64,000 nt of DNA from contig NZ_VFIL01000002.1 in assembly GCF_007858285.1 (NCBI RefSeq), forward strand, positions 124,001 through 188,000, written 5' to 3'. Of this stretch, positions 1 to 64,000 are shown piece after piece (the first letter of the stretch is position 1; every line of letters starts with the position of its first letter). A model generated the notes under the pieces. The model had not been told where the DNA came from. It did not search any database and saw only the letters and a list, made by a program, of their open reading frames with translations. Source of the DNA: Pseudomonas brenneri (GTDB lineage: Bacteria > Pseudomonadota > Gammaproteobacteria > Pseudomonadales > Pseudomonadaceae). The translations under genes and the position numbers were made by a program.

Positions 1-378
1 CGCCCGAAATATGCTTTTGTTTATCGTCAGTTTTTTTGTCTTCTGAATCGGTTATACGGTCCTTGATTTGGTTTTCTGGGGCGGGTGAACTGTCAATGCT
101 TCGAGTATGGCGATGATGTATTGGGGGCTGAGGTATGGCCGTAAGAGGGGGCGCAGAAGGTTGGCTTATATTCATGGTTGACTCGTTTTTAGTAAGTAGA
201 TTTATATTGGTAGTTAATGTAATAACAGCGTCCTTGTTGTGGTTTTTTGTATGCTATTTTTGGTGGTGGTATGAGTGTGATAAGTTCCGGTTTTGCGATT
301 TGGTTTGCTTTGTAAGTTGGGTTTAAGCCGATGGCTACAGCTTTCAGGAAAAATCATGCGCTGTTGTACAGGCAAAAA
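1..378. other. AT-rich, T/G-skewed stretch without a convincing gene
   Basis: This stretch is much poorer in C on the plus strand than the rest of the window and is rich in T and G. A 63-codon frame (135-326) encodes a hydrophobic peptide with Trp/Phe-rich segments, preceded by a GAGG too close to its ATG. Its codon use is unlike the neighbouring genes, so I do not call it. All three plus frames open at the left edge stop within about 115 bases, so the tail of an accessory gene could end here. Nothing else is recognisable. Confidence 0.5.
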
Positions 379-402
379 AAACGCCGCCCGAAGGCAGCGT
401 TA
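374..402 (-). terminator. Intrinsic terminator of the SIMPL-domain gene
   Basis: Read on the minus strand, AACGCTGCC-TTCG-GGCGGCGTT forms a hairpin (one G-U pair) followed by a run of T. It lies about 25 bases after the stop of the minus-strand gene ending at 425. Confidence 0.85.
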
Positions 403-424
403 TTACAACTAAGGTATTGCTCAA

Positions 425-1138
425 TCAGGGCATCTGAACTTCGATTACCCCGTCCGCCGACATACTGACCTGGCTGGTACCGGCCTCGACCTCAGGCGTG
501 GGCGCCGAATCCATCGCAGCGGCCTTCATCATCATGCCGCCACGGGCGTAGGGCTGTGGATAACCATTGGTATTGAAGTTCAGGTTGACGATCTTGTAGC
601 CCTTGCCGCCCAGCGCATCGGTGGCCAGTTGGGCACGGGCCTTGAACGCGCTGACCGCTTCCTTGAGCAGCGCATCTTCGCTGGCTTTGCGGGTCGGGTT
701 GGCGATGGCGAAGTCCATGCTGTCCATTTTCAGGTGGGTCAGCATCTCGCCGGTGAGCTTGGACAGCGCCGCGAAGTCCGAGCTTTCCATGCGCAGTTCG
801 GCGCGTTCACGCCAGCCGGTGATCTTCTGGTTCTTGTTGTCGTAGATCGGGTAGCTGTTACGGCTGCCCTGGCGCAGGGTCACGCTTTTGACTTCGCGGG
901 CCTGGGCCAGCGCCTTGTTCATGGTGGTGGTGATTTCTGCGGCCAGCTTGGCCGGGTCGGTGTTCTGGGACTCGGTGTACAGGGTGACGATCATCTGGTC
1001 GCGGGCCACTTCCTGGCTGACTTCGGCACGCAGGGAAATCTGGTTGTAGTGCAGTTGATCGGCAGCCAGCACGGGCAGGCTGGCGACGGTGCCAACGCTG
1101 AGGGCAATAAGGGCGGCACTGCGAGTGAAACGTGACAT
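425..1138 (-). CDS. SIMPL-domain (DUF541) periplasmic protein
   Basis: This 237-residue protein has an N-terminal signal peptide: basic MSRFTR, a hydrophobic core to about residue 22, then an Ala-rich LPVLAAD cleavage region. The rest matches the SIMPL/DUF541 family (E. coli YggE-like). It opens with a conserved 'LRAEVSQEVARDQM' strand, carries the central 'SYPIYDN...ITGWRER' block and ends with 'ADGVIEVQMP'. Family members are exported and have been linked to oxidative-stress tolerance, but no enzyme activity is established. The gene stands alone, with its own terminator downstream. AGCTCC just upstream on the plus strand is its Shine-Dalgarno sequence (GGAGCT). Confidence 0.85.
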   Translation of the reverse strand: MSRFTRSAALIALSVGTVASLPVLAADQLHYNQISLRAEVSQEVARDQMIVTLYTESQNTDPAKLAAEITTTMNKALAQAREVKSVTLRQGSRNSYPIYDNKNQKITGWRERAELRMESSDFAALSKLTGEMLTHLKMDSMDFAIANPTRKASEDALLKEAVSAFKARAQLATDALGGKGYKIVNLNFNTNGYPQPYARGGMMMKAAAMDSAPTPEVEAGTSQVSMSADGVIEVQMP

Positions 1139-1363
1139 GGAAGCTCCTTGAGGGTGATCGTGTTCGATAAGACTGTAGACGGGCGATTTGGGTTCGTCGG
1201 GTTACAAATTCTCTACACCTTGGCGCGATGCCGACGAACGGTCAATTTGCGTCCGGCGTTCCTGATTATGTGACCTGCGTCAAAGGGCCACACACACGCT
1301 GTCGATACCCTGGCTTCGTTTATACTCCTTGCGATCCGCCTGGAGCGCTCATCAGGAGAGCTC

Positions 1364-2626
1364 ATGCTCGCCCCCGTACAACTGACTTCCGCCACTCGCC
1401 AGAACCTCTGGCGCCTGACGTTTATCCGCACCCTGGTCCTGGCCGCACAAGCCGGTTCCGTGGGGCTTGCCTATTGGTTTGACCTGCTGCCGTTGCCCTG
1501 GCTGCAGCTGTGGGTGACCTTGGCTTTTTCCACGGTGCTGTGTGTGTTCACGGCCATCCGCCTGCGCACCACGTGGCCGGTGACGGAGCTGGAGTATGCC
1601 CTGCAACTGGCCTGTGACCTGTTTATCCACAGTGTGTTGCTGTATTTCTCCGGTGGTTCCACCAACCCGTTCGTTTCCTATTACCTGGTGCCACTGACCA
1701 TTGCTGCCGTGACGTTGCCGTGGCGCTACTCGGTGATCCTGTCGGGTATTGCCCTGGCGCTCTACACCTTGCTGCTGGCGCAGTTCTATCCCCTGGAAAC
1801 CTTCCCGATCGCCCGGGAAAACCTGCAGATCTACGGGATGTGGCTGAGCTTCGCGCTGTCGGCGGCGGTGATCACCTTTTTTGCCGCGCGCATGGCCGAA
1901 GAGCTGCGGCGCCAGGAAGAACTGCGCGCTATCCGCCGCGAAGAGGGCCTGCGCGACCAGCAACTGTTGGCAGTGGCGACCCAGGCCGCCGGCGCAGCCC
2001 ATGAGCTGGGCACGCCGTTGGCGACCATGAGCGTGCTGATCAAGGAAATGCGCCAGGACCATCACGACCCGGCGCTACAGGACGACCTCAGCGTGCTGCA
2101 GGAGCAGGTCAAGCAGTGCAAGCAAACCTTGCAGCAACTGGTGCGCGCCGCCGAAGCCAACCGGCGCCTGGCGGTGGACATGCAAGACGTCACCCAGTGG
2201 CTGCACGAAGCACTGAACCGCTGGCACCTGATGCGCCCCGAAGCCAGTTATCGCTTCCATCTGTTGGGGCAGGGCGCGGTACCGCGCATGGCGCCACCGC
2301 CGGACTTGACCCAGGCATTGCTGAATCTGTTGAACAATGCCGCCGACGCCTGTCCGGAAGGGCTGGAAGTGCAATTGGACTGGGATTCGGAAACCCTCAC
2401 CATCAGCATTCGTGACCACGGCGCCGGTGTGCCGCTGGCCATCGCCGAACAAATCGGCAAGCCATTCTTTACCACCAAGGGCAAAGGCTTCGGCCTGGGC
2501 CTGTTCTTGAGCAAGGCCAGCGTGACCCGCGCTGGCGGCTCGGTGAAACTTTACCCCCATGAGGAAGGCGGCACGCTCACCGAGCTGCGCCTGCCCCGTG
2601 CTGCACGAGGAGACATCGATGAGTGA
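1364..2626 (+). CDS. roxS: Redox-sensing histidine kinase RoxS (RegB/PrrB family)
   Basis: This 420-residue membrane kinase senses the redox state of the respiratory chain and phosphorylates RoxR. About six transmembrane segments fill residues 20-175. The quinone-linked RegB signature GGSTNPF is at 97-103. The phosphorylated histidine is His213 in the H-box (AAHELGTPLA). Cys252 in EQVKQCKQTL sits where RegB has its redox-active cysteine. The ATP-binding domain shows the N-box NLLNNAADA (321-329), DHGAG (351-355) and GFGLGL (375-380). CAGGAGAG lies 5-6 bases before the ATG. It overlaps roxR by 8 bases, so the two are translationally coupled. In P. aeruginosa the pair controls the cyanide-insensitive oxidase and other respiratory genes. 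Confidence 0.93.
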   Translation: MLAPVQLTSATRQNLWRLTFIRTLVLAAQAGSVGLAYWFDLLPLPWLQLWVTLAFSTVLCVFTAIRLRTTWPVTELEYALQLACDLFIHSVLLYFSGGSTNPFVSYYLVPLTIAAVTLPWRYSVILSGIALALYTLLLAQFYPLETFPIARENLQIYGMWLSFALSAAVITFFAARMAEELRRQEELRAIRREEGLRDQQLLAVATQAAGAAHELGTPLATMSVLIKEMRQDHHDPALQDDLSVLQEQVKQCKQTLQQLVRAAEANRRLAVDMQDVTQWLHEALNRWHLMRPEASYRFHLLGQGAVPRMAPPPDLTQALLNLLNNAADACPEGLEVQLDWDSETLTISIRDHGAGVPLAIAEQIGKPFFTTKGKGFGLGLFLSKASVTRAGGSVKLYPHEEGGTLTELRLPRAARGDIDE

Positions 2627-3179
2627 CGAGATCCAAGTCGAAGGCGAAGAACTGCCGCACCTGTTGCTGGTAGATGACGATGCCACCTTTACCCGCGTGA
2701 TGGCGCGCGCCATGAGCCGGCGCGGTTTTCGCGTCAGCACGGCGGGGTCGGCAGAAGAGGGCCTGACCATCGCCCAGGCCGACCTGCCGGACTACGCGGC
2801 ACTGGACCTGAAAATGGATGGCGACTCCGGCCTGGTGCTATTGCCCAAGCTGCTGGAGCTGGACCCGGAAATGCGCGTGCTGATCCTCACCGGCTACTCC
2901 AGCATTGCCACCGCCGTCGAGGCGATCAAGCGCGGTGCCTGCAACTACCTGTGCAAGCCGGCCGATGCGGATGACGTACTGGCTGCGCTGCTCTCCGAGC
3001 ACGCCGACCTCGACACCCTGGTGCCGGAAAACCCGATGTCGGTGGACCGCCTGCAGTGGGAGCACATCCAACGTGTGTTGACCGAGCATGAAGGCAATAT
3101 CTCGGCGACTGCCCGAGCGTTGGGCATGCATCGCCGGACCTTGCAGCGCAAGTTGCAGAAGCGCCCGGTACGCCGCTGA
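2619..3179 (+). CDS. roxR: Response regulator RoxR (RegA/PrrA/ActR family)
   Basis: This 186-residue response regulator is the partner of RoxS. The receiver domain has the acidic pocket VDDD (18-21), phospho-acceptor Asp63 in ALDLKM, and Lys113 in LCKPAD. A Fis-type helix-turn-helix (about 160-183, GNISATARALGMHRRTLQRKLQ) ends the protein, which is the compact RegA layout with no AAA+ domain. I chose the ATG at 2619, which follows CACGAGGAGACATCG, over a longer frame starting at 2559, because the extension translates roxS sequence. The gene is followed by a REP palindrome and a strong terminator. Confidence 0.95.
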   Translation: MSDEIQVEGEELPHLLLVDDDATFTRVMARAMSRRGFRVSTAGSAEEGLTIAQADLPDYAALDLKMDGDSGLVLLPKLLELDPEMRVLILTGYSSIATAVEAIKRGACNYLCKPADADDVLAALLSEHADLDTLVPENPMSVDRLQWEHIQRVLTEHEGNISATARALGMHRRTLQRKLQKRPVRR

Positions 3180-3195
3180 GCGCTGTACTTGGTCA

Positions 3196-3226
3196 ATGTG
3201 GGAGCGAGCAAGCCCGCTCCCACATT
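3196..3226. repeat. REP palindrome (GTGGGAGC type)
   Basis: An imperfect inverted repeat, GTGGGAGCGAGCAAGC...GCTCCCAC, lies between the convergent roxR and yhcB-like genes. It matches the core of other REPs in this window (for example 9439-9522 and 49971-50057). Confidence 0.8.
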
Positions 3227-3245
3227 TGGTTTGTGTAGATTTAAC

Positions 3246-3285
3246 AAAAAGCCCGGCTGATCATCGATCAGCCGGGCTTTTTGTT
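3246..3285. terminator. Bidirectional terminator between roxR and yhcB-like gene
   Basis: A perfect hairpin, AAAGCCCGGCTGATC-AT-GATCAGCCGGGCTTT, is flanked by A and T runs. It can end transcripts arriving from both sides, which suits the convergent gene pair. Confidence 0.9.
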
Positions 3286-3301
3286 GTGGCTTGAAAGCGA
3301 C

Positions 3302-3739
3302 TTACTTCTTCAGGCCGTAATGCTCATCCAGCATGCCGGGGGCGTTCGGCGTTTTGGGTGCGTAGTCCCGTGGTGGCTCCTGGTTTTCCCGAGGTGGGGT
3401 CAGGCGTTCCCGTGGAGCTTGCGCGGCATCGGAGTGCAGTGCTGCCAGCAGACGCTGACGGGTGATGTCGTCCAGGGCCAGGCGGTTGGCGCCATCGGCG
3501 AGGTGATCCTGTACTTCCTGGTAGCTCTGGGTGAGCTTCTTGACCAGGGTCGCGGTGCTGTTGAAGTGGGTAACAACCTCGTTCTGATAACTGTCAAAAC
3601 GTTCCTGGATGTCATCCAGCTGACGCTGCGTGCGGTTAGGCGCGGCATTCGGCAGCAGGCGAGCAATCAGGAATCCAATGGCGACACCGGCAACCAGGGC
3701 AAGAGTCGGCAACAACCAAACTAAGAGCGAGTGTTCCAC
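3302..3739 (-). CDS. YhcB/ZapG-like inner-membrane protein (DUF1043)
   Basis: This 145-residue protein has one N-terminal membrane helix (about 7-27, LVWLLPTLALVAGVAIGFLIARLL). A cytoplasmic coiled-coil-prone region follows (about 35-95, QRQLDDIQERFDSYQNEVVTHF), and the tail is Pro-rich and disordered. This is the layout of DUF1043/YhcB, which E. coli work ties to cell division, envelope growth and cell shape. The gene is a single unit convergent with roxR. Confidence 0.85.
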   Translation of the reverse strand: MEHSLLVWLLPTLALVAGVAIGFLIARLLPNAAPNRTQRQLDDIQERFDSYQNEVVTHFNSTATLVKKLTQSYQEVQDHLADGANRLALDDITRQRLLAALHSDAAQAPRERLTPPRENQEPPRDYAPKTPNAPGMLDEHYGLKK

Positions 3740-3886
3740 GAGTCCTTCCTCTATAAACGGCTTTGCTTTACGTTAACGGCTCAAACCTGCGCTGTATACC
3801 GCGATTAAGCTCGCAATGATGCCATGCACAGACTTTTAGCTAGACGAGTCGACCCCTTGAGAGGTCACGGAGTTCATTCCTTGCTC

Positions 3887-4516
3887 ATGCGTGAAACCCC
3901 CGTTTTGATCGATGGCCCGGTAGGCCAATTGGAAGCCCTGTATCTGGATCACCCCGAGCCACGTGGCCTGGCGCTGATCTGCCACCCCAACCCGGTGCAG
4001 GGCGGAACCATGCTTAATAAAGTCGTATCGACCTTGCAACGCACCGCTCGCGATGCTGGTTTGATCACTTTGCGTTTCAATTACCGTGGCGTGGGTGCCA
4101 GTGCCGGTACCCACGACATGAGCACCGGTGAAGTGGACGATGCGCAAGCGGCGGCCGGTTGGCTGCGTGAAAAGCACCCGGACCTGCCCATCACCTTGTT
4201 GGGTTTCTCGTTCGGTGGATTTGTTGCCGCAAGCCTCGGCGGACGCCTGGAAGCCAAGGGCGAAAAACTCGCGCACCTGTTCATGGTGGCAGCGGCGGTC
4301 ATGCGTTTGCGTGATGAGGACGTGCTGCCACAGGACTGCCCGTTGACCCTGATCCAGCCGGAAACCGACGAAGTGGTCGACCCGCAGGCCGTCTACGACT
4401 GGTCCGCGGCCCTCAAACGCCCCCATGAACTGCTGAAAGTGGCAGAATGTGGACACTTTTTCCATGGCAAGCTGACTGATCTCAAGGATCTGGTCCTGCC
4501 GCGCCTTTCGAATTGA
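3887..4516 (+). CDS. Alpha/beta hydrolase (dienelactone hydrolase-like)
   Basis: This 209-residue protein has the alpha/beta-hydrolase fold. It shows the oxyanion-side 'ICHPNPVQGGTM' segment, a nucleophile elbow GFSFGG around residue 104, an Asp in 'ETDEVVDP' and a late His in 'AECGHFFHGKL', which together give a plausible Ser-Asp-His triad. The substrate is unknown; the protein resembles YqiA/KynB-type esterases annotated only at family level. I prefer the ATG at 3887 over an upstream in-frame ATG at 3824, because the 21-residue extension has no family-like sequence. It lies 24 bases before trpS and is probably co-transcribed with it. Confidence 0.85.
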   Translation: MRETPVLIDGPVGQLEALYLDHPEPRGLALICHPNPVQGGTMLNKVVSTLQRTARDAGLITLRFNYRGVGASAGTHDMSTGEVDDAQAAAGWLREKHPDLPITLLGFSFGGFVAASLGGRLEAKGEKLAHLFMVAAAVMRLRDEDVLPQDCPLTLIQPETDEVVDPQAVYDWSAALKRPHELLKVAECGHFFHGKLTDLKDLVLPRLSN

Positions 4517-4540
4517 TAGCAGTCTGATAAGCGATTACCC

Positions 4541-5896
4541 ATGACGACTCGTACCCGTATCCTCACCGGCATCACCACCACCGGCACACCGCACCTGGGC
4601 AACTACGCCGGTGCCATCCGCCCGGCGATCCTCGCCAGCCAGGATGCCAATGCCGATTCGTTTTACTTCCTGGCCGACTACCACGCCCTGATCAAGTGCG
4701 ATGACCCGCAGCGCATCCAGCGCTCGCGTATGGAAATCGCCGCGACCTGGCTGGCCGGTGGCCTGGATGTGAACCGGGTGACGTTCTATCGTCAGTCCGA
4801 TATCCCGGAAATTCCCGAGCTGACCTGGCTGCTGACCTGCGTCGCGGCCAAGGGCCTGCTCAACCGCGCCCACGCCTACAAGGCCTCGGTGGACAAGAAC
4901 CTGGAAAACGGCGAAGACCCGGATGCCGGGATCAGCATGGGCCTGTACAGCTACCCGGTGCTGATGGCGGCGGACATCCTGATGTTCAACGCGCACAAGG
5001 TGCCGGTCGGCCGCGACCAGATCCAGCACGTGGAAATGGCCCGTGATATCGGCCAGCGTTTCAACCATCTGTTTGGCAAGGGCCGTGAGTTCTTCACCAT
5101 GCCCGAGGCGTTGATCGAAGAAAGCGTCGCCACCTTGCCGGGCCTGGATGGACGCAAGATGTCGAAAAGCTACGACAACACCATCCCGTTGTTCACCAGC
5201 GCCAAGGACATGAAGGACGCGATCTCGCGGATCGTCACCGACTCCCGCGCGCCGGGTGAGGCCAAGGATCCGGATAACTCGCACCTGTTCACCTTGTACC
5301 AGGCGTTTGCCACTGCGGAACAGGAGCGGCAACTGCGCAGCGAACTGCTCGACGGCCTGGGCTGGGGCGAGGCGAAGAACCGCCTGTTCCAGTTGCTGGA
5401 CGATCAGTTGGGTGAAGCCCGCGAGCGTTACCATCAATTGATGTCGCGCCCCTCGGACATGGAAGACCTGCTGCTGGTCGGCGCCAAGAAAGCCCGTGCC
5501 GTTGCCGGTCCGTTCCTGCAAGAGCTGCGTGAAGCCGTGGGCCTGCGCTCGTTCGTCAACCAGGCCGCCGAGGCAGTCAGCACCAAGAAGAAGGCGGTGA
5601 AGGCCGCACGCTTTGTGAGCTTTCGTGAAGACGACGGCAGCTTCCGCTTCCGCCTGCTGGCGGCTGATGGCGAGCAGTTGCTGCTGTCGCGCAACTTCGC
5701 CGACGGCAAGGCGGCGGGTGCTGCCACCAAGCAGTTGCAGTCCGGCCAGGCGCTGGATGTGCGCAGTGAAGCCTCAAGCTTCAGTGTGTGGCTCGACGGC
5801 GCGTGTGTCGCCGACAGCCCGGCCTTCGCCGACGCCGCTGCGCGGGATGCTGCCATCGAAGCCGTGCGCGTGGCGTTGACGCCCATCGAGGACTGA
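4541..5896 (+). CDS. trpS: Tryptophanyl-tRNA synthetase with C-terminal extension
   Basis: This class I synthetase charges tRNA-Trp. The HIGH-equivalent TPHLGNY is at residues 16-22 and the KMSKS loop at 206-210 (GRKMSKSYDN). At 451 residues it is about 115 longer than the E. coli enzyme (334). The extra C-terminal part (about 355-450) contains two degenerate repeats. FRFRLLAADGEQLLLS...FAD begins at 368 and FSVWLDGACVADSPAFAD at 414. They resemble the tandem repeat of the small YegP/DUF1508 proteins. The catalytic domain looks complete, so the extension is an addition, not a frame error. Confidence 0.95.
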   Translation: MTTRTRILTGITTTGTPHLGNYAGAIRPAILASQDANADSFYFLADYHALIKCDDPQRIQRSRMEIAATWLAGGLDVNRVTFYRQSDIPEIPELTWLLTCVAAKGLLNRAHAYKASVDKNLENGEDPDAGISMGLYSYPVLMAADILMFNAHKVPVGRDQIQHVEMARDIGQRFNHLFGKGREFFTMPEALIEESVATLPGLDGRKMSKSYDNTIPLFTSAKDMKDAISRIVTDSRAPGEAKDPDNSHLFTLYQAFATAEQERQLRSELLDGLGWGEAKNRLFQLLDDQLGEARERYHQLMSRPSDMEDLLLVGAKKARAVAGPFLQELREAVGLRSFVNQAAEAVSTKKKAVKAARFVSFREDDGSFRFRLLAADGEQLLLSRNFADGKAAGAATKQLQSGQALDVRSEASSFSVWLDGACVADSPAFADAAARDAAIEAVRVALTPIED

Positions 5897-5924
5897 CCCG
5901 ACCAAGGGTTGATTGCCATTATCC

Positions 5925-5955
5925 GGGGCCATCGTTACAGTGACGGCCCGTTTTT
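5925..5955 (+). terminator. Probable terminator after trpS
   Basis: GGGGCC...GGCCC pairs around a small inner CGTTA-CAG-TGACG stem, followed by GTTTTTG. It lies between trpS and zapE, so zapE may have its own promoter or be reached by read-through. Confidence 0.6.
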
Positions 5956-5975
5956 GTTGCCTTGCTAACGAAATT

Positions 5976-7070
5976 ATGACGCCCCTAGAACGATATCAAG
6001 CTGATCTGAAGCGCCCCGACTTCTTCCATGATGCGGCCCAGGAAACGGCGGTGCGCCATTTGCAGCGCCTGTACGAAGACCTGGTCGCGGCCTCGCAGAG
6101 CAAACCCGGGATGCTCAGCAAGTTGTTTGGCAAGAAAGACCTGGTGCCGGTCAAGGGCCTGTATTTCTGGGGGGGCGTGGGCCGGGGGAAGACATACCTG
6201 GTCGATACCTTCTTCGAAGCGCTGCCGTTCAAGGAAAAATCGCGCACGCACTTCCACCGCTTTATGAAGCGTGTGCATGAAGAGATGAAGACCCTGCATG
6301 GCGAGAAAAACCCGCTGACCATCATCGCCAAGCGTTTCTCCCAGGAAGCCCGGGTGATCTGCTTCGATGAGTTCTTCGTGTCCGATATTACCGACGCGAT
6401 GATCCTTGGCACCTTGATGGAAGAGTTGTTCCGCAACGGCGTAACCCTGGTCGCCACCTCGAACATCGTGCCCGACGGCCTCTACAAGGACGGCCTGCAA
6501 CGCGCGCGCTTCCTGCCGGCCATCGCGCTGATCAAGCAGCACACCGATATCGTCAACGTCGACAGCGGCGTCGACTACCGTCTGCGTCACCTTGAGCAAG
6601 CCGAGCTGTTCCACTTCCCCCTCGACGAAGCAGCCCACGAAAGCCTGCGCAAGAGCTTTCGCGCGCTGACGCCGGAATGCACCCAGGCGGTGGAAAACGA
6701 TAAGTTGATGATCGAAAATCGCCAGATCATTGCCCTGCGTACCTGTGACGACGTGGCCTGGTTCGACTTTCGCGAACTGTGCGACGGCCCGCGCAGCCAG
6801 AACGACTACATCGAACTGGGCAAGATCTTCCATGCGGTGATCTTGAGCGGCGTCGAGCAAATGAGCGTGACCACCGACGACATCGCCCGGCGCTTTATCA
6901 ACATGGTCGATGAGTTCTACGACCGTAACGTCAAGCTGATCATCTCGGCCGAAGTCGAACTCAAGGACCTCTACACTGGCGGTCGCTTGAACTTCGAATT
7001 CCAGCGGACCTTGAGCCGCTTGCTGGAAATGCAATCCCACGAGTTCCTGGCGCGGGCGCACAAGCCTTAG
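5976..7070 (+). CDS. zapE: Cell division AFG1-like ATPase ZapE
   Basis: This 364-residue P-loop ATPase of the AFG1/LACE1 family is a Z-ring-associated protein in E. coli, needed under low oxygen and other stress. Walker A GGVGRGKT is at 66-73 and Walker B VICFDEF at 127-133. The conserved 'ATSNIVPDGLYKDGLQR' sensor stretch and a C-terminal 'GGRLNFEFQRTLSRL' block are present. The ATG at 5976 (MTPLERYQADL) is the usual family start; a longer frame from 5913 would run through the terminator hairpin. Confidence 0.94.
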   Translation: MTPLERYQADLKRPDFFHDAAQETAVRHLQRLYEDLVAASQSKPGMLSKLFGKKDLVPVKGLYFWGGVGRGKTYLVDTFFEALPFKEKSRTHFHRFMKRVHEEMKTLHGEKNPLTIIAKRFSQEARVICFDEFFVSDITDAMILGTLMEELFRNGVTLVATSNIVPDGLYKDGLQRARFLPAIALIKQHTDIVNVDSGVDYRLRHLEQAELFHFPLDEAAHESLRKSFRALTPECTQAVENDKLMIENRQIIALRTCDDVAWFDFRELCDGPRSQNDYIELGKIFHAVILSGVEQMSVTTDDIARRFINMVDEFYDRNVKLIISAEVELKDLYTGGRLNFEFQRTLSRLLEMQSHEFLARAHKP

Positions 7071-7087
7071 GCAAACACCGAACCAAA

Positions 7088-7119
7088 ATGTGGGAGCGAG
7101 CAAGCCCGCTCTCACATTT
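7088..7119. repeat. REP palindrome (GTGGGAGC type)
   Basis: A single REP, ATGTGGGAGCGAGCAAGC...GCTCTCACATTT, lies between the convergent zapE and glxA-like genes. One arm has a T replacing C (CTCTCAC), so the palindrome is slightly decayed. Confidence 0.75.
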
Positions 7120-7137
7120 GATTGTGCCCGGCTTTAG

Positions 7138-8133
7138 TCAGGCGGCCTGCTGGAACTGCTGGCGATACTGGTTCGGCGACAACTCCGTGTGCTGCCTGAA
7201 CAGTCGCGCAAAGAAGCTCGCGTCGTCATAACCCACTTCATAGCTGATGGTCTTGATGCTCTTGCGGCTGCCCGACAACAAGCCCTTGGCCGTCTCGATC
7301 CGCAGGCGTTGCAGGTAGTGCAGCGGCTTGTCGCCGGTCGCGGTCTGGAACCTTCGCATGAAGTTGCGGATGCTCATGCCGTGTTCGCGGGCGACGTCTT
7401 CAAAGCGGAACTTGTCGGCGAAGTGCTCTTCAAGCCAGTGCTGGATCTGCAGGATGATCACGTCCTGGTGCAGCTTCTGCCCGCCAAAACCGATGCGTCC
7501 CGGCGCGTAGCTGCGCTGCACTTCGTAGAGAATGTCGCGGGCCACGGCCTGGGCGATGTTGGCGCCGCAGAAACGCTCGATCAGATAGATGTAGAGGTCG
7601 CAGGCCGAGGTGGTGCCGCCGGCGCAGTACAGGTTGTCGGCGTCGGTCAGGTGCTTGTCCTGATTGAGCTGGACCTTGGGGAAACGCTCGCTGAAGGCAT
7701 TGAAGAAGCGCCAGTAGGTGGTCGCCTCCTTGCCATCGAGCAGGCCGGCTTCGGCGAGCCAGAAGACTCCGGTGGCCTCGCCACAGAGCACTGCACCCCG
7801 GGCATGCTGCTCGCGCAGCCATGGCAGGATCTGCGGGTAGCGTTTGCTCAGGGCGTCGAAGTCATCCCAGAAGGCCGGCAACACAATGATGTCGGCGTTT
7901 TCCAGGCCGCCGTCCACCGGCATGATCACATCGCTGAAGCTGCGCACCGATTGCCCGTCGGGGCTCACCAGACGGGTTTCAAAGGCTGGGGTGAGGCCCT
8001 GGCCTAGTTGTTTGCCGTAACGCAGGCTGGCGAGGTGGAAGAAATCCTTGGCTTGCATGAGGGTTGAAGCAAACACCCGATCAATGGCCAAAATGCTGAC
8101 GCGCCGCAGGGGCGTGGAGACGAGGCTAGACAT
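7138..8133 (-). CDS. GlxA-family transcriptional regulator (DJ-1/PfpI + AraC HTH)
   Basis: This 331-residue protein has a DJ-1/PfpI-like N-terminal sensor domain (about 10-195, including 'HARGAVLCGEATGVFWLAEAG'). A C-terminal AraC/XylS DNA-binding domain follows (about 225-325, ending 'SYEVGYDDASFFARLFRQHTELSPNQYRQQF'). GlxA-type regulators usually activate catabolism of small nitrogenous or quaternary amine compounds. The Cys in the elbow position (VLCGEATG) is present, but these domains normally bind ligand and do not catalyse. The gene is divergent from the acyl-CoA dehydrogenase, 145 bases away, which may be its target; that link is inference. Confidence 0.88.
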   Translation of the reverse strand: MSSLVSTPLRRVSILAIDRVFASTLMQAKDFFHLASLRYGKQLGQGLTPAFETRLVSPDGQSVRSFSDVIMPVDGGLENADIIVLPAFWDDFDALSKRYPQILPWLREQHARGAVLCGEATGVFWLAEAGLLDGKEATTYWRFFNAFSERFPKVQLNQDKHLTDADNLYCAGGTTSACDLYIYLIERFCGANIAQAVARDILYEVQRSYAPGRIGFGGQKLHQDVIILQIQHWLEEHFADKFRFEDVAREHGMSIRNFMRRFQTATGDKPLHYLQRLRIETAKGLLSGSRKSIKTISYEVGYDDASFFARLFRQHTELSPNQYRQQFQQAA

Positions 8134-8278
8134 AATTTCGATTATTCTTATAGGGGAAAGTGGTCAACTAACGGCTGGATCGTCTTATTTTTTGTCGCAT
8201 GTGTCCAGTGTCCTGTGACGGCCGTGCAGCTTAGGCTCTGTGATCTTGTTTTTGTCTGACAATCGACGCAGGTGACCC

Positions 8279-9415
8279 ATGATTCCCAGAACCTTGTTCA
8301 GCTCGGAGCACGAACTCTTTCGCCAGAGCGTGCGCACCTTCCTCGAAAAAGACGCGGTGCCGTTCCACTCGCAATGGGAGAAGCAGGGGCATATTGATCG
8401 CAACCTGTGGAGCAAGGCGGGGGAGGCGGGCATGCTCTGTTCCCATCTGCCGGAAGAGTACGGCGGCCTGGGCGCGGACTTTCTCTACAGCACCGTGGTG
8501 ATTGAAGAAGTTGGACGGCTGGGCCTGACCGGGATCGGTTTTTCTCTGCATTCGGACATTGTTGCGCCGTATATCCTGCATTACGGCAGCGAGGTGCTCA
8601 AACACAAGTATTTGCCCAAGCTGGTCTCCGGGGAGATGGTCACGGCGATTGCCATGACCGAGCCGGGCGCCGGGTCCGACCTGCAAGGGGTCAAGACCAC
8701 CGCGGTGCTGGATGGCGACGAATATGTGATCAATGGCTCCAAGACCTTTATTACCAACGGTTTCCTGGCGGACCTGGTGATTGTGGTGGCCAAGACCGAC
8801 CCCAAGGCGGGCGCCAAGGGCACCAGCCTGTTCCTGGTCGAGGCCAATACGCCGGGCTTCGACAAGGGCAAGCGCCTGGAGAAGGTCGGGATGAAGGCCC
8901 AGGACACCTCCGAGCTGTTCTTCCAGGATGTACGCGTACCCAAGGAGAACCTGTTGGGCCAGGCCGGGATGGGCTTTGCCTACCTGATGCAGGAGCTGCC
9001 CCAGGAGCGCCTGACCGTGGCCATCGGCGCCCTGGCCTCGGCCGAAGCTGCATTGCAGTGGACGTTGGACTACACCCGCGAGCGCAAGGCGTTTGGCAAG
9101 GCGATTGCGGACTTCCAGAACACCCGTTTCAAACTGGCGGAGATTGCCACCGAGGTGCAGATCGGCCGGGTGTTTGTCGACAAGTGTCTGGAGTTGCATC
9201 TGCAAGGCAAGCTGGATGTGCCCACGGCGGCGATGGCCAAGTATTGGACCACCGACCTGCAATGCAAGGTGCTCGATGAGTGTGTGCAGTTGCACGGCGG
9301 CTACGGCTATATGTGGGAATACCCGATTGCCCGGGCCTGGGCGGATGCGCGGGTGCAGCGCATTTATGCGGGGACCAACGAGATCATGAAGGAGATCATT
9401 GCGCGGGCGCTTTGA
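8279..9415 (+). CDS. Acyl-CoA dehydrogenase, long-chain-type active site
   Basis: This 378-residue flavoprotein oxidises acyl-CoA to the 2,3-enoyl-CoA. FAD-binding motifs are visible (AMTEPGAGSDLQG, about 126-137; YVINGSKTFITNG, 149-161), as are the C-terminal dimer-helix motifs (LHGGYGYMWEYPIAR). The catalytic Glu found at 'YEGT' in medium-chain enzymes is Ala here (YAGTNEIMKEI). Instead the protein has the ELPQERL helix (239-245), as in long-chain and isovaleryl types, where the base comes from that helix. It is therefore probably active with a relocated base. It stands alone between a divergent regulator and a REP pair. CGCAGGTGACCC precedes the ATG. Confidence 0.93.
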   Translation: MIPRTLFSSEHELFRQSVRTFLEKDAVPFHSQWEKQGHIDRNLWSKAGEAGMLCSHLPEEYGGLGADFLYSTVVIEEVGRLGLTGIGFSLHSDIVAPYILHYGSEVLKHKYLPKLVSGEMVTAIAMTEPGAGSDLQGVKTTAVLDGDEYVINGSKTFITNGFLADLVIVVAKTDPKAGAKGTSLFLVEANTPGFDKGKRLEKVGMKAQDTSELFFQDVRVPKENLLGQAGMGFAYLMQELPQERLTVAIGALASAEAALQWTLDYTRERKAFGKAIADFQNTRFKLAEIATEVQIGRVFVDKCLELHLQGKLDVPTAAMAKYWTTDLQCKVLDECVQLHGGYGYMWEYPIARAWADARVQRIYAGTNEIMKEIIARAL

Positions 9416-9438
9416 ATCTGTAGTGTTTTTGAGGGCCT

Positions 9439-9522
9439 CTTCGCGAGCAAGCCCGCTCCCACATTCGACCGAGTTCCATCTTTGGAATGCAGTCGAATGT
9501 GGGAGCGGGCTTGCTCGCGAAG
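9439..9522. repeat. REPIN: two inverted REPs (GTGGGAGC type)
   Basis: The arms CTTCGCGAGCAAGCCCGCTC and GAGCGGGCTTGCTCGCGAAG form a long inverted repeat around a centre of about 40 bases, flanked inside by ATTCGAC/GTCGAAT. This is the REP doublet form (REPIN) mobilised by RAYT transposases. It separates the convergent acyl-CoA dehydrogenase and aldo/keto reductase genes. Confidence 0.88.
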
Positions 9523-9538
9523 GCGGCTTAAAGATCAA

Positions 9539-10579
9539 TCAAGGCGCAGGGTTGGGATGATCCTTCTGAATCGCCTCAATCCCCTCCAACACCTCTTTCG
9601 ACAGCTTCAGCTCGGCACTCGCGATATTGCTATCCAATTGCGCAAGCGTCGTCGCACCAATGATATTGCTGGTCACAAACGGCTGTTGCGTCACAAACGC
9701 CAGGGCCATCTGCGCCGGGTCCAGGCCGTGCTCGCGGGCCAGGGCCACATAACGGCTGCACGCTGCTTCCGACTGCGGGTTGAAGTAGCGACTGAAGCGG
9801 CTGTACAGGCTCAAGCGCCCCTTGGCCGGCCGTGCACCGCCTTCGTATTTGCCGCTGAGCATGCCGAAGGCCAACGGCGAATACGCCAGCAAGCCACATT
9901 GTTCACGGATGGCAATCTCCGCCAGGCCTACTTCAAAGCTACGGTTGAGCAGGTTGTAAGGGTTCTGGATCGACACCGCGCGGGTCCAGCCACGGGCCTC
10001 GGCCAGGGCCAGGAACTTCATGGTGCCCCACGGCGTTTCGTTGGACAGGCCGATATGCCGGATCTTGCCGGCCTTGACCTGTTCATCGAGCGCTTCAAGG
10101 GTTTCTTCCAGCGGCGTCAGGTCGGGCTCATCCTTGTGCTTGTAGCTCAATTGCCCGAAGAAGTTGGTGCTGCGCTCCGGCCAGTGCAGTTGGTACAGGT
10201 CGATCCAGTCGGTCTGCAGGCGCTTGAGGCTGGCATCCAGGGCCTCGACGATATGTTTACGGTTGTGCTTGAGCTGGCCATCGCGGATGTAGTCGATGGT
10301 ATTGCCGGGGCCGGCGATCTTGCTGGCGAGGATCCAGTCGGCGCGGTCGCCTCGGCTCTTGAAGTAATTGCCAATGTAGCGCTCGGTGGTGGCATAGGTG
10401 TCGGCCTTGGGCGGCACCGGGTACATTTCGGCGGTATCGAGGAAGTTGATCCCCGCGCCTTTGGCCCGTTCGATCTGGGCGAAGGCCTCTGCCTCGGTAT
10501 TCTGCTCACCCCAGGTCATGGTCCCGAGGCAGATCTCGCTCACGTTCAGATCGGTCCGGCCCAGCTGTCGATACTTCAT
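9539..10579 (-). CDS. Aldo/keto reductase, Tas type
   Basis: This 346-residue NADP(H)-dependent aldo/keto reductase of the Tas subfamily has the same length as E. coli Tas. The catalytic tetrad is visible: Asp and Tyr in FLDTAEMYP, Lys in LASKIAGPG and His in LYQLHWPER. The physiological substrate is unknown. I set the start at 10579 (MKYRQLGRTDLNVSEI) because AGGAGCACCCA precedes it directly. A frame open to 10771 gives 64 extra residues unlike any reductase. Confidence 0.92.
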   Translation of the reverse strand: MKYRQLGRTDLNVSEICLGTMTWGEQNTEAEAFAQIERAKGAGINFLDTAEMYPVPPKADTYATTERYIGNYFKSRGDRADWILASKIAGPGNTIDYIRDGQLKHNRKHIVEALDASLKRLQTDWIDLYQLHWPERSTNFFGQLSYKHKDEPDLTPLEETLEALDEQVKAGKIRHIGLSNETPWGTMKFLALAEARGWTRAVSIQNPYNLLNRSFEVGLAEIAIREQCGLLAYSPLAFGMLSGKYEGGARPAKGRLSLYSRFSRYFNPQSEAACSRYVALAREHGLDPAQMALAFVTQQPFVTSNIIGATTLAQLDSNIASAELKLSKEVLEGIEAIQKDHPNPAP

Positions 10580-10826
10580 TGGGTGCTCCTTCGGCAAAAC
10601 AATCATAAAAGCAGGTTGAATTTTTTTTCGCAATCTGCATAATTGCCCACCTCTTTCTGCAGTGGAAGTGATGCGCCGCCTGCCGAAGAATCTTGCCGTT
10701 GAACGGACGCGCTGACCCGAGCCCCCGATAGCGTCTGTATCCGGCTGCCTTTGACTTGTCAAAGTACGCACTATTCAGTAAGATCCGCCGTCTAATTTAC
10801 AGGGCGGCCCCTGAGGCTATTAAAGA

Positions 10827-11255
10827 ATGACAACTTTTACTGCAAAACCGGAAACAGTTCAGCGCGACTGGTTTGTCGTCGACGCCGCTGGTCAGACCCT
10901 GGGTCGTCTGGCCACTGAAGTCGCCAGCCGTCTGCGTGGCAAGCACAAGCCTGAGTACACCCCTCACGTTGATACCGGTGACTACATCGTGATCATCAAC
11001 GCTGAGCAGGTTCGTGTAACCGGCAACAAAGCAAGCGACAAAATGTACTACCGTCACTCCGGTTTCCCAGGCGGTATCAAGTCTTCGAACTTCGAAGGCC
11101 TGATTGCCAAGAAGCCTGAAGCCCCGATCGAGATCGCGGTTAAAGGTATGCTGCCGAAGGGCCCACTGGGTCGCGACATGTATCGCAAGCTGAAAGTCTA
11201 TGCGGGCGCTGCTCACCCTCATGCTGCTCAGCAGCCCCAAGAACTGAAGTTTTAA
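10827..11255 (+). CDS. rplM: 50S ribosomal protein L13
   Basis: This 142-residue ribosomal protein L13 is full length. It has the characteristic '[20 protein letters not shown]' and '[14 protein letters not shown]' stretches and ends '[13 protein letters not shown]'. L13 is an early assembly protein of the large subunit. The gene forms the usual bicistronic unit with rpsI, 14 bases downstream. Confidence 0.98.
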
Positions 11256-11269
11256 CGGAATAGTTCATT

Positions 11270-11662
11270 ATGTCGGCGACTCAAAATTACGGCACTGGCC
11301 GTCGCAAAACCGCAACCGCACGCGTTTTCCTGCGTCCGGGCACTGGTAACATCTCGATCAACAACCGCACTCTGGAAAATTTCTTCGGTCGCGAAACTGC
11401 CCGCATGGTAGTTCGTCAGCCGCTGGAACTGACCGAGACCGTTGAAAAGTTCGACATCTACGTCACCGTCATCGGTGGCGGTGTAAGTGGTCAAGCTGGC
11501 GCAATCCGCCACGGTATCACTCGCGCTCTGATGCAGTACGACGAAACCCTGCGCGGCGCTCTGCGCAAAGCTGGCTTCGTGACTCGCGATGCCCGTGAAG
11601 TTGAACGTAAGAAAGTCGGTCTGCGTAAAGCGCGTAAGCGTCCGCAGTACTCGAAGCGTTAA
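11270..11662 (+). CDS. rpsI: 30S ribosomal protein S9
   Basis: This 130-residue S9 has the start '[21 protein letters not shown]' and the basic C-terminal tail ending RPQYSKR, which reaches toward the P-site tRNA in the ribosome. It follows rplM closely and is closed by a terminator. Confidence 0.98.
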
Positions 11663-11680
11663 TTCGCTTTACGTTCCACA

Positions 11681-11719
11681 AAAACGCCCAGCCTCCTCAC
11701 GGAGCTGGGCGTTTTTTAT
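11681..11719 (+). terminator. Terminator of rplM-rpsI
   Basis: The hairpin AACGCCCAGC-CTCCTCACGGA-GCTGGGCGTT is followed by TTTTTATT, 20-odd bases after the rpsI stop. Confidence 0.92.
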
Positions 11720-11756
11720 TGCCCGCGTTTTATGCAGGTTTTTTCTGTGTGACAAC

Positions 11757-11783
11757 TTGCCACATCCGTAGACCCCCTATACT
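11757..11783 (+). promoter_or_regulatory. Candidate sigma-70 promoter for petABC
   Basis: TTGCCA (11757-11762) and TATACT (11778-11783) resemble -35 and -10 hexamers with a short 15-base spacer. This lies downstream of the rpsI terminator and about 145 bases before petA, leaving a fairly long untranslated leader. It is a guess from motif shape only. Confidence 0.4.
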
Positions 11784-11929
11784 ACAAGGCTTGGAGCTTG
11801 GGCTTCGGGTAATTACCTTGTCAGAGGTGGGGCTTTTCATTACCATTCGGCAAAATTTTTATAAGTTCAGATTTAATACTTAGTAGACGCCTGATTTAAC
11901 AGGCCAAAAAGCTGATGGGAGAGGACTGA

Positions 11930-12523
11930 ATGAGCAATGACGGCGTGAATGCAGGCCGGCGTCGCTTCTTGGTAGCAGCCACATCCGTGGTGGGTGCTGC
12001 AGGAGCGGTGGGGGCTGCGGTCCCGTTCGTGGGGTCATGGTTTCCCAGTGCCAAGGCGAAAGCCGCAGGTGCACCGGTGAAGGTGAATGTCAGCAAGATC
12101 GAGCCAGGCCAGCAGATGATTGCTGAATGGCGCGGCCAGCCAGTATTCATCGTTCGTCGTACCGAGGAAATCCTGGGGAATCTGAAGAAGATCGAGGGCC
12201 AGCTGTCTGACCCCGAGTCCAAGAATTCCGAGCAACCCGCCTACGCCCAAAACGAAGCGCGTTCGATCAAGCCAGAAATTCTGCTGCTGGTCGGTCTTTG
12301 CACGCACCTGGGTTGCTCGCCGACCTTCCGCCCGGAAGTCGCGCCTGTGGATCTGGGCAAGGACTGGGTTGGCGGTTATTTCTGCCCTTGCCACGGTTCC
12401 CACTACGACCTGGCCGGTCGCGTCTACAAGTCCCAGCCTGCCCCGTTGAACCTGCCGGTTCCGCCGCACAACTACGAATCTGACGACGTTATTGTCATTG
12501 GTGTCGATAAGGAGAGCGCGTAA
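11930..12523 (+). CDS. petA: Ubiquinol-cytochrome c reductase Rieske iron-sulfur subunit
   Basis: This 197-residue Rieske protein carries electrons from ubiquinol to cytochrome c1 in the bc1 complex. The N-terminus has a twin-arginine-like anchor (GRRRFLVAATS) and a membrane helix (about 14-36). The [2Fe-2S] ligands are in box I CTHLGC (Cys124, His126, with disulfide partner Cys129) and box II CPCHGS (Cys152, Cys154, His155). GGGAGAGGACTGA precedes the ATG. Its last base overlaps petB (TAATG). Confidence 0.97.
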   Translation: MSNDGVNAGRRRFLVAATSVVGAAGAVGAAVPFVGSWFPSAKAKAAGAPVKVNVSKIEPGQQMIAEWRGQPVFIVRRTEEILGNLKKIEGQLSDPESKNSEQPAYAQNEARSIKPEILLLVGLCTHLGCSPTFRPEVAPVDLGKDWVGGYFCPCHGSHYDLAGRVYKSQPAPLNLPVPPHNYESDDVIVIGVDKESA

Positions 12524-13734
12524 TGAGCAAGTTCATGGATTGGGTGGATGCGCGCTTCCCCGCCACCAAAATGTGGGAAGACCATCTCAGCAAGTATTAC
12601 GCGCCGAAGAACTTTAACTTCTTCTACTTCTTTGGCTCCCTGGCACTGCTGGTGCTGGTCAACCAGATCGTTACCGGTGTCTGGCTGACCATGAGCTACA
12701 CCCCGTCGGCAGAAGAGGCGTTTGCTTCCGTCGAATACATCATGCGTGACGTCGAGTACGGCTCGATCCTGCGTCTGCTGCACTCCACTGGCGCTTCGGC
12801 GTTCTTTATCGTGGTCTATCTGCACATGTTCCGTGGCTTGCTCTACGGCTCGTACCAGAAGCCACGTGAGCTGGTGTGGGTGTTCGGCATGCTGATCTAC
12901 CTGGCGCTGATGGCAGAGGCCTTCATGGGCTACCTGCTGCCTTGGGGGCAGATGTCCTACTGGGGTGCCCAGGTGATCATCTCGCTGTTTGGCGCGATTC
13001 CGGTCATCGGCAACGACCTGACCCAGTGGATCCGTGGTGATTACCTGATCTCCGGCATCACCCTGAACCGCTTCTTTGCCTTGCATGTGGTGGCCTTGCC
13101 GATCGTGATTCTCGGCCTGGTGGTACTGCACATCCTGGCGCTGCACGAAGTGGGCTCGAACAACCCGGACGGCGTGGACATCAAGAAGCACAAGGACGAG
13201 AACGGCATTCCGCTGGACGGCATTCCTTTCCACCCTTACTACACCGTCAAAGATATCGTCGGCGTAGTGGTGTTCCTGTTTGTGTTCTGCTCGATTGTGT
13301 TCTTCTTCCCGGAAATGGGCGGCTATTTCCTCGAAAAACCGAACTTCGAACAGGCGAACGCCTTCAAGACCCCGGAACACATTGCCCCGGTCTGGTACTT
13401 CACCCCGTTCTACGCCATTTTGCGGGCGATTCCCGACAAGCTCATGGGCGTGATTGCCATGGGTGCAGCCATTGCCGTGTTGTTCGTGTTGCCGTGGCTC
13501 GACCGTAGCCCGGTCAAGTCCATGCGCTACAAAGGCTGGCTGAGCAAGATCTGGCTGTGGGTGTTCTGCATCTCGTTCGTGATCCTGGGCGTGCTGGGCG
13601 TACTGGCGCCAACCCCTGAGCGTACGTTGCTGTCGCAGGTCTGCACCTTCCTGTACTTCGCCTACTTCATTCTGATGCCGTTCTACACCCGGCTTGAGAA
13701 GACAAAACCGGTTCCGGAAAGGGTGACTGGCTGA
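12523..13734 (+). CDS. petB: Cytochrome b of the bc1 complex
   Basis: This 403-residue, eight-helix membrane protein holds haems bL and bH and both quinone sites of the bc1 complex. Haem-ligand histidines are visible in 'LLHSTGASAFFIVVYLHMFRG' and 'FFALHVVALPIVILGLVVLHI'. The Qo-site PEWY-like motif reads 'PVWYF' in this lineage ('APVWYFTPFYAILR'). It is translationally coupled to petA and petC by one-base overlaps. Confidence 0.97.
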   Translation: MSKFMDWVDARFPATKMWEDHLSKYYAPKNFNFFYFFGSLALLVLVNQIVTGVWLTMSYTPSAEEAFASVEYIMRDVEYGSILRLLHSTGASAFFIVVYLHMFRGLLYGSYQKPRELVWVFGMLIYLALMAEAFMGYLLPWGQMSYWGAQVIISLFGAIPVIGNDLTQWIRGDYLISGITLNRFFALHVVALPIVILGLVVLHILALHEVGSNNPDGVDIKKHKDENGIPLDGIPFHPYYTVKDIVGVVVFLFVFCSIVFFFPEMGGYFLEKPNFEQANAFKTPEHIAPVWYFTPFYAILRAIPDKLMGVIAMGAAIAVLFVLPWLDRSPVKSMRYKGWLSKIWLWVFCISFVILGVLGVLAPTPERTLLSQVCTFLYFAYFILMPFYTRLEKTKPVPERVTG

Positions 13735-14513
13735 TGAAAAAATTATTCGCTGCATTGATTCTTGCTGCCCTGCCGGCCCTGTCCTTTGCTTCCGGTGCAG
13801 GTGTTGAACTGGAAAAAGTCGACATCGACGTTTCTGACAAGGCGGCCATGCAAGACGGCGCCCGTACGTTCGCCAACTACTGCATGGGCTGCCACAGCGC
13901 CAAGTTCCAGCGTTACGAGCGCGTTGCCGATGACCTGGGCATCCCGCATGACCTGATGCTCAGCAACCTGGTGTTTACGGGCGCCAAGATTGGCGACCAT
14001 ATGAACATCGGCATGCAACCGGCTGATGCCAAGGCCTGGTTCGGTGCTGCTCCGCCTGACCTGACCCTGGTCGCTCGCGTACGTGGCACAGACTGGCTGT
14101 ATGGCTACCTGAAGTCGTTCTACGAAGACCCGACACGTCCTTGGGGCGTGAACAACAAGGTCTTTCCGAACGTCGGCATGCCTAACGTGCTGGTCGGCCT
14201 GCAAGGTCGCCAGGTGGTAGGATGCAAGCAGGTTCAAGTCGTTGAAAACGGCAAGAAGCAATATGACCCGCTGACCGGCACGCCGTTGACCCATGAAGCC
14301 TGTGATCAACTGACCATCGTGCCCAAGAGCGGTGCGCTGAACGAGGAGCAGTTCGACGAGAAGGTCAAGAACCTGGTGACCTTCCTGGCGTACTCCGCCA
14401 ACCCGGTCAAACTGGAGCATCAACGCATCGGTACCTATGTGTTGCTGTACCTGGCGTTCTTCTTCGTATTCGCTTATTTGCTCAAGCGCGAATACTGGAA
14501 GGATGTGCATTGA
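13734..14513 (+). CDS. petC: Cytochrome c1
   Basis: This 259-residue protein has a signal peptide (MKKLFAALILAALPALSFAS), one haem c site CMGCH (50-54) and a C-terminal membrane anchor (about 231-250, YVLLYLAFFFVFAYLL). The probable axial Met lies in the 'MPNVL' region. It passes electrons from the Rieske centre to soluble cytochrome c. It is the last gene of petABC and is followed by a structured element at 14543-14625. Confidence 0.97.
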   Translation: MKKLFAALILAALPALSFASGAGVELEKVDIDVSDKAAMQDGARTFANYCMGCHSAKFQRYERVADDLGIPHDLMLSNLVFTGAKIGDHMNIGMQPADAKAWFGAAPPDLTLVARVRGTDWLYGYLKSFYEDPTRPWGVNNKVFPNVGMPNVLVGLQGRQVVGCKQVQVVENGKKQYDPLTGTPLTHEACDQLTIVPKSGALNEEQFDEKVKNLVTFLAYSANPVKLEHQRIGTYVLLYLAFFFVFAYLLKREYWKDVH

Positions 14514-14542
14514 TCCAACCTTAGGCAATTGCTGTTAATCTT

Positions 14543-14625
14543 GCGCGCCCAGCGACGTCTCTGAACGGGTAACGCTCTGGTTGATCCAGGTGTTACGGGA
14601 GATGCTTTCTGGGCGCGCTCGTTTT
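14543..14625 (+). terminator. Long nested hairpin with U-tract between petC and sspA
   Basis: The outer arms GCGCGCCCAG (14543-14552) and CTGGGCGCGC (14609-14618) pair perfectly and are followed by TCGTTTTTG. Inside, GTCTC pairs with GGGAGAT through G-U pairs. An apical stem GTAACG(C)TCTGG / CCAGGTGTTAC (14569-14596) closes a five-base loop. It could act as the petABC terminator or be the 3' end of a small RNA. The nested helix is more elaborate than an ordinary terminator. Confidence 0.6.
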
Positions 14626-14663
14626 TGAGCTTTCGATAATTTCAACAAGCGAGGAGGACCGCC

Positions 14664-15281
14664 ATGGGCGTGACCAATCGGTTGGCCTGTTACTCCGACC
14701 CCGCCGACCACTATTCCCACCGAGTACGCATCGTGCTCGCAGAGAAGGGTGTCAGCGCCGAGATCATCAGTGTGGAGGTGGGACGTCATCCGCCGAAACT
14801 GATCGAAGTGAACCCTTACGGCAGCTTGCCCACCCTGGTCGATCGTGACCTGGCGCTGTGGGAGTCAACCGTGGTGATGGAATATCTGGATGAGCGTTAC
14901 CCCCATCCACCTTTGCTGCCGGTTTATCCCGTGGCACGTGCCAACAGCCGCCTGCTGATCCATCGGATCCAGCGTGACTGGTGTGGGCTGGTGGATCTGA
15001 TTCTGGATACACGCAGCAAAGAAGCGGCCCGTGTGCAGGCGCGCAAGGAATTGCGCGAGAGCCTGACCGGCGTTTCACCGTTATTTGCCGACAAACCTTT
15101 TTTCCTCAGTGAGGAACAAAGCCTGGTCGATTGCTGCCTATTACCCATACTCTGGCGTTTGCCGATTCTGGGCATTGAATTGCCGCGGCCTGCCAAGCCG
15201 CTGCTTGATTACATGGAGCGCCAGTTTGCGCGTGAGGCTTTCCAGGCAAGTCTGTCTGGCGTCGAACGCGATATGCGCTAA
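14664..15281 (+). CDS. sspA: Stringent starvation protein A
   Basis: This 205-residue RNA-polymerase-associated protein has a glutathione-S-transferase fold: thioredoxin-like N-terminal domain '[21 protein letters not shown]' and an alpha-helical C-terminal domain. SspA binds the sigma-70 holoenzyme and in pseudomonads affects virulence, alginate and stress genes. GCGAGGAGGACCGCC precedes the ATG, a strong ribosome site. It is co-transcribed with sspB, 17 bases downstream. Confidence 0.96.
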
Positions 15282-15298
15282 GGCTTAAGGAGCCGTTG

Positions 15299-15715
15299 AT
15301 GAACTCCAGTCGACCTTATCTGGTCCGCGCGCTCTATGAGTGGATTGTGGATAACGATTGCACCCCGCACATGCTGGTCAATTCCGAGTTTCCTGCGGTG
15401 CAGGTGCCACAAGGTTTTGCCAGTGATGGACAGATTGTCCTGAACGTTTCGCCCAGTGCCGTACGTCAACTGCACATGGACAATGAAGCGGTCAGCTTTG
15501 AAGGGCGTTTTGGCGGGGTACCGCATACGCTCTATGTGCCTATCGGCGCGATCCTGGGGATTTATGCCCGGGAGAATGGCCAGGGCATGGTGTTTGATCT
15601 GGAGTCGTCTCTTGAAGGCGACGAAGCGATCGAAGTTGAAGATGATGACCTGCCGCCACCGGACTCCGAGCCGCCGCGCCCTACTGGCCGGCCGAGCTTG
15701 AAAGTGGTGAAGTGA
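15299..15715 (+). CDS. sspB: ClpXP protease adaptor SspB
   Basis: This 138-residue adaptor delivers ssrA-tagged proteins to ClpXP. The folded N-terminal domain (to about 110) starts 'SSRPYLVRALYEWIVDNDCTPHMLV'. An acidic, Pro-rich linker follows, then a C-terminal ClpX-binding tail, RPSLKVVK. I chose the ATG at 15299 after AAGGAGCCGTTG over the TTG one codon upstream. Confidence 0.96.
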   Translation: MNSSRPYLVRALYEWIVDNDCTPHMLVNSEFPAVQVPQGFASDGQIVLNVSPSAVRQLHMDNEAVSFEGRFGGVPHTLYVPIGAILGIYARENGQGMVFDLESSLEGDEAIEVEDDDLPPPDSEPPRPTGRPSLKVVK

Positions 15716-15749
15716 CGGAGCATGAGCCTGCGGGCGCGTGCTGAATAAA

Positions 15750-15779
15750 ATGCCCCGGCTTTGGCCGGGGCATTTTTTT
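15750..15779 (+). terminator. Terminator of sspAB
   Basis: The hairpin TGCCCCGGC-CTTT-GGCCGGGGCA is followed by seven T, 35 bases after the sspB stop. Confidence 0.92.
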
Positions 15780-15804
15780 GCCCGGTACAAAGTCATGGTG
15801 AGCG

Positions 15805-15818
15805 GTGATCGTACAACT
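15805..15818. promoter_or_regulatory. Operator candidate upstream of the FadR-type regulator
   Basis: GTGATCGTACAACT contains TCGTACAA, which fits the TnGTACnA pattern bound by many FadR-subfamily regulators. On the opposite strand it reads AGTTGTACGATCAC, 13 of 14 identical to 18343-18356 before kdgD. It lies 49 bases before the regulator's ATG and suggests autoregulation. Confidence 0.65.
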
Positions 15819-15866
15819 CGCTTGGGCTATGATGCGCCTTTGGATCATCGAGATAATTGGCTACCC

Positions 15867-16616
15867 ATGGAAAACCTCAGCCCCGCCCCGCGTCTTCCCC
15901 GCAAGCGCCGCAGCCTTGCCCAGGAATTGGTCACGGTGTTGTCCGAGCAGATCCGCGACGGCCAGCTCAAGCGTGGCGACAAGTTGCCCACCGAGTCGGC
16001 GATCATGGATGCCCATGGGGTCAGTCGCACGGTGGTGCGCGAGGCGATCTCGCGCTTGCAGGCGGCCGGGCAGGTGGAGACCCGGCATGGTATCGGCACT
16101 TTTGTGTTGGATACGCCGAGCCCCAGCGGCTTTCGCATTGATCCCGCCACGGTGGTGACGTTACGTGATGTGTTGGCGGTCCTGGAGCTGCGCATTAGCC
16201 TGGAAGTAGAGTCCGCCGGTCTCGCGGCCCAGCGCCGCAGTGACGAGCAACTGGCGGCGATGCGCGCGGCCCTCGATGCCTTGAATGAAAGTGCGGCGCA
16301 CGCCAGCGATGCGGTGGCCTCGGATTTCCAGTTCCACCTGCAGATTGCCTTGTCCACCGGCAACCGCTACTTCACCGACATCATGACGCACCTGGGCACC
16401 AGCATTATCCCGCGGACCCGCCTGAATTCAGCGCGCCTGGCCCATGATGACCAGCAGCACTACATGAGCCGCCTGAGTCGTGAACACGAGGAGATTTATG
16501 AGGCGATTGCCCGCCAGGATTCGGATGCGGCGCGGGCGGCGATGCGCTTGCATTTGACTAACAGTCGGGAGCGGCTGCGCCAGGCTCATGAAGAGGCGCA
16601 GGCGCAGCGGGGGTGA
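15867..16616 (+). CDS. FadR/GntR-family regulator, probable galactarate regulator
   Basis: This 249-residue regulator has an N-terminal winged helix of GntR type (about 15-80, 'GDKLPTESAIMDAHGVSRTVVREAISRLQAAGQV') and a C-terminal FCD ligand domain. The FCD domain has the usual metal-site residues in 'DFQFHLQIA', 'EHEEIYEAI' and 'MRLHLTNSRERL'. Members bind short operators and are released by sugar acids or carboxylates. The shared TTGTACGA motif before this gene and before kdgD points to the galactarate genes as target. The effector is inferred. The start at 15867 (MENLSPAPRL) is preferred over an open frame from 15738 that crosses the sspB terminator. Confidence 0.88.
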   Translation: MENLSPAPRLPRKRRSLAQELVTVLSEQIRDGQLKRGDKLPTESAIMDAHGVSRTVVREAISRLQAAGQVETRHGIGTFVLDTPSPSGFRIDPATVVTLRDVLAVLELRISLEVESAGLAAQRRSDEQLAAMRAALDALNESAAHASDAVASDFQFHLQIALSTGNRYFTDIMTHLGTSIIPRTRLNSARLAHDDQQHYMSRLSREHEEIYEAIARQDSDAARAAMRLHLTNSRERLRQAHEEAQAQRG

Positions 16617-16641
16617 TTCTGTGTTTGTCGGGGGAGGTGTA

Positions 16642-16839
16642 TCACGCCAGGGTAAAGTCGATTTGGGTAACTTCGCCATTGTCGATATGGAAGTTTTTGG
16701 CCAGGATCAATGCAGGCGGATCACCATCAAGTTGAACGGTGTCACCGATATTGGGTAGGTCCGCAGCATCGATATTCTGTGTTCCGGGTTTGGATTTATT
16801 GGATTTGGATGTGAACGTGCATTTTTTTTTAGTTGCCAT
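16642..16839 (-). CDS. Small protein of unknown function
   Basis: This 65-residue protein has a very basic start (MATKKKCTFTSKSNKSK) and a neutral to acidic, probably beta-rich remainder ('IGDTVQLDGDPPALILAKNFHIDNGEV'). I recognise no family. GTGAGGCACACC gives a good ribosome site for the ATG at 16839. It lies on the same strand as the phospholipase C-like gene, 188 bases downstream of its stop, and may be part of the same acquired segment. A hairpin at 16983-17014 separates the two. Confidence 0.55.
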   Translation of the reverse strand: MATKKKCTFTSKSNKSKPGTQNIDAADLPNIGDTVQLDGDPPALILAKNFHIDNGEVTQIDFTLA

Positions 16840-16982
16840 GGTGTGCCTCACTATTCTGGATTAGTAAAGGGCCTCCAAGGTGACTGCACCTCTTGCTGTT
16901 GAGGTAGCTTGGTGGTGGCATCCAATCTAGGGGCAGCAAGCATATCGCTGATACTGTCAGAATTCACAGTGACGACGAACGG

Positions 16983-17014
16983 TCCCCTGTGTGCGAGTCA
17001 TCCGTACACAGGGG
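16983..17014 (-). terminator. Hairpin downstream of the phospholipase C-like gene
   Basis: TCCCCTGTGT and ACACAGGGGA form a perfect ten-base stem around a loop of about 12 bases, just after the stop of the minus-strand gene. It lacks a T-run, so it may stabilise the 3' end or give weak termination. Confidence 0.45.
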
Positions 17015-17027
17015 AACTATGGCTACC

Positions 17028-18185
17028 TCAAGGCAGCGGGTTATTCGGCTTGTAGTCCTTAAGCAACAAATACGTACTCCACCCCCACCAATCATTGGTC
17101 CACTGCTTGTCATTCAGGTTGTTGACGTCCTTGCGCCGCAGCACCTTGTCGCCTTCGGCCTTGAACAATGGCGAAAAGTTATTTGCCGGGTTGTTCGCCG
17201 CATTCAGGTCCGGCACATGCAGCGGTGCCTTGAACGTGGCTGGGGAGGGCGCGATACCGCTGATGTACGCGTCGAATATCTCGTCGGCCGAAGCCTGCAC
17301 GGCACGCTTGACCTGGGTGCGGTTGGCGGCATCGTTGCTATCGAAATAGCGCTTGTCACCATAGGCATGCCACTCATCGCCCAGGGCGTTGCGCACGTTA
17401 AGCCCGAACTTGCTGTCTTCATCGTGCATAAAACGACTGATCAGCGAACCCAATTCACCTGGTGTGACCACCGCCGCCAGTTGCTTGCGCGGGACGCGCA
17501 GGTGGCCCGCAGAAAACAGATCGGTCAAAAAGTGATCGGCAAAGCTGTTCATGGCGTAGGCCAATTCCAATTGCTGATCACTGCCGTTCTGGTGAGCCAC
17601 TACCGCTTGTTGCAGGGCGGCAGTATGCCCGGCCAGGTAGGCTGACAGCGCCCATTCACCGAAATGGTCGGCATTGTCGGCCGCCAGCTTCAGATAGCGA
17701 CCCAGTGGCACCATCGCTGATACGACGCTGCCGCCGCCAGTGATACGGTTCCACTCTTCAGACAACGTATCTCCTAATGCATCATAGGCCTCGTGCGGTT
17801 GTTTGCCGTCCTTGATGGCCTGCTTGACTGCATTGATCTCTTTTTGCATGACCGCGAGGATTTGGCCCGCTTCGGCCCGCGATGCCGGCAACGTTGCCAG
17901 CGAGTTGAAGGCCGCGCTAAAGCGTTGCACGCGGTCGGCTGCCGACGCGCCATCGCTGATGGGTTGACCGGGAATGCCGTAGAAATCCCCCCCCAGGGAG
18001 ATGATCTGGCCATAGGTCAGGGCCAGGCCGTTGGGCAGGTGCAACTCGACGTTAGCACCCGGAATAGAGGGTTCTCCCTGCACAAAACGCAGTTGGGTGT
18101 CATCGCCAATGGCGGTGTGCTCGCCGCCCTCGAAGCGCAGGGAAGGGATAGGGTTTTTGATGTTGATCGATTTAAGTTCTGACAT
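17028..18185 (-). CDS. Zinc-dependent phospholipase C-like protein
   Basis: The 385-residue protein contains HFLTDLFSAGH (His218-x3-Asp222-x5-His228). This is the same spacing as the zinc ligands His118, Asp122 and His128 of Bacillus cereus phospholipase C. Other likely ligands are His23 (GEHTAIGD), His174, His187 and the HAYGD motif (His273, Asp277). Such enzymes cleave phosphatidylcholine and similar lipids; a leaderless type is known in P. fluorescens and Legionella. I see no signal peptide or membrane helix, so export would need a special route or cell lysis. AAGGAGCTAAC precedes the ATG. A LexA box lies about 40 bases upstream. The exact substrate is not shown by sequence. Confidence 0.75.
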   Translation of the reverse strand: MSELKSINIKNPIPSLRFEGGEHTAIGDDTQLRFVQGEPSIPGANVELHLPNGLALTYGQIISLGGDFYGIPGQPISDGASAADRVQRFSAAFNSLATLPASRAEAGQILAVMQKEINAVKQAIKDGKQPHEAYDALGDTLSEEWNRITGGGSVVSAMVPLGRYLKLAADNADHFGEWALSAYLAGHTAALQQAVVAHQNGSDQQLELAYAMNSFADHFLTDLFSAGHLRVPRKQLAAVVTPGELGSLISRFMHDEDSKFGLNVRNALGDEWHAYGDKRYFDSNDAANRTQVKRAVQASADEIFDAYISGIAPSPATFKAPLHVPDLNAANNPANNFSPLFKAEGDKVLRRKDVNNLNDKQWTNDWWGWSTYLLLKDYKPNNPLP

Positions 18186-18224
18186 GTTAGCTCCTTGCTA
18201 TGTCGTAGGACTCTTCCTTATTAA

Positions 18225-18240
18225 CTGTATGTATATACAG
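18225..18240. promoter_or_regulatory. LexA (SOS) box upstream of the phospholipase C-like gene
   Basis: CTGTATGTATATACAG is CTG-N10-CAG with an alternating TA core, matching the proteobacterial LexA consensus. It is centred about 47 bases before the start codon of the minus-strand gene. On that strand GTGACA lies one base before it, so the box would fill the promoter spacer, a normal place for repression. Confidence 0.85.
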
Positions 18241-18325
18241 TTGTCACGAGAATAGAGGAATAATTTCCTACGTCAAGGCGCTCTCTATAAACGAACGCAA
18301 AATCCTGGCAAGCGACGAAATAATA

Positions 18326-18353
18326 TTGACGAACGATTTTATAGTTGTACGAT
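18326..18353 (+). promoter_or_regulatory. Candidate promoter of the galactarate operon
   Basis: TTGACG (18326-18331) and TACGAT (18348-18353) are separated by 16 bases, about 58 bases before the kdgD ATG. The -10 overlaps the TTGTACGA operator candidate, which would suit repression. Confidence 0.5.
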
Positions 18354-18363
18354 GACGTACGAC
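18343..18363. promoter_or_regulatory. Operator candidate for the FadR-type regulator before kdgD
   Basis: AGTTGTACGATGAC (18343-18356) carries TTGTACGA, the exact reverse complement of the motif before the regulator gene. A second GTAC core (CGTACGAC) follows at once, so the region reads as two adjacent half-conserved palindromes. Confidence 0.68.
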
Positions 18364-18411
18364 ATTAACAATAACTGTTCATTGATAGTCTTTACCCAGG
18401 GTGTTCGAATA

Positions 18412-19323
18412 ATGAATCCACAAGAACTGAAGTCCATCCTCTCCCACGGTCTGCTGTCTTTCCCAGTGACCGATTTCAACGCCCAGGGTGATTTCAACCA
18501 GGCGGGCTATATCAAGCGCCTGGAGTGGCTGGCCCCTTACGGCGCCACCGCTCTGTTTGCAGCCGGCGGTACCGGTGAGTTTTTCTCCCTGGCAGCCAGT
18601 GAATATTCCCAAGTGGTGAAAACCGCTGTTGATACCTGCGCCACCAGCGTACCGATTCTCGCCGGTGTTGGCGGCTCCACGCGCCAGGCCATCGAATACG
18701 CCCAGGAGGCCGAGCGCCTGGGGGCCAAGGGCCTGTTGCTGCTGCCGCATTATCTGACCGAAGCCAGCCAGGACGGTGTCGCCGCCCACGTCGAGGCGGT
18801 GTGCAAATCGGTGAAGATTGGCGTGGTGGTCTACAACCGCAACGTCTGCCGCCTGACCGCTCCACTGCTGGAGCGCCTGGCCGAACGTTGCCCGAACTTG
18901 ATCGGCTACAAGGATGGCCTGGGTGATATCGAGCTGATGGTGTCGATCCGTCGCCGTCTGGGTGACCGTTTCAGCTACCTGGGCGGCTTGCCGACCGCAG
19001 AGGTCTACGCCGCTGCCTACAAGGCCCTCGGCGTGCCGGTGTATTCCTCGGCGGTGTTCAACTTCATTCCGAAAACCGCGATGGACTTCTACCATGCAGT
19101 TGCCCGGGAAGATCACGCCACCGTCGACAAGATCATCGATGACTTCTTCCTGCCTTACCTGGACATCCGTAATCGCAAGGCCGGTTATGCCGTGAGCATC
19201 GTCAAGGCGGGCGCAAAAATCGCCGGCTATGACGCAGGCCCGGTGCGTACCCCGCTGACCGATCTGCTGCCGGAAGAGTACGAAGCCCTGGCTGCGCTGA
19301 TCGATAAGCAAGGCGCGCAGTAA
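18412..19323 (+). CDS. kdgD: 5-dehydro-4-deoxyglucarate dehydratase
   Basis: This 303-residue enzyme of the DHDPS/NAL aldolase superfamily dehydrates and decarboxylates 5-keto-4-deoxyglucarate to 2-oxoglutarate semialdehyde. The Schiff-base Lys167 is in IGYKDG and the catalytic Tyr141 in VVYNRN. The GTGEFFS segment (53-59) fits the substrate-carboxylate loop. The start at 18412 ([10 protein letters not shown]) is chosen; a frame open to 18352 would begin inside the operator/promoter. It is the first gene of the operon, ahead of the semialdehyde dehydrogenase that uses its product. Confidence 0.93.
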
Positions 19324-19334
19324 CCCAATAACAA

Positions 19335-19359
19335 AGCCGCTGAGTCATCAGCGGCTTTT
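19335..19359 (+). terminator. Hairpin between kdgD and the dehydrogenase gene
   Basis: AGCCGCTGA-GTCA-TCAGCGGCT is followed by TTT. It lies inside the operon, so it probably trims or attenuates expression and does not end it fully. Confidence 0.75.
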
Positions 19360-19377
19360 TGCGTCAGGAGAAGATTC

Positions 19378-20823
19378 GTGTCCCAAGCCAAGCGTTTTGA
19401 CAACTACATCGGTGGCCAGTGGGTGGCCGGTGCTGACTACTCAAGCAATATCAACCCGTCGGATCTGTCGGATGTCATCGGCGATTTCGCCAAGGCCGAT
19501 CTGGCCCAGGTCAACGCCGCCATCGACGCCGCCCGCGCGGCGTTCCCGGCATGGTCGACTTCCGGCATCCAGGCCCGGCATGACGCACTGGATAAAGTCG
19601 GCAGCGAGATCCTCGCGCGCCGTGAAGAACTCGGCACGCTGCTGGCCCGCGAAGAGGGCAAGACCCTGCCCGAAGCCATTGGCGAAGTGACCCGCGCCGG
19701 CAATATCTTCAAGTTTTTCGCCGGCGAATGCCTGCGTCTGTCCGGTGATTACCTGCCGTCGGTGCGCCCTGGGGTCAATGTCGAAGTCACTCGTGAAGCC
19801 TTGGGCGTGGTGGGCCTGATCACCCCGTGGAACTTCCCGATTGCCATCCCCGCCTGGAAAATCGCCCCGGCCCTGGCCTACGGCAACTGCGTGGTGCTCA
19901 AACCGGCAGACCTGGTGCCCGGCTGTGCCTGGGCCCTGGCAGAAATCATCTCCCGCGCCGGCTTCCCCAGTGGCGTGTTCAACCTGGTGATGGGCAGTGG
20001 CCGAGTGGTCGGTGATGCGCTGGTCAACAGCCCGAAGGTCGATGGCATCAGCTTCACCGGCTCCGTGGGCGTAGGGCGGCAGATCGCGGTCAGTTGCGTG
20101 TCGCGCCAGGCCAAGGTGCAGTTGGAAATGGGCGGCAAGAACCCGCAAATCATCCTCGATGATGCCGACCTCAAGCAGGCCGTCGAGTTGTCGGCGCAGA
20201 GCGCGTTCTACTCCACCGGCCAGCGTTGCACGGCGTCCAGTCGCTTTATCGTGACGGCCGGGATTCATGACCGGTTCGTCGCGGCCATGGCCGAGCGCAT
20301 GCAGTCGATCAAGGTCGGGCATGCCCTGCATGCCGGGACCGATATTGGCCCAGTGGTGTCCCAGGCTCAATTGGACCAGGACTTGAAATACATCGACATC
20401 GGCCAGGGCGAAGGCGCGCGGCTGGTCAGCGGTGGTGGCCTGGTGACCTGCGACACCGAAGGTTACTTCCTGGCGCCGACGCTGTTTGCCGACAGCGAAG
20501 CCGCCATGCGCATCAGTCGTGAAGAAATCTTCGGCCCCGTGGCCAATGTGGTGCGCGTGGCGGACTACGAGGCGGCGCTGGCCATGGCCAATGACACCGA
20601 GTTCGGCTTGTCGGCGGGCATTGCCACCAGCTCGCTCAAATACGCCAACCACTTCAAGCGCCACTCCCAGGCCGGGATGGTGATGGTCAACCTGCCGACG
20701 GCGGGTGTGGATTATCACGTTCCCTTCGGTGGCCGGAAGGGTTCATCCTACGGTTCGCGTGAGCAAGGTCGCTATGCGCAAGAGTTCTACACCGTGGTGA
20801 AAACCAGCTACATCGGCTCATAA
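19378..20823 (+). CDS. 2-oxoglutarate semialdehyde dehydrogenase
   Basis: This 481-residue NAD(P)-dependent aldehyde dehydrogenase has Asn152 (TPWNFP), Glu250 (LEMGGKNP) and nucleophile Cys284 (GQRCTAS), so all catalytic residues are present. Placed right after kdgD, it most likely oxidises 2-oxoglutarate semialdehyde to 2-oxoglutarate, the last step of galactarate/glucarate degradation. It starts with GTG at 19378 behind GTCAGGAGAAG. The pathway role is inferred from position. Confidence 0.92.
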   Translation: MSQAKRFDNYIGGQWVAGADYSSNINPSDLSDVIGDFAKADLAQVNAAIDAARAAFPAWSTSGIQARHDALDKVGSEILARREELGTLLAREEGKTLPEAIGEVTRAGNIFKFFAGECLRLSGDYLPSVRPGVNVEVTREALGVVGLITPWNFPIAIPAWKIAPALAYGNCVVLKPADLVPGCAWALAEIISRAGFPSGVFNLVMGSGRVVGDALVNSPKVDGISFTGSVGVGRQIAVSCVSRQAKVQLEMGGKNPQIILDDADLKQAVELSAQSAFYSTGQRCTASSRFIVTAGIHDRFVAAMAERMQSIKVGHALHAGTDIGPVVSQAQLDQDLKYIDIGQGEGARLVSGGGLVTCDTEGYFLAPTLFADSEAAMRISREEIFGPVANVVRVADYEAALAMANDTEFGLSAGIATSSLKYANHFKRHSQAGMVMVNLPTAGVDYHVPFGGRKGSSYGSREQGRYAQEFYTVVKTSYIGS

Positions 20824-20849
20824 ACCCACCCCCCGTAAAGAGGGGGTTT

Positions 20850-20951
20850 CTGTAGGAGCGAGCTTGCTCGCGAAAAACTTCAGGGCGACACGACCTACCT
20901 GGATGTACGCGTTATCGTTGACGTTTTTCGCGAGCAAGCTCGCTCCTACAA
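20850..20951. repeat. REPIN: two inverted REPs (GTAGGAGC type)
   Basis: CTGTAGGAGCGAGCTTGCTC...GAAAAAC and its inverted copy GTTTTTCGCGAGCAAGC...CTCCTACAAG bracket about 45 bases. It sits inside the galactarate operon, between the dehydrogenase and the permease, and may affect mRNA stability there. Confidence 0.87.
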
Positions 20952-21016
20952 GAGCCAGCGTTACGCAACACACAACCATTACCCGCAAAAAAAATAATTA
21001 GTGGGAGTACATCTAC

Positions 21017-22381
21017 ATGCAAGCGACCAAGCCGACGCACGTCCGTTATTTGATCTTGCTCATGCTGTTCCTGGTGACCACGATCAACTACGCCGACCGT
21101 GCCACCATCGCCATCGCAGGTTCCAGCCTGCAAAAAGACCTCGGCATCGACGCGGTCACCCTCGGTTACATCTTCTCTGCATTCGGTTGGGCCTATGTGG
21201 CCGGGCAAATCCCCGGCGGCTGGCTGCTGGACCGGTTCGGCTCGAAAAAAATCTATGCCCTGAGCATCTTCACCTGGTCGCTGTTCACCGTGCTGCAAGG
21301 CTATGTCGGTGAGTTCGGGGTCTCCACCGCCGTGGTTGCGCTGTTCATGCTGCGCTTTTTGGTCGGCCTGGCAGAAGCGCCTTCCTTTCCCGGTAATGCG
21401 CGGATTGTCGCGGCCTGGTTCCCCACCGCCGAACGCGGTACGGCCTCGGCGATCTTCAACTCGGCGCAGTACTTCGCCACGGTGTTGTTTGCACCGCTGA
21501 TGGGCTGGATCGTCTACAGCTTCGGCTGGCAGCATGTGTTTATCGTGATGGGTCTGATCGGTATCGTGTTCTCGCTGATCTGGCTCAAAGTGATCTACAG
21601 CCCGCGCCAGCACCCGTTGATCAACGAGGCCGAGTTCAATCACATCGCCGCCAACGGGGCGATGGTCGATATGGATCAGGACAAGGCCAAGGGTAAGAAA
21701 ACCGACGGGCCGAAGTGGGATTACATCCGCCAGTTGCTGACCAATCGCATGATGCTCGGTGTGTACCTGGGCCAGTACTGCATCAACGGCATTACCTACT
21801 TCTTCCTGACCTGGTTCCCGGTGTATCTGGTGCAGGACCGTGGCATGACCATCCTCAAGGCCGGCTTTATCGCCTCGCTGCCAGCGATCTGCGGGTTTAT
21901 TGGCGGTGTCTTGGGTGGGGTTATTTCCGACTACTTGCTGCGCAAGGGCCATTCCCTGACCTTCGCACGCAAGGCGCCGATCATTGCCGGCCTGCTGGTC
22001 TCCAGCAGCATCATTGCCTGCAACTATGTGGACGTGGAATGGATGGTCGTCGGCTTCATGGCCCTGGCCTTCTTCGGCAAAGGCGTTGGCGCACTGGGTT
22101 GGGCGGTGGTGTCCGACACCTCGCCGAAACAGATCGCCGGCCTCAGCGGTGGCTTGTTCAACACCTTTGGCAACCTGGCTTCGATCACCACGCCGATCGT
22201 GATTGGCTACATCATCAGCACCACCGGCTCGTTCAAGTGGGCCCTGGTGTTCGTCGGCGCCAACGCGCTGGTGGCGGTGTTCAGCTATCTGGTGATCGTC
22301 GGTCCGATCAAGCGCGTGGTGCTCAACGAGCCACCGAGCAAAGGCCCCGAGTTGACTAACCTTACCCAAGCGCAATCCTGA
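21017..22381 (+). CDS. MFS sugar-acid transporter (GudP/GarP type)
   Basis: This 454-residue major-facilitator protein has 12 predicted membrane segments. It has the anion:cation symporter family start 'RYLILLMLFLVTTINYADRATIAIAG' and the loop motif 'GGWLLDRFGSKKIY'. The GudP/GarP group imports D-glucarate and D-galactarate. It lies directly before garD (12-base gap), which supports galactarate as substrate; glucarate is possible too. Confidence 0.9.
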   Translation: MQATKPTHVRYLILLMLFLVTTINYADRATIAIAGSSLQKDLGIDAVTLGYIFSAFGWAYVAGQIPGGWLLDRFGSKKIYALSIFTWSLFTVLQGYVGEFGVSTAVVALFMLRFLVGLAEAPSFPGNARIVAAWFPTAERGTASAIFNSAQYFATVLFAPLMGWIVYSFGWQHVFIVMGLIGIVFSLIWLKVIYSPRQHPLINEAEFNHIAANGAMVDMDQDKAKGKKTDGPKWDYIRQLLTNRMMLGVYLGQYCINGITYFFLTWFPVYLVQDRGMTILKAGFIASLPAICGFIGGVLGGVISDYLLRKGHSLTFARKAPIIAGLLVSSSIIACNYVDVEWMVVGFMALAFFGKGVGALGWAVVSDTSPKQIAGLSGGLFNTFGNLASITTPIVIGYIISTTGSFKWALVFVGANALVAVFSYLVIVGPIKRVVLNEPPSKGPELTNLTQAQS

Positions 22382-22393
22382 AGGGGCCGTGCG

Positions 22394-23947
22394 ATGCAGT
22401 TGATTGAACATGCCGACTCGCCGCGCTCCATTCGTTTGCACGAGCGCGACAATGTAGTGATTGTGGTCAATGACCAGGGCGTGCCGGCCGGGACCGAGTT
22501 CCCGGACGGCTTGGTGACCGTGGAGTTCATTCCCCAGAGCCACAAGGTGACCCTGGAAGATATCCCCGAAGGCGGTCAGATTATTCGCTATGGCCAGACC
22601 ATCGGTTACGCCTTGCAGCCGATACCGCGAGGCAGTTGGGTCCAGGAAGATCAGTTGCGCATGCCAACGGCGCCGCCGCTGGACAGCTTGCCGCTGTCCA
22701 CCGAAGTGCCCGAGGCCCAGGCGCCATTGGAAGGTTTTACCTTCGAAGGCTATCGCAACGCGGATGGCACCGTGGGCACGCGCAATATCCTCGGCATCAC
22801 CACCACCGTGCAGTGCGTGACCGGCGTGCTGGACCACGCGGTCAAGCGCATCAAGGACGAGTTGCTGCCCAAGTACCCGCATGTCGATGACGTGGTGGCC
22901 CTGACCCACAGCTACGGGTGTGGCGTGGCCATTACCGCCACCGACGCCTATATCCCGATCCGTACCGTGCGTAACCTGGCGCGCAACCCGAACCTGGGTG
23001 GCGAAGCCCTGGTGATCAGCCTGGGCTGCGAGAAACTGCAGGCCGGGCAGGTGATGCACGACAACGACAGCTCGGTGGACCTCAGTGAACCGTGGTTGTA
23101 TCGCCTGCAGGACGCAAGCCATGGTTTCACCGAAATGATCGAGCAGATCATGGAATTGGCCGAAACCCGCCTGAAGAAACTCGACCTGCGCCGCCGCGAA
23201 ACCGTACCGGCGTCGGAGCTGATCCTCGGTATGCAATGTGGTGGCAGTGACGCTTTTTCCGGGATCACGGCCAACCCGGCGCTGGGTTACGCCTCGGACT
23301 TGTTGTTACGGGCGGGGGCGACGGTGATGTTTTCCGAAGTCACCGAAGTGCGCGATGCCATTTACCTGCTGACTTCCCGCGCGGAAAACCAGGATGTTGC
23401 CCGGGAACTGGTGCGGGAAATGGACTGGTACGACCGCTACCTGGCCAAGGGCGAGGCCGACCGCAGCGCCAATACCACGCCGGGCAACAAGAAGGGCGGG
23501 TTGTCGAATATTGTCGAGAAGTCCCTGGGCTCCATCGTCAAATCCGGCAGCAGCGCGATCAATGGCGTGCTTGGGCCTGGCGAACGGTTCAAGGGCAAAG
23601 GCCTGATCTTCTGCGCGACACCGGCCAGCGATTTTGTCTGCGGCACCTTGCAACTGGCGGCGGGGATGAACCTGCATGTGTTCACCACCGGTCGCGGCAC
23701 GCCCTATGGGCTGGCGATGGCGCCGGTGGTGAAGGTCTCGACCCGTACGGAACTGGCGCAGCGCTGGCCGGACCTGATCGATATCGATGCCGGGCGGATC
23801 GCCACTGGCCGTGCAACCATCGAAGAGTTGGGATGGGAGTTGTTCCACTTCTATCTGGATGTGGCCAGCGGCAAGAAGCAGACCTGGGCTGAGAGGCACA
23901 AACTGCACAATGACATTACCTTGTTCAATCCGGCGCCGATCACCTAG
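22394..23947 (+). CDS. garD: Galactarate dehydratase
   Basis: This 517-residue member of the altronate/galactarate dehydratase (UxaA/GarD) family removes water from galactarate to give 5-keto-4-deoxyglucarate. An N-terminal SAF-like domain (about 10-95) is followed by the large catalytic region with '[17 protein letters not shown]', 'HSYGCGVA' and '[21 protein letters not shown]'. With kdgD and the semialdehyde dehydrogenase it completes conversion to 2-oxoglutarate. It ends nine bases from the convergent HAD gene. Confidence 0.94.
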
Positions 23948-23956
23948 GCCTTGGGG

Positions 23957-24667
23957 TTAGGGCAGCGCGCTGATCAATGCCTGCAGATGGGGGTAGACCT
24001 GTTGCGGGCTGGTCGCGCGAAGGATGTGCCCGGACATTGCAGGCATGGGGTGGCGCGTGTAGTAGTCCGCACAGACAAAGCCGTCTACCCAGCCATCGAC
24101 ATACACCTGATGGTCAGAGCGGGCATCTCCGACGATCACGGCCCGGCCCTTGAGCTTGCCGCTCTGGCGCCATTGCCCGACGATTCTGCTCTTGCCGCGC
24201 CCGGGATTTATCAGCGGTGAGGGCCAGGGGCATAGGGCCCGCGAACCGGCCCAGAACAGACGGTTGGCGATCACGTTGTGTGTGTCGATATCCAGCGAGC
24301 GGGCGATGGGGGCGATCCACTCGATGTAGCCGCCGGACAGGATATGCACTTGTGTGCCCTCGCGTTGCAGGTTACGCAGCATCAGCATCAGCATCAGGTC
24401 CGGGTCGAGGCTGCCAATGATCGCGTCGACATAGTGGTTGATATGGCGCTTGCGGATGCGCGGGATCAGCTTGATCAAGGACAGCAGCTCCCAGGTACTG
24501 GCCCGGCCGGCCAACGCCTTGGGCGCCAGCCGTTGCAGTTGCTCCAGCGTAGCCTGGGCGCCGGGGCCGTCGCCAAGCGCCGACTTGATGACTTCCAGGG
24601 TGCTTTCGTGGTTCACCAGAGTCTGGTCAAAGTCGAAGATTACATGGGTTGTGTCAGCTGTGGTCAC
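23957..24667 (-). CDS. HAD-IB family phosphatase
   Basis: This 236-residue haloacid dehalogenase-type phosphatase has motif I DFDQT (Asp nucleophile and Asp acid/base), motif II in 'HILSGGYIEW' and motif III 'VGDARSDHQVYVDG'. It belongs to the SerB-like IB group; the substrate is unknown. Its start overlaps the end of the acyltransferase gene upstream by four bases. Bifunctional proteins that fuse these same two domains exist in other bacteria, so a joint role in phospholipid or phosphomonoester metabolism is plausible. Confidence 0.85.
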   Translation of the reverse strand: MTTADTTHVIFDFDQTLVNHESTLEVIKSALGDGPGAQATLEQLQRLAPKALAGRASTWELLSLIKLIPRIRKRHINHYVDAIIGSLDPDLMLMLMLRNLQREGTQVHILSGGYIEWIAPIARSLDIDTHNVIANRLFWAGSRALCPWPSPLINPGRGKSRIVGQWRQSGKLKGRAVIVGDARSDHQVYVDGWVDGFVCADYYTRHPMPAMSGHILRATSPQQVYPHLQALISALP

Positions 24668-25527
24668 GGGCGTACCTGCTTATCTAGCTGGCGATACTGG
24701 TGTTTATCCTCGCGGGTCCACAGGGTCGCAGCGATACCCAGGTGTTGGGCAATGCGTGCCTGGACCTGGTCGGCAAACGCCTGGCCACTTTGCTGCTCCT
24801 GGCGTTCGAGGCGCTCCAGGTAGGTCATTTCGCAGATGGCCCAGGGCATCATCAGCACACGTAGGAAGCTCGCCAGGCCAGAAGCATGCAGCGGGCTGGC
24901 GACTAGGCCGAAGGGTAAAATCAGGCGTCCGGCCAGCGGCACCACGGGCAAGCCGCGGCTCAACAGCCCCGCGCGAAAGCGATACAAGCCCCGGCCATTG
25001 TTAATGGTCGCTTCGGGGGTGGTGTAAAGCGCGGTGCCTTGTGGGTGGGTGCGCAGTTTATGCAGGTTGCGGGAGAAGGCCTTCTTATCTGCACCGTTCC
25101 AGAACTGCCCACCCGAGCATTTGAGCAGCAGGAAGGCCGTGAAGGCGATAAAACGGTTGTAACCGCTGGACGCCACCAGCGTCGCGCCAGGCATCGCCAG
25201 GATGGCGAACGGGTCAATCACGCTGACGTGATTGGCGGCCACCACGCAGCCGTCGGTGAGAAGGGCGATTTGCCGTGATGAGTGTGTGCAGCGGATCCGG
25301 ATACCCATTATCCCTAGAAGGCCTCGATACATGATGCGTCTGACAGCCAGAGGTAACGGCCAGGCGATCAGACTCACCATGACCATTGATAGCAGGCGCA
25401 GGCCTGCCAGCACGCAGCCAAAGGGCAGGTACAGTGGGCGTAGCCAGCAGGGATAGGCCCAGACTTCCCGGGTGCATAGGCCCGCTACAGAATGAAGGGG
25501 GGCTGGTGGAGGTAGATTGTCTTTCAA
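24664..25527 (-). CDS. Lysophospholipid acyltransferase-like (PlsC family)
   Basis: This 287-residue membrane protein of the 1-acyl-glycerol-3-phosphate acyltransferase family has the catalytic HX4D motif as NHVSVID (about 98-104), a C-terminal-side 'LPVVPLAGRLILP' block, and hydrophobic segments near residues 30-70. The usual EGT(R/S) motif appears as 'TPEATINNG', a clear deviation, so the acceptor may differ from lysophosphatidate. It overlaps the HAD phosphatase by four bases. Confidence 0.8.
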   Translation of the reverse strand: MKDNLPPPAPLHSVAGLCTREVWAYPCWLRPLYLPFGCVLAGLRLLSMVMVSLIAWPLPLAVRRIMYRGLLGIMGIRIRCTHSSRQIALLTDGCVVAANHVSVIDPFAILAMPGATLVASSGYNRFIAFTAFLLLKCSGGQFWNGADKKAFSRNLHKLRTHPQGTALYTTPEATINNGRGLYRFRAGLLSRGLPVVPLAGRLILPFGLVASPLHASGLASFLRVLMMPWAICEMTYLERLERQEQQSGQAFADQVQARIAQHLGIAATLWTREDKHQYRQLDKQVRP

Positions 25528-25554
25528 GGGGGCCTACTCAAGTGATGATGGTCG

Positions 25555-26154
25555 TCAGGCCAGCTTGGTTTGCTCGGCGGTTTTCATCCGGCGCGAAAAC
25601 CGCTCGATGCGCGCCAGGTTGGCAGGGCTGATTTCCTTGAACCGCTCGCAGGTAAGATCAATTTTCACGTGCGGGCCATAAGGGGTTTCAATCACTTGCC
25701 CCGCGATGTGTGGTGCGTGCAAAAAGGCCCTGTTCATTTCCAGTGCACGGTGATGTTGGATATTGGTCAGGGTGTAAATCTTCTCGAAACCCAAGTGTTT
25801 AAACCCGTATTCAAGTGCCAGGTGAATGGCGATAAAGGGGTAGGGTGTTCCCCAGTATTTCCTCAGGAAACGGTTGCCGAAGTTGATCCCGTATTCTTTC
25901 TTTGCGAACCCGGCATAACCGATAAATGAACCCTCCAGGCCAATGCTCACTGCCCAGCGTGACCAGTTCTGGTCGGCCATTTCTTTTTTGAAGGTCGAGA
26001 TTTCGTTTGTGGCAGCGGCCATGTCCCGGGTGGTGCCGGCTGAAATGAACTTCATCGCTTCGGGGTCACTGAGCAGCTCGGTATACCCCTTGATGTCCTG
26101 ATCGTCCCAGCTTCTGATATGCACGTTGTATAAATGGCTGACGGATCTACGCAT
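25555..26154 (-). CDS. GNAT-family N-acetyltransferase (RimJ/RimL-like)
   Basis: This 199-residue GNAT protein of the RimJ/RimL branch begins 'VHIRSWDDQDIKGYTELLSDPEAMKFIS', has the acetyl-CoA region around 'RFLRKYWGTPYPFIAIHLALEYGF' and then 'KIYTLTNIQHHRALEMNRAFL'. The substrate is unknown. The gene stands alone; about 280 AT-richer bases (26155-26436) without a recognisable gene separate it from the next one. Confidence 0.83.
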   Translation of the reverse strand: MRRSVSHLYNVHIRSWDDQDIKGYTELLSDPEAMKFISAGTTRDMAAATNEISTFKKEMADQNWSRWAVSIGLEGSFIGYAGFAKKEYGINFGNRFLRKYWGTPYPFIAIHLALEYGFKHLGFEKIYTLTNIQHHRALEMNRAFLHAPHIAGQVIETPYGPHVKIDLTCERFKEISPANLARIERFSRRMKTAEQTKLA

Positions 26155-26436
26155 GAGTCCCCCCTGGAGTTATTCAGTTGTTACAGGAGGGGATTTTCAG
26201 GGGCAGCGTTGATGAAACAGAGGTGTGGATTCTCGTTAGTGCGTGGGAGCCTGTGTAGTGGTTTGTGGGACAGTCGACTCTCAAGCGAGAGCTTGGTATT
26301 ACCTCCTACAAAATAGGCACAGTTCCCTGTTTTTATTTTTTAGTTAGTGCTCATGTTTAGAAATGAAATGTGAACAGTCGGTGCCACTGCTTTATCATTG
26401 CAACTCCCTGAAAACAGGACTTAAGGCTGATACAGC

Positions 26437-27378
26437 ATGCTCGCCATTTTCCTTGCGACGCTCACCATCACCGCACCGGTGTTTGCCATGCTGTTCCTGG
26501 GGGCGTTGCTCAAGCGCATCAGTTGGATCAACGACAACTTTATCCACACCGCATCGGCCCTGGTGTTCAACGTCACCATGCCGGCGTTGCTGTTTCTGGG
26601 GATTCTGCACGCCGACCTGCATTCGGCGCTCAAGCCAGAACTGCTGATCTATTTCTCCTTGGCCACGGTCGTCAGCTTTGCCCTGGCCTGGGGCTGGGCG
26701 ATCTTTCGTTGCCCGCGTGAGGATCGGGGCATCTATGCCCAAGGGGCATTTCGCGGCAATAACGGAGTGATCGGCCTGGCACTGGCGGCCAGCATGTATG
26801 GGGACTACGGGATCTCCCTCGGGGCGATCCTCGCGGGGCTGGTGATCCTGTTCTACAACACCCTGTCGACCATCGTGCTGGCAGTCTATAGCCCGGTGAT
26901 CAAGTCTGACCCGTGGAGCATCTGCAAGAGCGTACTGGCCAACCCGTTGATTCTCAGCGTGATTGCCGCCACACCGTTTGCCTATTTCCAGATTGGCCTG
27001 CCCGGTTGGCTGCAAACCTCCGGTCAGTACCTGGCGGACATGACGCTGCCCCTGGCCCTGATCTGCATTGGCGGCACTTTGTCACTGGCTGCATTGCGCC
27101 AAAGCGGCAACATGGCGTTGAGCGCCAGCCTGGTGAAGATGATTGGCTTGCCGGTCGTGGCAACGCTGGGGGCTTGGTTGTATGGCTTCCGGGGGCCGGA
27201 GTTGGGGATTCTGTTCCTGTATTTCGGCGCGCCGACGGCCGCTGCCAGTTTTGTCATGGCCCGTGCGGCCCAGGGTAATCATGAACTGGCGGCGGCGATT
27301 ATTGTGATCACCACCTTGATGGCGGCGGTGACCACCAATATCGGGATCTTTGTGTTGCAGGCGGGTGGCTGGGTGTAG
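26437..27378 (+). CDS. AEC-family transporter (auxin efflux carrier fold)
   Basis: This 313-residue membrane protein of the AEC family has about ten hydrophobic segments, the typical early 'FLGALLKRISWINDNFI' and 'FNVTMPALLFLGI' and the later 'NNGVIGLALA'. These carriers move small carboxylates such as malate or malonate; the substrate is not clear here. The TAG stop falls within a REP-like palindrome (27374-27399), so the last residues may have been set by REP insertion. Confidence 0.87.
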   Translation: MLAIFLATLTITAPVFAMLFLGALLKRISWINDNFIHTASALVFNVTMPALLFLGILHADLHSALKPELLIYFSLATVVSFALAWGWAIFRCPREDRGIYAQGAFRGNNGVIGLALAASMYGDYGISLGAILAGLVILFYNTLSTIVLAVYSPVIKSDPWSICKSVLANPLILSVIAATPFAYFQIGLPGWLQTSGQYLADMTLPLALICIGGTLSLAALRQSGNMALSASLVKMIGLPVVATLGAWLYGFRGPELGILFLYFGAPTAAASFVMARAAQGNHELAAAIIVITTLMAAVTTNIGIFVLQAGGWV

Positions 27379-27399
27379 GAGGCAAGCTCGCTCCTACAA
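27374..27399. repeat. Short REP-like palindrome over the AEC stop codon
   Basis: TGTAGGAG-GCAAGCTCG-CTCCTACA is a reduced GTAGGAGC-type REP. The TAG stop of the AEC gene (27376-27378) lies in its left arm. Confidence 0.7.
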
Positions 27400-27777
27400 A
27401 GGGGTTTGCTGATAACTGTCGATCACTTCCTGCGCCGCCCGAAATGCATCAATCGCCGCCGGCACGCCGGCATACACCGCGCAATGCAGCAGCGCCTCGC
27501 GAATTTCTTCAACAGTACAGCCATTGTTCAGCGCACCGCGTACATGGCCCTTGAGTTCTTGCGGGCACTTCAAGGCGGTCAGCGCCGCGAGGGTAATCAG
27601 GCTGCGGGTCTTCAGCGGCAGGCCTTCACGGTTCCACACCCCACCCCAGGCATGTTCGTTGACGAAGTCCTGCAACGGCTGAGTGAACTCGGTGGCATTG
27701 CCCAGGGCGCGATCGACAAACGCATCGCCCATTACCTGGCGACGCATTTCTACGCCGGATTTCGCTTGATCGGTCAT
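27394..27777 (-). CDS. Carboxymuconolactone decarboxylase-family protein
   Basis: This 127-residue CMD/PcaC-family protein is close in length and layout to 4-carboxymuconolactone decarboxylase. It has the 'WNREGLPLKTRSLITLAALTAL' segment and the 'EEIREALLHCAVYAGVPAA' motif. No other protocatechuate genes are near, so assigning pcaC would be unsafe. It overlaps the CaCA exchanger gene by four bases and is probably translated with it. Confidence 0.83.
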   Translation of the reverse strand: MTDQAKSGVEMRRQVMGDAFVDRALGNATEFTQPLQDFVNEHAWGGVWNREGLPLKTRSLITLAALTALKCPQELKGHVRGALNNGCTVEEIREALLHCAVYAGVPAAIDAFRAAQEVIDSYQQTPL

Positions 27778-28835
27778 TGCGACTCCCTCTTGTGTTGACG
27801 GCGCCAGGCTCGCAGCGAGGTGAATAACAGGAACGCCACCAGCGCTGGCAGGACGTAATACAGCATCAATTGTTCAAGTTTGTTGGCCAGCGGCATGCCC
27901 GTGGTGAATGACACCACGTGCAGCCCATAAGCCAGGTACAACCCCAGCAGCAGCAAACCTTCGGCGCGGGTGATGCGGTAGCCGGTGTAAAACACCGGCA
28001 GGCACAACACCACGACGCCGAGCATCACCGGCAAGTCGAAATCCAGGGCGTTGGGCGACACTGACAAGGGCAACGGCGCCACCAGCGCGGTAAAGCCCAG
28101 CACTCCCAACAGATTGAACAGGTTGCTGCCGATCACGTTCCCCACCGCAATCTCCCGTTCGCCGCGCAGGGCGGCGATCAGTGAGGTTGCGAGGCACGGC
28201 AGGGACGTGCTGACGGCAACGATGGTCAGGCCGATCACCCGCTCGGACAGGCCCAGGTCGCTGGCCACTTCCACCGCCGCTCCCAACACCAGATGCCCGG
28301 CGAACATCAGCAACACGAGCCCGCCGATCATCCACAGCAAACTGCTCAGCCACGGCGCCTGTACCACCGTGTCGCGGGTCCGTGGGCGGCGCGAGTGGCG
28401 GGTCTGGTACAGCAACAGACCCAGGTAGGCGAGCAGGGCGGCAAGCAAGGCCAGGCCGTCAAGCGGTGTCAGTTCTTCATCACTGGCGAGAATAAACAGC
28501 AGCATGCTGGCGCCGATCATCACCGGGATATCCAGGCGCACCAATTGCCGCGACACGCGCAGGGGAATGATCAGCGCCGAGAGGCCAAGCGTCACGAGGA
28601 TATTGAAGATGCTGCTGCCAATCACACTGCCCACCGCAATATCGGTGTTACCGGCGAGGGTGGCTTGCAGGCTGACGGCGATTTGTGGCGCGCTGCTGCC
28701 AAAGGCGACGATGCTCAAGCCTATGATCAGCGGCCTGACCTTGAGGCTGGCGGCCAGGCGCACGGCGGCGCGCACCAGCATTTCGGCACCGGCAATCAGC
28801 AGCAGCAGGCCGCTGATCAGTTCAATCAGGCTCAT
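27774..28835 (-). CDS. CaCA-family cation exchanger with altered binding motifs
   Basis: This 353-residue, ten-helix protein of the YrbG-like calcium/sodium antiporter family has two alpha repeats: GSSAPQIAVSLQ near 46-57 and STSLPCLATSL near 209-219, each followed by an IGS(S/N)(I/L)FN motif. Family exchangers have an ion-binding Glu after the Pro (GTSxPE). Here these positions are Gln51 and Cys214. Other parts look intact. Ion choice and even activity are therefore uncertain. Confidence 0.85.
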   Translation of the reverse strand: MSLIELISGLLLLIAGAEMLVRAAVRLAASLKVRPLIIGLSIVAFGSSAPQIAVSLQATLAGNTDIAVGSVIGSSIFNILVTLGLSALIIPLRVSRQLVRLDIPVMIGASMLLFILASDEELTPLDGLALLAALLAYLGLLLYQTRHSRRPRTRDTVVQAPWLSSLLWMIGGLVLLMFAGHLVLGAAVEVASDLGLSERVIGLTIVAVSTSLPCLATSLIAALRGEREIAVGNVIGSNLFNLLGVLGFTALVAPLPLSVSPNALDFDLPVMLGVVVLCLPVFYTGYRITRAEGLLLLGLYLAYGLHVVSFTTGMPLANKLEQLMLYYVLPALVAFLLFTSLRAWRRQHKRESQ

Positions 28836-28879
28836 GGGCGAGAGGGCGCTTAATCCGAAAATGGCCAGGGCTCCGTCAG

Positions 28880-29251
28880 TCAGTTGTTCAGGGCTTGCAC
28901 GCGCACGCGCGCGGTGCCGCTGCGCAGCATACCCAACTGCTCGGCGGCCTGGCGTGAAAGATCGATCAACCGGCCACGGATGTGCGGGCCGCGATCATTG
29001 ATGCGCACCACCACGGATTTGTCGTTGGCAAGATTGGTAACCTTGACCCGCGTGCCGAACGGCAGGCGCCGGTGAGCGGCGGTCAGGGCGTGTTGGTTGA
29101 AGGGTTCACCGCTGGCGGTTTTCTTGCCGTGGTGCTTGGCGCCGTAGTAGGACGCGGTGCCGGTTTCGTCGTAGCCGTTGGGGTCGATCATGCCGCTGGC
29201 GCAGCCGGTGAGCAGGGAGAACAGGGCCAGGAGGCCGAGCAGACGCTTCAT
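28880..29251 (-). CDS. RlpA-family lipoprotein (double-psi beta-barrel)
   Basis: This 123-residue outer-membrane lipoprotein has a signal peptide with lipobox LTGC (Cys about 17) and then a single RlpA barrel. The barrel shows '[17 protein letters not shown]', '[12 protein letters not shown]' and '[18 protein letters not shown]'. There is no SPOR domain, unlike the longer septal RlpA, so this is a short paralogue. Peptidoglycan cleavage of naked glycan is the known family activity. I chose the start at 29251 ([11 protein letters not shown]); a longer frame extends into the REP region. Confidence 0.88.
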
Positions 29252-29289
29252 TTTCAAGGTGTCCCCAAAATTGATGTGGGGACCGACCC

Positions 29290-29378
29290 CTGTAGGAGCT
29301 GGCTTGCCTGCGATGCGGGCGCCTCGGTGTTTCAGATGCACCGAGGTGATGCTATCGCAGGCAAGCCAGCTCCTACAG
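29290..29378. repeat. REPIN of a second sequence class
   Basis: CTGTAGGAGCTGGCTTGCCT (from 29290) and its inverted copy AGGCAAGCCAGCTCCTACAG (to 29378) flank an inner inverted repeat CCTCGGTG/CACCGAGG. The arms (GAGCTGGCTTGCCTGCGAT) differ from the GAGCGAGC/GAGCGGGC types elsewhere in the window. It lies between rlpA-like and gatB. Confidence 0.87.
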
Positions 29379-29408
29379 AAGCCGGTTCCTACAGGGCGGC
29401 AACCGTTA

Positions 29409-30854
29409 TCAGCCTTCGAGCTTGCTCTTGAGCAATTCGTTCACCTGTTGCGGGTTGGCCTTGCCTTTGGAGGCCTTCATCGCCTGGCCCACAAAGAAGC
29501 CGAACATCTTGCCGCGCTTGGCTTCATCCGCCGCGCGATACTGCTCGACCTGCTCGGCGTTGGCCGCGAGCATTTCATCAAGAACGGCCGAGATGGCGCC
29601 GCTGTCGGTGACTTGCTTGAGGCCGCGCTTCTCGATGATATCGTCGGCACTGCCTTCACCGCTGGCCATGGCTTCAAACACGGTCTTGGCGATTTTGCCG
29701 GAGATGGTGTTGTCCTTGATGCGCAGCAACATGCCGCCCAACTGCTCGGCCGAGACCGGTGCTTCGTCGATTTCCAGCCCCTGCTTGTTCAACAGGCTGC
29801 CCAACTCGACCATGACCCAGTTGGCCGCCAGTTTGGCGTCGCCGGCGATGCTCACGACTTTTTCGAAGTAGTCCGCTTGCTCGCGGCTCGACGCCAGGAC
29901 GCTGGCGTCGTACACCGAAAGACCGAACTGCGCCTGGAAGCGCTCGCGTTTTTGCGGTGGCAATTCCGGCAGGGTGGCGCGCACGTCATTGAGGAACGAA
30001 TCCTCGATGACCACCGGCAACAGGTCCGGATCGGGGAAGTAACGGTAGTCGTTGGCTTCCTCCTTGCTGCGCATGGCGCGGGTTTCGTCTTTGTTCGGGT
30101 CGTACAGGCGGGTCTGCTGGATCACCTTGCCGCCGTCTTCGATCAGCTCGATCTGGCGACGGACTTCGGTGTTGATCGCCTTCTCGATGAAGCGGAACGA
30201 GTTGACGTTCTTGATCTCGCAGCGGGTGCCGTACTCGGCCTGGCCTTTTGGCCGCACCGACACGTTGCAGTCGCAACGCAGGGAGCCTTCGGCCATGTTG
30301 CCGTCGCAGATGCCCAGGTAACGCACCAGCGCGTGGATCGTCTTGACGTAGGCCACGGCTTCCTTGGCACTGCGCATGTCCGGCTCGGACACGATCTCCA
30401 GCAGCGGCGTACCGGCGCGGTTCAGGTCGATGCCGCTGGCGCCGTTGAATTCTTCATGCAGGCTCTTGCCGGCATCTTCTTCCAGGTGCGCACGGGTCAC
30501 ACCGACACGTTTGATCGTGCCGTCTTCCAACGGGATGTCCAGGTAGCCCTTGCCGACGATCGGCAATTCCATCTGGCTGATCTGGTAGCCCTTGGGCAGG
30601 TCCGGGTAGAAGTAGTTCTTGCGCGCAAACACGTTGTGCTGGCCGATCTCGGCGTCAATCGCCAGGCCGAACATCACCGCCATGCGCACCGCTTCCTGGT
30701 TCAGCACTGGCAATACGCCAGGCATGCCCAGGTCTACCAGGCTGGCCTGGGTGTTGGGCTCAGAGCCGAACGTGGTGGCGCTACCGGAGAAAATCTTCGA
30801 TTGGGTGGCGAGCTGGGTATGAATCTCCAGCCCGATCACAACTTCCCATTGCAT
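29409..30854 (-). CDS. gatB: Aspartyl/glutamyl-tRNA amidotransferase subunit B
   Basis: This 481-residue subunit activates Glu-tRNA(Gln) or Asp-tRNA(Asn) by phosphorylation in the GatCAB complex. It starts '[23 protein letters not shown]', has '[19 protein letters not shown]' and ends with the helical tRNA-binding tail ('[15 protein letters not shown]'). It is the last gene of the minus-strand gatCAB operon, 10 bases after gatA. Confidence 0.97.
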
Positions 30855-30864
30855 AGTGTTCTCC

Positions 30865-32316
30865 TCAGAAGCCGGTTGGGGTGCGAGTGTGCCAGTCAGT
30901 GTTCAACTGGTACTGGTGCGCCACATTGAGCAAGCGGCCTTCCTGGAAATACGGGGCGAGCAACTGCACGCCCACCGGCAGCCCGTCGACGAAACCGGCT
31001 GGCATGGACAAGCCTGGCAAGCCCGCGAGGTTGGCGGTGATGGTGTACAGGTCTTCCAGGTACTCGGCGATCGGGTCGCCGGTCTTGGCACCGATCTTCC
31101 AGGCCGGGTTCGGCGTGGTCGGGCCGATGATCACGTCGACTTCATTAAAGGCCGCCATGAAGTCGTTCTTGATCAGGCGTCGGATTTTCTGCGCCTTGAG
31201 GTAGTACGCATCGTAGTAGCCAGCCGACAGGGCGTAGGCACCGACCATGATTCGGCGCTGTACTTCCACGCCGAAGCCTTCGCCACGGGAGCGCTTGTAC
31301 AGGTCGGTGAGGTCTTTCGGGTCTTCACAGCGGTAGCCGAAACGTACGCCGTCGAAACGCGACAGGTTGGACGAGGCTTCAGCCGGGGCGATCACGTAAT
31401 AAGCCGCAATTGCGTGCTGGTTGTTCGGCAGGCTGATTTCCTTGATCACCGCGCCGAGCTTTTCCAGCTCCTTGATGCTGTTGTGCACCAGTTCGGCGAT
31501 ACGCGGGTCGAGACCGGCGCTGAAGTACTCTTTCGGCACGCCGATGCGTAGGCCCTTGAGCGAGGTATTGAGGCTGGCGCTGTAGTCCGGCACCGGCTCA
31601 TCGATGCTGGTGGAGTCCTTTGTATCGAACCCAGCCATGCCTTGTAACAATATCGCGCAGTCTTCGGCAGTGCGAGCCAGAGGGCCGCCTTGGTCGAGGC
31701 TGGACGCGTAGGCAATCATGCCCCAGCGGGAAACGCGACCGTACGTCGGTTTCAAACCGGTGAGGTTGGTGAATGCCGCAGGCTGGCGGATCGAGCCGCC
31801 GGTATCGGTGGCCGTGGCGGCCGGCAGGAAGCGCGCAGCAACGGCTGCGGCCGAACCACCGGACGAACCGCCAGGCACGTGCTCCAGGTTCCACGGGTTT
31901 TTCACCGCACCGTAGTAGCTCGATTCGTTGGCCGAGCCCATGGCGAACTCGTCCATGTTGGTCTTGCCCAGGGTCACAGCCCCGGCCTCGGCCAGCTTGG
32001 CGACGACAGTGGCGTCGTAGGGCGCCTTGAAGTTGTCGAGCATCTTCGAGCCGCAACTGGTGCGGATGCCCTGGGTGCAGAACAGGTCCTTGTGACCGAT
32101 TGGCGCACCCAGCAGCGCGCCGTTTTCACCGTTGGCGCGACGGGCGTCGGCGGCCTTGGCCTGGCCCAGGGCGAGTTCCTCGGTGAGGCTGATGAAGCTG
32201 TTGACCTTCGGATCCAGTGCGGCGATACGTGCCAGCAGGGTCTGGGTCAGCTCTTCGGAAGAAAACTTTTTGTCGGCGAGACCGCGGGCGATCTCGGCCA
32301 GAGTCATTTGATGCAT
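30865..32316 (-). CDS. gatA: Aspartyl/glutamyl-tRNA amidotransferase subunit A
   Basis: This 483-residue amidase-signature subunit frees ammonia from glutamine for GatB. The catalytic triad is Lys76 (GHKDLF), Ser151 (in GGSSGGSA) and Ser175 ([10 protein letters not shown]). Length and motifs match the family. It lies between gatC and gatB, with a 16-base gap after gatC. Confidence 0.97.
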
Positions 32317-32332
32317 TGCAGGCTCTTTCCCT

Positions 32333-32620
32333 TTAGTCGATGACTTTCGGAACCAGGTACAGGCCGTTTTCGACCGCTGGTGCGATGGACTGGTAGGCCT
32401 CGCGGTGATTGCGCTCGGTCACGACGTCTGCGCGCAGGCGCTGGCTGGCTTCCAGTGGGTGAGCCAGGGGCTCGATGCCGTCGGTATTGACGGCCTGCAT
32501 TTGGTCGACCAGCCCGAGAATGCTGTTCAGGGCTGCGGTGGTCTGTGGAAGATCGGCTTCATTGAGGCCCAGGCAGGCCAGATGAGCGATTTTTTCCACG
32601 TCGGAGCGTTCAAGCGCCAT
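32333..32620 (-). CDS. gatC: Aspartyl/glutamyl-tRNA amidotransferase subunit C
   Basis: This 95-residue subunit holds GatA and GatB together. It starts '[18 protein letters not shown]' and ends '[11 protein letters not shown]', both typical. It is first in gatCAB. The divergent gap to mreB (32621-32830) carries the promoters of both units, though I cannot place them firmly. Confidence 0.95.
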
Positions 32621-32818
32621 GGGATTCTCCAGTGGAAAACAGAACGGAAGCTATCCGTGTGTTAGATTGTCGGAACACTACCGCATTTCTACGGTCATAT
32701 GGCCGCGATTGTGGGGTTAGGTGCACAGAAAGTCGGTCAATTTAGCACATTGGCGCCTTGCCCAAAATCCCTGTCGTTGTTAGAGTTTGCCGCACTTTTT
32801 TACCCACGCGTTGCCTAG

Positions 32819-33868
<1,050 letters not shown>

Positions 33869-33890
33869 GATCGTTGGTTGCGCCATGTTT

Positions 33891-33933
33891 CGCCAACAGG
33901 CAGCACTTTGCAGTGCTGCCTGTTGGCGTTTAT
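33891..33933 (+). terminator. Perfect 17-bp hairpin between mreB and mreC
   Basis: CGCCAACAGGCAGCACT pairs base for base with AGTGCTGCCTGTTGGCG around a TTGC loop, then TTTATCTT. It begins 22 bases after the mreB stop. It probably ends most mreB transcripts, leaving lower read-through into mreCD. Confidence 0.82.
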
Positions 33934-34006
33934 CTTCTTCAATCTGCATCCAGGCCGGTTTGATGCCGTATGAATAAAGAGAATATCTGCCCGGGAGGAG
34001 CGGCCT

Positions 34007-35083
34007 ATTAAACCGCTCTTCACTAAAGGCCCCTCATTGGGCGTGCGCTTGTTGGTGCTGGTCGTGCTATCGGTCGCGCTGATGGTGGTCGATGCCCGCT
34101 TCACACTGCTCAAACCAGTGCGTAGCCAGATGTCGCTGGTATTGATGCAGTCCTACTGGATCACTGACCTGCCACAACGGCTATGGCAAGGTGTGGCCAG
34201 CCAATTTGGCAGCCGTACCGAACTGGTGGCCGAGAACGAAAAACTCAAGACCGAAAACCTGCTGTTGCAGGGGCGCATGCAAAAGCTGGCGGCCCTGACC
34301 GAGCAGAACGTTCGACTGCGCGAGTTGCTCAATTCTTCCGCGCTGGTCAACGAAAAGGTCGAAGTGGCCGAGTTGATCGGCATGGACCCCAACCCTTTCA
34401 CCCACCGCATCATCATCAACAAGGGCGAGCGCGATGGCGTGGTTCTTGGCCAGCCGGTGCTCGATGCCCGTGGCCTGATGGGGCAGGTGGTGGAGTTGAT
34501 GCCCTATACCTCCCGCGTGCTGCTGCTGACCGACACCACCCATAGCATTCCGGTGCAGGTCAACCGCAACGGCCTGCGGGCTATTGCCAGCGGCACGGGC
34601 AACCCGGAGCGCCTGGAACTGCGGCATGTGGCGGACACCGCCGACATCAAGGAAGGTGACCTGCTGGTCAGCTCCGGCCTTGGCCAGCGGTTCCCGGCAG
34701 GCTACCCCGTGGCGACGGTCAAGGAAGTGATCCACGATTCCGGCCAGCCCTTTGCGATTGTCCGCGCGGTGCCGACGGCTGCGCTGAACCGCAGCCGCTA
34801 CCTGTTGCTGGTGTTCAGTGACACCCGCACGCCGGAAGAGCGCGCCAACGAAGCCGCCCAGGCCCAGGAAGCGCAGGACCGGCAAGAAGGCAGCACGACG
34901 CCGATTATTCCGGCAACCGTACCCAAGCCTGCAGCGCCAGCTGCAACCGTTACGACACCGCCTGCAACCACCGCGCCCGCTGTGGCGACGCCAGCCCAGC
35001 CTGCTCGCCCTGTGAAACCCGCGGCAACGACACCAGCGGCACCTGCAGCTGCGCCGGCAACCACCCGACAGAGGGCGCAATAA
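34007..35083 (+). CDS. mreC: Rod-shape protein MreC, probable ATT start
   Basis: This periplasmic MreC links MreB to the wall-synthesis enzymes. It has one N-terminal membrane helix (about 13-32, LLVLVVLSVALMVVDA), a coiled coil (about 70-105), beta-barrel domains and a long Ala/Pro/Thr-rich tail ending TTRQRAQ. No ATG fits. The best ribosome site, GGGAGGAG (33993-34000), stands six bases before an in-frame ATT at 34007, giving MKPLFTKGPSLGVRLL and 358 residues. The first conventional start is TTG at 34037, with only a weak AAAGG ahead, and it would remove ten residues that look family-like. It overlaps mreD by one base. Confidence 0.93.
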   Translation: MKPLFTKGPSLGVRLLVLVVLSVALMVVDARFTLLKPVRSQMSLVLMQSYWITDLPQRLWQGVASQFGSRTELVAENEKLKTENLLLQGRMQKLAALTEQNVRLRELLNSSALVNEKVEVAELIGMDPNPFTHRIIINKGERDGVVLGQPVLDARGLMGQVVELMPYTSRVLLLTDTTHSIPVQVNRNGLRAIASGTGNPERLELRHVADTADIKEGDLLVSSGLGQRFPAGYPVATVKEVIHDSGQPFAIVRAVPTAALNRSRYLLLVFSDTRTPEERANEAAQAQEAQDRQEGSTTPIIPATVPKPAAPAATVTTPPATTAPAVATPAQPARPVKPAATTPAAPAAAPATTRQRAQ

Positions 35084-35571
35084 TGGCCGGTACTCATTCG
35101 CGCAATGGCTGGATAGTCTGGCTGACCTTCGCCATCGGCATGCTGCTCAGCGTCTCGCCGATGCCGCAGTTCATGGAAATCCTGCGCCCGCTGTGGCTCG
35201 CATTGCTGCTGGCCTTCTGGTCGCTGGCTTTGCCGCACAAGGTCGGGATGGTCACGGCCATGTGCCTGGGGCTGGCCGAAGACGTCATGTATGGCACGTT
35301 GCTGGGCCAGAACGCGTTGATCCTCACCCTGATTACCTTTCTGGTGTTGTCGTTGCAGCAACGCTTACGCATGTTTCCGATGTGGCAGCAGAGCCTGGTG
35401 ATTCTGGTGATCTTCGGCCTGGCCCAGTTGGTGCAACTGTGGCTCAGTGCCTTGACCGGCAACCGTCAGCCGACCCTGGCGCTGGTCTTGCCGGCCCTGG
35501 TCAGTGCGCTGTTGTGGCCATGGATCAGCTTTGGCCTGCGTGGTTTGTGTCGTCGCTATAAAATCAATTGA
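35083..35571 (+). CDS. mreD: Rod-shape protein MreD
   Basis: This 162-residue inner-membrane protein with five to six helices completes the MreBCD elongation machinery. The sequence shows the family's '[22 protein letters not shown]' and '[18 protein letters not shown]'. Its ATG overlaps the mreC stop (TAATG). Confidence 0.95.
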
Positions 35572-35621
35572 GTGGGGTGCGAGGCTCTGCCTGGTTATCG
35601 AACCCACAGGGAGAGTCTGCA

Positions 35622-36218
35622 ATGCATGCACTTTATCTGGCCTCCGGCTCTCCTCGGCGACGTGAACTGCTGACCCAGATCGGCGTGCCGTTCACCGTGG
35701 TCAACGCCGCCATTGATGAAACGCCCCTGGGCGACGAATCGCCTGCGTCCTACGTCGAGCGCCTGGCCCGTGGCAAAGCCGCCGCTGGCCTGGCGACATT
35801 GGCCGATACCACAAATGCCTGCGTGTTGGGGGCCGATACTGCCGTCATCCTTGATGGCCGGATCCTTGGGAAACCCCTGGACCAGGCCGATGCCTTGGCC
35901 ATGTTGCTGGCCCTTTCTGATCGTGAACACGAAGTCCTTACCGCCATTGCGGTGCTTGATGACCAGCGCTGTGAAACGCGCCTGGTCAGTAGTCGCGTGC
36001 GCTTTCGCAAGGTTTCAACACAAGAAGCAACGACTTACTGGCACAGCGGTGAGCCCCAGGACAAGGCTGGCGGCTATGCTATCCAAGGGCTGGCAGCGGT
36101 GTTTGTCGCCGGGCTCAATGGCAGTTACTCCGCGGTCGTCGGCCTGCCGGTCTGCGAAACAGCAGAACTGCTGGGCCATTTCGGCATACCCTGTTGGCAA
36201 CACCTTTGCGCGCGCTGA
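35622..36218 (+). CDS. Maf-family nucleotide pyrophosphatase
   Basis: This 198-residue Maf protein hydrolyses dTTP/UTP and modified nucleotides. It shows '[21 protein letters not shown]', '[18 protein letters not shown]' and '[26 protein letters not shown]'. The YhdE-type position next to rng and mreD supports the dTTP/UTP subgroup. The start at 35622 follows AGGGAGAG. An open frame from 35568 overlaps mreD and is rejected. Confidence 0.94.
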
Positions 36219-36287
36219 ACGCTTTACTCCAGCGCCACCTATAAGCGATCGGCCACTATTGTGAAAACGCCTGAACGAGACCCAGCC

Positions 36288-37745
36288 ATGAGTGAAGAGA
36301 TTCTGATCAATATCACGCCGATGGAATCGCGCGTGGCGGTGGTAGAAAACGGTGTCTTGCAGGAAGTGCATGTCGAGCGCACCCAGAAGCGCGGGATTGT
36401 CGGCAACATCTATAAAGGCAAGGTCGTGCGGGTATTGCCGGGCATGCAGGCGGCGTTTGTCGATATCGGCCTGGACCGTGCTGCATTTATCCATGCTTCG
36501 GAAATTTCCCTGCGCGAAGGTCCGGCGGTCGAGAGCATCAGCGCCCTGGTACACGAAGGGCAGAGCCTGGTGGTGCAAGTCACCAAGGACCCGATTGGCT
36601 CCAAGGGCGCACGCCTGACCACGCAACTGTCGATTCCTTCGCGCTACCTGGTGTACATGCCGCGCACTGCCCACGTCGGCATTTCCTTGAAGATAGAAGA
36701 TGAAGGCGAGCGTGAGCGCCTGAAAAAGGTCGTCAGTGATTGCGTGGCGGCCGAAGGCATCAAGGAAGTGGGTGGCTTTATCCTGCGCACCGCCGCCGAG
36801 GGCGCCGGTGCCGATGAAATCCTCATGGATATCCGCTATCTGCGTCGCCTGTGGGATCAGATTGATACCCAGATCAAGACGATCGGCGCACCGAGCGTCA
36901 TCTATGAAGACCTGGGCCTGGCCCTGCGTACCCTGCGCGACCTGGTCAGCCCCAAGATCGAGAAAATTCGCATCGACTCGCGGGAAACCTTCCAGCGCAC
37001 CACGCAATTTGTTGCCGAACTGATGCCGGAAATCGCTGATCGCCTGGAGCACTATCCCGGTGAACGGCCGATATTCGACCTGTATGGCGTCGAGGATGAA
37101 ATCCAGAAGGCCCTGGAGCGCAAGGTGCCGCTCAAGTCCGGTGGCTACCTGGTGGTGGACCCGGCGGAAGCGATGAGCACCATCGACGTTAACACCGGCG
37201 CCTTTGTCGGCCATCGCAACCTTGAAGAAACCATCTTCAAGACCAACCTCGAAGCTGCCACCGCCATCGCTCGCCAACTGCGCCTGCGCAACCTGGGCGG
37301 GATCATCATCATCGACTTCATCGACATGGAAGATGAAGAGCACCAGCGCCAGGTATTGCGCACCCTTGAAAAACAACTGGAGCGCGATCACGCCAAGACC
37401 AACATCATCGGTATCACCGAGTTGGGCCTGGTGCAGATGACCCGCAAGCGTACCCGCGAAAGTCTTGAGCAGGTGCTGTGCGAGCCGTGCAGCAGCTGCC
37501 AGGGCCGCGGCAAGTTGAAGACCCCGGAAACGGTTTGCTACGAGATTTTCCGGGAAATCCTACGGGAGGCACGCGCTTACCAGGCCGAGGGTTATAGAGT
37601 CTTGGCCAACCAGAAGGTGGTTGACCGCTTGCTCGACGAAGAGTCGGGCAACGTTGCGGAGTTGGAGGGTTTTATTGGCCGCACCATCCGTTTCCAGGTC
37701 GAAACCATGTATTCCCAGGAACAATACGACGTGGTGCTGCTCTGA
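36288..37745 (+). CDS. rng: Ribonuclease G
   Basis: This 485-residue RNase E/G-family endoribonuclease matures the 5' end of 16S rRNA and trims mRNAs. The S1-like domain (about 35-125, 'GIVGNIYKGKVVRVLPGMQAAFVDIGLDRAAF') is followed by the catalytic Asp in 'MSTIDVNTGAF' and in 'GIIIIDFIDM'. A Zn-link-like Cys pair is in 'CEPCSSCQGRG'. It lacks the long RNase E tail. The start at 36288 (MSEEILINITP) is chosen over 36261. Confidence 0.96.
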   Translation: MSEEILINITPMESRVAVVENGVLQEVHVERTQKRGIVGNIYKGKVVRVLPGMQAAFVDIGLDRAAFIHASEISLREGPAVESISALVHEGQSLVVQVTKDPIGSKGARLTTQLSIPSRYLVYMPRTAHVGISLKIEDEGERERLKKVVSDCVAAEGIKEVGGFILRTAAEGAGADEILMDIRYLRRLWDQIDTQIKTIGAPSVIYEDLGLALRTLRDLVSPKIEKIRIDSRETFQRTTQFVAELMPEIADRLEHYPGERPIFDLYGVEDEIQKALERKVPLKSGGYLVVDPAEAMSTIDVNTGAFVGHRNLEETIFKTNLEAATAIARQLRLRNLGGIIIIDFIDMEDEEHQRQVLRTLEKQLERDHAKTNIIGITELGLVQMTRKRTRESLEQVLCEPCSSCQGRGKLKTPETVCYEIFREILREARAYQAEGYRVLANQKVVDRLLDEESGNVAELEGFIGRTIRFQVETMYSQEQYDVVLL

Positions 37746-37820
37746 TCGGCATCAGTCTTTTTCAACGAGACCGGCAGACCGTGATCTGCCGTCCGACTAT
37801 TACCTTGAGGGTCGCCTGAC

Positions 37821-40800
37821 ATGGAGCGTCTGAAACGCTTTTTTGCCGCACTGACCCGTTGGGGCCTTGGCCTGTGTGCATTGCTGTTGGTGCTGGCGGC
37901 GGTCTACGTCAGCCTGGGCCGTGAATTGACGCCGCTGGTCGCGGAGTATCGCGCCGAAATCGAGGCCAAGGCACAGGCGGCGGTCGATATGCCGCTGAGT
38001 ATTGGTAGCCTGGAAGGGCGCTGGAGCGGCTTTGCCCCGGTACTGCTGGCCCATGATGTGATGGTCGGCGAGGGCAGCAGTGCCTTGCGCCTGGACCAGG
38101 TGCAAGTGGTGCCTGACGTCTGGGCCAGCCTGCTGGCGTGGGATGTGCGTATCGCCCACCTGGAAGTCAGCGGCTTGCAGATCAGCGTCAAGGAAGGCAA
38201 GGACGGCCAGTGGGCACTGCAAGGCCTGCCGATGCAGGACGACCAGCCCCTGGATCCGGAGCAGTTGCTCAAGCGCATGCAGGCCGTGGCGAAGGTCTCG
38301 CTGCTGGACAGCCAGGTGACCTTGCAGCCGTTCGAGCAGGCGCCGCTGACCTTGACCTATGTGGGTTTGAGCCTGCAAACCGGCGCGACTCGCCAGCGCC
38401 TCGACGCCCGCCTGACCCTGCCTGATGGGCAGCCGCTGGCCCTTAGCCTGCGTACGCGGATCCGTGCCAGCCAGTGGAAAGACGGTGAAGTCCAGGCATA
38501 CCTGAGCCTGCCCCAGAGCAACTGGGCGCAGTGGGTTCCGGCAAAGTTGACGGGTGATTGGAAACTCAGCGAACTGAAAGCCGGCGGCGAGTTCTGGCTG
38601 ACCTGGGCCAACGGCACGTTGCAAAGCGCGGCCGCCCGGCTCAATGCACCGCAGGTAAAAGTCCGCTACGCCCAGCGCAAGCCTGCAAGCATCCAGAACC
38701 TGGCCTTGACGGCTTACCTGCAACGCAGTGACAGCGGCCTGAAGGTTGTCTTCGATTCGTTGGCCATGAACCTGGGGGAGACTCGCTGGGAGTCACACCT
38801 GCAATTGCAGCAAACCCTGGCCACCGACAAGACCCAGGAAATCTGGAACTTGCAGGCTGACCGCCTGAACCTGACGCCCATCACCCCATTGCTCAACGCC
38901 CTGGCGCCGCTGCCGGAAGGTTTTGCCAAGACCGTCGAGGCGCTGAAGGCCACAGGCATGCTGCGCAATGTGCGGGTGGATTATCGTCCCCAGGAGACGG
39001 GCGACCAGCGCGTCAGCTTTGCCGCCAACCTTGACCGCGTGGGTTTTGACGCCTATTTCGGCGCGCCAGCGGCGCGCAATGTGTCCGGCAGTATCAGCGG
39101 TGACCTGGGCCAGGGTGAGCTGCGCATGGACAGCAAGGACTTTGCCTTGCATCTGTTCCCGATTTTCGACAAGCCTTGGCAATACATCCAGGCCAATGCC
39201 CGCCTGACGTGGAAACTGGATAAGCAAGGTTTCACCTTGATTGCGCCGTACATCAAGGTGCTGGGCGAAGAGGGCAAGATCGCGGCGGATTTCCTGATTC
39301 GCCTGCATTTCGATCATAGCCAGGAAGACTACATGGACCTGCGGGTCGGCATGGTCGACGGTGATGGGCGTTTTACCCCCAAGTATCTGCCGGCGGTCCT
39401 CAGCCCGGCCCTGGATGAATGGCTGAGTACGGCCATTCTCAAGGGGGCGGTCGATGAAGGTTTCTTCCAGTATCAAGGCTCGCTGAACCATGATGCGGTG
39501 ACGGCCGCGCGCAATATCAGCCTGTTCTTCAAGGTGCGCGACGCCGAACTGGCGTTCCAGCCCGGCTGGCCCCATGTCAGCAAGGTCGCCGGTGAAGTGT
39601 TTGTCGAAGAAACCGGCGTGCGCATCCTGGCCAGCAAGGGGCAATTGCTCGACACCAAGGTCAAGGACATCTACGTCAATATTCCCCATGCGCTGCCTGG
39701 GCATGACAGCCACCTGCTGCTCACGGGTGGGTTTGCCGGCGGGTTGGGCGATGGCCTGAAGATCCTCCAGGAAGCGCCCATCGGCACGGCATCGACGTTT
39801 GCCGGATGGAAAGGCGAGGGCGACCTGCAAGGTTCGCTGAACCTGGATATTCCCCTGGCCAAGGGTACCGAGCCGAACATCGTGGTGGATTTCAAGACCG
39901 ACAAGGCACGCCTGCAACTGGCCGAACCTACCCTGGATCTGAACCAGCTCAAAGGCGAGTTCCGCTTCGACAGCGCCAAGGGCCTGAGTGGGCAGAACAT
40001 CAGCGCCCAAGCCTTCGACCGGCCTATCACGGCGCAGATTGCTGCCGGCGGCAAGCCGGGCAATCTCAGCACACGGGTCACGGCCAAGGGCCAGGTGACG
40101 GTCAAGCGGCTCACCGACTGGCTGAAAGTCAGCCAGCCACTGCCGGTGTCCGGGGACATCCCGTATCAGTTGCAGCTCGACCTGGATGGTGCCGATAGCC
40201 AACTGATGGTCAGCTCTAACCTCAAGGGCGTGGCGGTAGATTTGCCGGCACCGTTTGGCATGCCCGCCAGCCAGGGGCGTGACAGCGTGTTCCGCATGAC
40301 CTTGCAGGGTAAGGAACGGCGTTACTGGTTTGACTACGGTGAACTGGCGAACTTTACCTTCGCCGCGCCCGCAGACAACTTTGCCCAGGGCCGTGGCGAG
40401 CTGTTCCTCGGTGATGGCGATGCCTTGCTGCCGGGTGGCAAGGGGCTGCGGATTCGTGGTGTGCTGTCGGAGCTGGATATCGATCCCTGGAAGAAACTGG
40501 TGGACCGTTATGCCGGCAATGATCCCGGTGGCAACGCCAAGCAACTGTTGAGCAGTGCTGATTTCAAGATCGGCAAGCTGACGGGGCTTGGTACTCGCTT
40601 CGACCAGGTCAACCTGCAATTGGATCGCAAGCCCGCCGCCTGGGGCCTGCAATTCGACAGCCAGCAAGCCAAGGGCACTGTTGGCCTGCCGGATGCCAAG
40701 GGCGCCCCGATTGCCATCAACCTGCAATACGTGAAGCTGCCTGCGGTCGATCCGACGGTACAGGCCGATGAAAATGCACCTGATCCCCTGGCCGATATTG

Positions 40801-41636
40801 ACCCCAAGGACATTCCGGCGCTGGATATCGCGATTGACCAGTTGTTCCAGGGGCCTGACTTGATCGGCGCCTGGTCATTGAAAGTTCGCCCGACGGCCAA
40901 GGGCATGGCCTTCAACAACCTCGACCTGGGCCTCAAGGGCATGCAGCTCAAGGGGGCCGGTGGCTGGGAAGGTGTGCCGGGCGCCACCAACAGTTGGTAC
41001 AAGGGGCGCCTGGACGGCAAGAACATCGCCGATGTGCTCAAGGGCTGGGGCTTTGCGCCGACCGTGACCAGCGAGAGTTTCCATCTGGACGTGGACGGGC
41101 GTTGGCCGGGTTCGCCGGCCTGGGTCGGTCCCAAGCGTTTCTCCGGCAGCCTGGATGCGTCGTTCCGCAAGGGCCAGTTTGTCGAGGTGGAAGGTGGGGC
41201 CCAGGCGTTGCGGGTATTCGGCCTGCTGAACTTCAACTCGATTGGCCGGCGCTTACGCCTGGACTTCTCGGACTTGCTCGGCAAGGGCCTGAGCTACGAC
41301 CGAGTCAAGGGCTTGCTGGTCGCCAGTAACGGTGTGTTTGTGACCCGTGAGCCGATTACCCTGACAGGGCCGTCGAGCAATCTGGAGATCAACGGCACCC
41401 TGGATCTGGTGGCCGATCGTATCGATGCCAAGTTGTTGGTGACACTGCCTGTGACCAACAACCTGCCAATTGCTGCGTTGATCGTGGGCGCGCCGGCCAT
41501 TGGTGGCGCACTGTTCCTCATCGACAAGCTGATCGGCGATCGGGTCTCGCGTTTCGCCAGTGTTCAGTACAAGGTGGAAGGGCCATGGAAAGATCCCAAA
41601 ATCACCTTCGACAAGCCATTTGAAAAACCACAATAA
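37821..41636 (+). CDS. yhdP: YhdP-family AsmA-like envelope protein
   Basis: This 1271-residue protein has one N-terminal membrane helix (about 15-32, GLGLCALLLVLAAVYVS) and a huge periplasmic part made of repeated beta strands (DUF3971/AsmA2). YhdP, TamB and YdbH are thought to carry phospholipids from inner to outer membrane as long hydrophobic grooves. The C-terminus has the conserved 'FGLLNFNSIGRRLRLDFSDL' and 'GPSSNLEINGTLDL' blocks. It follows rng by 75 bases, the same order as in many gammaproteobacteria. Confidence 0.94.
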   Translation: MERLKRFFAALTRWGLGLCALLLVLAAVYVSLGRELTPLVAEYRAEIEAKAQAAVDMPLSIGSLEGRWSGFAPVLLAHDVMVGEGSSALRLDQVQVVPDVWASLLAWDVRIAHLEVSGLQISVKEGKDGQWALQGLPMQDDQPLDPEQLLKRMQAVAKVSLLDSQVTLQPFEQAPLTLTYVGLSLQTGATRQRLDARLTLPDGQPLALSLRTRIRASQWKDGEVQAYLSLPQSNWAQWVPAKLTGDWKLSELKAGGEFWLTWANGTLQSAAARLNAPQVKVRYAQRKPASIQNLALTAYLQRSDSGLKVVFDSLAMNLGETRWESHLQLQQTLATDKTQEIWNLQADRLNLTPITPLLNALAPLPEGFAKTVEALKATGMLRNVRVDYRPQETGDQRVSFAANLDRVGFDAYFGAPAARNVSGSISGDLGQGELRMDSKDFALHLFPIFDKPWQYIQANARLTWKLDKQGFTLIAPYIKVLGEEGKIAADFLIRLHFDHSQEDYMDLRVGMVDGDGRFTPKYLPAVLSPALDEWLSTAILKGAVDEGFFQYQGSLNHDAVTAARNISLFFKVRDAELAFQPGWPHVSKVAGEVFVEETGVRILASKGQLLDTKVKDIYVNIPHALPGHDSHLLLTGGFAGGLGDGLKILQEAPIGTASTFAGWKGEGDLQGSLNLDIPLAKGTEPNIVVDFKTDKARLQLAEPTLDLNQLKGEFRFDSAKGLSGQNISAQAFDRPITAQIAAGGKPGNLSTRVTAKGQVTVKRLTDWLKVSQPLPVSGDIPYQLQLDLDGADSQLMVSSNLKGVAVDLPAPFGMPASQGRDSVFRMTLQGKERRYWFDYGELANFTFAAPADNFAQGRGELFLGDGDALLPGGKGLRIRGVLSELDIDPWKKLVDRYAGNDPGGNAKQLLSSADFKIGKLTGLGTRFDQVNLQLDRKPAAWGLQFDSQQAKGTVGLPDAKGAPIAINLQYVKLPAVDPTVQADENAPDPLADIDPKDIPALDIAIDQLFQGPDLIGAWSLKVRPTAKGMAFNNLDLGLKGMQLKGAGGWEGVPGATNSWYKGRLDGKNIADVLKGWGFAPTVTSESFHLDVDGRWPGSPAWVGPKRFSGSLDASFRKGQFVEVEGGAQALRVFGLLNFNSIGRRLRLDFSDLLGKGLSYDRVKGLLVASNGVFVTREPITLTGPSSNLEINGTLDLVADRIDAKLLVTLPVTNNLPIAALIVGAPAIGGALFLIDKLIGDRVSRFASVQYKVEGPWKDPKITFDKPFEKPQ

Positions 41637-41684
41637 GCGCCTGTGGAGTAGCATGGCCCCATGCTTTTTATGGAGTGTGGGCCC

Positions 41685-42533
41685 ATGTCCTTTGCGGTAA
41701 TCCAGATGGTCAGCCAGAGCGATGTCCTGGCCAACCTGGCCCAGGCTCGGCGTTTGCTGGAACAGGCTGCGGCAGGCGGTGCGCAGCTTGCGGTATTGCC
41801 GGAGAACTTCGCCGCCATGGGCCGTCGCGACGTGGCTGAGCTTGGCCGTGCCGAAGCCTTGGGCGAGGGACCGATCCTGCCCTGGTTGAAACTGGCCGCC
41901 CGTGACCTCAACTTATGGATAGTGGCCGGCACATTGCCGTTGCCCCCACTGGGTCAGCCCGACGCCAAGTCCAACGCCTGCTCGTTGTTGATCGACGCGC
42001 AGGGGCAAATCGTCGCCCGCTACGACAAGCTGCACTTGTTCGACGTGGACGTGGCTGACGCGCGCGGGCGGTATCGTGAATCCGACGACTATGCTTACGG
42101 CAACCAGGTGGTGGTGGCCGATACGCCGGTCGGGCGCCTGGGGCTGACGGTTTGCTATGACTTGCGCTTCCCGGAGTTGTACAGCGAATTGCGTGCTGCG
42201 GGGGCTGAATTGATTACCGCACCCTCGGCCTTTACGGCGGTAACCGGGGCTGCACACTGGGATGTGTTGATCCGTGCGCGGGCCATCGAAACCCAGTGTT
42301 ATCTGCTGGCCGCCGCCCAGGGTGGAGTGCATCCGGGGCCTCGGGAAACCTATGGCCACGGGGCGATTATCGACCCGTGGGGGCGAGTGCTGGCGCAACA
42401 GGATCAAGGCGAAGCGGTGTTGTTGGCCGAACGCGATAGCAACGAACAAGCGTCGATACGGGCGCGCATGCCGGTGGCAGGCCACCGGCGCTTTTTCTCG
42501 CAGGGCGCACAGCGACCTGCTTCAGAACGATGA
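41685..42533 (+). CDS. Carbon-nitrogen hydrolase (Nit/omega-amidase-like)
   Basis: This 282-residue nitrilase-superfamily enzyme has the catalytic triad Glu ([10 protein letters not shown]), Lys (RYDKLHLFD) and Cys ([13 protein letters not shown]). The Nit1/Nit2 branch acts on deaminated glutathione or on omega-amides. Its place between yhdP and tldD is conserved. The start at 41685 ([10 protein letters not shown]) follows GGAG; an open frame from 41661 adds only eight unlikely residues. Confidence 0.91.
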
Positions 42534-42549
42534 ATTTAAGGCCGAACCT

Positions 42550-43992
42550 ATGAGCGAGTTGTTGTCCTCAGTCAGTGAACACCTCCTGGCGCCCGGTGGC
42601 GTGACCATCGAAAGTCTGCAAACCGTACTGGGCGACCTGGCCGGGCCGGGCATCGATGCTGCCGACCTGTATTTCCAGGGGCAGATCTCCGAGTCCTGGT
42701 CCCTGGAAGACGGGATCGTCAAGGACGGTAGCTTCAACCTCGACCAAGGGGTTGGCGTGCGTGCGCAGTCCGGTGAGAAGACCGGCTTTGCCTACAGCAA
42801 CGCCATCACCCTGGAAGCCCTGGGCCTTGCAGCCCGCGCAGCACGCTCGATTTCCCGGGCCGGGCAGAACGGCACCGTGCAGGCGTTCAGCACCCAGGAC
42901 GTGACCCAGTTGTACGGCCCGGACAACCCGCTGGAAGTCATGACCCGTGCCGAAAAGGTCGAGTTGCTCAAGCGTGTGGATGCTGCAACCCGTGCCCTCG
43001 ATCCGCGTATCCAGCAGGTGAGCGTGAGCATGGCCGGCGTCTGGGAGCGCATCCTGGTGGCGTCCACCGATGGCAGCCTGGCGGCGGATGTGCGGCCGCT
43101 GGTGCGCTTCAATGTCAGTGTGATCGTTGAGCAGAACGGTCGTCGCGAGCGCGGCGGCCATGGCGGCGGCGGGCGTACGGATTATCGCTATTTCCTCAGC
43201 GAAGACCGCGCCATGGGCTATGCCCGCGAGGCGTTGCGCCAGGCGCTGGTCAACCTGGAAGCCATTCCGGCGCCGGCGGGTACGTTGCCGGTGGTGCTCG
43301 GTTCCGGCTGGTCTGGCGTGTTGCTTCACGAAGCCGTGGGCCATGGCCTGGAAGGCGACTTCAACCGCAAGGGCAGCTCCGCCTACAGCGGGCGTATGGG
43401 CGAGATGGTTGCCTCCAAACTCTGCACCATCGTCGATGACGGTACATTGGCCGGTCGCCGTGGCTCGCTGAGTGTCGATGACGAAGGCACACCCACCGAG
43501 TGCACCACGCTGATCGAAAACGGCGTGCTCAAGGGCTATATGCAAGACAAACTCAACGCGCGCCTGATGGGCGTGGCGCGCACCGGCAACGGTCGCCGTG
43601 AGTCCTACGCGCATTTGCCGATGCCACGCATGACCAATACCTACATGCTGGCGGGCGAAAGCGACCCGGCAGAGATCATTGCCTCGGTCAAACGTGGGAT
43701 CTATTGCGCCAATCTTGGCGGCGGCCAGGTGGATATCACTAGTGGCAAGTTCGTGTTCTCCACCAGCGAAGCCTATTTGATCGAGGACGGCAAGATCACC
43801 GCACCGGTCAAGGGCGCAACCTTGATTGGCAACGGCCCGGAAGCCATGAGCAAGGTGTCGATGGTTGGCAACGACCTGGCGCTGGACAGCGGCGTGGGGA
43901 TGTGTGGCAAGGACGGGCAGTCGGTGCCGGTCGGTGTCGGCCAGCCAACCCTGAAAATTGATGCGATCACCGTGGGTGGCACGGGGTCGTAA
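42550..43992 (+). CDS. tldD: Metalloprotease TldD
   Basis: This 480-residue catalytic subunit of the TldD/TldE protease has the metal-binding HEAVGH at 260-265. The active site opens between TldD and TldE and trims peptides such as the microcin B17 precursor and CcdA. The partner pmbA (tldE) follows after the divergent darP gene. The start is ATG 42550; an open frame from 42274 runs through the nitrilase gene. Confidence 0.96.
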
Positions 43993-44037
43993 GGCGTGGA
44001 GCTTCGGGTGGCGAAGACCGCCACCCGGGGAAGAGGA

Positions 44038-44559
44038 TCAGCGCAGGCCGCGTTGAGTCTCGTCCAGCTCACGGATGTACTTGAAGATTTTACGGCTGGT
44101 CGCCGGCGCCTTGTTCTGTGCCAGTTCGTGCTGGGCCTGACGGATCAGGGAGCGCAGTTGCTGGCGGTCGGCATCCGGATAATCCAGGACGAACTTCTCC
44201 AATACAGCGTCGTCACCGCCGATCAGGCGGTCGCGCCAACGTTCCAGGTTATGGAAACGTTCGTTGTACTGGCGAGTAGAGGCATCGAGTTGGTCGAGCA
44301 AGGTCAGAATGGCGTCAGTGTCCTGGTCGCGCATCAGCTTGCCGATAAACATGATGTGCCGTTTACGCGCGATATTCGCGGTGTGCTTGGGTGCATCCGC
44401 CAGGGCCCGACGCATTTCGTCGGTCAATGGCAGTTTGGCAATCAAGTCCGGCTTGAGTGTTGTAAGGCGCTCGCCGAGATCAACCAGAGCATGCAGCTCA
44501 CGTTTGACCTGGGTTTTGCTTTTCTCCCCATCGAGGGAGTCGTCGTAAGAATCAACCAT
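44038..44559 (-). CDS. darP: Ribosome-associated protein DarP/YjgA (DUF615)
   Basis: This 173-residue protein of the DUF615/YjgA family helps late assembly of the 50S subunit (peptidyl transferase centre). It has '[23 protein letters not shown]', '[23 protein letters not shown]' and a C-terminal '[14 protein letters not shown]'. It lies between tldD and pmbA on the opposite strand, the usual gammaproteobacterial order. The start at 44559 ([11 protein letters not shown]) is preferred to 44574. Confidence 0.94.
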
Positions 44560-44667
44560 GGTGGCAGTCCGCAAAGAAACGCCGCCATGATAACCAGTCG
44601 GGGGCCGCTTGTCCGGCCCGGTCGCTCGATGGCCTTAACCGAAAGCAGAATTTGAGTGGAGAAAACC

Positions 44668-46014
44668 ATGAGTGCAGCCCAAAGCGTCGGTCCACAAGCA
44701 TTACCGGCACTGCAGGAACAAGTTGAGCAGATCATTGCCGAGGCCAAGCGCCAGGGCGCCAGTGCCTGTGAAGTGGCGGTGTCGCTGGAGCAGGGCCTGT
44801 CGACTTCGGTACGCCAACGGGAAGTGGAAACCGTTGAATTCAACCGCGACCAGGGCTTTGGCATCACCTTGTATGTGGGGCAGCGCAAAGGTTCGGCCAG
44901 TACTTCGGCCAGCGGCCCGGAAGCGATTCGTGAAACTGTCGCCGCCGCGTTGGCGATTGCCAAGCACACCTCCGAAGACGAGGCGTCGGGTTTGGCCGAT
45001 GCCGCCTTGATGGCGCGGGACCTGAAGGATTTCGATCTGTATCACGCCTGGGATATCACCCCCGAGCAGGCCATCGAAAAGGCCCTGGCCTGCGAAGCCG
45101 CAGCGTTTGATACCGACAGCCGGATCAAGAATGCCGATGGCACCACCTTGAGCACCCACCAGGGTTGCCGGGTGTATGGCAACAGCCACGGGTTTATCGG
45201 TGGTTATGCGTCGACGCGTCATAGCCTGAGCTGCGTGATGATCGCCGAGGCCGATGGCCAGATGCAGCGTGACTACTGGTACGACGTAAGCCGCCAGGGT
45301 GAGTTGCTGGCGGACCCTGCAAGCATTGGCCAGCGCGCCGCGCAACGGGCAGCGAGTCGTCTGGGCGCACGCCCGGTGCCGACATGTGAAGTGCCGGTGC
45401 TGTTTTCGGCAGAGTTGGCAGGTGGTCTGTTTGGCAGCTTCCTGGGCGCGATTTCCGGGGGCAACCTGTACCGCAAGTCGTCGTTCCTTGAAGGCGCGCT
45501 GGGCCAGAAGCTGTTTCCCGAGTGGCTGACCCTGGATGAGCGCCCACACCTGATGCGGGCCATGGGCAGCTCGGCGTTCGACGGCGATGGCCTGGCGACC
45601 TACGCCAAGCCGTTTGTCGAGAACGGCGAGTTGGTGTCCTACGTGCTCGGGACCTACGCCGGGCGCAAGCTGGGCTTGCCCAGTACCGCGAACTCCGGTG
45701 GCGTCCACAACCTGTTCGTGACCCATGGCGACGAAGACCAGGCGGCGCTGCTGCGGCGCATGGGCCGTGGCTTGCTGGTGACCGAGTTGATGGGCCATGG
45801 CTTGAACATGGTCACCGGCGATTATTCCCGGGGCGCGGCGGGGTTCTGGGTGGAAAATGGCGAAATCCAGTTCGCCGTCCAGGAAGTGACCATCGCCGGC
45901 AATATGCGTGACATGTTCAAGCAGATTGTCGCCGTGGGTAACGACCTGGAACTGCGTAGCAATATCCGCACCGGCTCGGTGCTGATCGAGCGCATGACCG
46001 TCGCTGGCAGCTAA
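44668..46014 (+). CDS. pmbA: TldE/PmbA protease partner subunit
   Basis: This 448-residue PmbA (TldE) is paralogous to TldD but lacks HExxxH, as expected for the non-catalytic partner. It has 'SVRQREVETVEFNRDQGFGITLYVG' and the C-terminal 'NMRDMFKQIVAVGNDLELRSNIRTGSVLI'. The start at 44668 (MSAAQSVGPQ) follows GTGGAGAAAACC. Confidence 0.95.
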   Translation: MSAAQSVGPQALPALQEQVEQIIAEAKRQGASACEVAVSLEQGLSTSVRQREVETVEFNRDQGFGITLYVGQRKGSASTSASGPEAIRETVAAALAIAKHTSEDEASGLADAALMARDLKDFDLYHAWDITPEQAIEKALACEAAAFDTDSRIKNADGTTLSTHQGCRVYGNSHGFIGGYASTRHSLSCVMIAEADGQMQRDYWYDVSRQGELLADPASIGQRAAQRAASRLGARPVPTCEVPVLFSAELAGGLFGSFLGAISGGNLYRKSSFLEGALGQKLFPEWLTLDERPHLMRAMGSSAFDGDGLATYAKPFVENGELVSYVLGTYAGRKLGLPSTANSGGVHNLFVTHGDEDQAALLRRMGRGLLVTELMGHGLNMVTGDYSRGAAGFWVENGEIQFAVQEVTIAGNMRDMFKQIVAVGNDLELRSNIRTGSVLIERMTVAGS

Positions 46015-46034
46015 GCGTCAACCCGTTGCACAGA

Positions 46035-46065
46035 AGCGCCACCCCTTGGGGTGGCGCTTTTTTTT
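46035..46065 (+). terminator. Terminator of pmbA
   Basis: AGCGCCACCCC-TT-GGGGTGGCGCT is followed by T8, about 20 bases after the pmbA stop. Confidence 0.93.
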
Positions 46066-46115
46066 GCCTGGAATATTACAAGGCCGAAAAAGGTATAGGT
46101 TCAATAGCTTGTTTT

Positions 46116-46151
46116 GATTCTCAATATCATTTAATAATAAATATCATTATC
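46116..46151. promoter_or_regulatory. Tandem Fur-box candidate before fagA
   Basis: AATAATAAATATCATTATC (46133-46151) matches the 19-base Fur consensus at 15 positions. An adjoining weaker copy, GATTCTCAATATCATTTAA, starts at 46116 (11 of 19). They end 15 bases before the fagA ATG, so iron-loaded Fur would block the operon. Confidence 0.8.
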
Positions 46152-46166
46152 GAATGAGCGTGGGTC

Positions 46167-46562
46167 ATGAGTTCTGTCTTGCACGAGGATCCCTACCTGG
46201 AAAGCTGGCGCTGGATGAGTCGTCAGATTCGCTGCGGGCTCAACCCTGATGAGCCACGCCTGATCGAACACTACTTGAGCGAAGGGCGCTATCTGGCCTG
46301 CTGTACGGCCACACACCCGTGGACCATTGCCGAGACCTCGTTCCGCCTGCTGATTGACACCGCCAGTGATATCGCCTTGCCCTGGCATTGGCGCTCCGTG
46401 TGCTTGGACCAGGCCTGGCGCCCGCTGCGGGACCTGGAAAACCTTTCTCACTGTGCCTGCCGCCTCAAGCGCTGGCAGACCTTTGCCTGGCAATTGGCGA
46501 CCTGTGAATTGTTGCCGTCTATTTCTCACTCCGACTTGGTGCAAGGATCTTCCGATGAGTAA
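46167..46562 (+). CDS. fagA: Fur-associated protein FagA
   Basis: This 131-residue protein is first in the fagA-fumC-orfX-sodA operon known from P. aeruginosa, where it is induced by iron limitation. The sequence ('WRWMSRQIRCGLNPDEPRLIEHYL', a CAC-C pair near 112-117) shows no known enzymatic domain. Function is unknown beyond the regulation. Its stop overlaps the fumC start by eight bases, which supports this frame over the antisense frame 46131-46586. Confidence 0.85.
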   Translation: MSSVLHEDPYLESWRWMSRQIRCGLNPDEPRLIEHYLSEGRYLACCTATHPWTIAETSFRLLIDTASDIALPWHWRSVCLDQAWRPLRDLENLSHCACRLKRWQTFAWQLATCELLPSISHSDLVQGSSDE

Positions 46563-47931
46563 TACCCGTATCGAACGCGACAGCATGGGCGAGTTGCAAG
46601 TCCCCGCAGAGGCTTTGTATGGCGCCCAGACTCAGCGTGCGGTGAACAACTTTCCGATCAGCCACCAACGCATGCCGACCCAGTTCATTCGCGCCCTGAT
46701 CCTGGCCAAGGCTGCGGCCGCCAAGGCCAATGTCGATCTCAAGCAGATCAGCGAAGGCCAGGGCAAAGCCATCGTCGAGGCAGCCCAAGGCTTGTTGGAA
46801 GGCGACTTCATGCAGCACTTTCCGGTGGATATCTTTCAGACCGGTTCCGGCACCAGTTCCAACATGAATGCCAACGAAGTGATTGCGACCCTGGCCAGCC
46901 GCCTGCTGGGTGAGCCGGTCAACCCAAACGATCACGTCAACTGCGGGCAAAGCAGCAACGACATCATCCCGACCACTATCCACGTTAGCGCTGCGCTGGT
47001 GCTGCATGAGCAGACGTTGCCGGCGCTGCTGCACTTGGTTGAAGTTATCGAGCGCAAGGCGGTTGAAGTCCATCCGTTCATCAAGACCGGGCGTACGCAC
47101 CTCATGGATGCCATGCCGGTGCGCATGAGCCAGGTCCTGGAGGGCTGGGCGCAGCAGCTCAAGGCCAATATCGGTCACCTGCAAGGCCTGCTGCCAAGCC
47201 TGCAAGCCTTGGCGCAGGGCGGTACTGCGGTAGGCACCGGAATCAACGCACACCCTGAGTTTGCTGCGCGTTTCAGCCAGCAACTGAGCAACCTGACCCA
47301 AGTGCATTTCACACCGGGCAAGAACCTGTTCGCCTTGATTGGCTCCCAGGACACCGCCGTGGCTGTTTCCGGCCAACTCAAAGCCATTGCCGTAACGCTG
47401 ATGAAAATCGCCAACGACCTGCGCTGGATGAACTCCGGCCCACTCGCAGGCCTCGGTGAAATCGAACTCGAAGGCCTGCAGCCGGGGTCTTCGATCATGC
47501 CGGGCAAGGTCAACCCGGTGATTCCGGAGGCCACCGCGATGGTTGCGGCACAGGTTATCGGCAATGACAGCGTGATCACGATTGCGGGGCAGTCCGGCAA
47601 CTTCGAGCTGAACGTGATGCTGCCGATCATCGCCCAGAACTTGCTCGGCAGCCTGGAGTTGCTGGCCAACTCCAGCCGCCTTCTGGCAGACAAGGCCATC
47701 GCCAGCTTCAAGGTCAACGAGCCCAAGCTCAAGGAAGCCTTGTCGCGCAATCCGATCCTGGTCACCGCACTCAACCCGATCATTGGTTACCAAAAGGCTG
47801 CTGAAATCGCCAAGAAAGCCTATCAACAAGGCCGGCCGGTGATTGATGTGGCTCTCGAACACACCGACTTGCCGCGCAGCCAACTGGAGGTCCTGCTGGA
47901 CCCGGAAAAGCTCACGGCGGGCGGTGTGTAA
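46555..47931 (+). CDS. fumC: Class II fumarate hydratase
   Basis: This 458-residue, iron-free fumarase replaces the iron-sulfur FumA type when iron is scarce. It has the superfamily signature GSSIMPGKVNP and 'GSGTSSNMNANEVIA', plus the catalytic His region 'KTGRTHLMDAMPV'. It begins 'SNTRIERDSMGELQVPAEALYGAQT'. The start at 46555 overlaps fagA. An open frame from 46354 is only fagA in another phase. Confidence 0.97.
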   Translation: MSNTRIERDSMGELQVPAEALYGAQTQRAVNNFPISHQRMPTQFIRALILAKAAAAKANVDLKQISEGQGKAIVEAAQGLLEGDFMQHFPVDIFQTGSGTSSNMNANEVIATLASRLLGEPVNPNDHVNCGQSSNDIIPTTIHVSAALVLHEQTLPALLHLVEVIERKAVEVHPFIKTGRTHLMDAMPVRMSQVLEGWAQQLKANIGHLQGLLPSLQALAQGGTAVGTGINAHPEFAARFSQQLSNLTQVHFTPGKNLFALIGSQDTAVAVSGQLKAIAVTLMKIANDLRWMNSGPLAGLGEIELEGLQPGSSIMPGKVNPVIPEATAMVAAQVIGNDSVITIAGQSGNFELNVMLPIIAQNLLGSLELLANSSRLLADKAIASFKVNEPKLKEALSRNPILVTALNPIIGYQKAAEIAKKAYQQGRPVIDVALEHTDLPRSQLEVLLDPEKLTAGGV

Positions 47932-47958
47932 TCACCGACCCTGCTTTGGAGGCTCACC

Positions 47959-48402
47959 ATGGAGCACTGGAAACGCACGATCGAACGGGCCAATCGCTGC
48001 TTTATGCAGGGCGAACTGGTGGATGCCCGCGAGCATTACCTGCAGGCGCTGGCCCTGGCCCAAGTGTTGTTCGAGCGCTGGGGTGATGCCGACGAAGCCG
48101 TGGCAGCTTGTGTCATTTCCCATCACAACCTGGCGGACCTGCATCTGCGCCTGAACCAGCCTGAAGAAAGCGCCGAATACCTCTGCGCCATTCACCAGCG
48201 CTTGCTGCAGACCATGCAGGACACCCGGCTGCCGCAAGCCTTGCGCGAGGCGGCCTTGCGCCAGAGCAGCAAGACCTACGTTGAACTGTTGAATTTCATC
48301 AGCGATCACGGCGAGTACCCCCGTACCCATCGCTTGCTGGGCAGCAATACGGCGCAGACGGATGTGCCGACCCGCAACAGCCCTTTTTATGGAGCCCATT
48401 GA
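47959..48402 (+). CDS. OrfX of the fumC-sodA operon
   Basis: This 147-residue, mostly helical protein has TPR-like pairing in '[20 protein letters not shown]' and '[23 protein letters not shown]'. It is the conserved 'orfX' between fumC and sodA in pseudomonads; no function is established. It is 27 bases after fumC and its stop nearly touches sodA, so all four genes likely share one mRNA. Confidence 0.82.
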
Positions 48403-48403
48403 T

Positions 48404-49015
48404 ATGACTTACACCTTGCCTGCCTTGCCTTACGCCTACGATGCCCTGGAACCGCATATCGATGCGCAAACCATGGAAATCCACTACACCAAGCACCACC
48501 AGACCTATATCAATAACCTCAATGCCGCCGTCGAAGGCACTGAATTTGCCGGCTGGCCGGTAGAGAAGCTGGTCTCCAGCGTCCAGCAATTGCCGGAAAA
48601 ACTGCGCGCAGCGGTGATCAACCAAGGCGGTGGGCATGCCAACCACTCGTTGTTCTGGGCGGTCATGTCGCCCAAGGGTGGCGGTAAGCCCGAGGGCGTC
48701 CTGGGCCAGGCGATTGATGCGCAGTTGGGTGGTTTTGACGCGTTCAAGGATGCATTCACCAAGGCCGCGCTGACTCGTTTTGGCAGTGGTTGGGCCTGGC
48801 TGAGTGTCACCCCACAAAAGACCCTTGTCGTCGAAAGCAGTGGCAACCAGGACAGCCCATTGATGAACGGCAATACGCCGATCCTCGGCCTGGATGTCTG
48901 GGAGCACGCCTACTATCTGCTCTATCAAAACCGCCGCCCTGAATACATCAACGCCTTCTACAGTGTGATCAACTGGCCGGAAGTCGCTGAGCGCTACCAG
49001 GCTGCACTGGCTTAA
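48404..49015 (+). CDS. sodA: Manganese superoxide dismutase
   Basis: This 203-residue superoxide dismutase has metal ligands His27, His81, Asp164 (LDVWEH) and His168. Gly in the '[11 protein letters not shown]' stretch and Gln149 in '[10 protein letters not shown]' match the manganese type; the iron type has its Gln in the first motif. As part of a Fur-controlled operon it would replace iron SOD under iron shortage. The start at 48404 ([10 protein letters not shown]) is chosen. Confidence 0.96.
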
Positions 49016-49046
49016 TGCCCTCTCATAACAAGATCTAAGGCCGACT

Positions 49047-49940
49047 ATGGGCACTGAAACACTGGCGATCAGCAGCGTGCGAATGTTCCGTTATGCGTTT
49101 GGCTCGTTGCTGCTATTGGCGGGAACTGCATTGCTGGTGGCCCACGGGCTGGCCTGGCTGAACCTGGAGCCACGGATTCTGCGGGCCCTGCAGGGTGGCG
49201 CAATTTGTGCCCTGGGTACGGCATTGGGCGCGGTGCCGGTCCTGGTGATCCGGCGGATGCCGCTGGCGGTCAGCGACACATTGCTGGGCTTTGGTGCCGG
49301 GGTGATGCTGGCGGCGACGGCGTTTTCGCTGGTCGTGCCGGGAATCGCCGCCGCCGAAAACCTGGGATTGACGCCCTGGGCCTCCAGCGGGCTGATCAGT
49401 TTTGGCATCATGTTGGGCGCGTTCGGTTTGTTCCTGGTGGACCGCAAGGTCTCCGGGGCCAGCCCGGAGATGCTGGTCGGTACGCCCGACAAACCGGTGA
49501 TTCCACCGCGTATCTGGCTGTTTGTGTTTGCCATCATTGCCCACAACATTCCCGAAGGTATGGCGGTGGGTGTCTCGGCCGGTGGCGGCATGCCTGATGC
49601 GGATAGCCTGGCCATGGGCATCGCCTTGCAGGATGTGCCCGAGGGGCTGGTGATTGCATTGGTGCTGGCAGGGGCGGGGATGTCGCGGGTCAAGGCTTTC
49701 TTGATTGGCGCGGCGTCCGGGCTGGTGGAGCCGGTGTTTGCCGTGCTTTGTGCCTGGCTGGTCAGCCTGGCCGAGATGCTATTACCTTTGGGCCTGGCCC
49801 TGGCGGCTGGGGCGATGCTATTGGTGGTGACTCATGAAGTGATTCCCGAGTCGCGGCGCAATGGCCATGACAAGCTGGCCAGCCTGGGGCTGTGCATCGG
49901 GTTTTGTCTGATGATGGCCATGGATACAGCGCTGGGCTGA
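49047..49940 (+). CDS. ZIP-family metal transporter
   Basis: This 297-residue, eight-helix protein of the ZIP/GufA family has the metal-site motif HNIPEG (about 169-174) and the paired 'ALQDVPEGLV'. These transporters take up Zn, Mn or Fe. It follows sodA by 31 bases in the same direction, so Mn import to feed the Mn-dismutase is a sensible guess, but the metal is not proven by sequence. Confidence 0.87.
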   Translation: MGTETLAISSVRMFRYAFGSLLLLAGTALLVAHGLAWLNLEPRILRALQGGAICALGTALGAVPVLVIRRMPLAVSDTLLGFGAGVMLAATAFSLVVPGIAAAENLGLTPWASSGLISFGIMLGAFGLFLVDRKVSGASPEMLVGTPDKPVIPPRIWLFVFAIIAHNIPEGMAVGVSAGGGMPDADSLAMGIALQDVPEGLVIALVLAGAGMSRVKAFLIGAASGLVEPVFAVLCAWLVSLAEMLLPLGLALAAGAMLLVVTHEVIPESRRNGHDKLASLGLCIGFCLMMAMDTALG

Positions 49941-49970
49941 TCCTTTATTCAGGCGTTGCACAAAACCAAC

Positions 49971-50057
49971 GTGGGAGCGGGCTTGCTCGCGATGGCGGTG
50001 GGTCAGTCAGATATATTCGGCTGACACCCAGCTATCGCGAGCAAGCCCGCTCCCACA
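49971..50057. repeat. REPIN (GTGGGAGC type)
   Basis: GTGGGAGCGGGCTTGCTCGC and the inverted GCGAGCAAGCCCGCTCCCAC bracket a centre of about 47 bases with an inner GTCAG/CTGAC pair. It separates the ZIP gene from the convergent ptsO. Confidence 0.88.
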
Positions 50058-50087
50058 TTGATTGGTGCTGCATTCAGGAAAGGCGGG

Positions 50088-50360
50088 CTATTCGCCTTCA
50101 TCGAAGTAGTTATTGATCAACTTCACCAGTGCATCCAGCGCTTCCTGTTCCTGCTCACCTTCGGTCTTCAGATGGATCGTGGTGCCCTTGCCGGCTGCCA
50201 GCATCATCATCGCCATGATGCTTTTGCCGTCGACCATGGATTCTGGCGTACGCCCGGCACGGACCAGGCAAGGAAACTGGCCCGCAACCCCGACAAATTT
50301 GGCCGACGCGCGGGCATGCAAGCCCAGTTTGTTGATGATTTCAATTTCCAGAGCGGGCAT
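50088..50360 (-). CDS. ptsO: HPr-like phosphocarrier of the nitrogen PTS (NPr)
   Basis: This 90-residue HPr paralogue has phospho-acceptor His15 in NKLGLHARAS. It takes phosphate from PtsP and gives it to PtsN in the nitrogen-related PTS that adjusts carbon/nitrogen balance. The start at 50360 (MPALEIEI) is chosen; a longer frame would reach into rapZ. It is 16 bases after rapZ. Confidence 0.95.
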   Translation of the reverse strand: MPALEIEIINKLGLHARASAKFVGVAGQFPCLVRAGRTPESMVDGKSIMAMMMLAAGKGTTIHLKTEGEQEQEALDALVKLINNYFDEGE

Positions 50361-50376
50361 CGCGAAGGTGTTCCTT

Positions 50377-51234
50377 TCAGCTGAGGTCGCGGTGGCGAAC
50401 CTGGACATTCTTGAGGGTTTTCTGCAAGACCTGGCCCAGGCGCTCGGTCAGGTAGACGGAGCGGTGATGCCCGCCGGTACAGCCGATGGCGATGGTGACA
50501 TAGGCCCGGTTGCTGGCGGCAAAGCGCGGCAGCCACTTGAGCAGGTAACTGGAGATGTCCTGGAACATCTCCTCGACATCCGGTTGGGCTGCCAGGTACT
50601 CGGCCACCGGCTGGTCCTGCCCAGACTGATCGCGCAGTTCCGGCTTCCAGTAGGGATTGGGCAGGCAGCGCACGTCAAACACCAGGTCGGCGTCTACCGG
50701 CATACCCCGCTTGAAGCCAAAGGATTCAACCAGGAAGGCCGTGCCGGGCTCCGGCTGGTTCAGCAGGCGCAGCTTGATGGCGTCACGCAGTTGGTAAAGG
50801 TTCAGGCTGGTGGTGTTGATCTTGAGGTCAGCCAAATCAATGATTGGCCCCAGCAGCTTGGTCTCGTCCTCGATGGCTTCGGCCAGCGAACGGTGCGGGC
50901 TGCTCAGCGGGTGGCGACGGCGGGTTTCCGAGAAACGCTTGAGCAGCGTTTCTTCGTCGGCATCCAGGTACAGCACGTCGCAATGGATATGCTTGGCGCG
51001 TACCTCTTCAAGCAGTTCCGGGAATCGCGTGAGGTGGCTGGGCAGGTTGCGTGCGTCGATCGATACAGCCACCAGCGGTTGCGCCAGCTCGGTATGGATC
51101 AGTGCGCGTTCGGCCAACTCGGGCAGCAGGCCTGCCGGCAAGTTGTCGATGCAATAAAACCCATTGTCCTCAAGCACGTTGAGGGCAGTACTTTTACCCG
51201 AGCCGGAACGCCCGCTGACGATGATCAAACGCAT
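50377..51234 (-). CDS. rapZ: RNase adapter protein / nucleotide-binding RapZ
   Basis: This 285-residue P-loop protein has Walker A GRSGSGKS (8-15) and '[23 protein letters not shown]'. The C-terminal '[15 protein letters not shown]' is the RNA- and metabolite-binding part. In enterobacteria RapZ guides RNase E to the GlmZ small RNA and senses glucosamine-6-phosphate. Whether that pathway works here is not visible. It lies two bases after ptsN. Confidence 0.95.
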
Positions 51235-51236
51235 GA

Positions 51237-51701
51237 TTACTGCCCGCTTTGCTCATCCAGGACAACCTGATACAGCGCTTCGTTGGTGCTAGCGCTGCGC
51301 AGCTTCTTACGTACTTCTTCACGGTCGAGCATGCTGGCGATCTGCCGGAGCAGCTCCAGGTGTGCATCGGTAGCGGCTTCCGGGACCAGCAGGACAAACA
51401 GCAGGTCAACCGGGGCGCCATCGATGGCGTCGAAATCAATGGGGGCCTCCAGGTGCAGCAGGGCGCTGACCGGGGTTTCGCAGCCTTTGAGGCGGCAGTG
51501 TGGAATAGCGATGCCGTTGCCAAAACCGGTCGAGCCGAGTTTTTCACGAGCAATCAGGGCCTCGTACACATCTTGCGTATCCAGCTCAGGCACTTCGCGG
51601 CCGATCAGGTTGGCAATCTGTTCGAGGGCTTTCTTTTTACTGCCGCCCGGCACGTTCACGAGGGAACGGCCGGGGGTCAGGATGGTTTCAAGTCGAATCA
51701 T
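51237..51701 (-). CDS. ptsN: Nitrogen regulatory PTS EIIA protein
   Basis: This 154-residue EIIA(Ntr) has phosphorylation site His68 in GIAIPHCRL. It relays the phosphorylation state of the nitrogen PTS to K+ transport, polyhydroxyalkanoate and sigma-54-linked control. The cluster rpoN-hpf-ptsN-rapZ-ptsO is conserved. Confidence 0.96.
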
Positions 51702-51713
51702 GGGTGGGGAGTG

Positions 51714-52019
51714 TTAGCGGCCTGTGCCTTGAAGAAGGCTCTGCTGCTTTTCCTTATGCTTTTTGATTTGGCGATCCAGCTTGTCGGTCAGGTCATCAAT
51801 GGCGGCATACATGTCTGAATGCTCGGCATTGGCGACTACTTCCCCGCCGGGTATACGCAAGGTGGCTTCGATTTTCTGCTTCAGCTTTTCGACAGACATG
51901 ATGACTTGCACATTGGTGATCTTGTCGAAATGCCCCTCAATTCGTTTGAGTTTTTCGCTGATGTAGGCGCGCAGCGGTTCGGTCACTTCCAGTTGGTGTC
52001 CACTGATGTTGACTTGCAT
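51714..52019 (-). CDS. hpf: Ribosome hibernation-promoting factor
   Basis: This 101-residue short-form HPF/YfiA has 'MQVNISGHQLEVTEPLRAYISEKL' at the start and 'AHSDM'-like 'VVANAEHSDMYAAIDDL' in the middle. It binds the 30S decoding region and makes 100S dimers in stationary phase. The start at 52019 is chosen; it follows GGAGAAGCTGT. It is located directly after rpoN. Confidence 0.95.
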   Translation of the reverse strand: MQVNISGHQLEVTEPLRAYISEKLKRIEGHFDKITNVQVIMSVEKLKQKIEATLRIPGGEVVANAEHSDMYAAIDDLTDKLDRQIKKHKEKQQSLLQGTGR

Positions 52020-52094
52020 ACAGCTTCTCCTTCGTTGCCAGTGCATAAAGCGGCGGGTAGGAATACCCGCCACTGGAACGCTGTGGCCCGCCCG

Positions 52095-53588
52095 TCACAT
52101 CAACCGTTTACGCTCGCTGGAAGGCGCGATCCCAAGGGACTCGCGGTACTTGGCGACGGTTCGACGGGCGACCTGAATGCCTTGTGCCTCCAGTAAACCA
52201 GCGATCTTGCTGTCACTCAACGGCTTTTTCTGATTTTCCGCGGCAACCAGTTTTTTGATGATCGCGCGGATCGCCGTGGACGAGCATTCGCCGCCTTCGG
52301 AGGTGCTGACATGGCTGGAGAAAAAGTATTTCAGTTCATAAATTCCCCGTGGTGTATGCATGAACTTCTGGGTGGTTACCCGGGAAATGGTCGATTCATG
52401 CATGCCAACCGCTTCGGCAATATCATGCAGTACCAGCGGTTTCATCGCCTCGTCGCCATATTCCAGGAAGCCGCGCTGGTGCTCGACGATCTGGGTAGCC
52501 ACTTTCATCAGGGTTTCGTTACGGCTTTGCAGGCTCTTGATGAACCAGCGCGCTTCCTGCAACTGATTGCGCATGAACGTGTTGTCGGCACTGGTATCGG
52601 CCCGGCGTACGAAACCGGCGTACTGCGGGTTGACGCGCAGGCGCGGCACCGACTCCTGGTTCAGTTCCACCAGCCAGCGCTCGTTGTCCTTGCGCACGAT
52701 CACGTCGGGGACGACGTATTCGGCTTCGCTGGACTCGATTTGCGAGCCGGGGCGTGGGTTGAGGCTCTGTACCAGTTCGATAATCTGGCGCAGATCGTCT
52801 TCCTTGAGCTTCATCCGGCGCATCAACTGGCTGTAGTCGCGGCTGCCCAGCAGGTCGATGTAATCGGTGACCAGGCGCTGGGCTTCGGCCAGCCATGGGG
52901 TCTTGGCCGACAACTGGCGCAGTTGCAGCAGCAGGCACTCGCTGAGGTTGCGGGCGCCGATGCCGGCAGGCTCGAACTGCTGGATGCGGTGCAGGACTGC
53001 TTCGATTTCGTCCAGCTCGATATCCAGTTCCGGGTCGAAAGCCTCAAGGATTTCTTCGAGGGTCTCGTCCAGGTAGCCCTGATTGTTGATGCAATCGATC
53101 AGGGTTACGGCGATCAGGCGATCGGTGTCGGACATCGGGGCGAGGTTCAATTGCCACAGCAGGTGGCTCTGCAGGCTCTCACCAACGGAGGTGCGGGTGG
53201 TGAAGTCCCACTCGTCATCGTCGTTGCTGGGCAGGCTGCTGGCGCTGGTTTGGTAGACGTCTTCCCAGGCCGTATCCACCGGCAGTTCATTGGGAATGCG
53301 TTCGTTCCATTCGCCTTCTTCCAGGTTATCTACCGTGGGTGCGGTTTCCTGGTAGGACGGCTCCTGGACGTCGGTATTGGGTTTTTGCTCGATGTTGTCG
53401 GCCAGCGGGTCGGCGTTATCGAAGTCGTCGCCTTCTTCCTGGCGTTCGAGCATCGGGTTGGACTCCAGGGCCTCCTGGATTTCCTGTTGCAGGTCCAGGG
53501 TCGACAATTGGAGCAGGCGGATGGCCTGTTGCAGCTGCGGTGTCATCGTCAGCTGCTGGCCCATTCTCAGGACTAGCGATGGTTTCAT
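52095..53588 (-). CDS. rpoN: RNA polymerase sigma-54 factor
   Basis: This 497-residue sigma-54 starts with the Gln/Leu-rich activator region ('[33 protein letters not shown]'). An acidic linker (about 50-115) follows, then the core-binding region, an HTH, and finally the RpoN box [10 protein letters not shown] near 475. It drives nitrogen, flagellar and many catabolic promoters through enhancer-binding ATPases. Confidence 0.98.
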
Positions 53589-53772
53589 GGCAGGGGCTTA
53601 ACACCTTATTCGCCGGCGCAATGCGCCATCCACGACAGGGCGCGTGAGCGCCAAACATAAGCAAATTATATGCCTGATATCGGGGGCTTTGCCTAGAGCG
53701 CGGTAACAATAAAAATAATGAGGTTTTTATTGACTCCCGCGCCTGATGGCGAATGTCCTGACACCACAGTGT

Positions 53773-54498
53773 TTACAGGCGGAATTCGTGCCCCAGGTAC
53801 ACTTCCTTGACCAGTTCGTTGGCCAGGATGGTAGCGGAGTCACCTTCGGCAATCAGTTGGCCATCGTTGACGATGTACGCGGTTTCGCAGATATCCAGGG
53901 TCTCACGCACGTTGTGGTCGGTGATCAGCACGCCGATCCCCTTGGCCTTGAGGTGATGGATGATCTGCTTGATGTCGCCAACCGAAATCGGGTCGACACC
54001 GGCGAAGGGTTCATCGAGCAGGATGAACTTCGGTGCAGTGGCCAGGGCGCGGGCGATTTCCACACGACGACGCTCGCCGCCGGACAGGCTCATGCCGAGG
54101 TTGTCGCGAATGTGGTTGATGTGGAACTCCTGCAACAGGCTTTCCAGCTCTTGGCGGCGTCCGTCGCGATCCAGTTCCTTGCGGGTTTCAAGGATCGCCA
54201 TGATGTTGTCGGACACTGACAGTTTGCGGAAGATCGACGCCTCCTGGGGGAGATAGCCGATACCGGCCCGTGCACGACCGTGCATTGGCTGATGGCTGAC
54301 GTCCAGGTCGTCGATCAAAACACGGCCCTGGTCAGCCTGGACCAGGCCGACGATCATGTAGAAGCAGGTGGTCTTGCCGGCACCGTTGGGGCCAAGCAGG
54401 CCGACGATCTGGCCGCTGTCGATCGACAGGCTGACGTCGCGCACGACCTGACGGCTTTTATAGGCCTTGGCCAGATGCTGGGCTTTCAGGGTTGCCAT
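53773..54498 (-). CDS. lptB: LPS export ABC transporter ATP-binding protein
   Basis: This 241-residue ATPase of the LptB2FG complex extracts lipopolysaccharide from the inner membrane. Walker A GPNGAGKT is at 36-43, with the signature LSGGERRR, Walker [12 protein letters not shown] and the H-loop 'ITDHN'. The start overlaps the lptA stop by one base. The 184 bases between it and rpoN hold no gene. Confidence 0.97.
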
Positions 54499-55031
54499 TA
54501 CTGGGCCTTCTTCTTCGGCTGGATAACCATGTCAATGCGCGGACGTGGCGCGGTGACCTTGGTGCCATTGGCGCGGCCGGCAGTCGCAACTTGCTTGACG
54601 GTGTCGTAGACGATTTTCTCGCCTTCGGTCGAGTTACCGTCGCTGCTGATCACTTTGGCACGGTCAGTCAGTACGATGCGGTTTTGCGGCGCGTGGTACT
54701 GGATGGTTACGCCGTAGCCTTTGATCGGACCTGGATCGGCGGCATTCTGCTTCTGTTCGAAATAGGCAAGGTTGCCCACCGAGGTCACGACGTCGATGTC
54801 GCCGGCCGGGGTGCGGGTAAGGGTCACGGTATTGCCGGTAATTTTCATCGAGCCTTGGGTGATGATTACATCGCCCTTGTAGGTCGCGATACCTTGCTTG
54901 TCATCCAGTTGCGCATCGTCAGCCTGAATGTGGATCGGTTGCTGGCTATCGTTCGGCAGAGCCCAGGCGCTCACGCTTCCCAGTGCTGCGCCCAGACCGA
55001 GCAAAATAGGGAGGGTTTTAACGAGCCTCAT
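54498..55031 (-). CDS. lptA: Periplasmic LPS transport protein LptA
   Basis: This 177-residue protein has a signal peptide ([24 protein letters not shown]) and an OstA-like beta-jellyroll ('[23 protein letters not shown]'). LptA forms the periplasmic bridge for LPS. The start overlaps the end of lptC by 14 bases. Confidence 0.96.
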
Positions 55032-55590
55032 ACTGTCCTCTTACGTTCGATAGCAGGTGTATCCTGCTTTCTTTCAAATACGCTTTCATTCCCTTGCCAG
55101 TCGATACACCGCCAGCGCCGTCGATTCTAACGTCTTGCTCGGTCTGCGCATATTGCTTCTGTGGGAATACGGTCATGCGACTGCTGGTAATGATGGTCTC
55201 GCGGTTCTGTGCGTCGGTGCGCGCAACGCGCACCGAATCGATCAGCTCCACTTCGGTGCCGTCCGGGTTGACCTCGCCACGCTTGCTGGTGACATGCCAC
55301 GGGAATTCGGTGCCGCGATACAGGTTCAGGTCGGGATTGGTCAGCAATGTGACCTCCGAAGCCTTCAAGTGTTCGACCTTGTCCGACGTCATTTCGTATT
55401 GCACCTTGCCGTCAGGCAGGAACTGCACGCTGTAGGCGTTGGTGGCGTAATAGTCGATGGCGCCCTGGTCGGCCTGCACAACAGGCTGGTCGAGGAAGCG
55501 CTCCGGGCTGATATTCCAGTAGCCCACCGCCAGGAACAGCGCGGCGATGGCTCCGAATATCAGGAAGTTACGAATCTTTTTGCTCAGCAT
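55018..55590 (-). CDS. lptC: LPS export system protein LptC
   Basis: This 190-residue bitopic protein has an N-terminal helix (about 9-26, FLIFGAIAALFLAVGYW) and a periplasmic jellyroll ('GKVQYEMTSDKVEHLKASEVTLLT'). It receives LPS from LptB2FG and passes it to LptA. It is eight bases from kdsC. Confidence 0.95.
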   Translation of the reverse strand: MLSKKIRNFLIFGAIAALFLAVGYWNISPERFLDQPVVQADQGAIDYYATNAYSVQFLPDGKVQYEMTSDKVEHLKASEVTLLTNPDLNLYRGTEFPWHVTSKRGEVNPDGTEVELIDSVRVARTDAQNRETIITSSRMTVFPQKQYAQTEQDVRIDGAGGVSTGKGMKAYLKESRIHLLSNVRGQYEAR

Positions 55591-55598
55591 AGAAGGCT

Positions 55599-56123
55599 CT
55601 ATAGGTAGGCGGCGTGGGCCGCTTCAAGGCTGCCTTGGGCACGCAGGATCAGCTCGCAGAACTCGCGGGCGGCGCCTTCGCCGCCACGGGCCTGGGTGAT
55701 GCCGTGGGCATGCTCGCGGACAAACGACGCGGCGTTGGCCACGGCCATGCCCAGGCCTACGCGACGAATCACCGGCAGGTCAGGCAAGTCGTCGCCCAGA
55801 TAGGCGACCTGCTCATAGCTTAGGTTGAGTTTGCCAAGAAGCTCATCCAGAACCACCAGTTTATCCTCGCGCCCCTGGTAGAGGTAAGGAATCCCCAGGT
55901 TTTGTGCGCGGCGTTCCACAACGGGTGTCTTTCGACCACTGATGATCGCGGTTTGCACACCGGAGGCCATCAACATCTTGATGCCCTGGCCGTCCAGCGT
56001 GTTGAAGGTCTTGAATTCGCTGCCGTCTTCGAGAAAGTACAGGCGGCCGTCGGTCAGCACGCCGTCCACGTCGAAAATTGCCAGTTTGATGGCCTTGCCC
56101 CGTTGCAACAGGTCGTTGCTCAT
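55599..56123 (-). CDS. kdsC: KDO-8-phosphate phosphatase
   Basis: This 174-residue HAD phosphatase without a cap domain has the motif I nucleophile pair Asp18/Asp20 (FDVDGVLTDG), motif II 'ISGR' and motif III 'YLGDDLPDLPVI'. It removes phosphate from KDO-8-phosphate, the LPS inner-core sugar. It abuts kdsD directly. Confidence 0.96.
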   Translation of the reverse strand: MSNDLLQRGKAIKLAIFDVDGVLTDGRLYFLEDGSEFKTFNTLDGQGIKMLMASGVQTAIISGRKTPVVERRAQNLGIPYLYQGREDKLVVLDELLGKLNLSYEQVAYLGDDLPDLPVIRRVGLGMAVANAASFVREHAHGITQARGGEGAAREFCELILRAQGSLEAAHAAYL

Positions 56124-57098
56124 TTACATCACTCCTGCGCGCAGCAAATCGTGCATGTTCAGGGCGCCGATCGGGTGATCGGCATCGTCGACCACCACCA
56201 GGGCGCCGATTTTGTGGTCTTCCATGATCTTCAGGGCTTCAGCCGCGAGCATTTCGGCGCGGGCGGTCTTGCCGTGGGGGGTCATGACCTGATCGATGGT
56301 CGCGGTATGGATATCAATGGTGCGGTCCAGGGTGCGGCGCAGGTCGCCGTCGGTGAAGACCCCGGCCAGGCGCCCGTCGGCTTCCAGGATCACCGTCATG
56401 CCCAGGCCCTTGCGGGTCATTTCCATCAACGCGTCCTTGAGCAGCGTGCCGCGCTGTACCTGTGGCAGCTCATCACCGATGTGCATCACATTTTCCACTT
56501 TCAGCAGCAGGCGACGACCGAGGGCGCCACCAGGGTGGGAAAAGGCGAAATCTTCGGCGGTAAAACCGCGGGCTTCCAGCAGGGCCACGGCCAGCGCGTC
56601 GCCCATGACCAGGGCGGCGGTGGTGGAGGAGGTCGGCGCCAGGTTGAGCGGGCAGGCTTCGTGGGCCACGTGCACGTTCAGGTTCACTTCGGCGGCCTTG
56701 GCCAGCGTCGAATCCGGGTTGCCGGTCACGCTGATCAGCTTGATGCCCAGGCGCTTGATCAGCGGCAGCAGGGTCACGATTTCGTTGGTGGTGCCGGAGT
56801 TGGACAGGGCCAGGATCACGTCATCACGGGTGATCATGCCCATGTCACCATGGCTGGCTTCGGCCGGGTGCACGAAAAATGCGGTGGTGCCAGTGCTGGC
56901 CAGGGTGGCGGCAATCTTGTTGCCGACATGGCCTGACTTGCCCATGCCGACCACGACAACCCGGCCTTTACTGGCCAGGATCATCTCGCAGGCGCGTACG
57001 AAATCTGCGTCGATATGGGCCAGCAAGCCTTCTACGGCTTCAAGTTCGAGGCGGATGGTGCGTTGTGCGGATTGAATAAGGTCGCTGGATTGGCTCAT
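56124..57098 (-). CDS. kdsD: Arabinose-5-phosphate isomerase
   Basis: This 324-residue protein has an N-terminal SIS sugar-isomerase domain (about 40-175; 'VVGMGKSGHVGNKIAATLASTGT') and two C-terminal CBS domains (about 205-320). It makes arabinose-5-phosphate for KDO synthesis. The start at 57098 (MSQSSDLIQSAQR) is chosen over an open frame to 57161. The divergent gap to mlaF (57099-57386) holds no gene I can recognise. Confidence 0.96.
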   Translation of the reverse strand: MSQSSDLIQSAQRTIRLELEAVEGLLAHIDADFVRACEMILASKGRVVVVGMGKSGHVGNKIAATLASTGTTAFFVHPAEASHGDMGMITRDDVILALSNSGTTNEIVTLLPLIKRLGIKLISVTGNPDSTLAKAAEVNLNVHVAHEACPLNLAPTSSTTAALVMGDALAVALLEARGFTAEDFAFSHPGGALGRRLLLKVENVMHIGDELPQVQRGTLLKDALMEMTRKGLGMTVILEADGRLAGVFTDGDLRRTLDRTIDIHTATIDQVMTPHGKTARAEMLAAEALKIMEDHKIGALVVVDDADHPIGALNMHDLLRAGVM

Positions 57099-57386
57099 GT
57101 CTGAAATCGTATAGCCTGACGAAAAGTCGGCGATTATAGCGGTAATGATCAATTCCCTCACGCAAGTTCGTCAGGTGTTGTGCTTCTTGAGCGCGAGATC
57201 AGTCTCAATTGCGCTTTTTACCTGTCCTCTTTCTGAACAAGCGCTGCTCCGGCCTTGGGCGCTTTATGTCAGCAGTGATATAGTTCGCCGCCAGTTCGGT
57301 CCGCGCAGTCCACATGTGTCTAACTGTCGCAAGCAGTTGTCCCAAGCATGGTGTCTGAGTGAGAAGCTGCATCCCAAGGAGTTTAG

Positions 57387-58196
57387 ATGAGTGCCGATAA
57401 CGCCTACGCGGTCGAGCTGAAGGGCCTTTCCTTCAAGCGCGGTACGCGCAGCATCTTCAATAATGTCGATATTCGCATTCCCCGCGGCAAGGTGACGGGC
57501 ATCATGGGGCCGTCCGGCTGCGGCAAGACGACCCTGCTGCGCCTGATGGGCATGCAGTTGCGTCCCACCGCCGGGGAAGTCTGGGTCAACGGCCAGAACC
57601 TGCCGACCCTGTCGCGCAGTGACCTGTTCGATGCGCGCAAGCACATGGGTGTGCTGTTTCAGAGCGGCGCTCTGTTCACCGATCTCGACGTTTTCGAAAA
57701 CGTCGCGTTCCCGTTGCGGGTGCACACCCAACTGTCCGAAGAAATGATTCGTGACATTGTATTGCTGAAACTGCAGGCCGTCGGCCTTCGCGGTGCCATC
57801 GACCTGATGCCAGATGAACTCTCTGGCGGTATGAAACGGCGTGTCGCCCTGGCGCGTGCGATTGCCCTCGACCCCCAGATCCTGATGTATGACGAGCCGT
57901 TCGTCGGCCAGGACCCCATCGCCATGGGTGTCTTGGTGCGTCTGATCCGTCTGCTCAACGATGCGCTGGGTATCACCAGTATCGTGGTTTCCCATGATCT
58001 GGCCGAAACCGCGAGCATTGCCGACTACCTCTATGTTGTCGGTGATGGCCAGGTGTTGGGACAGGGTACGCCTGAAGAACTGATGAACGCTGACAACCCG
58101 CGCATTCGCCAATTCATGACCGGCGATCCTGATGGCCCGGTGCCTTTTCATTTTCCGGCAGCGGACTACCGCTCAGATCTTCTGGGGACGCGCTGA
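57387..58196 (+). CDS. mlaF: MlaF, ATPase of the Mla lipid transport system
   Basis: This 269-residue ABC ATPase has Walker A GPSGCGKT (41-48), the signature LSGGMKRR and Walker [13 protein letters not shown]. MlaFEDB in the inner membrane moves phospholipids between membranes and keeps outer-membrane asymmetry. AAGGAG precedes the ATG. It is the first gene of mlaFEDCB. Confidence 0.96.
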
Positions 58197-58993
58197 TGCG
58201 CAAGACATCTTTAATCGAGAAGGTTCGTCTTTTCGGTCGCTCCGGCATCGACATCCTCGAAGTGCTCGGGCGTTCGACGATTTTCCTGTTTCACGCCTTG
58301 CTTGGCCGCGGCGGTATTGGCGGTGGTTTTGGCTTGCTGCTCAAGCAGTTGCATTCGGTGGGCGTGATGTCCCTGGTGATCATCGTGGTCTCCGGTGTCT
58401 TTATCGGTATGGTGCTGGCGTTGCAGGGCTTCAATATCCTGTCCAGCTACGGTTCCGAGCAGGCGGTGGGGCAGATGGTTGCGCTGACGCTGCTGCGTGA
58501 GCTGGGGCCGGTGGTCACGGCATTGCTGTTTGCCGGGCGTGCCGGTTCTGCGTTGACCGCCGAGATCGGCAACATGAAGGCCACCGAGCAGTTGTCCAGC
58601 CTGGAAATGATCGGCGTGGACCCGCTCAAGTACATTGTTGCCCCGCGCCTGTGGGCCGGCTTCATTTCCCTGCCACTGCTGGCGATGATCTTCAGCGTGG
58701 TCGGGATCTGGGGCGGTTCGTGGGTGGCGGTGGACTGGCTGGGGGTCTACGACGGCTCCTACTGGGCCAACATGCAAAACAGCGTGACCTTCAGCGGTGA
58801 CGTGCTCAATGGCATTATCAAGAGCATCGTCTTCGCCTTTGTCGTGACTTGGATCGCCGTATTCCAAGGCTATGACTGTGAGCCCACTTCAGAGGGGATC
58901 AGTCGTGCCACCACCAAGACCGTTGTGTACGCCTCGCTGGCGGTACTGGGCCTTGACTTCATTTTGACCGCCTTGATGTTTGGAGATTTCTGA
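58196..58993 (+). CDS. mlaE: MlaE, permease of the Mla system
   Basis: This 265-residue permease has five to six helices and the family loop '[36 protein letters not shown]'. It overlaps mlaF by one base. Confidence 0.96.
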
Positions 58994-59460
58994 TGCAAAA
59001 CCGCACTGTGGAAATCGGTGTCGGCCTTTTCTTGCTGGCTGGCATCCTGGCTTTACTGTTGCTCGCCCTGCGAGTCAGCGGCTTGTCGACCAGCCCGGCC
59101 GCCGATACCTATAAACTTTACGCCTACTTCGACAATATCGCCGGTTTGACGGTCAGATCCAAAGTGACCATGGCCGGTGTGACCATCGGCAAGGTCACGG
59201 CAATCGATCTGGACCGCGACAGCTTCACCGGCCGAGTGACCCTGCAACTGGACAAGAAGGTAGATAATCTGCCGAATGACTCCACTGCATCTATTCTCAC
59301 GGCGGGTCTGCTGGGCGAGAAGTACATCGGTATCAGCGTGGGCGGGGAAGAAGCCTTGCTCAAGGATGGCTCGACCATTCATGACACACAGTCGTCGTTG
59401 GTGCTTGAGGACCTGATCGGTAAATTCCTGCTTAATACGGTTAGCAAAGACGCCAAATGA
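58993..59460 (+). CDS. mlaD: MlaD, MCE-domain lipid-binding subunit
   Basis: This 155-residue protein has one N-terminal helix (about 8-26, IGVGLFLLAGILALLLLAL) and a single MCE domain ('LYAYFDNIAGLTVRSKVTMAGVTIGKV'). It forms the hexameric ring on MlaFEB. It overlaps mlaE by one base. Confidence 0.96.
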   Translation: MQNRTVEIGVGLFLLAGILALLLLALRVSGLSTSPAADTYKLYAYFDNIAGLTVRSKVTMAGVTIGKVTAIDLDRDSFTGRVTLQLDKKVDNLPNDSTASILTAGLLGEKYIGISVGGEEALLKDGSTIHDTQSSLVLEDLIGKFLLNTVSKDAK

Positions 59461-59471
59461 GGAGTTTGTTC

Positions 59472-60125
59472 ATGATCTCTACCTTGCGACGTGGCCTGTT
59501 GGTGCTGTTGGCAGCCTTGCCATTGATGGCTAACGCCGTGGCGGCGCCTTCGGCGCACGACATTATTGATAGAACCACCAAAGAACTGCTGGCTGACCTT
59601 GCCGCGAACAAGGACAAGTACAAGCAGAGCCCAGGCGCGTTCTACGACGCCCTTAACGGGATCGTGGGGCCGGTGGTCGACGCTGACGGCATCTCCCGCA
59701 GCATCATGACCGTCAAGTACTCGCGCAAGGCTACGCCTGAGCAGATGCAACGCTTCCAGGAAAACTTCAAGCGCAGCCTGATGCAGTTCTACGGCAACGC
59801 CCTGCTGGAATACAACAACCAGGGCATCGTGGTTTCCCCGGCCAAGGATGAGTCTGGCGACCGCACCAGCGTGGATATGCAGGTCAAGGGCAACAATGGC
59901 TCGGTGTATCCGGTTTCCTACACCCTTGAGAAAATCAATGGTGAGTGGAAAGTGCGCAACGTGATCATCAACGGCATCAACATCGGCAAGTTGTTCCGTG
60001 ACCAGTTTGCCGACGCCATGCAGCGCAATGGCAACGACCTGGACAAAACCATCAATGGTTGGGCTGGCGAAGTGGCCAAGGCCAAGGAAGTGACCGAAGA
60101 AGCCGCAGAGAAGCAGGCCCCATGA
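59472..60125 (+). CDS. mlaC: MlaC, periplasmic phospholipid shuttle
   Basis: This 217-residue protein has a signal peptide (MISTLRRGLLVLLAALPLMANAVAA) and a MlaC/Ttg2D fold. GAGGAGTTTGTTC precedes the ATG at 59472, so I prefer it to the ATG at 59457 that overlaps the mlaD stop. It carries lipids between MlaD and the outer-membrane MlaA, which is not in this window. Confidence 0.94.
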   Translation: MISTLRRGLLVLLAALPLMANAVAAPSAHDIIDRTTKELLADLAANKDKYKQSPGAFYDALNGIVGPVVDADGISRSIMTVKYSRKATPEQMQRFQENFKRSLMQFYGNALLEYNNQGIVVSPAKDESGDRTSVDMQVKGNNGSVYPVSYTLEKINGEWKVRNVIINGINIGKLFRDQFADAMQRNGNDLDKTINGWAGEVAKAKEVTEEAAEKQAP

Positions 60126-60427
60126 CTGAGTCGGCTGTTCGTCAAGGCCAGCCCGGCGAGTTGCTCCTGAGTGGCGTGCTCGACTACAGCTCCGGGCCGG
60201 CTCTGCGCAAGCAGGGCCAGGCGCTGATCAATGCCAGCACCGCGCCGGCATTGGTTCTCGATTGCTCGGCGGTGGTGAAGTCCAGCAGTGTTGGCTTGTC
60301 ATTGCTCTTGTGTTTCCTACGTGACGCCGCCGCAGTCAGCAAACCTGTCAGTATTCGCGCATTACCCGAGGATATGCGGGAAATCGCCCAGGTTTGCGGT
60401 TTGACCGAGCTGTTGGCGCATCCTTAA
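60122..60427 (+). CDS. mlaB: MlaB, STAS-domain subunit
   Basis: This 101-residue STAS-domain protein ('LVLDCSAVVKSSSVGLSLLLCFLRDA') stabilises MlaF. It overlaps mlaC by four bases (ATGA). The start at 60122 (MTESAVRQGQ) is chosen. Confidence 0.93.
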   Translation: MTESAVRQGQPGELLLSGVLDYSSGPALRKQGQALINASTAPALVLDCSAVVKSSSVGLSLLLCFLRDAAAVSKPVSIRALPEDMREIAQVCGLTELLAHP

Positions 60428-60442
60428 TACACATTATTGAAG

Positions 60443-60495
60443 AAGCCCCCCGTCAGAGTCCTGCTATGCGGGGTTCGCAGGCGCGGGGCTTTTTT
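60443..60495 (+). terminator. Terminator after mlaFEDCB
   Basis: AAGCCCC pairs with GGGGCTT, closed by an inner CTGC/GCAG stem, and is followed by TTTTTT, just after the mlaB stop. Confidence 0.85.
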
Positions 60496-60541
60496 GTATG
60501 ATGTGCGACCCGCGCGCACTGGGCGCCGATAGAGGTTGAGC

Positions 60542-62070
<1,529 letters not shown>

Positions 62071-62082
62071 TCCCTGCTGCGC

Positions 62083-62110
62083 TGTAGGAGCGAGCTTGCT
62101 CGCTCCTACA
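62083..62110. repeat. Perfect REP palindrome after murA
   Basis: TGTAGGAGCGAGC-TT-GCTCGCTCCTACA is a perfect 13-base inverted repeat of the GTAGGAGC type, 12 bases after the murA stop. It may also serve as a 3' stabiliser. Confidence 0.88.
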
Positions 62111-62211
62111 AACACTGGTTTGTTTCAAATCGAGGCTGTCATGGCCTCGATCTGTGTCTGGCGCCGTTTGCGACCGGACAGCAATAGCCTGATGAAGGAT
62201 TGACGTTTCCC

Positions 62212-62847
62212 ATGTTGACCATCGCACTGTCCAAGGGCCGCATCCTTGACGACACTTTGCCGCTTCTGGCTGAAGCGGGCATCGTGCCGACCGAGAATCC
62301 GGACAAGAGCCGCAAGCTGATCATCCCCACGACCCAGGACGACGTTCGCCTGCTGATCGTGCGGGCTACCGACGTGCCGACCTACGTTGAACATGGCGCC
62401 GCCGACCTCGGCGTCGCCGGTAAGGACGTGCTGATGGAATACGGTGGTCAGGGCCTGTACGAGCCGCTGGACCTGCGTATCGCCCTGTGCAAGTTGATGA
62501 CTGCTGGCCGTGTCGGTGACGTCGAGCCCAAGGGCCGCTTGCGGGTGGCCACCAAGTTCGTCAACGTCGCCAAGCGTTATTACGCCGAGCAAGGCCGTCA
62601 GGTCGACATCATCAAGCTCTACGGCTCGATGGAGTTGGCTCCGTTGATCGGCCTGGCCGACAAGATCATCGACGTGGTCGACACCGGCAACACCCTGCGC
62701 GCCAATGGCCTGGAGCCCCAGGACTTTATCGCCGACATCAGCTCCCGGCTGATCGTCAACAAAGCTTCGATGAAAATGCAGCACGCCCGTATCCAGGCGT
62801 TGATCGACACCCTGCGCAAGGCAGTGGAGTCTCGACACCGCGGTTGA
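62212..62847 (+). CDS. hisG: ATP phosphoribosyltransferase, short form
   Basis: This 211-residue short-form HisG does the first step of histidine synthesis and needs the separate regulatory protein HisZ, which is not in this window. It has '[18 protein letters not shown]', '[15 protein letters not shown]' and the PRPP-site '[19 protein letters not shown]'. The start at 62212 (MLTIALSKG) is preferred to 62200. Confidence 0.96.
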
Positions 62848-62975
62848 CTCACCCGCGTAGCTGAAAAGCTGCGCCCGTCTATCCGCCTCATAGCCAGAAT
62901 TCTCAGGTGCCCAAGCGGAAACGACTGCTAGTTTAGGGCGCCTGAGTTTTTGCCAATTCTATTGAGGCCCTCGCT

Positions 62976-64000
62976 ATGACCACGTCCACTGCAATTGCCC
63001 GACTCAACGCTGCCGACCCGGATTTCGCCCATCATCTGGATCATCTGCTGAGCTGGGAAAGCGTGTCCGACGACTCGGTCAACCAGCGGGTGCTCGACAT
63101 CATCAAGGCCGTGCGCGAGCGCGGTGATGCGGCGCTGGTGGACTTTACCCGCCAGTTTGACGGCCTGGACGTCAAATCCATGGCTGACCTGATCCTGCCC
63201 CGCGAACGCCTGGAGCTGGCCCTGACGCGCATCACCGCGCCTCAGCGTGAAGCCCTGGAAGTGGCGGCAGCGCGGGTGCGCAGCTACCACGAGAAGCAGA
63301 AACAGGACTCCTGGAGCTACACCGAGGCTGATGGCACGGTGCTGGGCCAGAAGGTCACGCCCCTGGATCGCGCCGGTCTGTATGTGCCGGGTGGCAAGGC
63401 TTCGTACCCGTCATCGGTACTGATGAACGCGATTCCGGCCAAGGTGGCCGGCGTGACCGAAGTGGTTATGGTCGTGCCGACCCCGCGCGGTGAAATCAAC
63501 GAGCTGGTGCTGGCTGCGGCCTGCATCGCCGGGGTTGATCGCGTGTTCACCATAGGTGGCGCCCAAGCCGTTGCGGCCCTGGCCTATGGCACCGAAAGCG
63601 TGCCCAAGGTCGACAAGGTCGTTGGCCCAGGCAACATCTACGTCGCCACCGCCAAGCGCCACGTATTCGGCCAGGTCGGCATCGACATGATCGCCGGCCC
63701 CTCGGAAATCCTCGTGGTGTGCGACGGCCAGACCGACCCGGACTGGATCGCCATGGACCTGTTCTCCCAGGCCGAGCACGACGAAGACGCCCAGGCGATC
63801 CTGGTCAGCCCCGACGCCGAGTTCCTCGACAAGGTGGCCGCCAGCATCAATAAACTGCTGCCGACCATGGAACGTGCCGAGATCATCGAGAAGTCGATCA
63901 ATGGCCGTGGCGCGCTGATCCTGGTGCAGGACATGGAACAGGCCATCGAAGTCGCCAACCGCATCGCGCCGGAGCACCTGGAGCTGTCGGTGGCCGACCC
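62976..64000 (+). CDS. hisD: Histidinol dehydrogenase, 5' part (cut by window end)
   Basis: The frame runs open from ATG 62976 to the window edge: 341 full codons of a protein normally about 435 residues long. It shows '[33 protein letters not shown]', '[31 protein letters not shown]' and '[11 protein letters not shown]', all typical of HisD. It makes histidine from histidinol in two NAD-linked steps. It follows hisG by 128 bases. The end is truncated only by the window. Confidence 0.95.

Follow-up and report, generated by a model that had tools for sequence, protein, structure and literature searches.

The plcC gene of Pseudomonas brenneri, which lies in the 64,000-nucleotide stretch of DNA analysed here (the window), appears to belong to the SOS regulon. 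The reading that we prefer, and to which we give a probability of about 60%, is that plcC is repressed by LexA, that its product accumulates inside the damaged cell, and that it leaves the cell when the co-induced holin and endolysin of a tailocin bring about lysis. LexA would repress plcC through a box situated behind a sigma-70-type promoter, DNA damage would lift this repression so that PlcC builds up in the cytoplasm, and lysis by the tailocin cassette would then let the protein out. PlcC would act as a toxin or as a nutrient-releasing enzyme freed by a lysing minority of cells, as happens with colicins and other lysis-released toxins. That LexA binds here, that damage induces the gene and that lysis frees the protein are all three inferred, while phospholipase C activity and haemolysis are taken from the literature on closely related enzymes. 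The original prediction, SOS control of a phospholipase C devoid of a signal peptide, is well supported at the sequence level by box, promoter and conservation alike; the observation was right, and is stronger than first stated.

A candidate LexA operator in the plcC promoter

The plcC orthologue (17028..18185, minus strand), recognised from its ORF, a structure model and its relatives, is preceded by the 16-base palindrome CTGTATGTATATACAG at 18225..18240, which reads CTGTATATACATACAG on the plcC strand and is assigned as a LexA (SOS) box from its sequence, a genome scan, a matrix and its conservation. Its position is the one first described, and the distance to the plcC ATG, given then as about 40 bases, is 39 bases (18186-18224). 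The pattern CTGT-N8-ACAG is by itself weak evidence: the window has 10 occurrences with at most one mismatch, fewer than the 21.06 expected in shuffled sequences, and the exact form is found 72 times in the genome against 22 for a reversed control. The stricter pattern CTGTATNNNNATACAG is far rarer, with three exact and 13 one-mismatch sites (16 altogether) in 5,987,712 bases and 3 for the reversed control. The plcC box is one of the three exact sites, the other two preceding yebG and a repair-type radical-SAM gene. Among the 15 sites other than that of plcC, seven lie before genes of SOS or repair-type families, one is located in the leader of the tailocin, and the remaining seven are unassigned or fall in or near other ORFs. 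The one-mismatch sites include those of recA, lexA, a PA0069-type radical-SAM gene, topB, a UmuD-like gene and the tailocin leader; the UmuD-like gene adjoins a gene that we take to be YedK-like.

We also built a LexA matrix from seven boxes of the same genome, leaving the plcC box out of the training. Within the 58 sites scored (50 listed of the 72 exact CTGT-N8-ACAG sites, plus 8 from the CTGTATNNNNATACAG scan), plcC ranked 3rd, lexA 5th and recA 8th. The plcC operator thus fits the LexA consensus both as an exact CTGTATNNNNATACAG match and by a matrix score above those of the lexA and recA boxes among these 58 listed sites.

A sigma-70-like promoter, TTGACG-16-TATTCT (18276-18249, minus strand), ends 8 bases before the box, so that the predicted transcription start would fall at or just before the box edge, a place where a bound repressor would block the promoter. 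Its -35 hexamer TTGACG (18271..18276, minus strand) and -10 hexamer TATTCT (18249..18254, minus strand; TATGCT in the consensus of the relatives) were found in a promoter scan and fall in the conserved columns of a 67-locus alignment (see below). The scan alone is not significant, with 2 sites found against 0.9 expected in shuffled sequences, and the promoter call rests on conservation across the 67 loci, not on the scan. Closer to the gene, a Shine-Dalgarno-like AGGAGC (18190..18195, minus strand) matches the majority letters of the same alignment at +45 to +50, counted from the start of the box.

The box accompanies the gene in Pseudomonas

Of 199 Pseudomonas genomes, 70 have a plcC match, and 70 loci were fetched from 69 of these (G096 gave two, and a fragment in G139 was left out). 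Relatives carrying the gene without the box were to count against the original prediction; in the orthologous group an exact CTGT-N8-ACAG lies at most 500 bases upstream in 69 of the 70 fetched loci, and among 80 named loci, the best of 213 confirmed, 79 have the exact box. The single fetched locus without it, L068, is the second copy in G096 and groups with another subfamily, and the one named exception, L128, has a box with one base changed. The named loci include P. gessardii, P. proteolytica, P. veronii, P. marginalis, P. protegens and P. chlororaphis; they overlap in species with the fetched loci and all are mutually related, and the two sets are not independent. Position is equally constant: relative to the ATG, the box lies at -53 to -57 in all 67 fetched loci with a set start (L068 and two broken copies without a set start, L069 and L070, not being counted) and at -54 to -57 in the 79 named ones. 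The broken plcC copies, in G059 (L069) and G087 (L070), still have an upstream CTGT-N8-ACAG. When the 67 loci were aligned on the box, the conserved block consisted of TTGACG-16-TATGCT and the box, with 8 bases between them, and conservation was low upstream of -40. Given a near-perfect match to the LexA box that is kept in almost all close relatives checked, induction of plcC by DNA damage seems likely.

The genes around plcC are also largely constant. A divergent gene of the DHDPS family, outside the SOS unit (18412..19323, plus strand; PF00701, E 2e-51), was found within the retrieved stretch in 77 of the best 80 of 213 named loci, and a convergent ORF 3' of plcC (15867..16616, plus strand), for which we adopt the name GntR-family regulator from the matching neighbourhood in the available text of PMC2613904, was found in 76 of these 80. 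Since these usual neighbours are found in most of the named loci (again the best 80 of 213), we regard plcC as a resident chromosomal gene. Among 39 loci retrieved with flanks of up to about 5 kb, the DHDPS and/or the GntR neighbour was not seen in 14, some of them cut by contig ends; 13 of the 14 have the box, the exception being L068. In these sequences the box tracks the gene more closely than the location.

Beyond the orthologous group, three relatives (L068, L071 on a Rhizobium plasmid, and L076) have no such box within 400 bases, nor any of the alphaproteobacterial LexA motifs that were also tried over that distance; a Hymenobacter relative was left out of this search. The gene is rare outside the genus: a draw of 398 genomes from the phylum gave six with a match, five of them Pseudomonas. 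Mobile origins were rejected, with no homologue in 50,697 phage records, 15 pattern hits of which 0 were confirmed in IMG/VR, and matches in 2 of 72,556 plasmid records.

The encoded protein

The minus-strand ORF at 17028-18185 encodes 385 amino acids in the ORF listing. Judging from sequence comparison, the gene is the orthologue of P. fluorescens plcC and the enzyme is already known; with PlcC, the closest known system, we group the PC-PLC of P. fluorescens reportedly described by Preuss in 2001. In the available text of Rossignol 2008 (PMC2613904), PlcC of P. fluorescens MFN1032 is, like the window protein, 385 amino acids long (42 kDa) and without a signal sequence, it is found in the supernatant, and egg-yolk lecithinase activity is reported for it. 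Supernatants of a plcC mutant showed no haemolysis (PMC2613904), and because complementation failed to bring it back (PMC2613904, PMC3269426, as far as their available text goes), the link between PlcC and haemolysis is not clean. The neighbourhood in MFN1032 is also the same, with a DHDPS-type gene 5' in antisense and a GntR gene 3'. It differs in what has been proposed: there, control by GntR is suggested and the route of release is left open, its mechanism being called unknown by the authors, and the term LexA has 0 occurrences and no LexA box is mentioned in the available portion of that article. In our comparisons MFN1032 PlcC was represented by P0011, chosen by its matching ends: the published plcC cloning primers (same partial text of PMC2613904), translated by hand, yield MSGLELA and NQPAN, which are the termini of P0011; this protein and that of the window share 85-88% identity.

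The structure model of the window protein has a pLDDT of 91.5, and its 13 best structural rows are zinc phospholipases C. The predicted fold is nearest to these enzymes, with the zinc-PLC helical fold present in the model, and the residues H174, H187, H218, D222, H228 and H254, candidate metal ligands, are invariant in 63 of 63 sequences. The description "zinc phospholipase C-like" therefore stands as far as predicted fold is concerned but draws no support from Pfam, NCBIfam, PHROG or PDB-sequence searches, in none of which the protein had a match. No Pfam family was found at E <= 1, hence no match to the Zn_dep_PLPC profile PF00882, which we take to be the classical zinc PLC family of Pfam, and Foldseek alone returned no row at E <= 0.001 for the model.

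Classical zinc phospholipases C have a signal peptide followed by a mature N-terminal Trp that serves as a zinc ligand, and neither of these N-terminal features was found in the window protein. The model alignments begin at residue 18-19 of the window protein, where most zinc-PLC rows have chain residue 1-2; its residue 18, an internal Phe, would occupy the place of the classical zinc-binding Trp. As far as hydropathy tells, the protein is without a hydrophobic, signal-like N-terminus (over the first 60 residues, no 15-residue mean exceeds 0.41), which bears out the claim that a signal peptide is lacking. The lack of such a terminus sets it apart from the zinc phospholipases C of B. cereus (PC-PLC), clostridia (alpha-toxin) and Listeria (PlcB), to none of which it has a sequence-level match. 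Legionella PlcA, PlcB and PlcC, reportedly described by Aurass in 2013 as a zinc metallophospholipase C family, are under no SOS control that we know of. The identity between P. fluorescens PlcC and Legionella PlcA is given as 43% in the accessible text of PMC2613904, and Legionella PlcB is nearest to a P. fluorescens protein (PMC6617341). They differ in their export, PlcA having a Tat signal and Legionella PlcC being type IV-secreted (PMC6617341).

A tailocin lysis cassette as a candidate exit

Just before recA, the genome carries a CI/PrtR-like repressor, a PF16085 holin (E 1.6e-53), baseplate, tail and tail-fibre genes and an endolysin. We call this cluster a tailocin on the basis of its baseplate, tail-fibre, tail, holin and endolysin families; the tail sheath family PF04984 had no match in the genome. 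Between the repressor and the holin lies the LexA-like sequence CTGTATATCCATACAT. Elsewhere, in 20 genomes hand-picked from the 69 plcC genomes with a holin (our own apart), CTGTATATGCATACAT precedes the holin match by 455-473 bases in 16 and is missing in four (G007, G032, G110 and G127), while control kilobases gave 0 of 119; PF16085 also marks prophages. The holin family is present in 69 of 70 plcC genomes, G025 being the one without, against 68 of 129 other genomes (Fisher p 1.3e-13), or in 66 of 67 when three genomes with plcC fragments are removed, an association that is confounded by phylogeny and that shared ancestry alone could explain.

According to the available text of Hall 2021 (PMC8544851), SOS controls the tailocin of SBW25, and expression of its holin does harm; the same text counts 12 SBW25 genes behind LexA sites, five of them up with both plasmids, and does not name plcC. 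The holin and endolysin of Pf-5 were lytic when expressed in E. coli (Mavrodi 2009, PMC2647930, available part). The cassette adjoining recA, the box in its leader and these published accounts of an SOS-controlled tailocin and of holin and endolysin action make the release of PlcC by tailocin lysis plausible, and we regard it as the best-supported exit, at about even odds. As LexA would hold down both plcC and the cassette, damage would arm and open a few cells at once.

Three roles had been offered originally for the protein: a lysis factor, a cargo of phage-tail-like particles, or a toxin. With plcC at C22:141-142 kb and the tailocin cluster at about C22:452-465 kb, some 310 kb away, the cargo role has no positional support. 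A lysis factor is possible but less likely, since a holin and an endolysin are already encoded in the genome, and the toxin-like enzyme released by lysis fits best. Colicins and other SOS-controlled bacteriocins have a LexA box at the transcription start, no signal peptide, and release by lysis. The arrangement at plcC would be the same, release by lysis being assumed for PlcC. It differs from colicins in that no immunity gene was recognised beside the 385-residue form and that the enzyme group acts on phosphatidylcholine; profile searches found no receptor or translocation domains in the window protein. Holin-endolysin cassettes also export chitinases, Tc toxins and clostridial toxins. The export proposed for PlcC is alike in that a phage-type holin and endolysin would release a protein devoid of a signal, and differs in that the cassette is that of a tailocin far from plcC, the link being a shared regulator.

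Other exits and other regulators

LexA control would also be compatible with an exit that needs no lysis, in which a secretion system or vesicles carry PlcC out of living cells and SOS provides the timing. The supernatant PlcC of MFN1032 came from cultures for which the available text states no DNA damage, and flagellar-type export is discussed there (PMC2613904); moreover, the Legionella relative PlcA uses Tat and type II secretion (PMC6617341). Against such an exit, which we consider unlikely, stand the missing hydrophobic, signal-like N-terminus (by hydropathy) and the fact that PMC2613904, in its accessible part, itself leaves the mechanism as unknown. An SOS box in front of a protein without a signal-like N-terminus could equally point to an action inside the producer, PlcC weakening the membrane of the cell that makes it as part of an SOS lysis or vesicle programme. 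This would be a rather improbable role, given a genome already equipped with a holin and an endolysin behind a LexA-like leader box, reported effects that are extracellular (haemolysis and egg-yolk lecithinase), and a PlcC-overexpressing strain, MFN1036, that could be grown and assayed (both points from the available text of PMC2613904).

As to the regulator, the operator might be bound not by LexA but by a RecA-cleavable PrtR/CI-like tailocin repressor, which would make plcC damage-inducible as a member of the tailocin regulon. One variant of the plcC box, CTGTATATGCATACAG (14 of 79 named boxes, from the best 80 of 213), is a single base away from the holin box CTGTATATGCATACAT. Yet the yebG, lexA and recA boxes of the same genome share half-sites with the plcC box, and the four genomes G007, G032, G110 and G127 keep the plcC box without the tailocin box, and we find this repressor very unlikely. 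Control by the neighbouring GntR regulator, as proposed in 2008, goes back to a T.GT-N(0-3)-AC.A motif reported upstream of plcC in the available text of PMC2613904, and the window does have loose matches to it at 18241-18249, between the -10 hexamer and the box, and at 18342-18352. On the plcC strand, however, the motif occurs in the promoter segment (-40 to +16 around the box) of none of 79 named loci (from the best 80 of 213), and in 47 of these 79 it is found further upstream, towards the divergent gene. The box is also kept in the 13 loci whose retrieved stretch lacks the DHDPS and/or the GntR gene, and overexpression of GntR left lipopeptide production unimpaired (PMC3269426, available part), which concerns a related claim only. 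We attach hardly any credence to GntR as the regulator of this promoter.

LexA, the regulator that we favour, need not act alone. Phospholipase production also depends on GacS/GacA (PMC3269426 and PMC5851621, in the text available), and this dependence, taken together with supernatant PlcC from cultures without stated damage, indicates that SOS is not the sole input. With the GntR motif outside the promoter (0 of 79) and a need for GacS/GacA reported, GacS/A-dependent expression with a putative LexA lock on the plcC promoter is the likely arrangement.

Implications for PlcC and the SOS regulon

Work on PlcC since 2001 has dealt with a haemolytic phospholipase that lacked a recognised exit route and whose switch was assumed to be GntR. 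If the LexA operator works, PlcC joins the DNA-damage response, with tailocin lysis offered as an answer to the long-standing question of its exit, and beyond repair and bacteriocins the SOS regulon would also take in a lipid-cutting enzyme. DNA-damaging conditions could then raise extracellular phospholipase in biocontrol strains and in spoilage or clinical isolates. Among the matches listed in the open-licence literature (titles and abstract starts), we found no SOS- or LexA-controlled phospholipase C in Pseudomonas; an SOS transcriptome of P. fluorescens DC206 was reportedly published by Jin in 2007.

Long forms and a small partner gene

The longest SOS-boxed plcC orthologues have, at the C-terminus, a domain with a homologue in spider latrotoxins. 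A partner gene of about 63 codons, recognised by a short letter pattern, follows the phospholipase C gene in 71 of 71 long forms and in 0 of 75 short ones (four of 150 loci, L069, L070, L122 and L135, were left out). Examples are L029:1283-1474 (minus strand) and L071:7446-7643; in Pfam the partner protein resembles bMG3 only, at an E of 0.019, below the cut-off. In fluorescent pseudomonads PlcC could be a lipase weapon timed by SOS and released by lysis, which in the longest forms is aimed or held by the latrotoxin-type domain and the small partner, an idea to which we would give slightly less than even chances.

After the second phospholipase C copy in G096, which has no SOS box, come the partner and a vWA protein (L068:1072-3303, 4803-8025); this copy adjoins two opposite-strand ORFs, one of which matches the Bacillus HBL family (PF05791, E 1e-11). 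The same order of phospholipase C, partner and vWA protein is found on the Rhizobium leguminosarum plasmid (L071). In three distant relatives (P0186, P0216 and P0225) the phospholipase domain is fused to others (PF19193, PF25490), and one of them carries the source name 'Tectonin domain'.

A second palindrome in the window

The window contains a second exact CTGT-N8-ACAG at 16954-16969, absent from the first description. We rejected it as a second SOS box, as it ranks 35 among the 58 listed sites in the LexA matrix; it resembles a CTGTYA-type family instead. This palindrome family, CTGTYARNNNTRACAG, has 12 exact places in the genome and, with one mismatch, 28 forward against 16 reversed control sites, a modest excess. 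Its sites lie about 110-130 bases before the start codons of several ORFs (L094, L095 and L096), and the window copy, one base off CTGTYARNNNTRACAG, is found equally far before a 65-residue ORF at 16642-16839.
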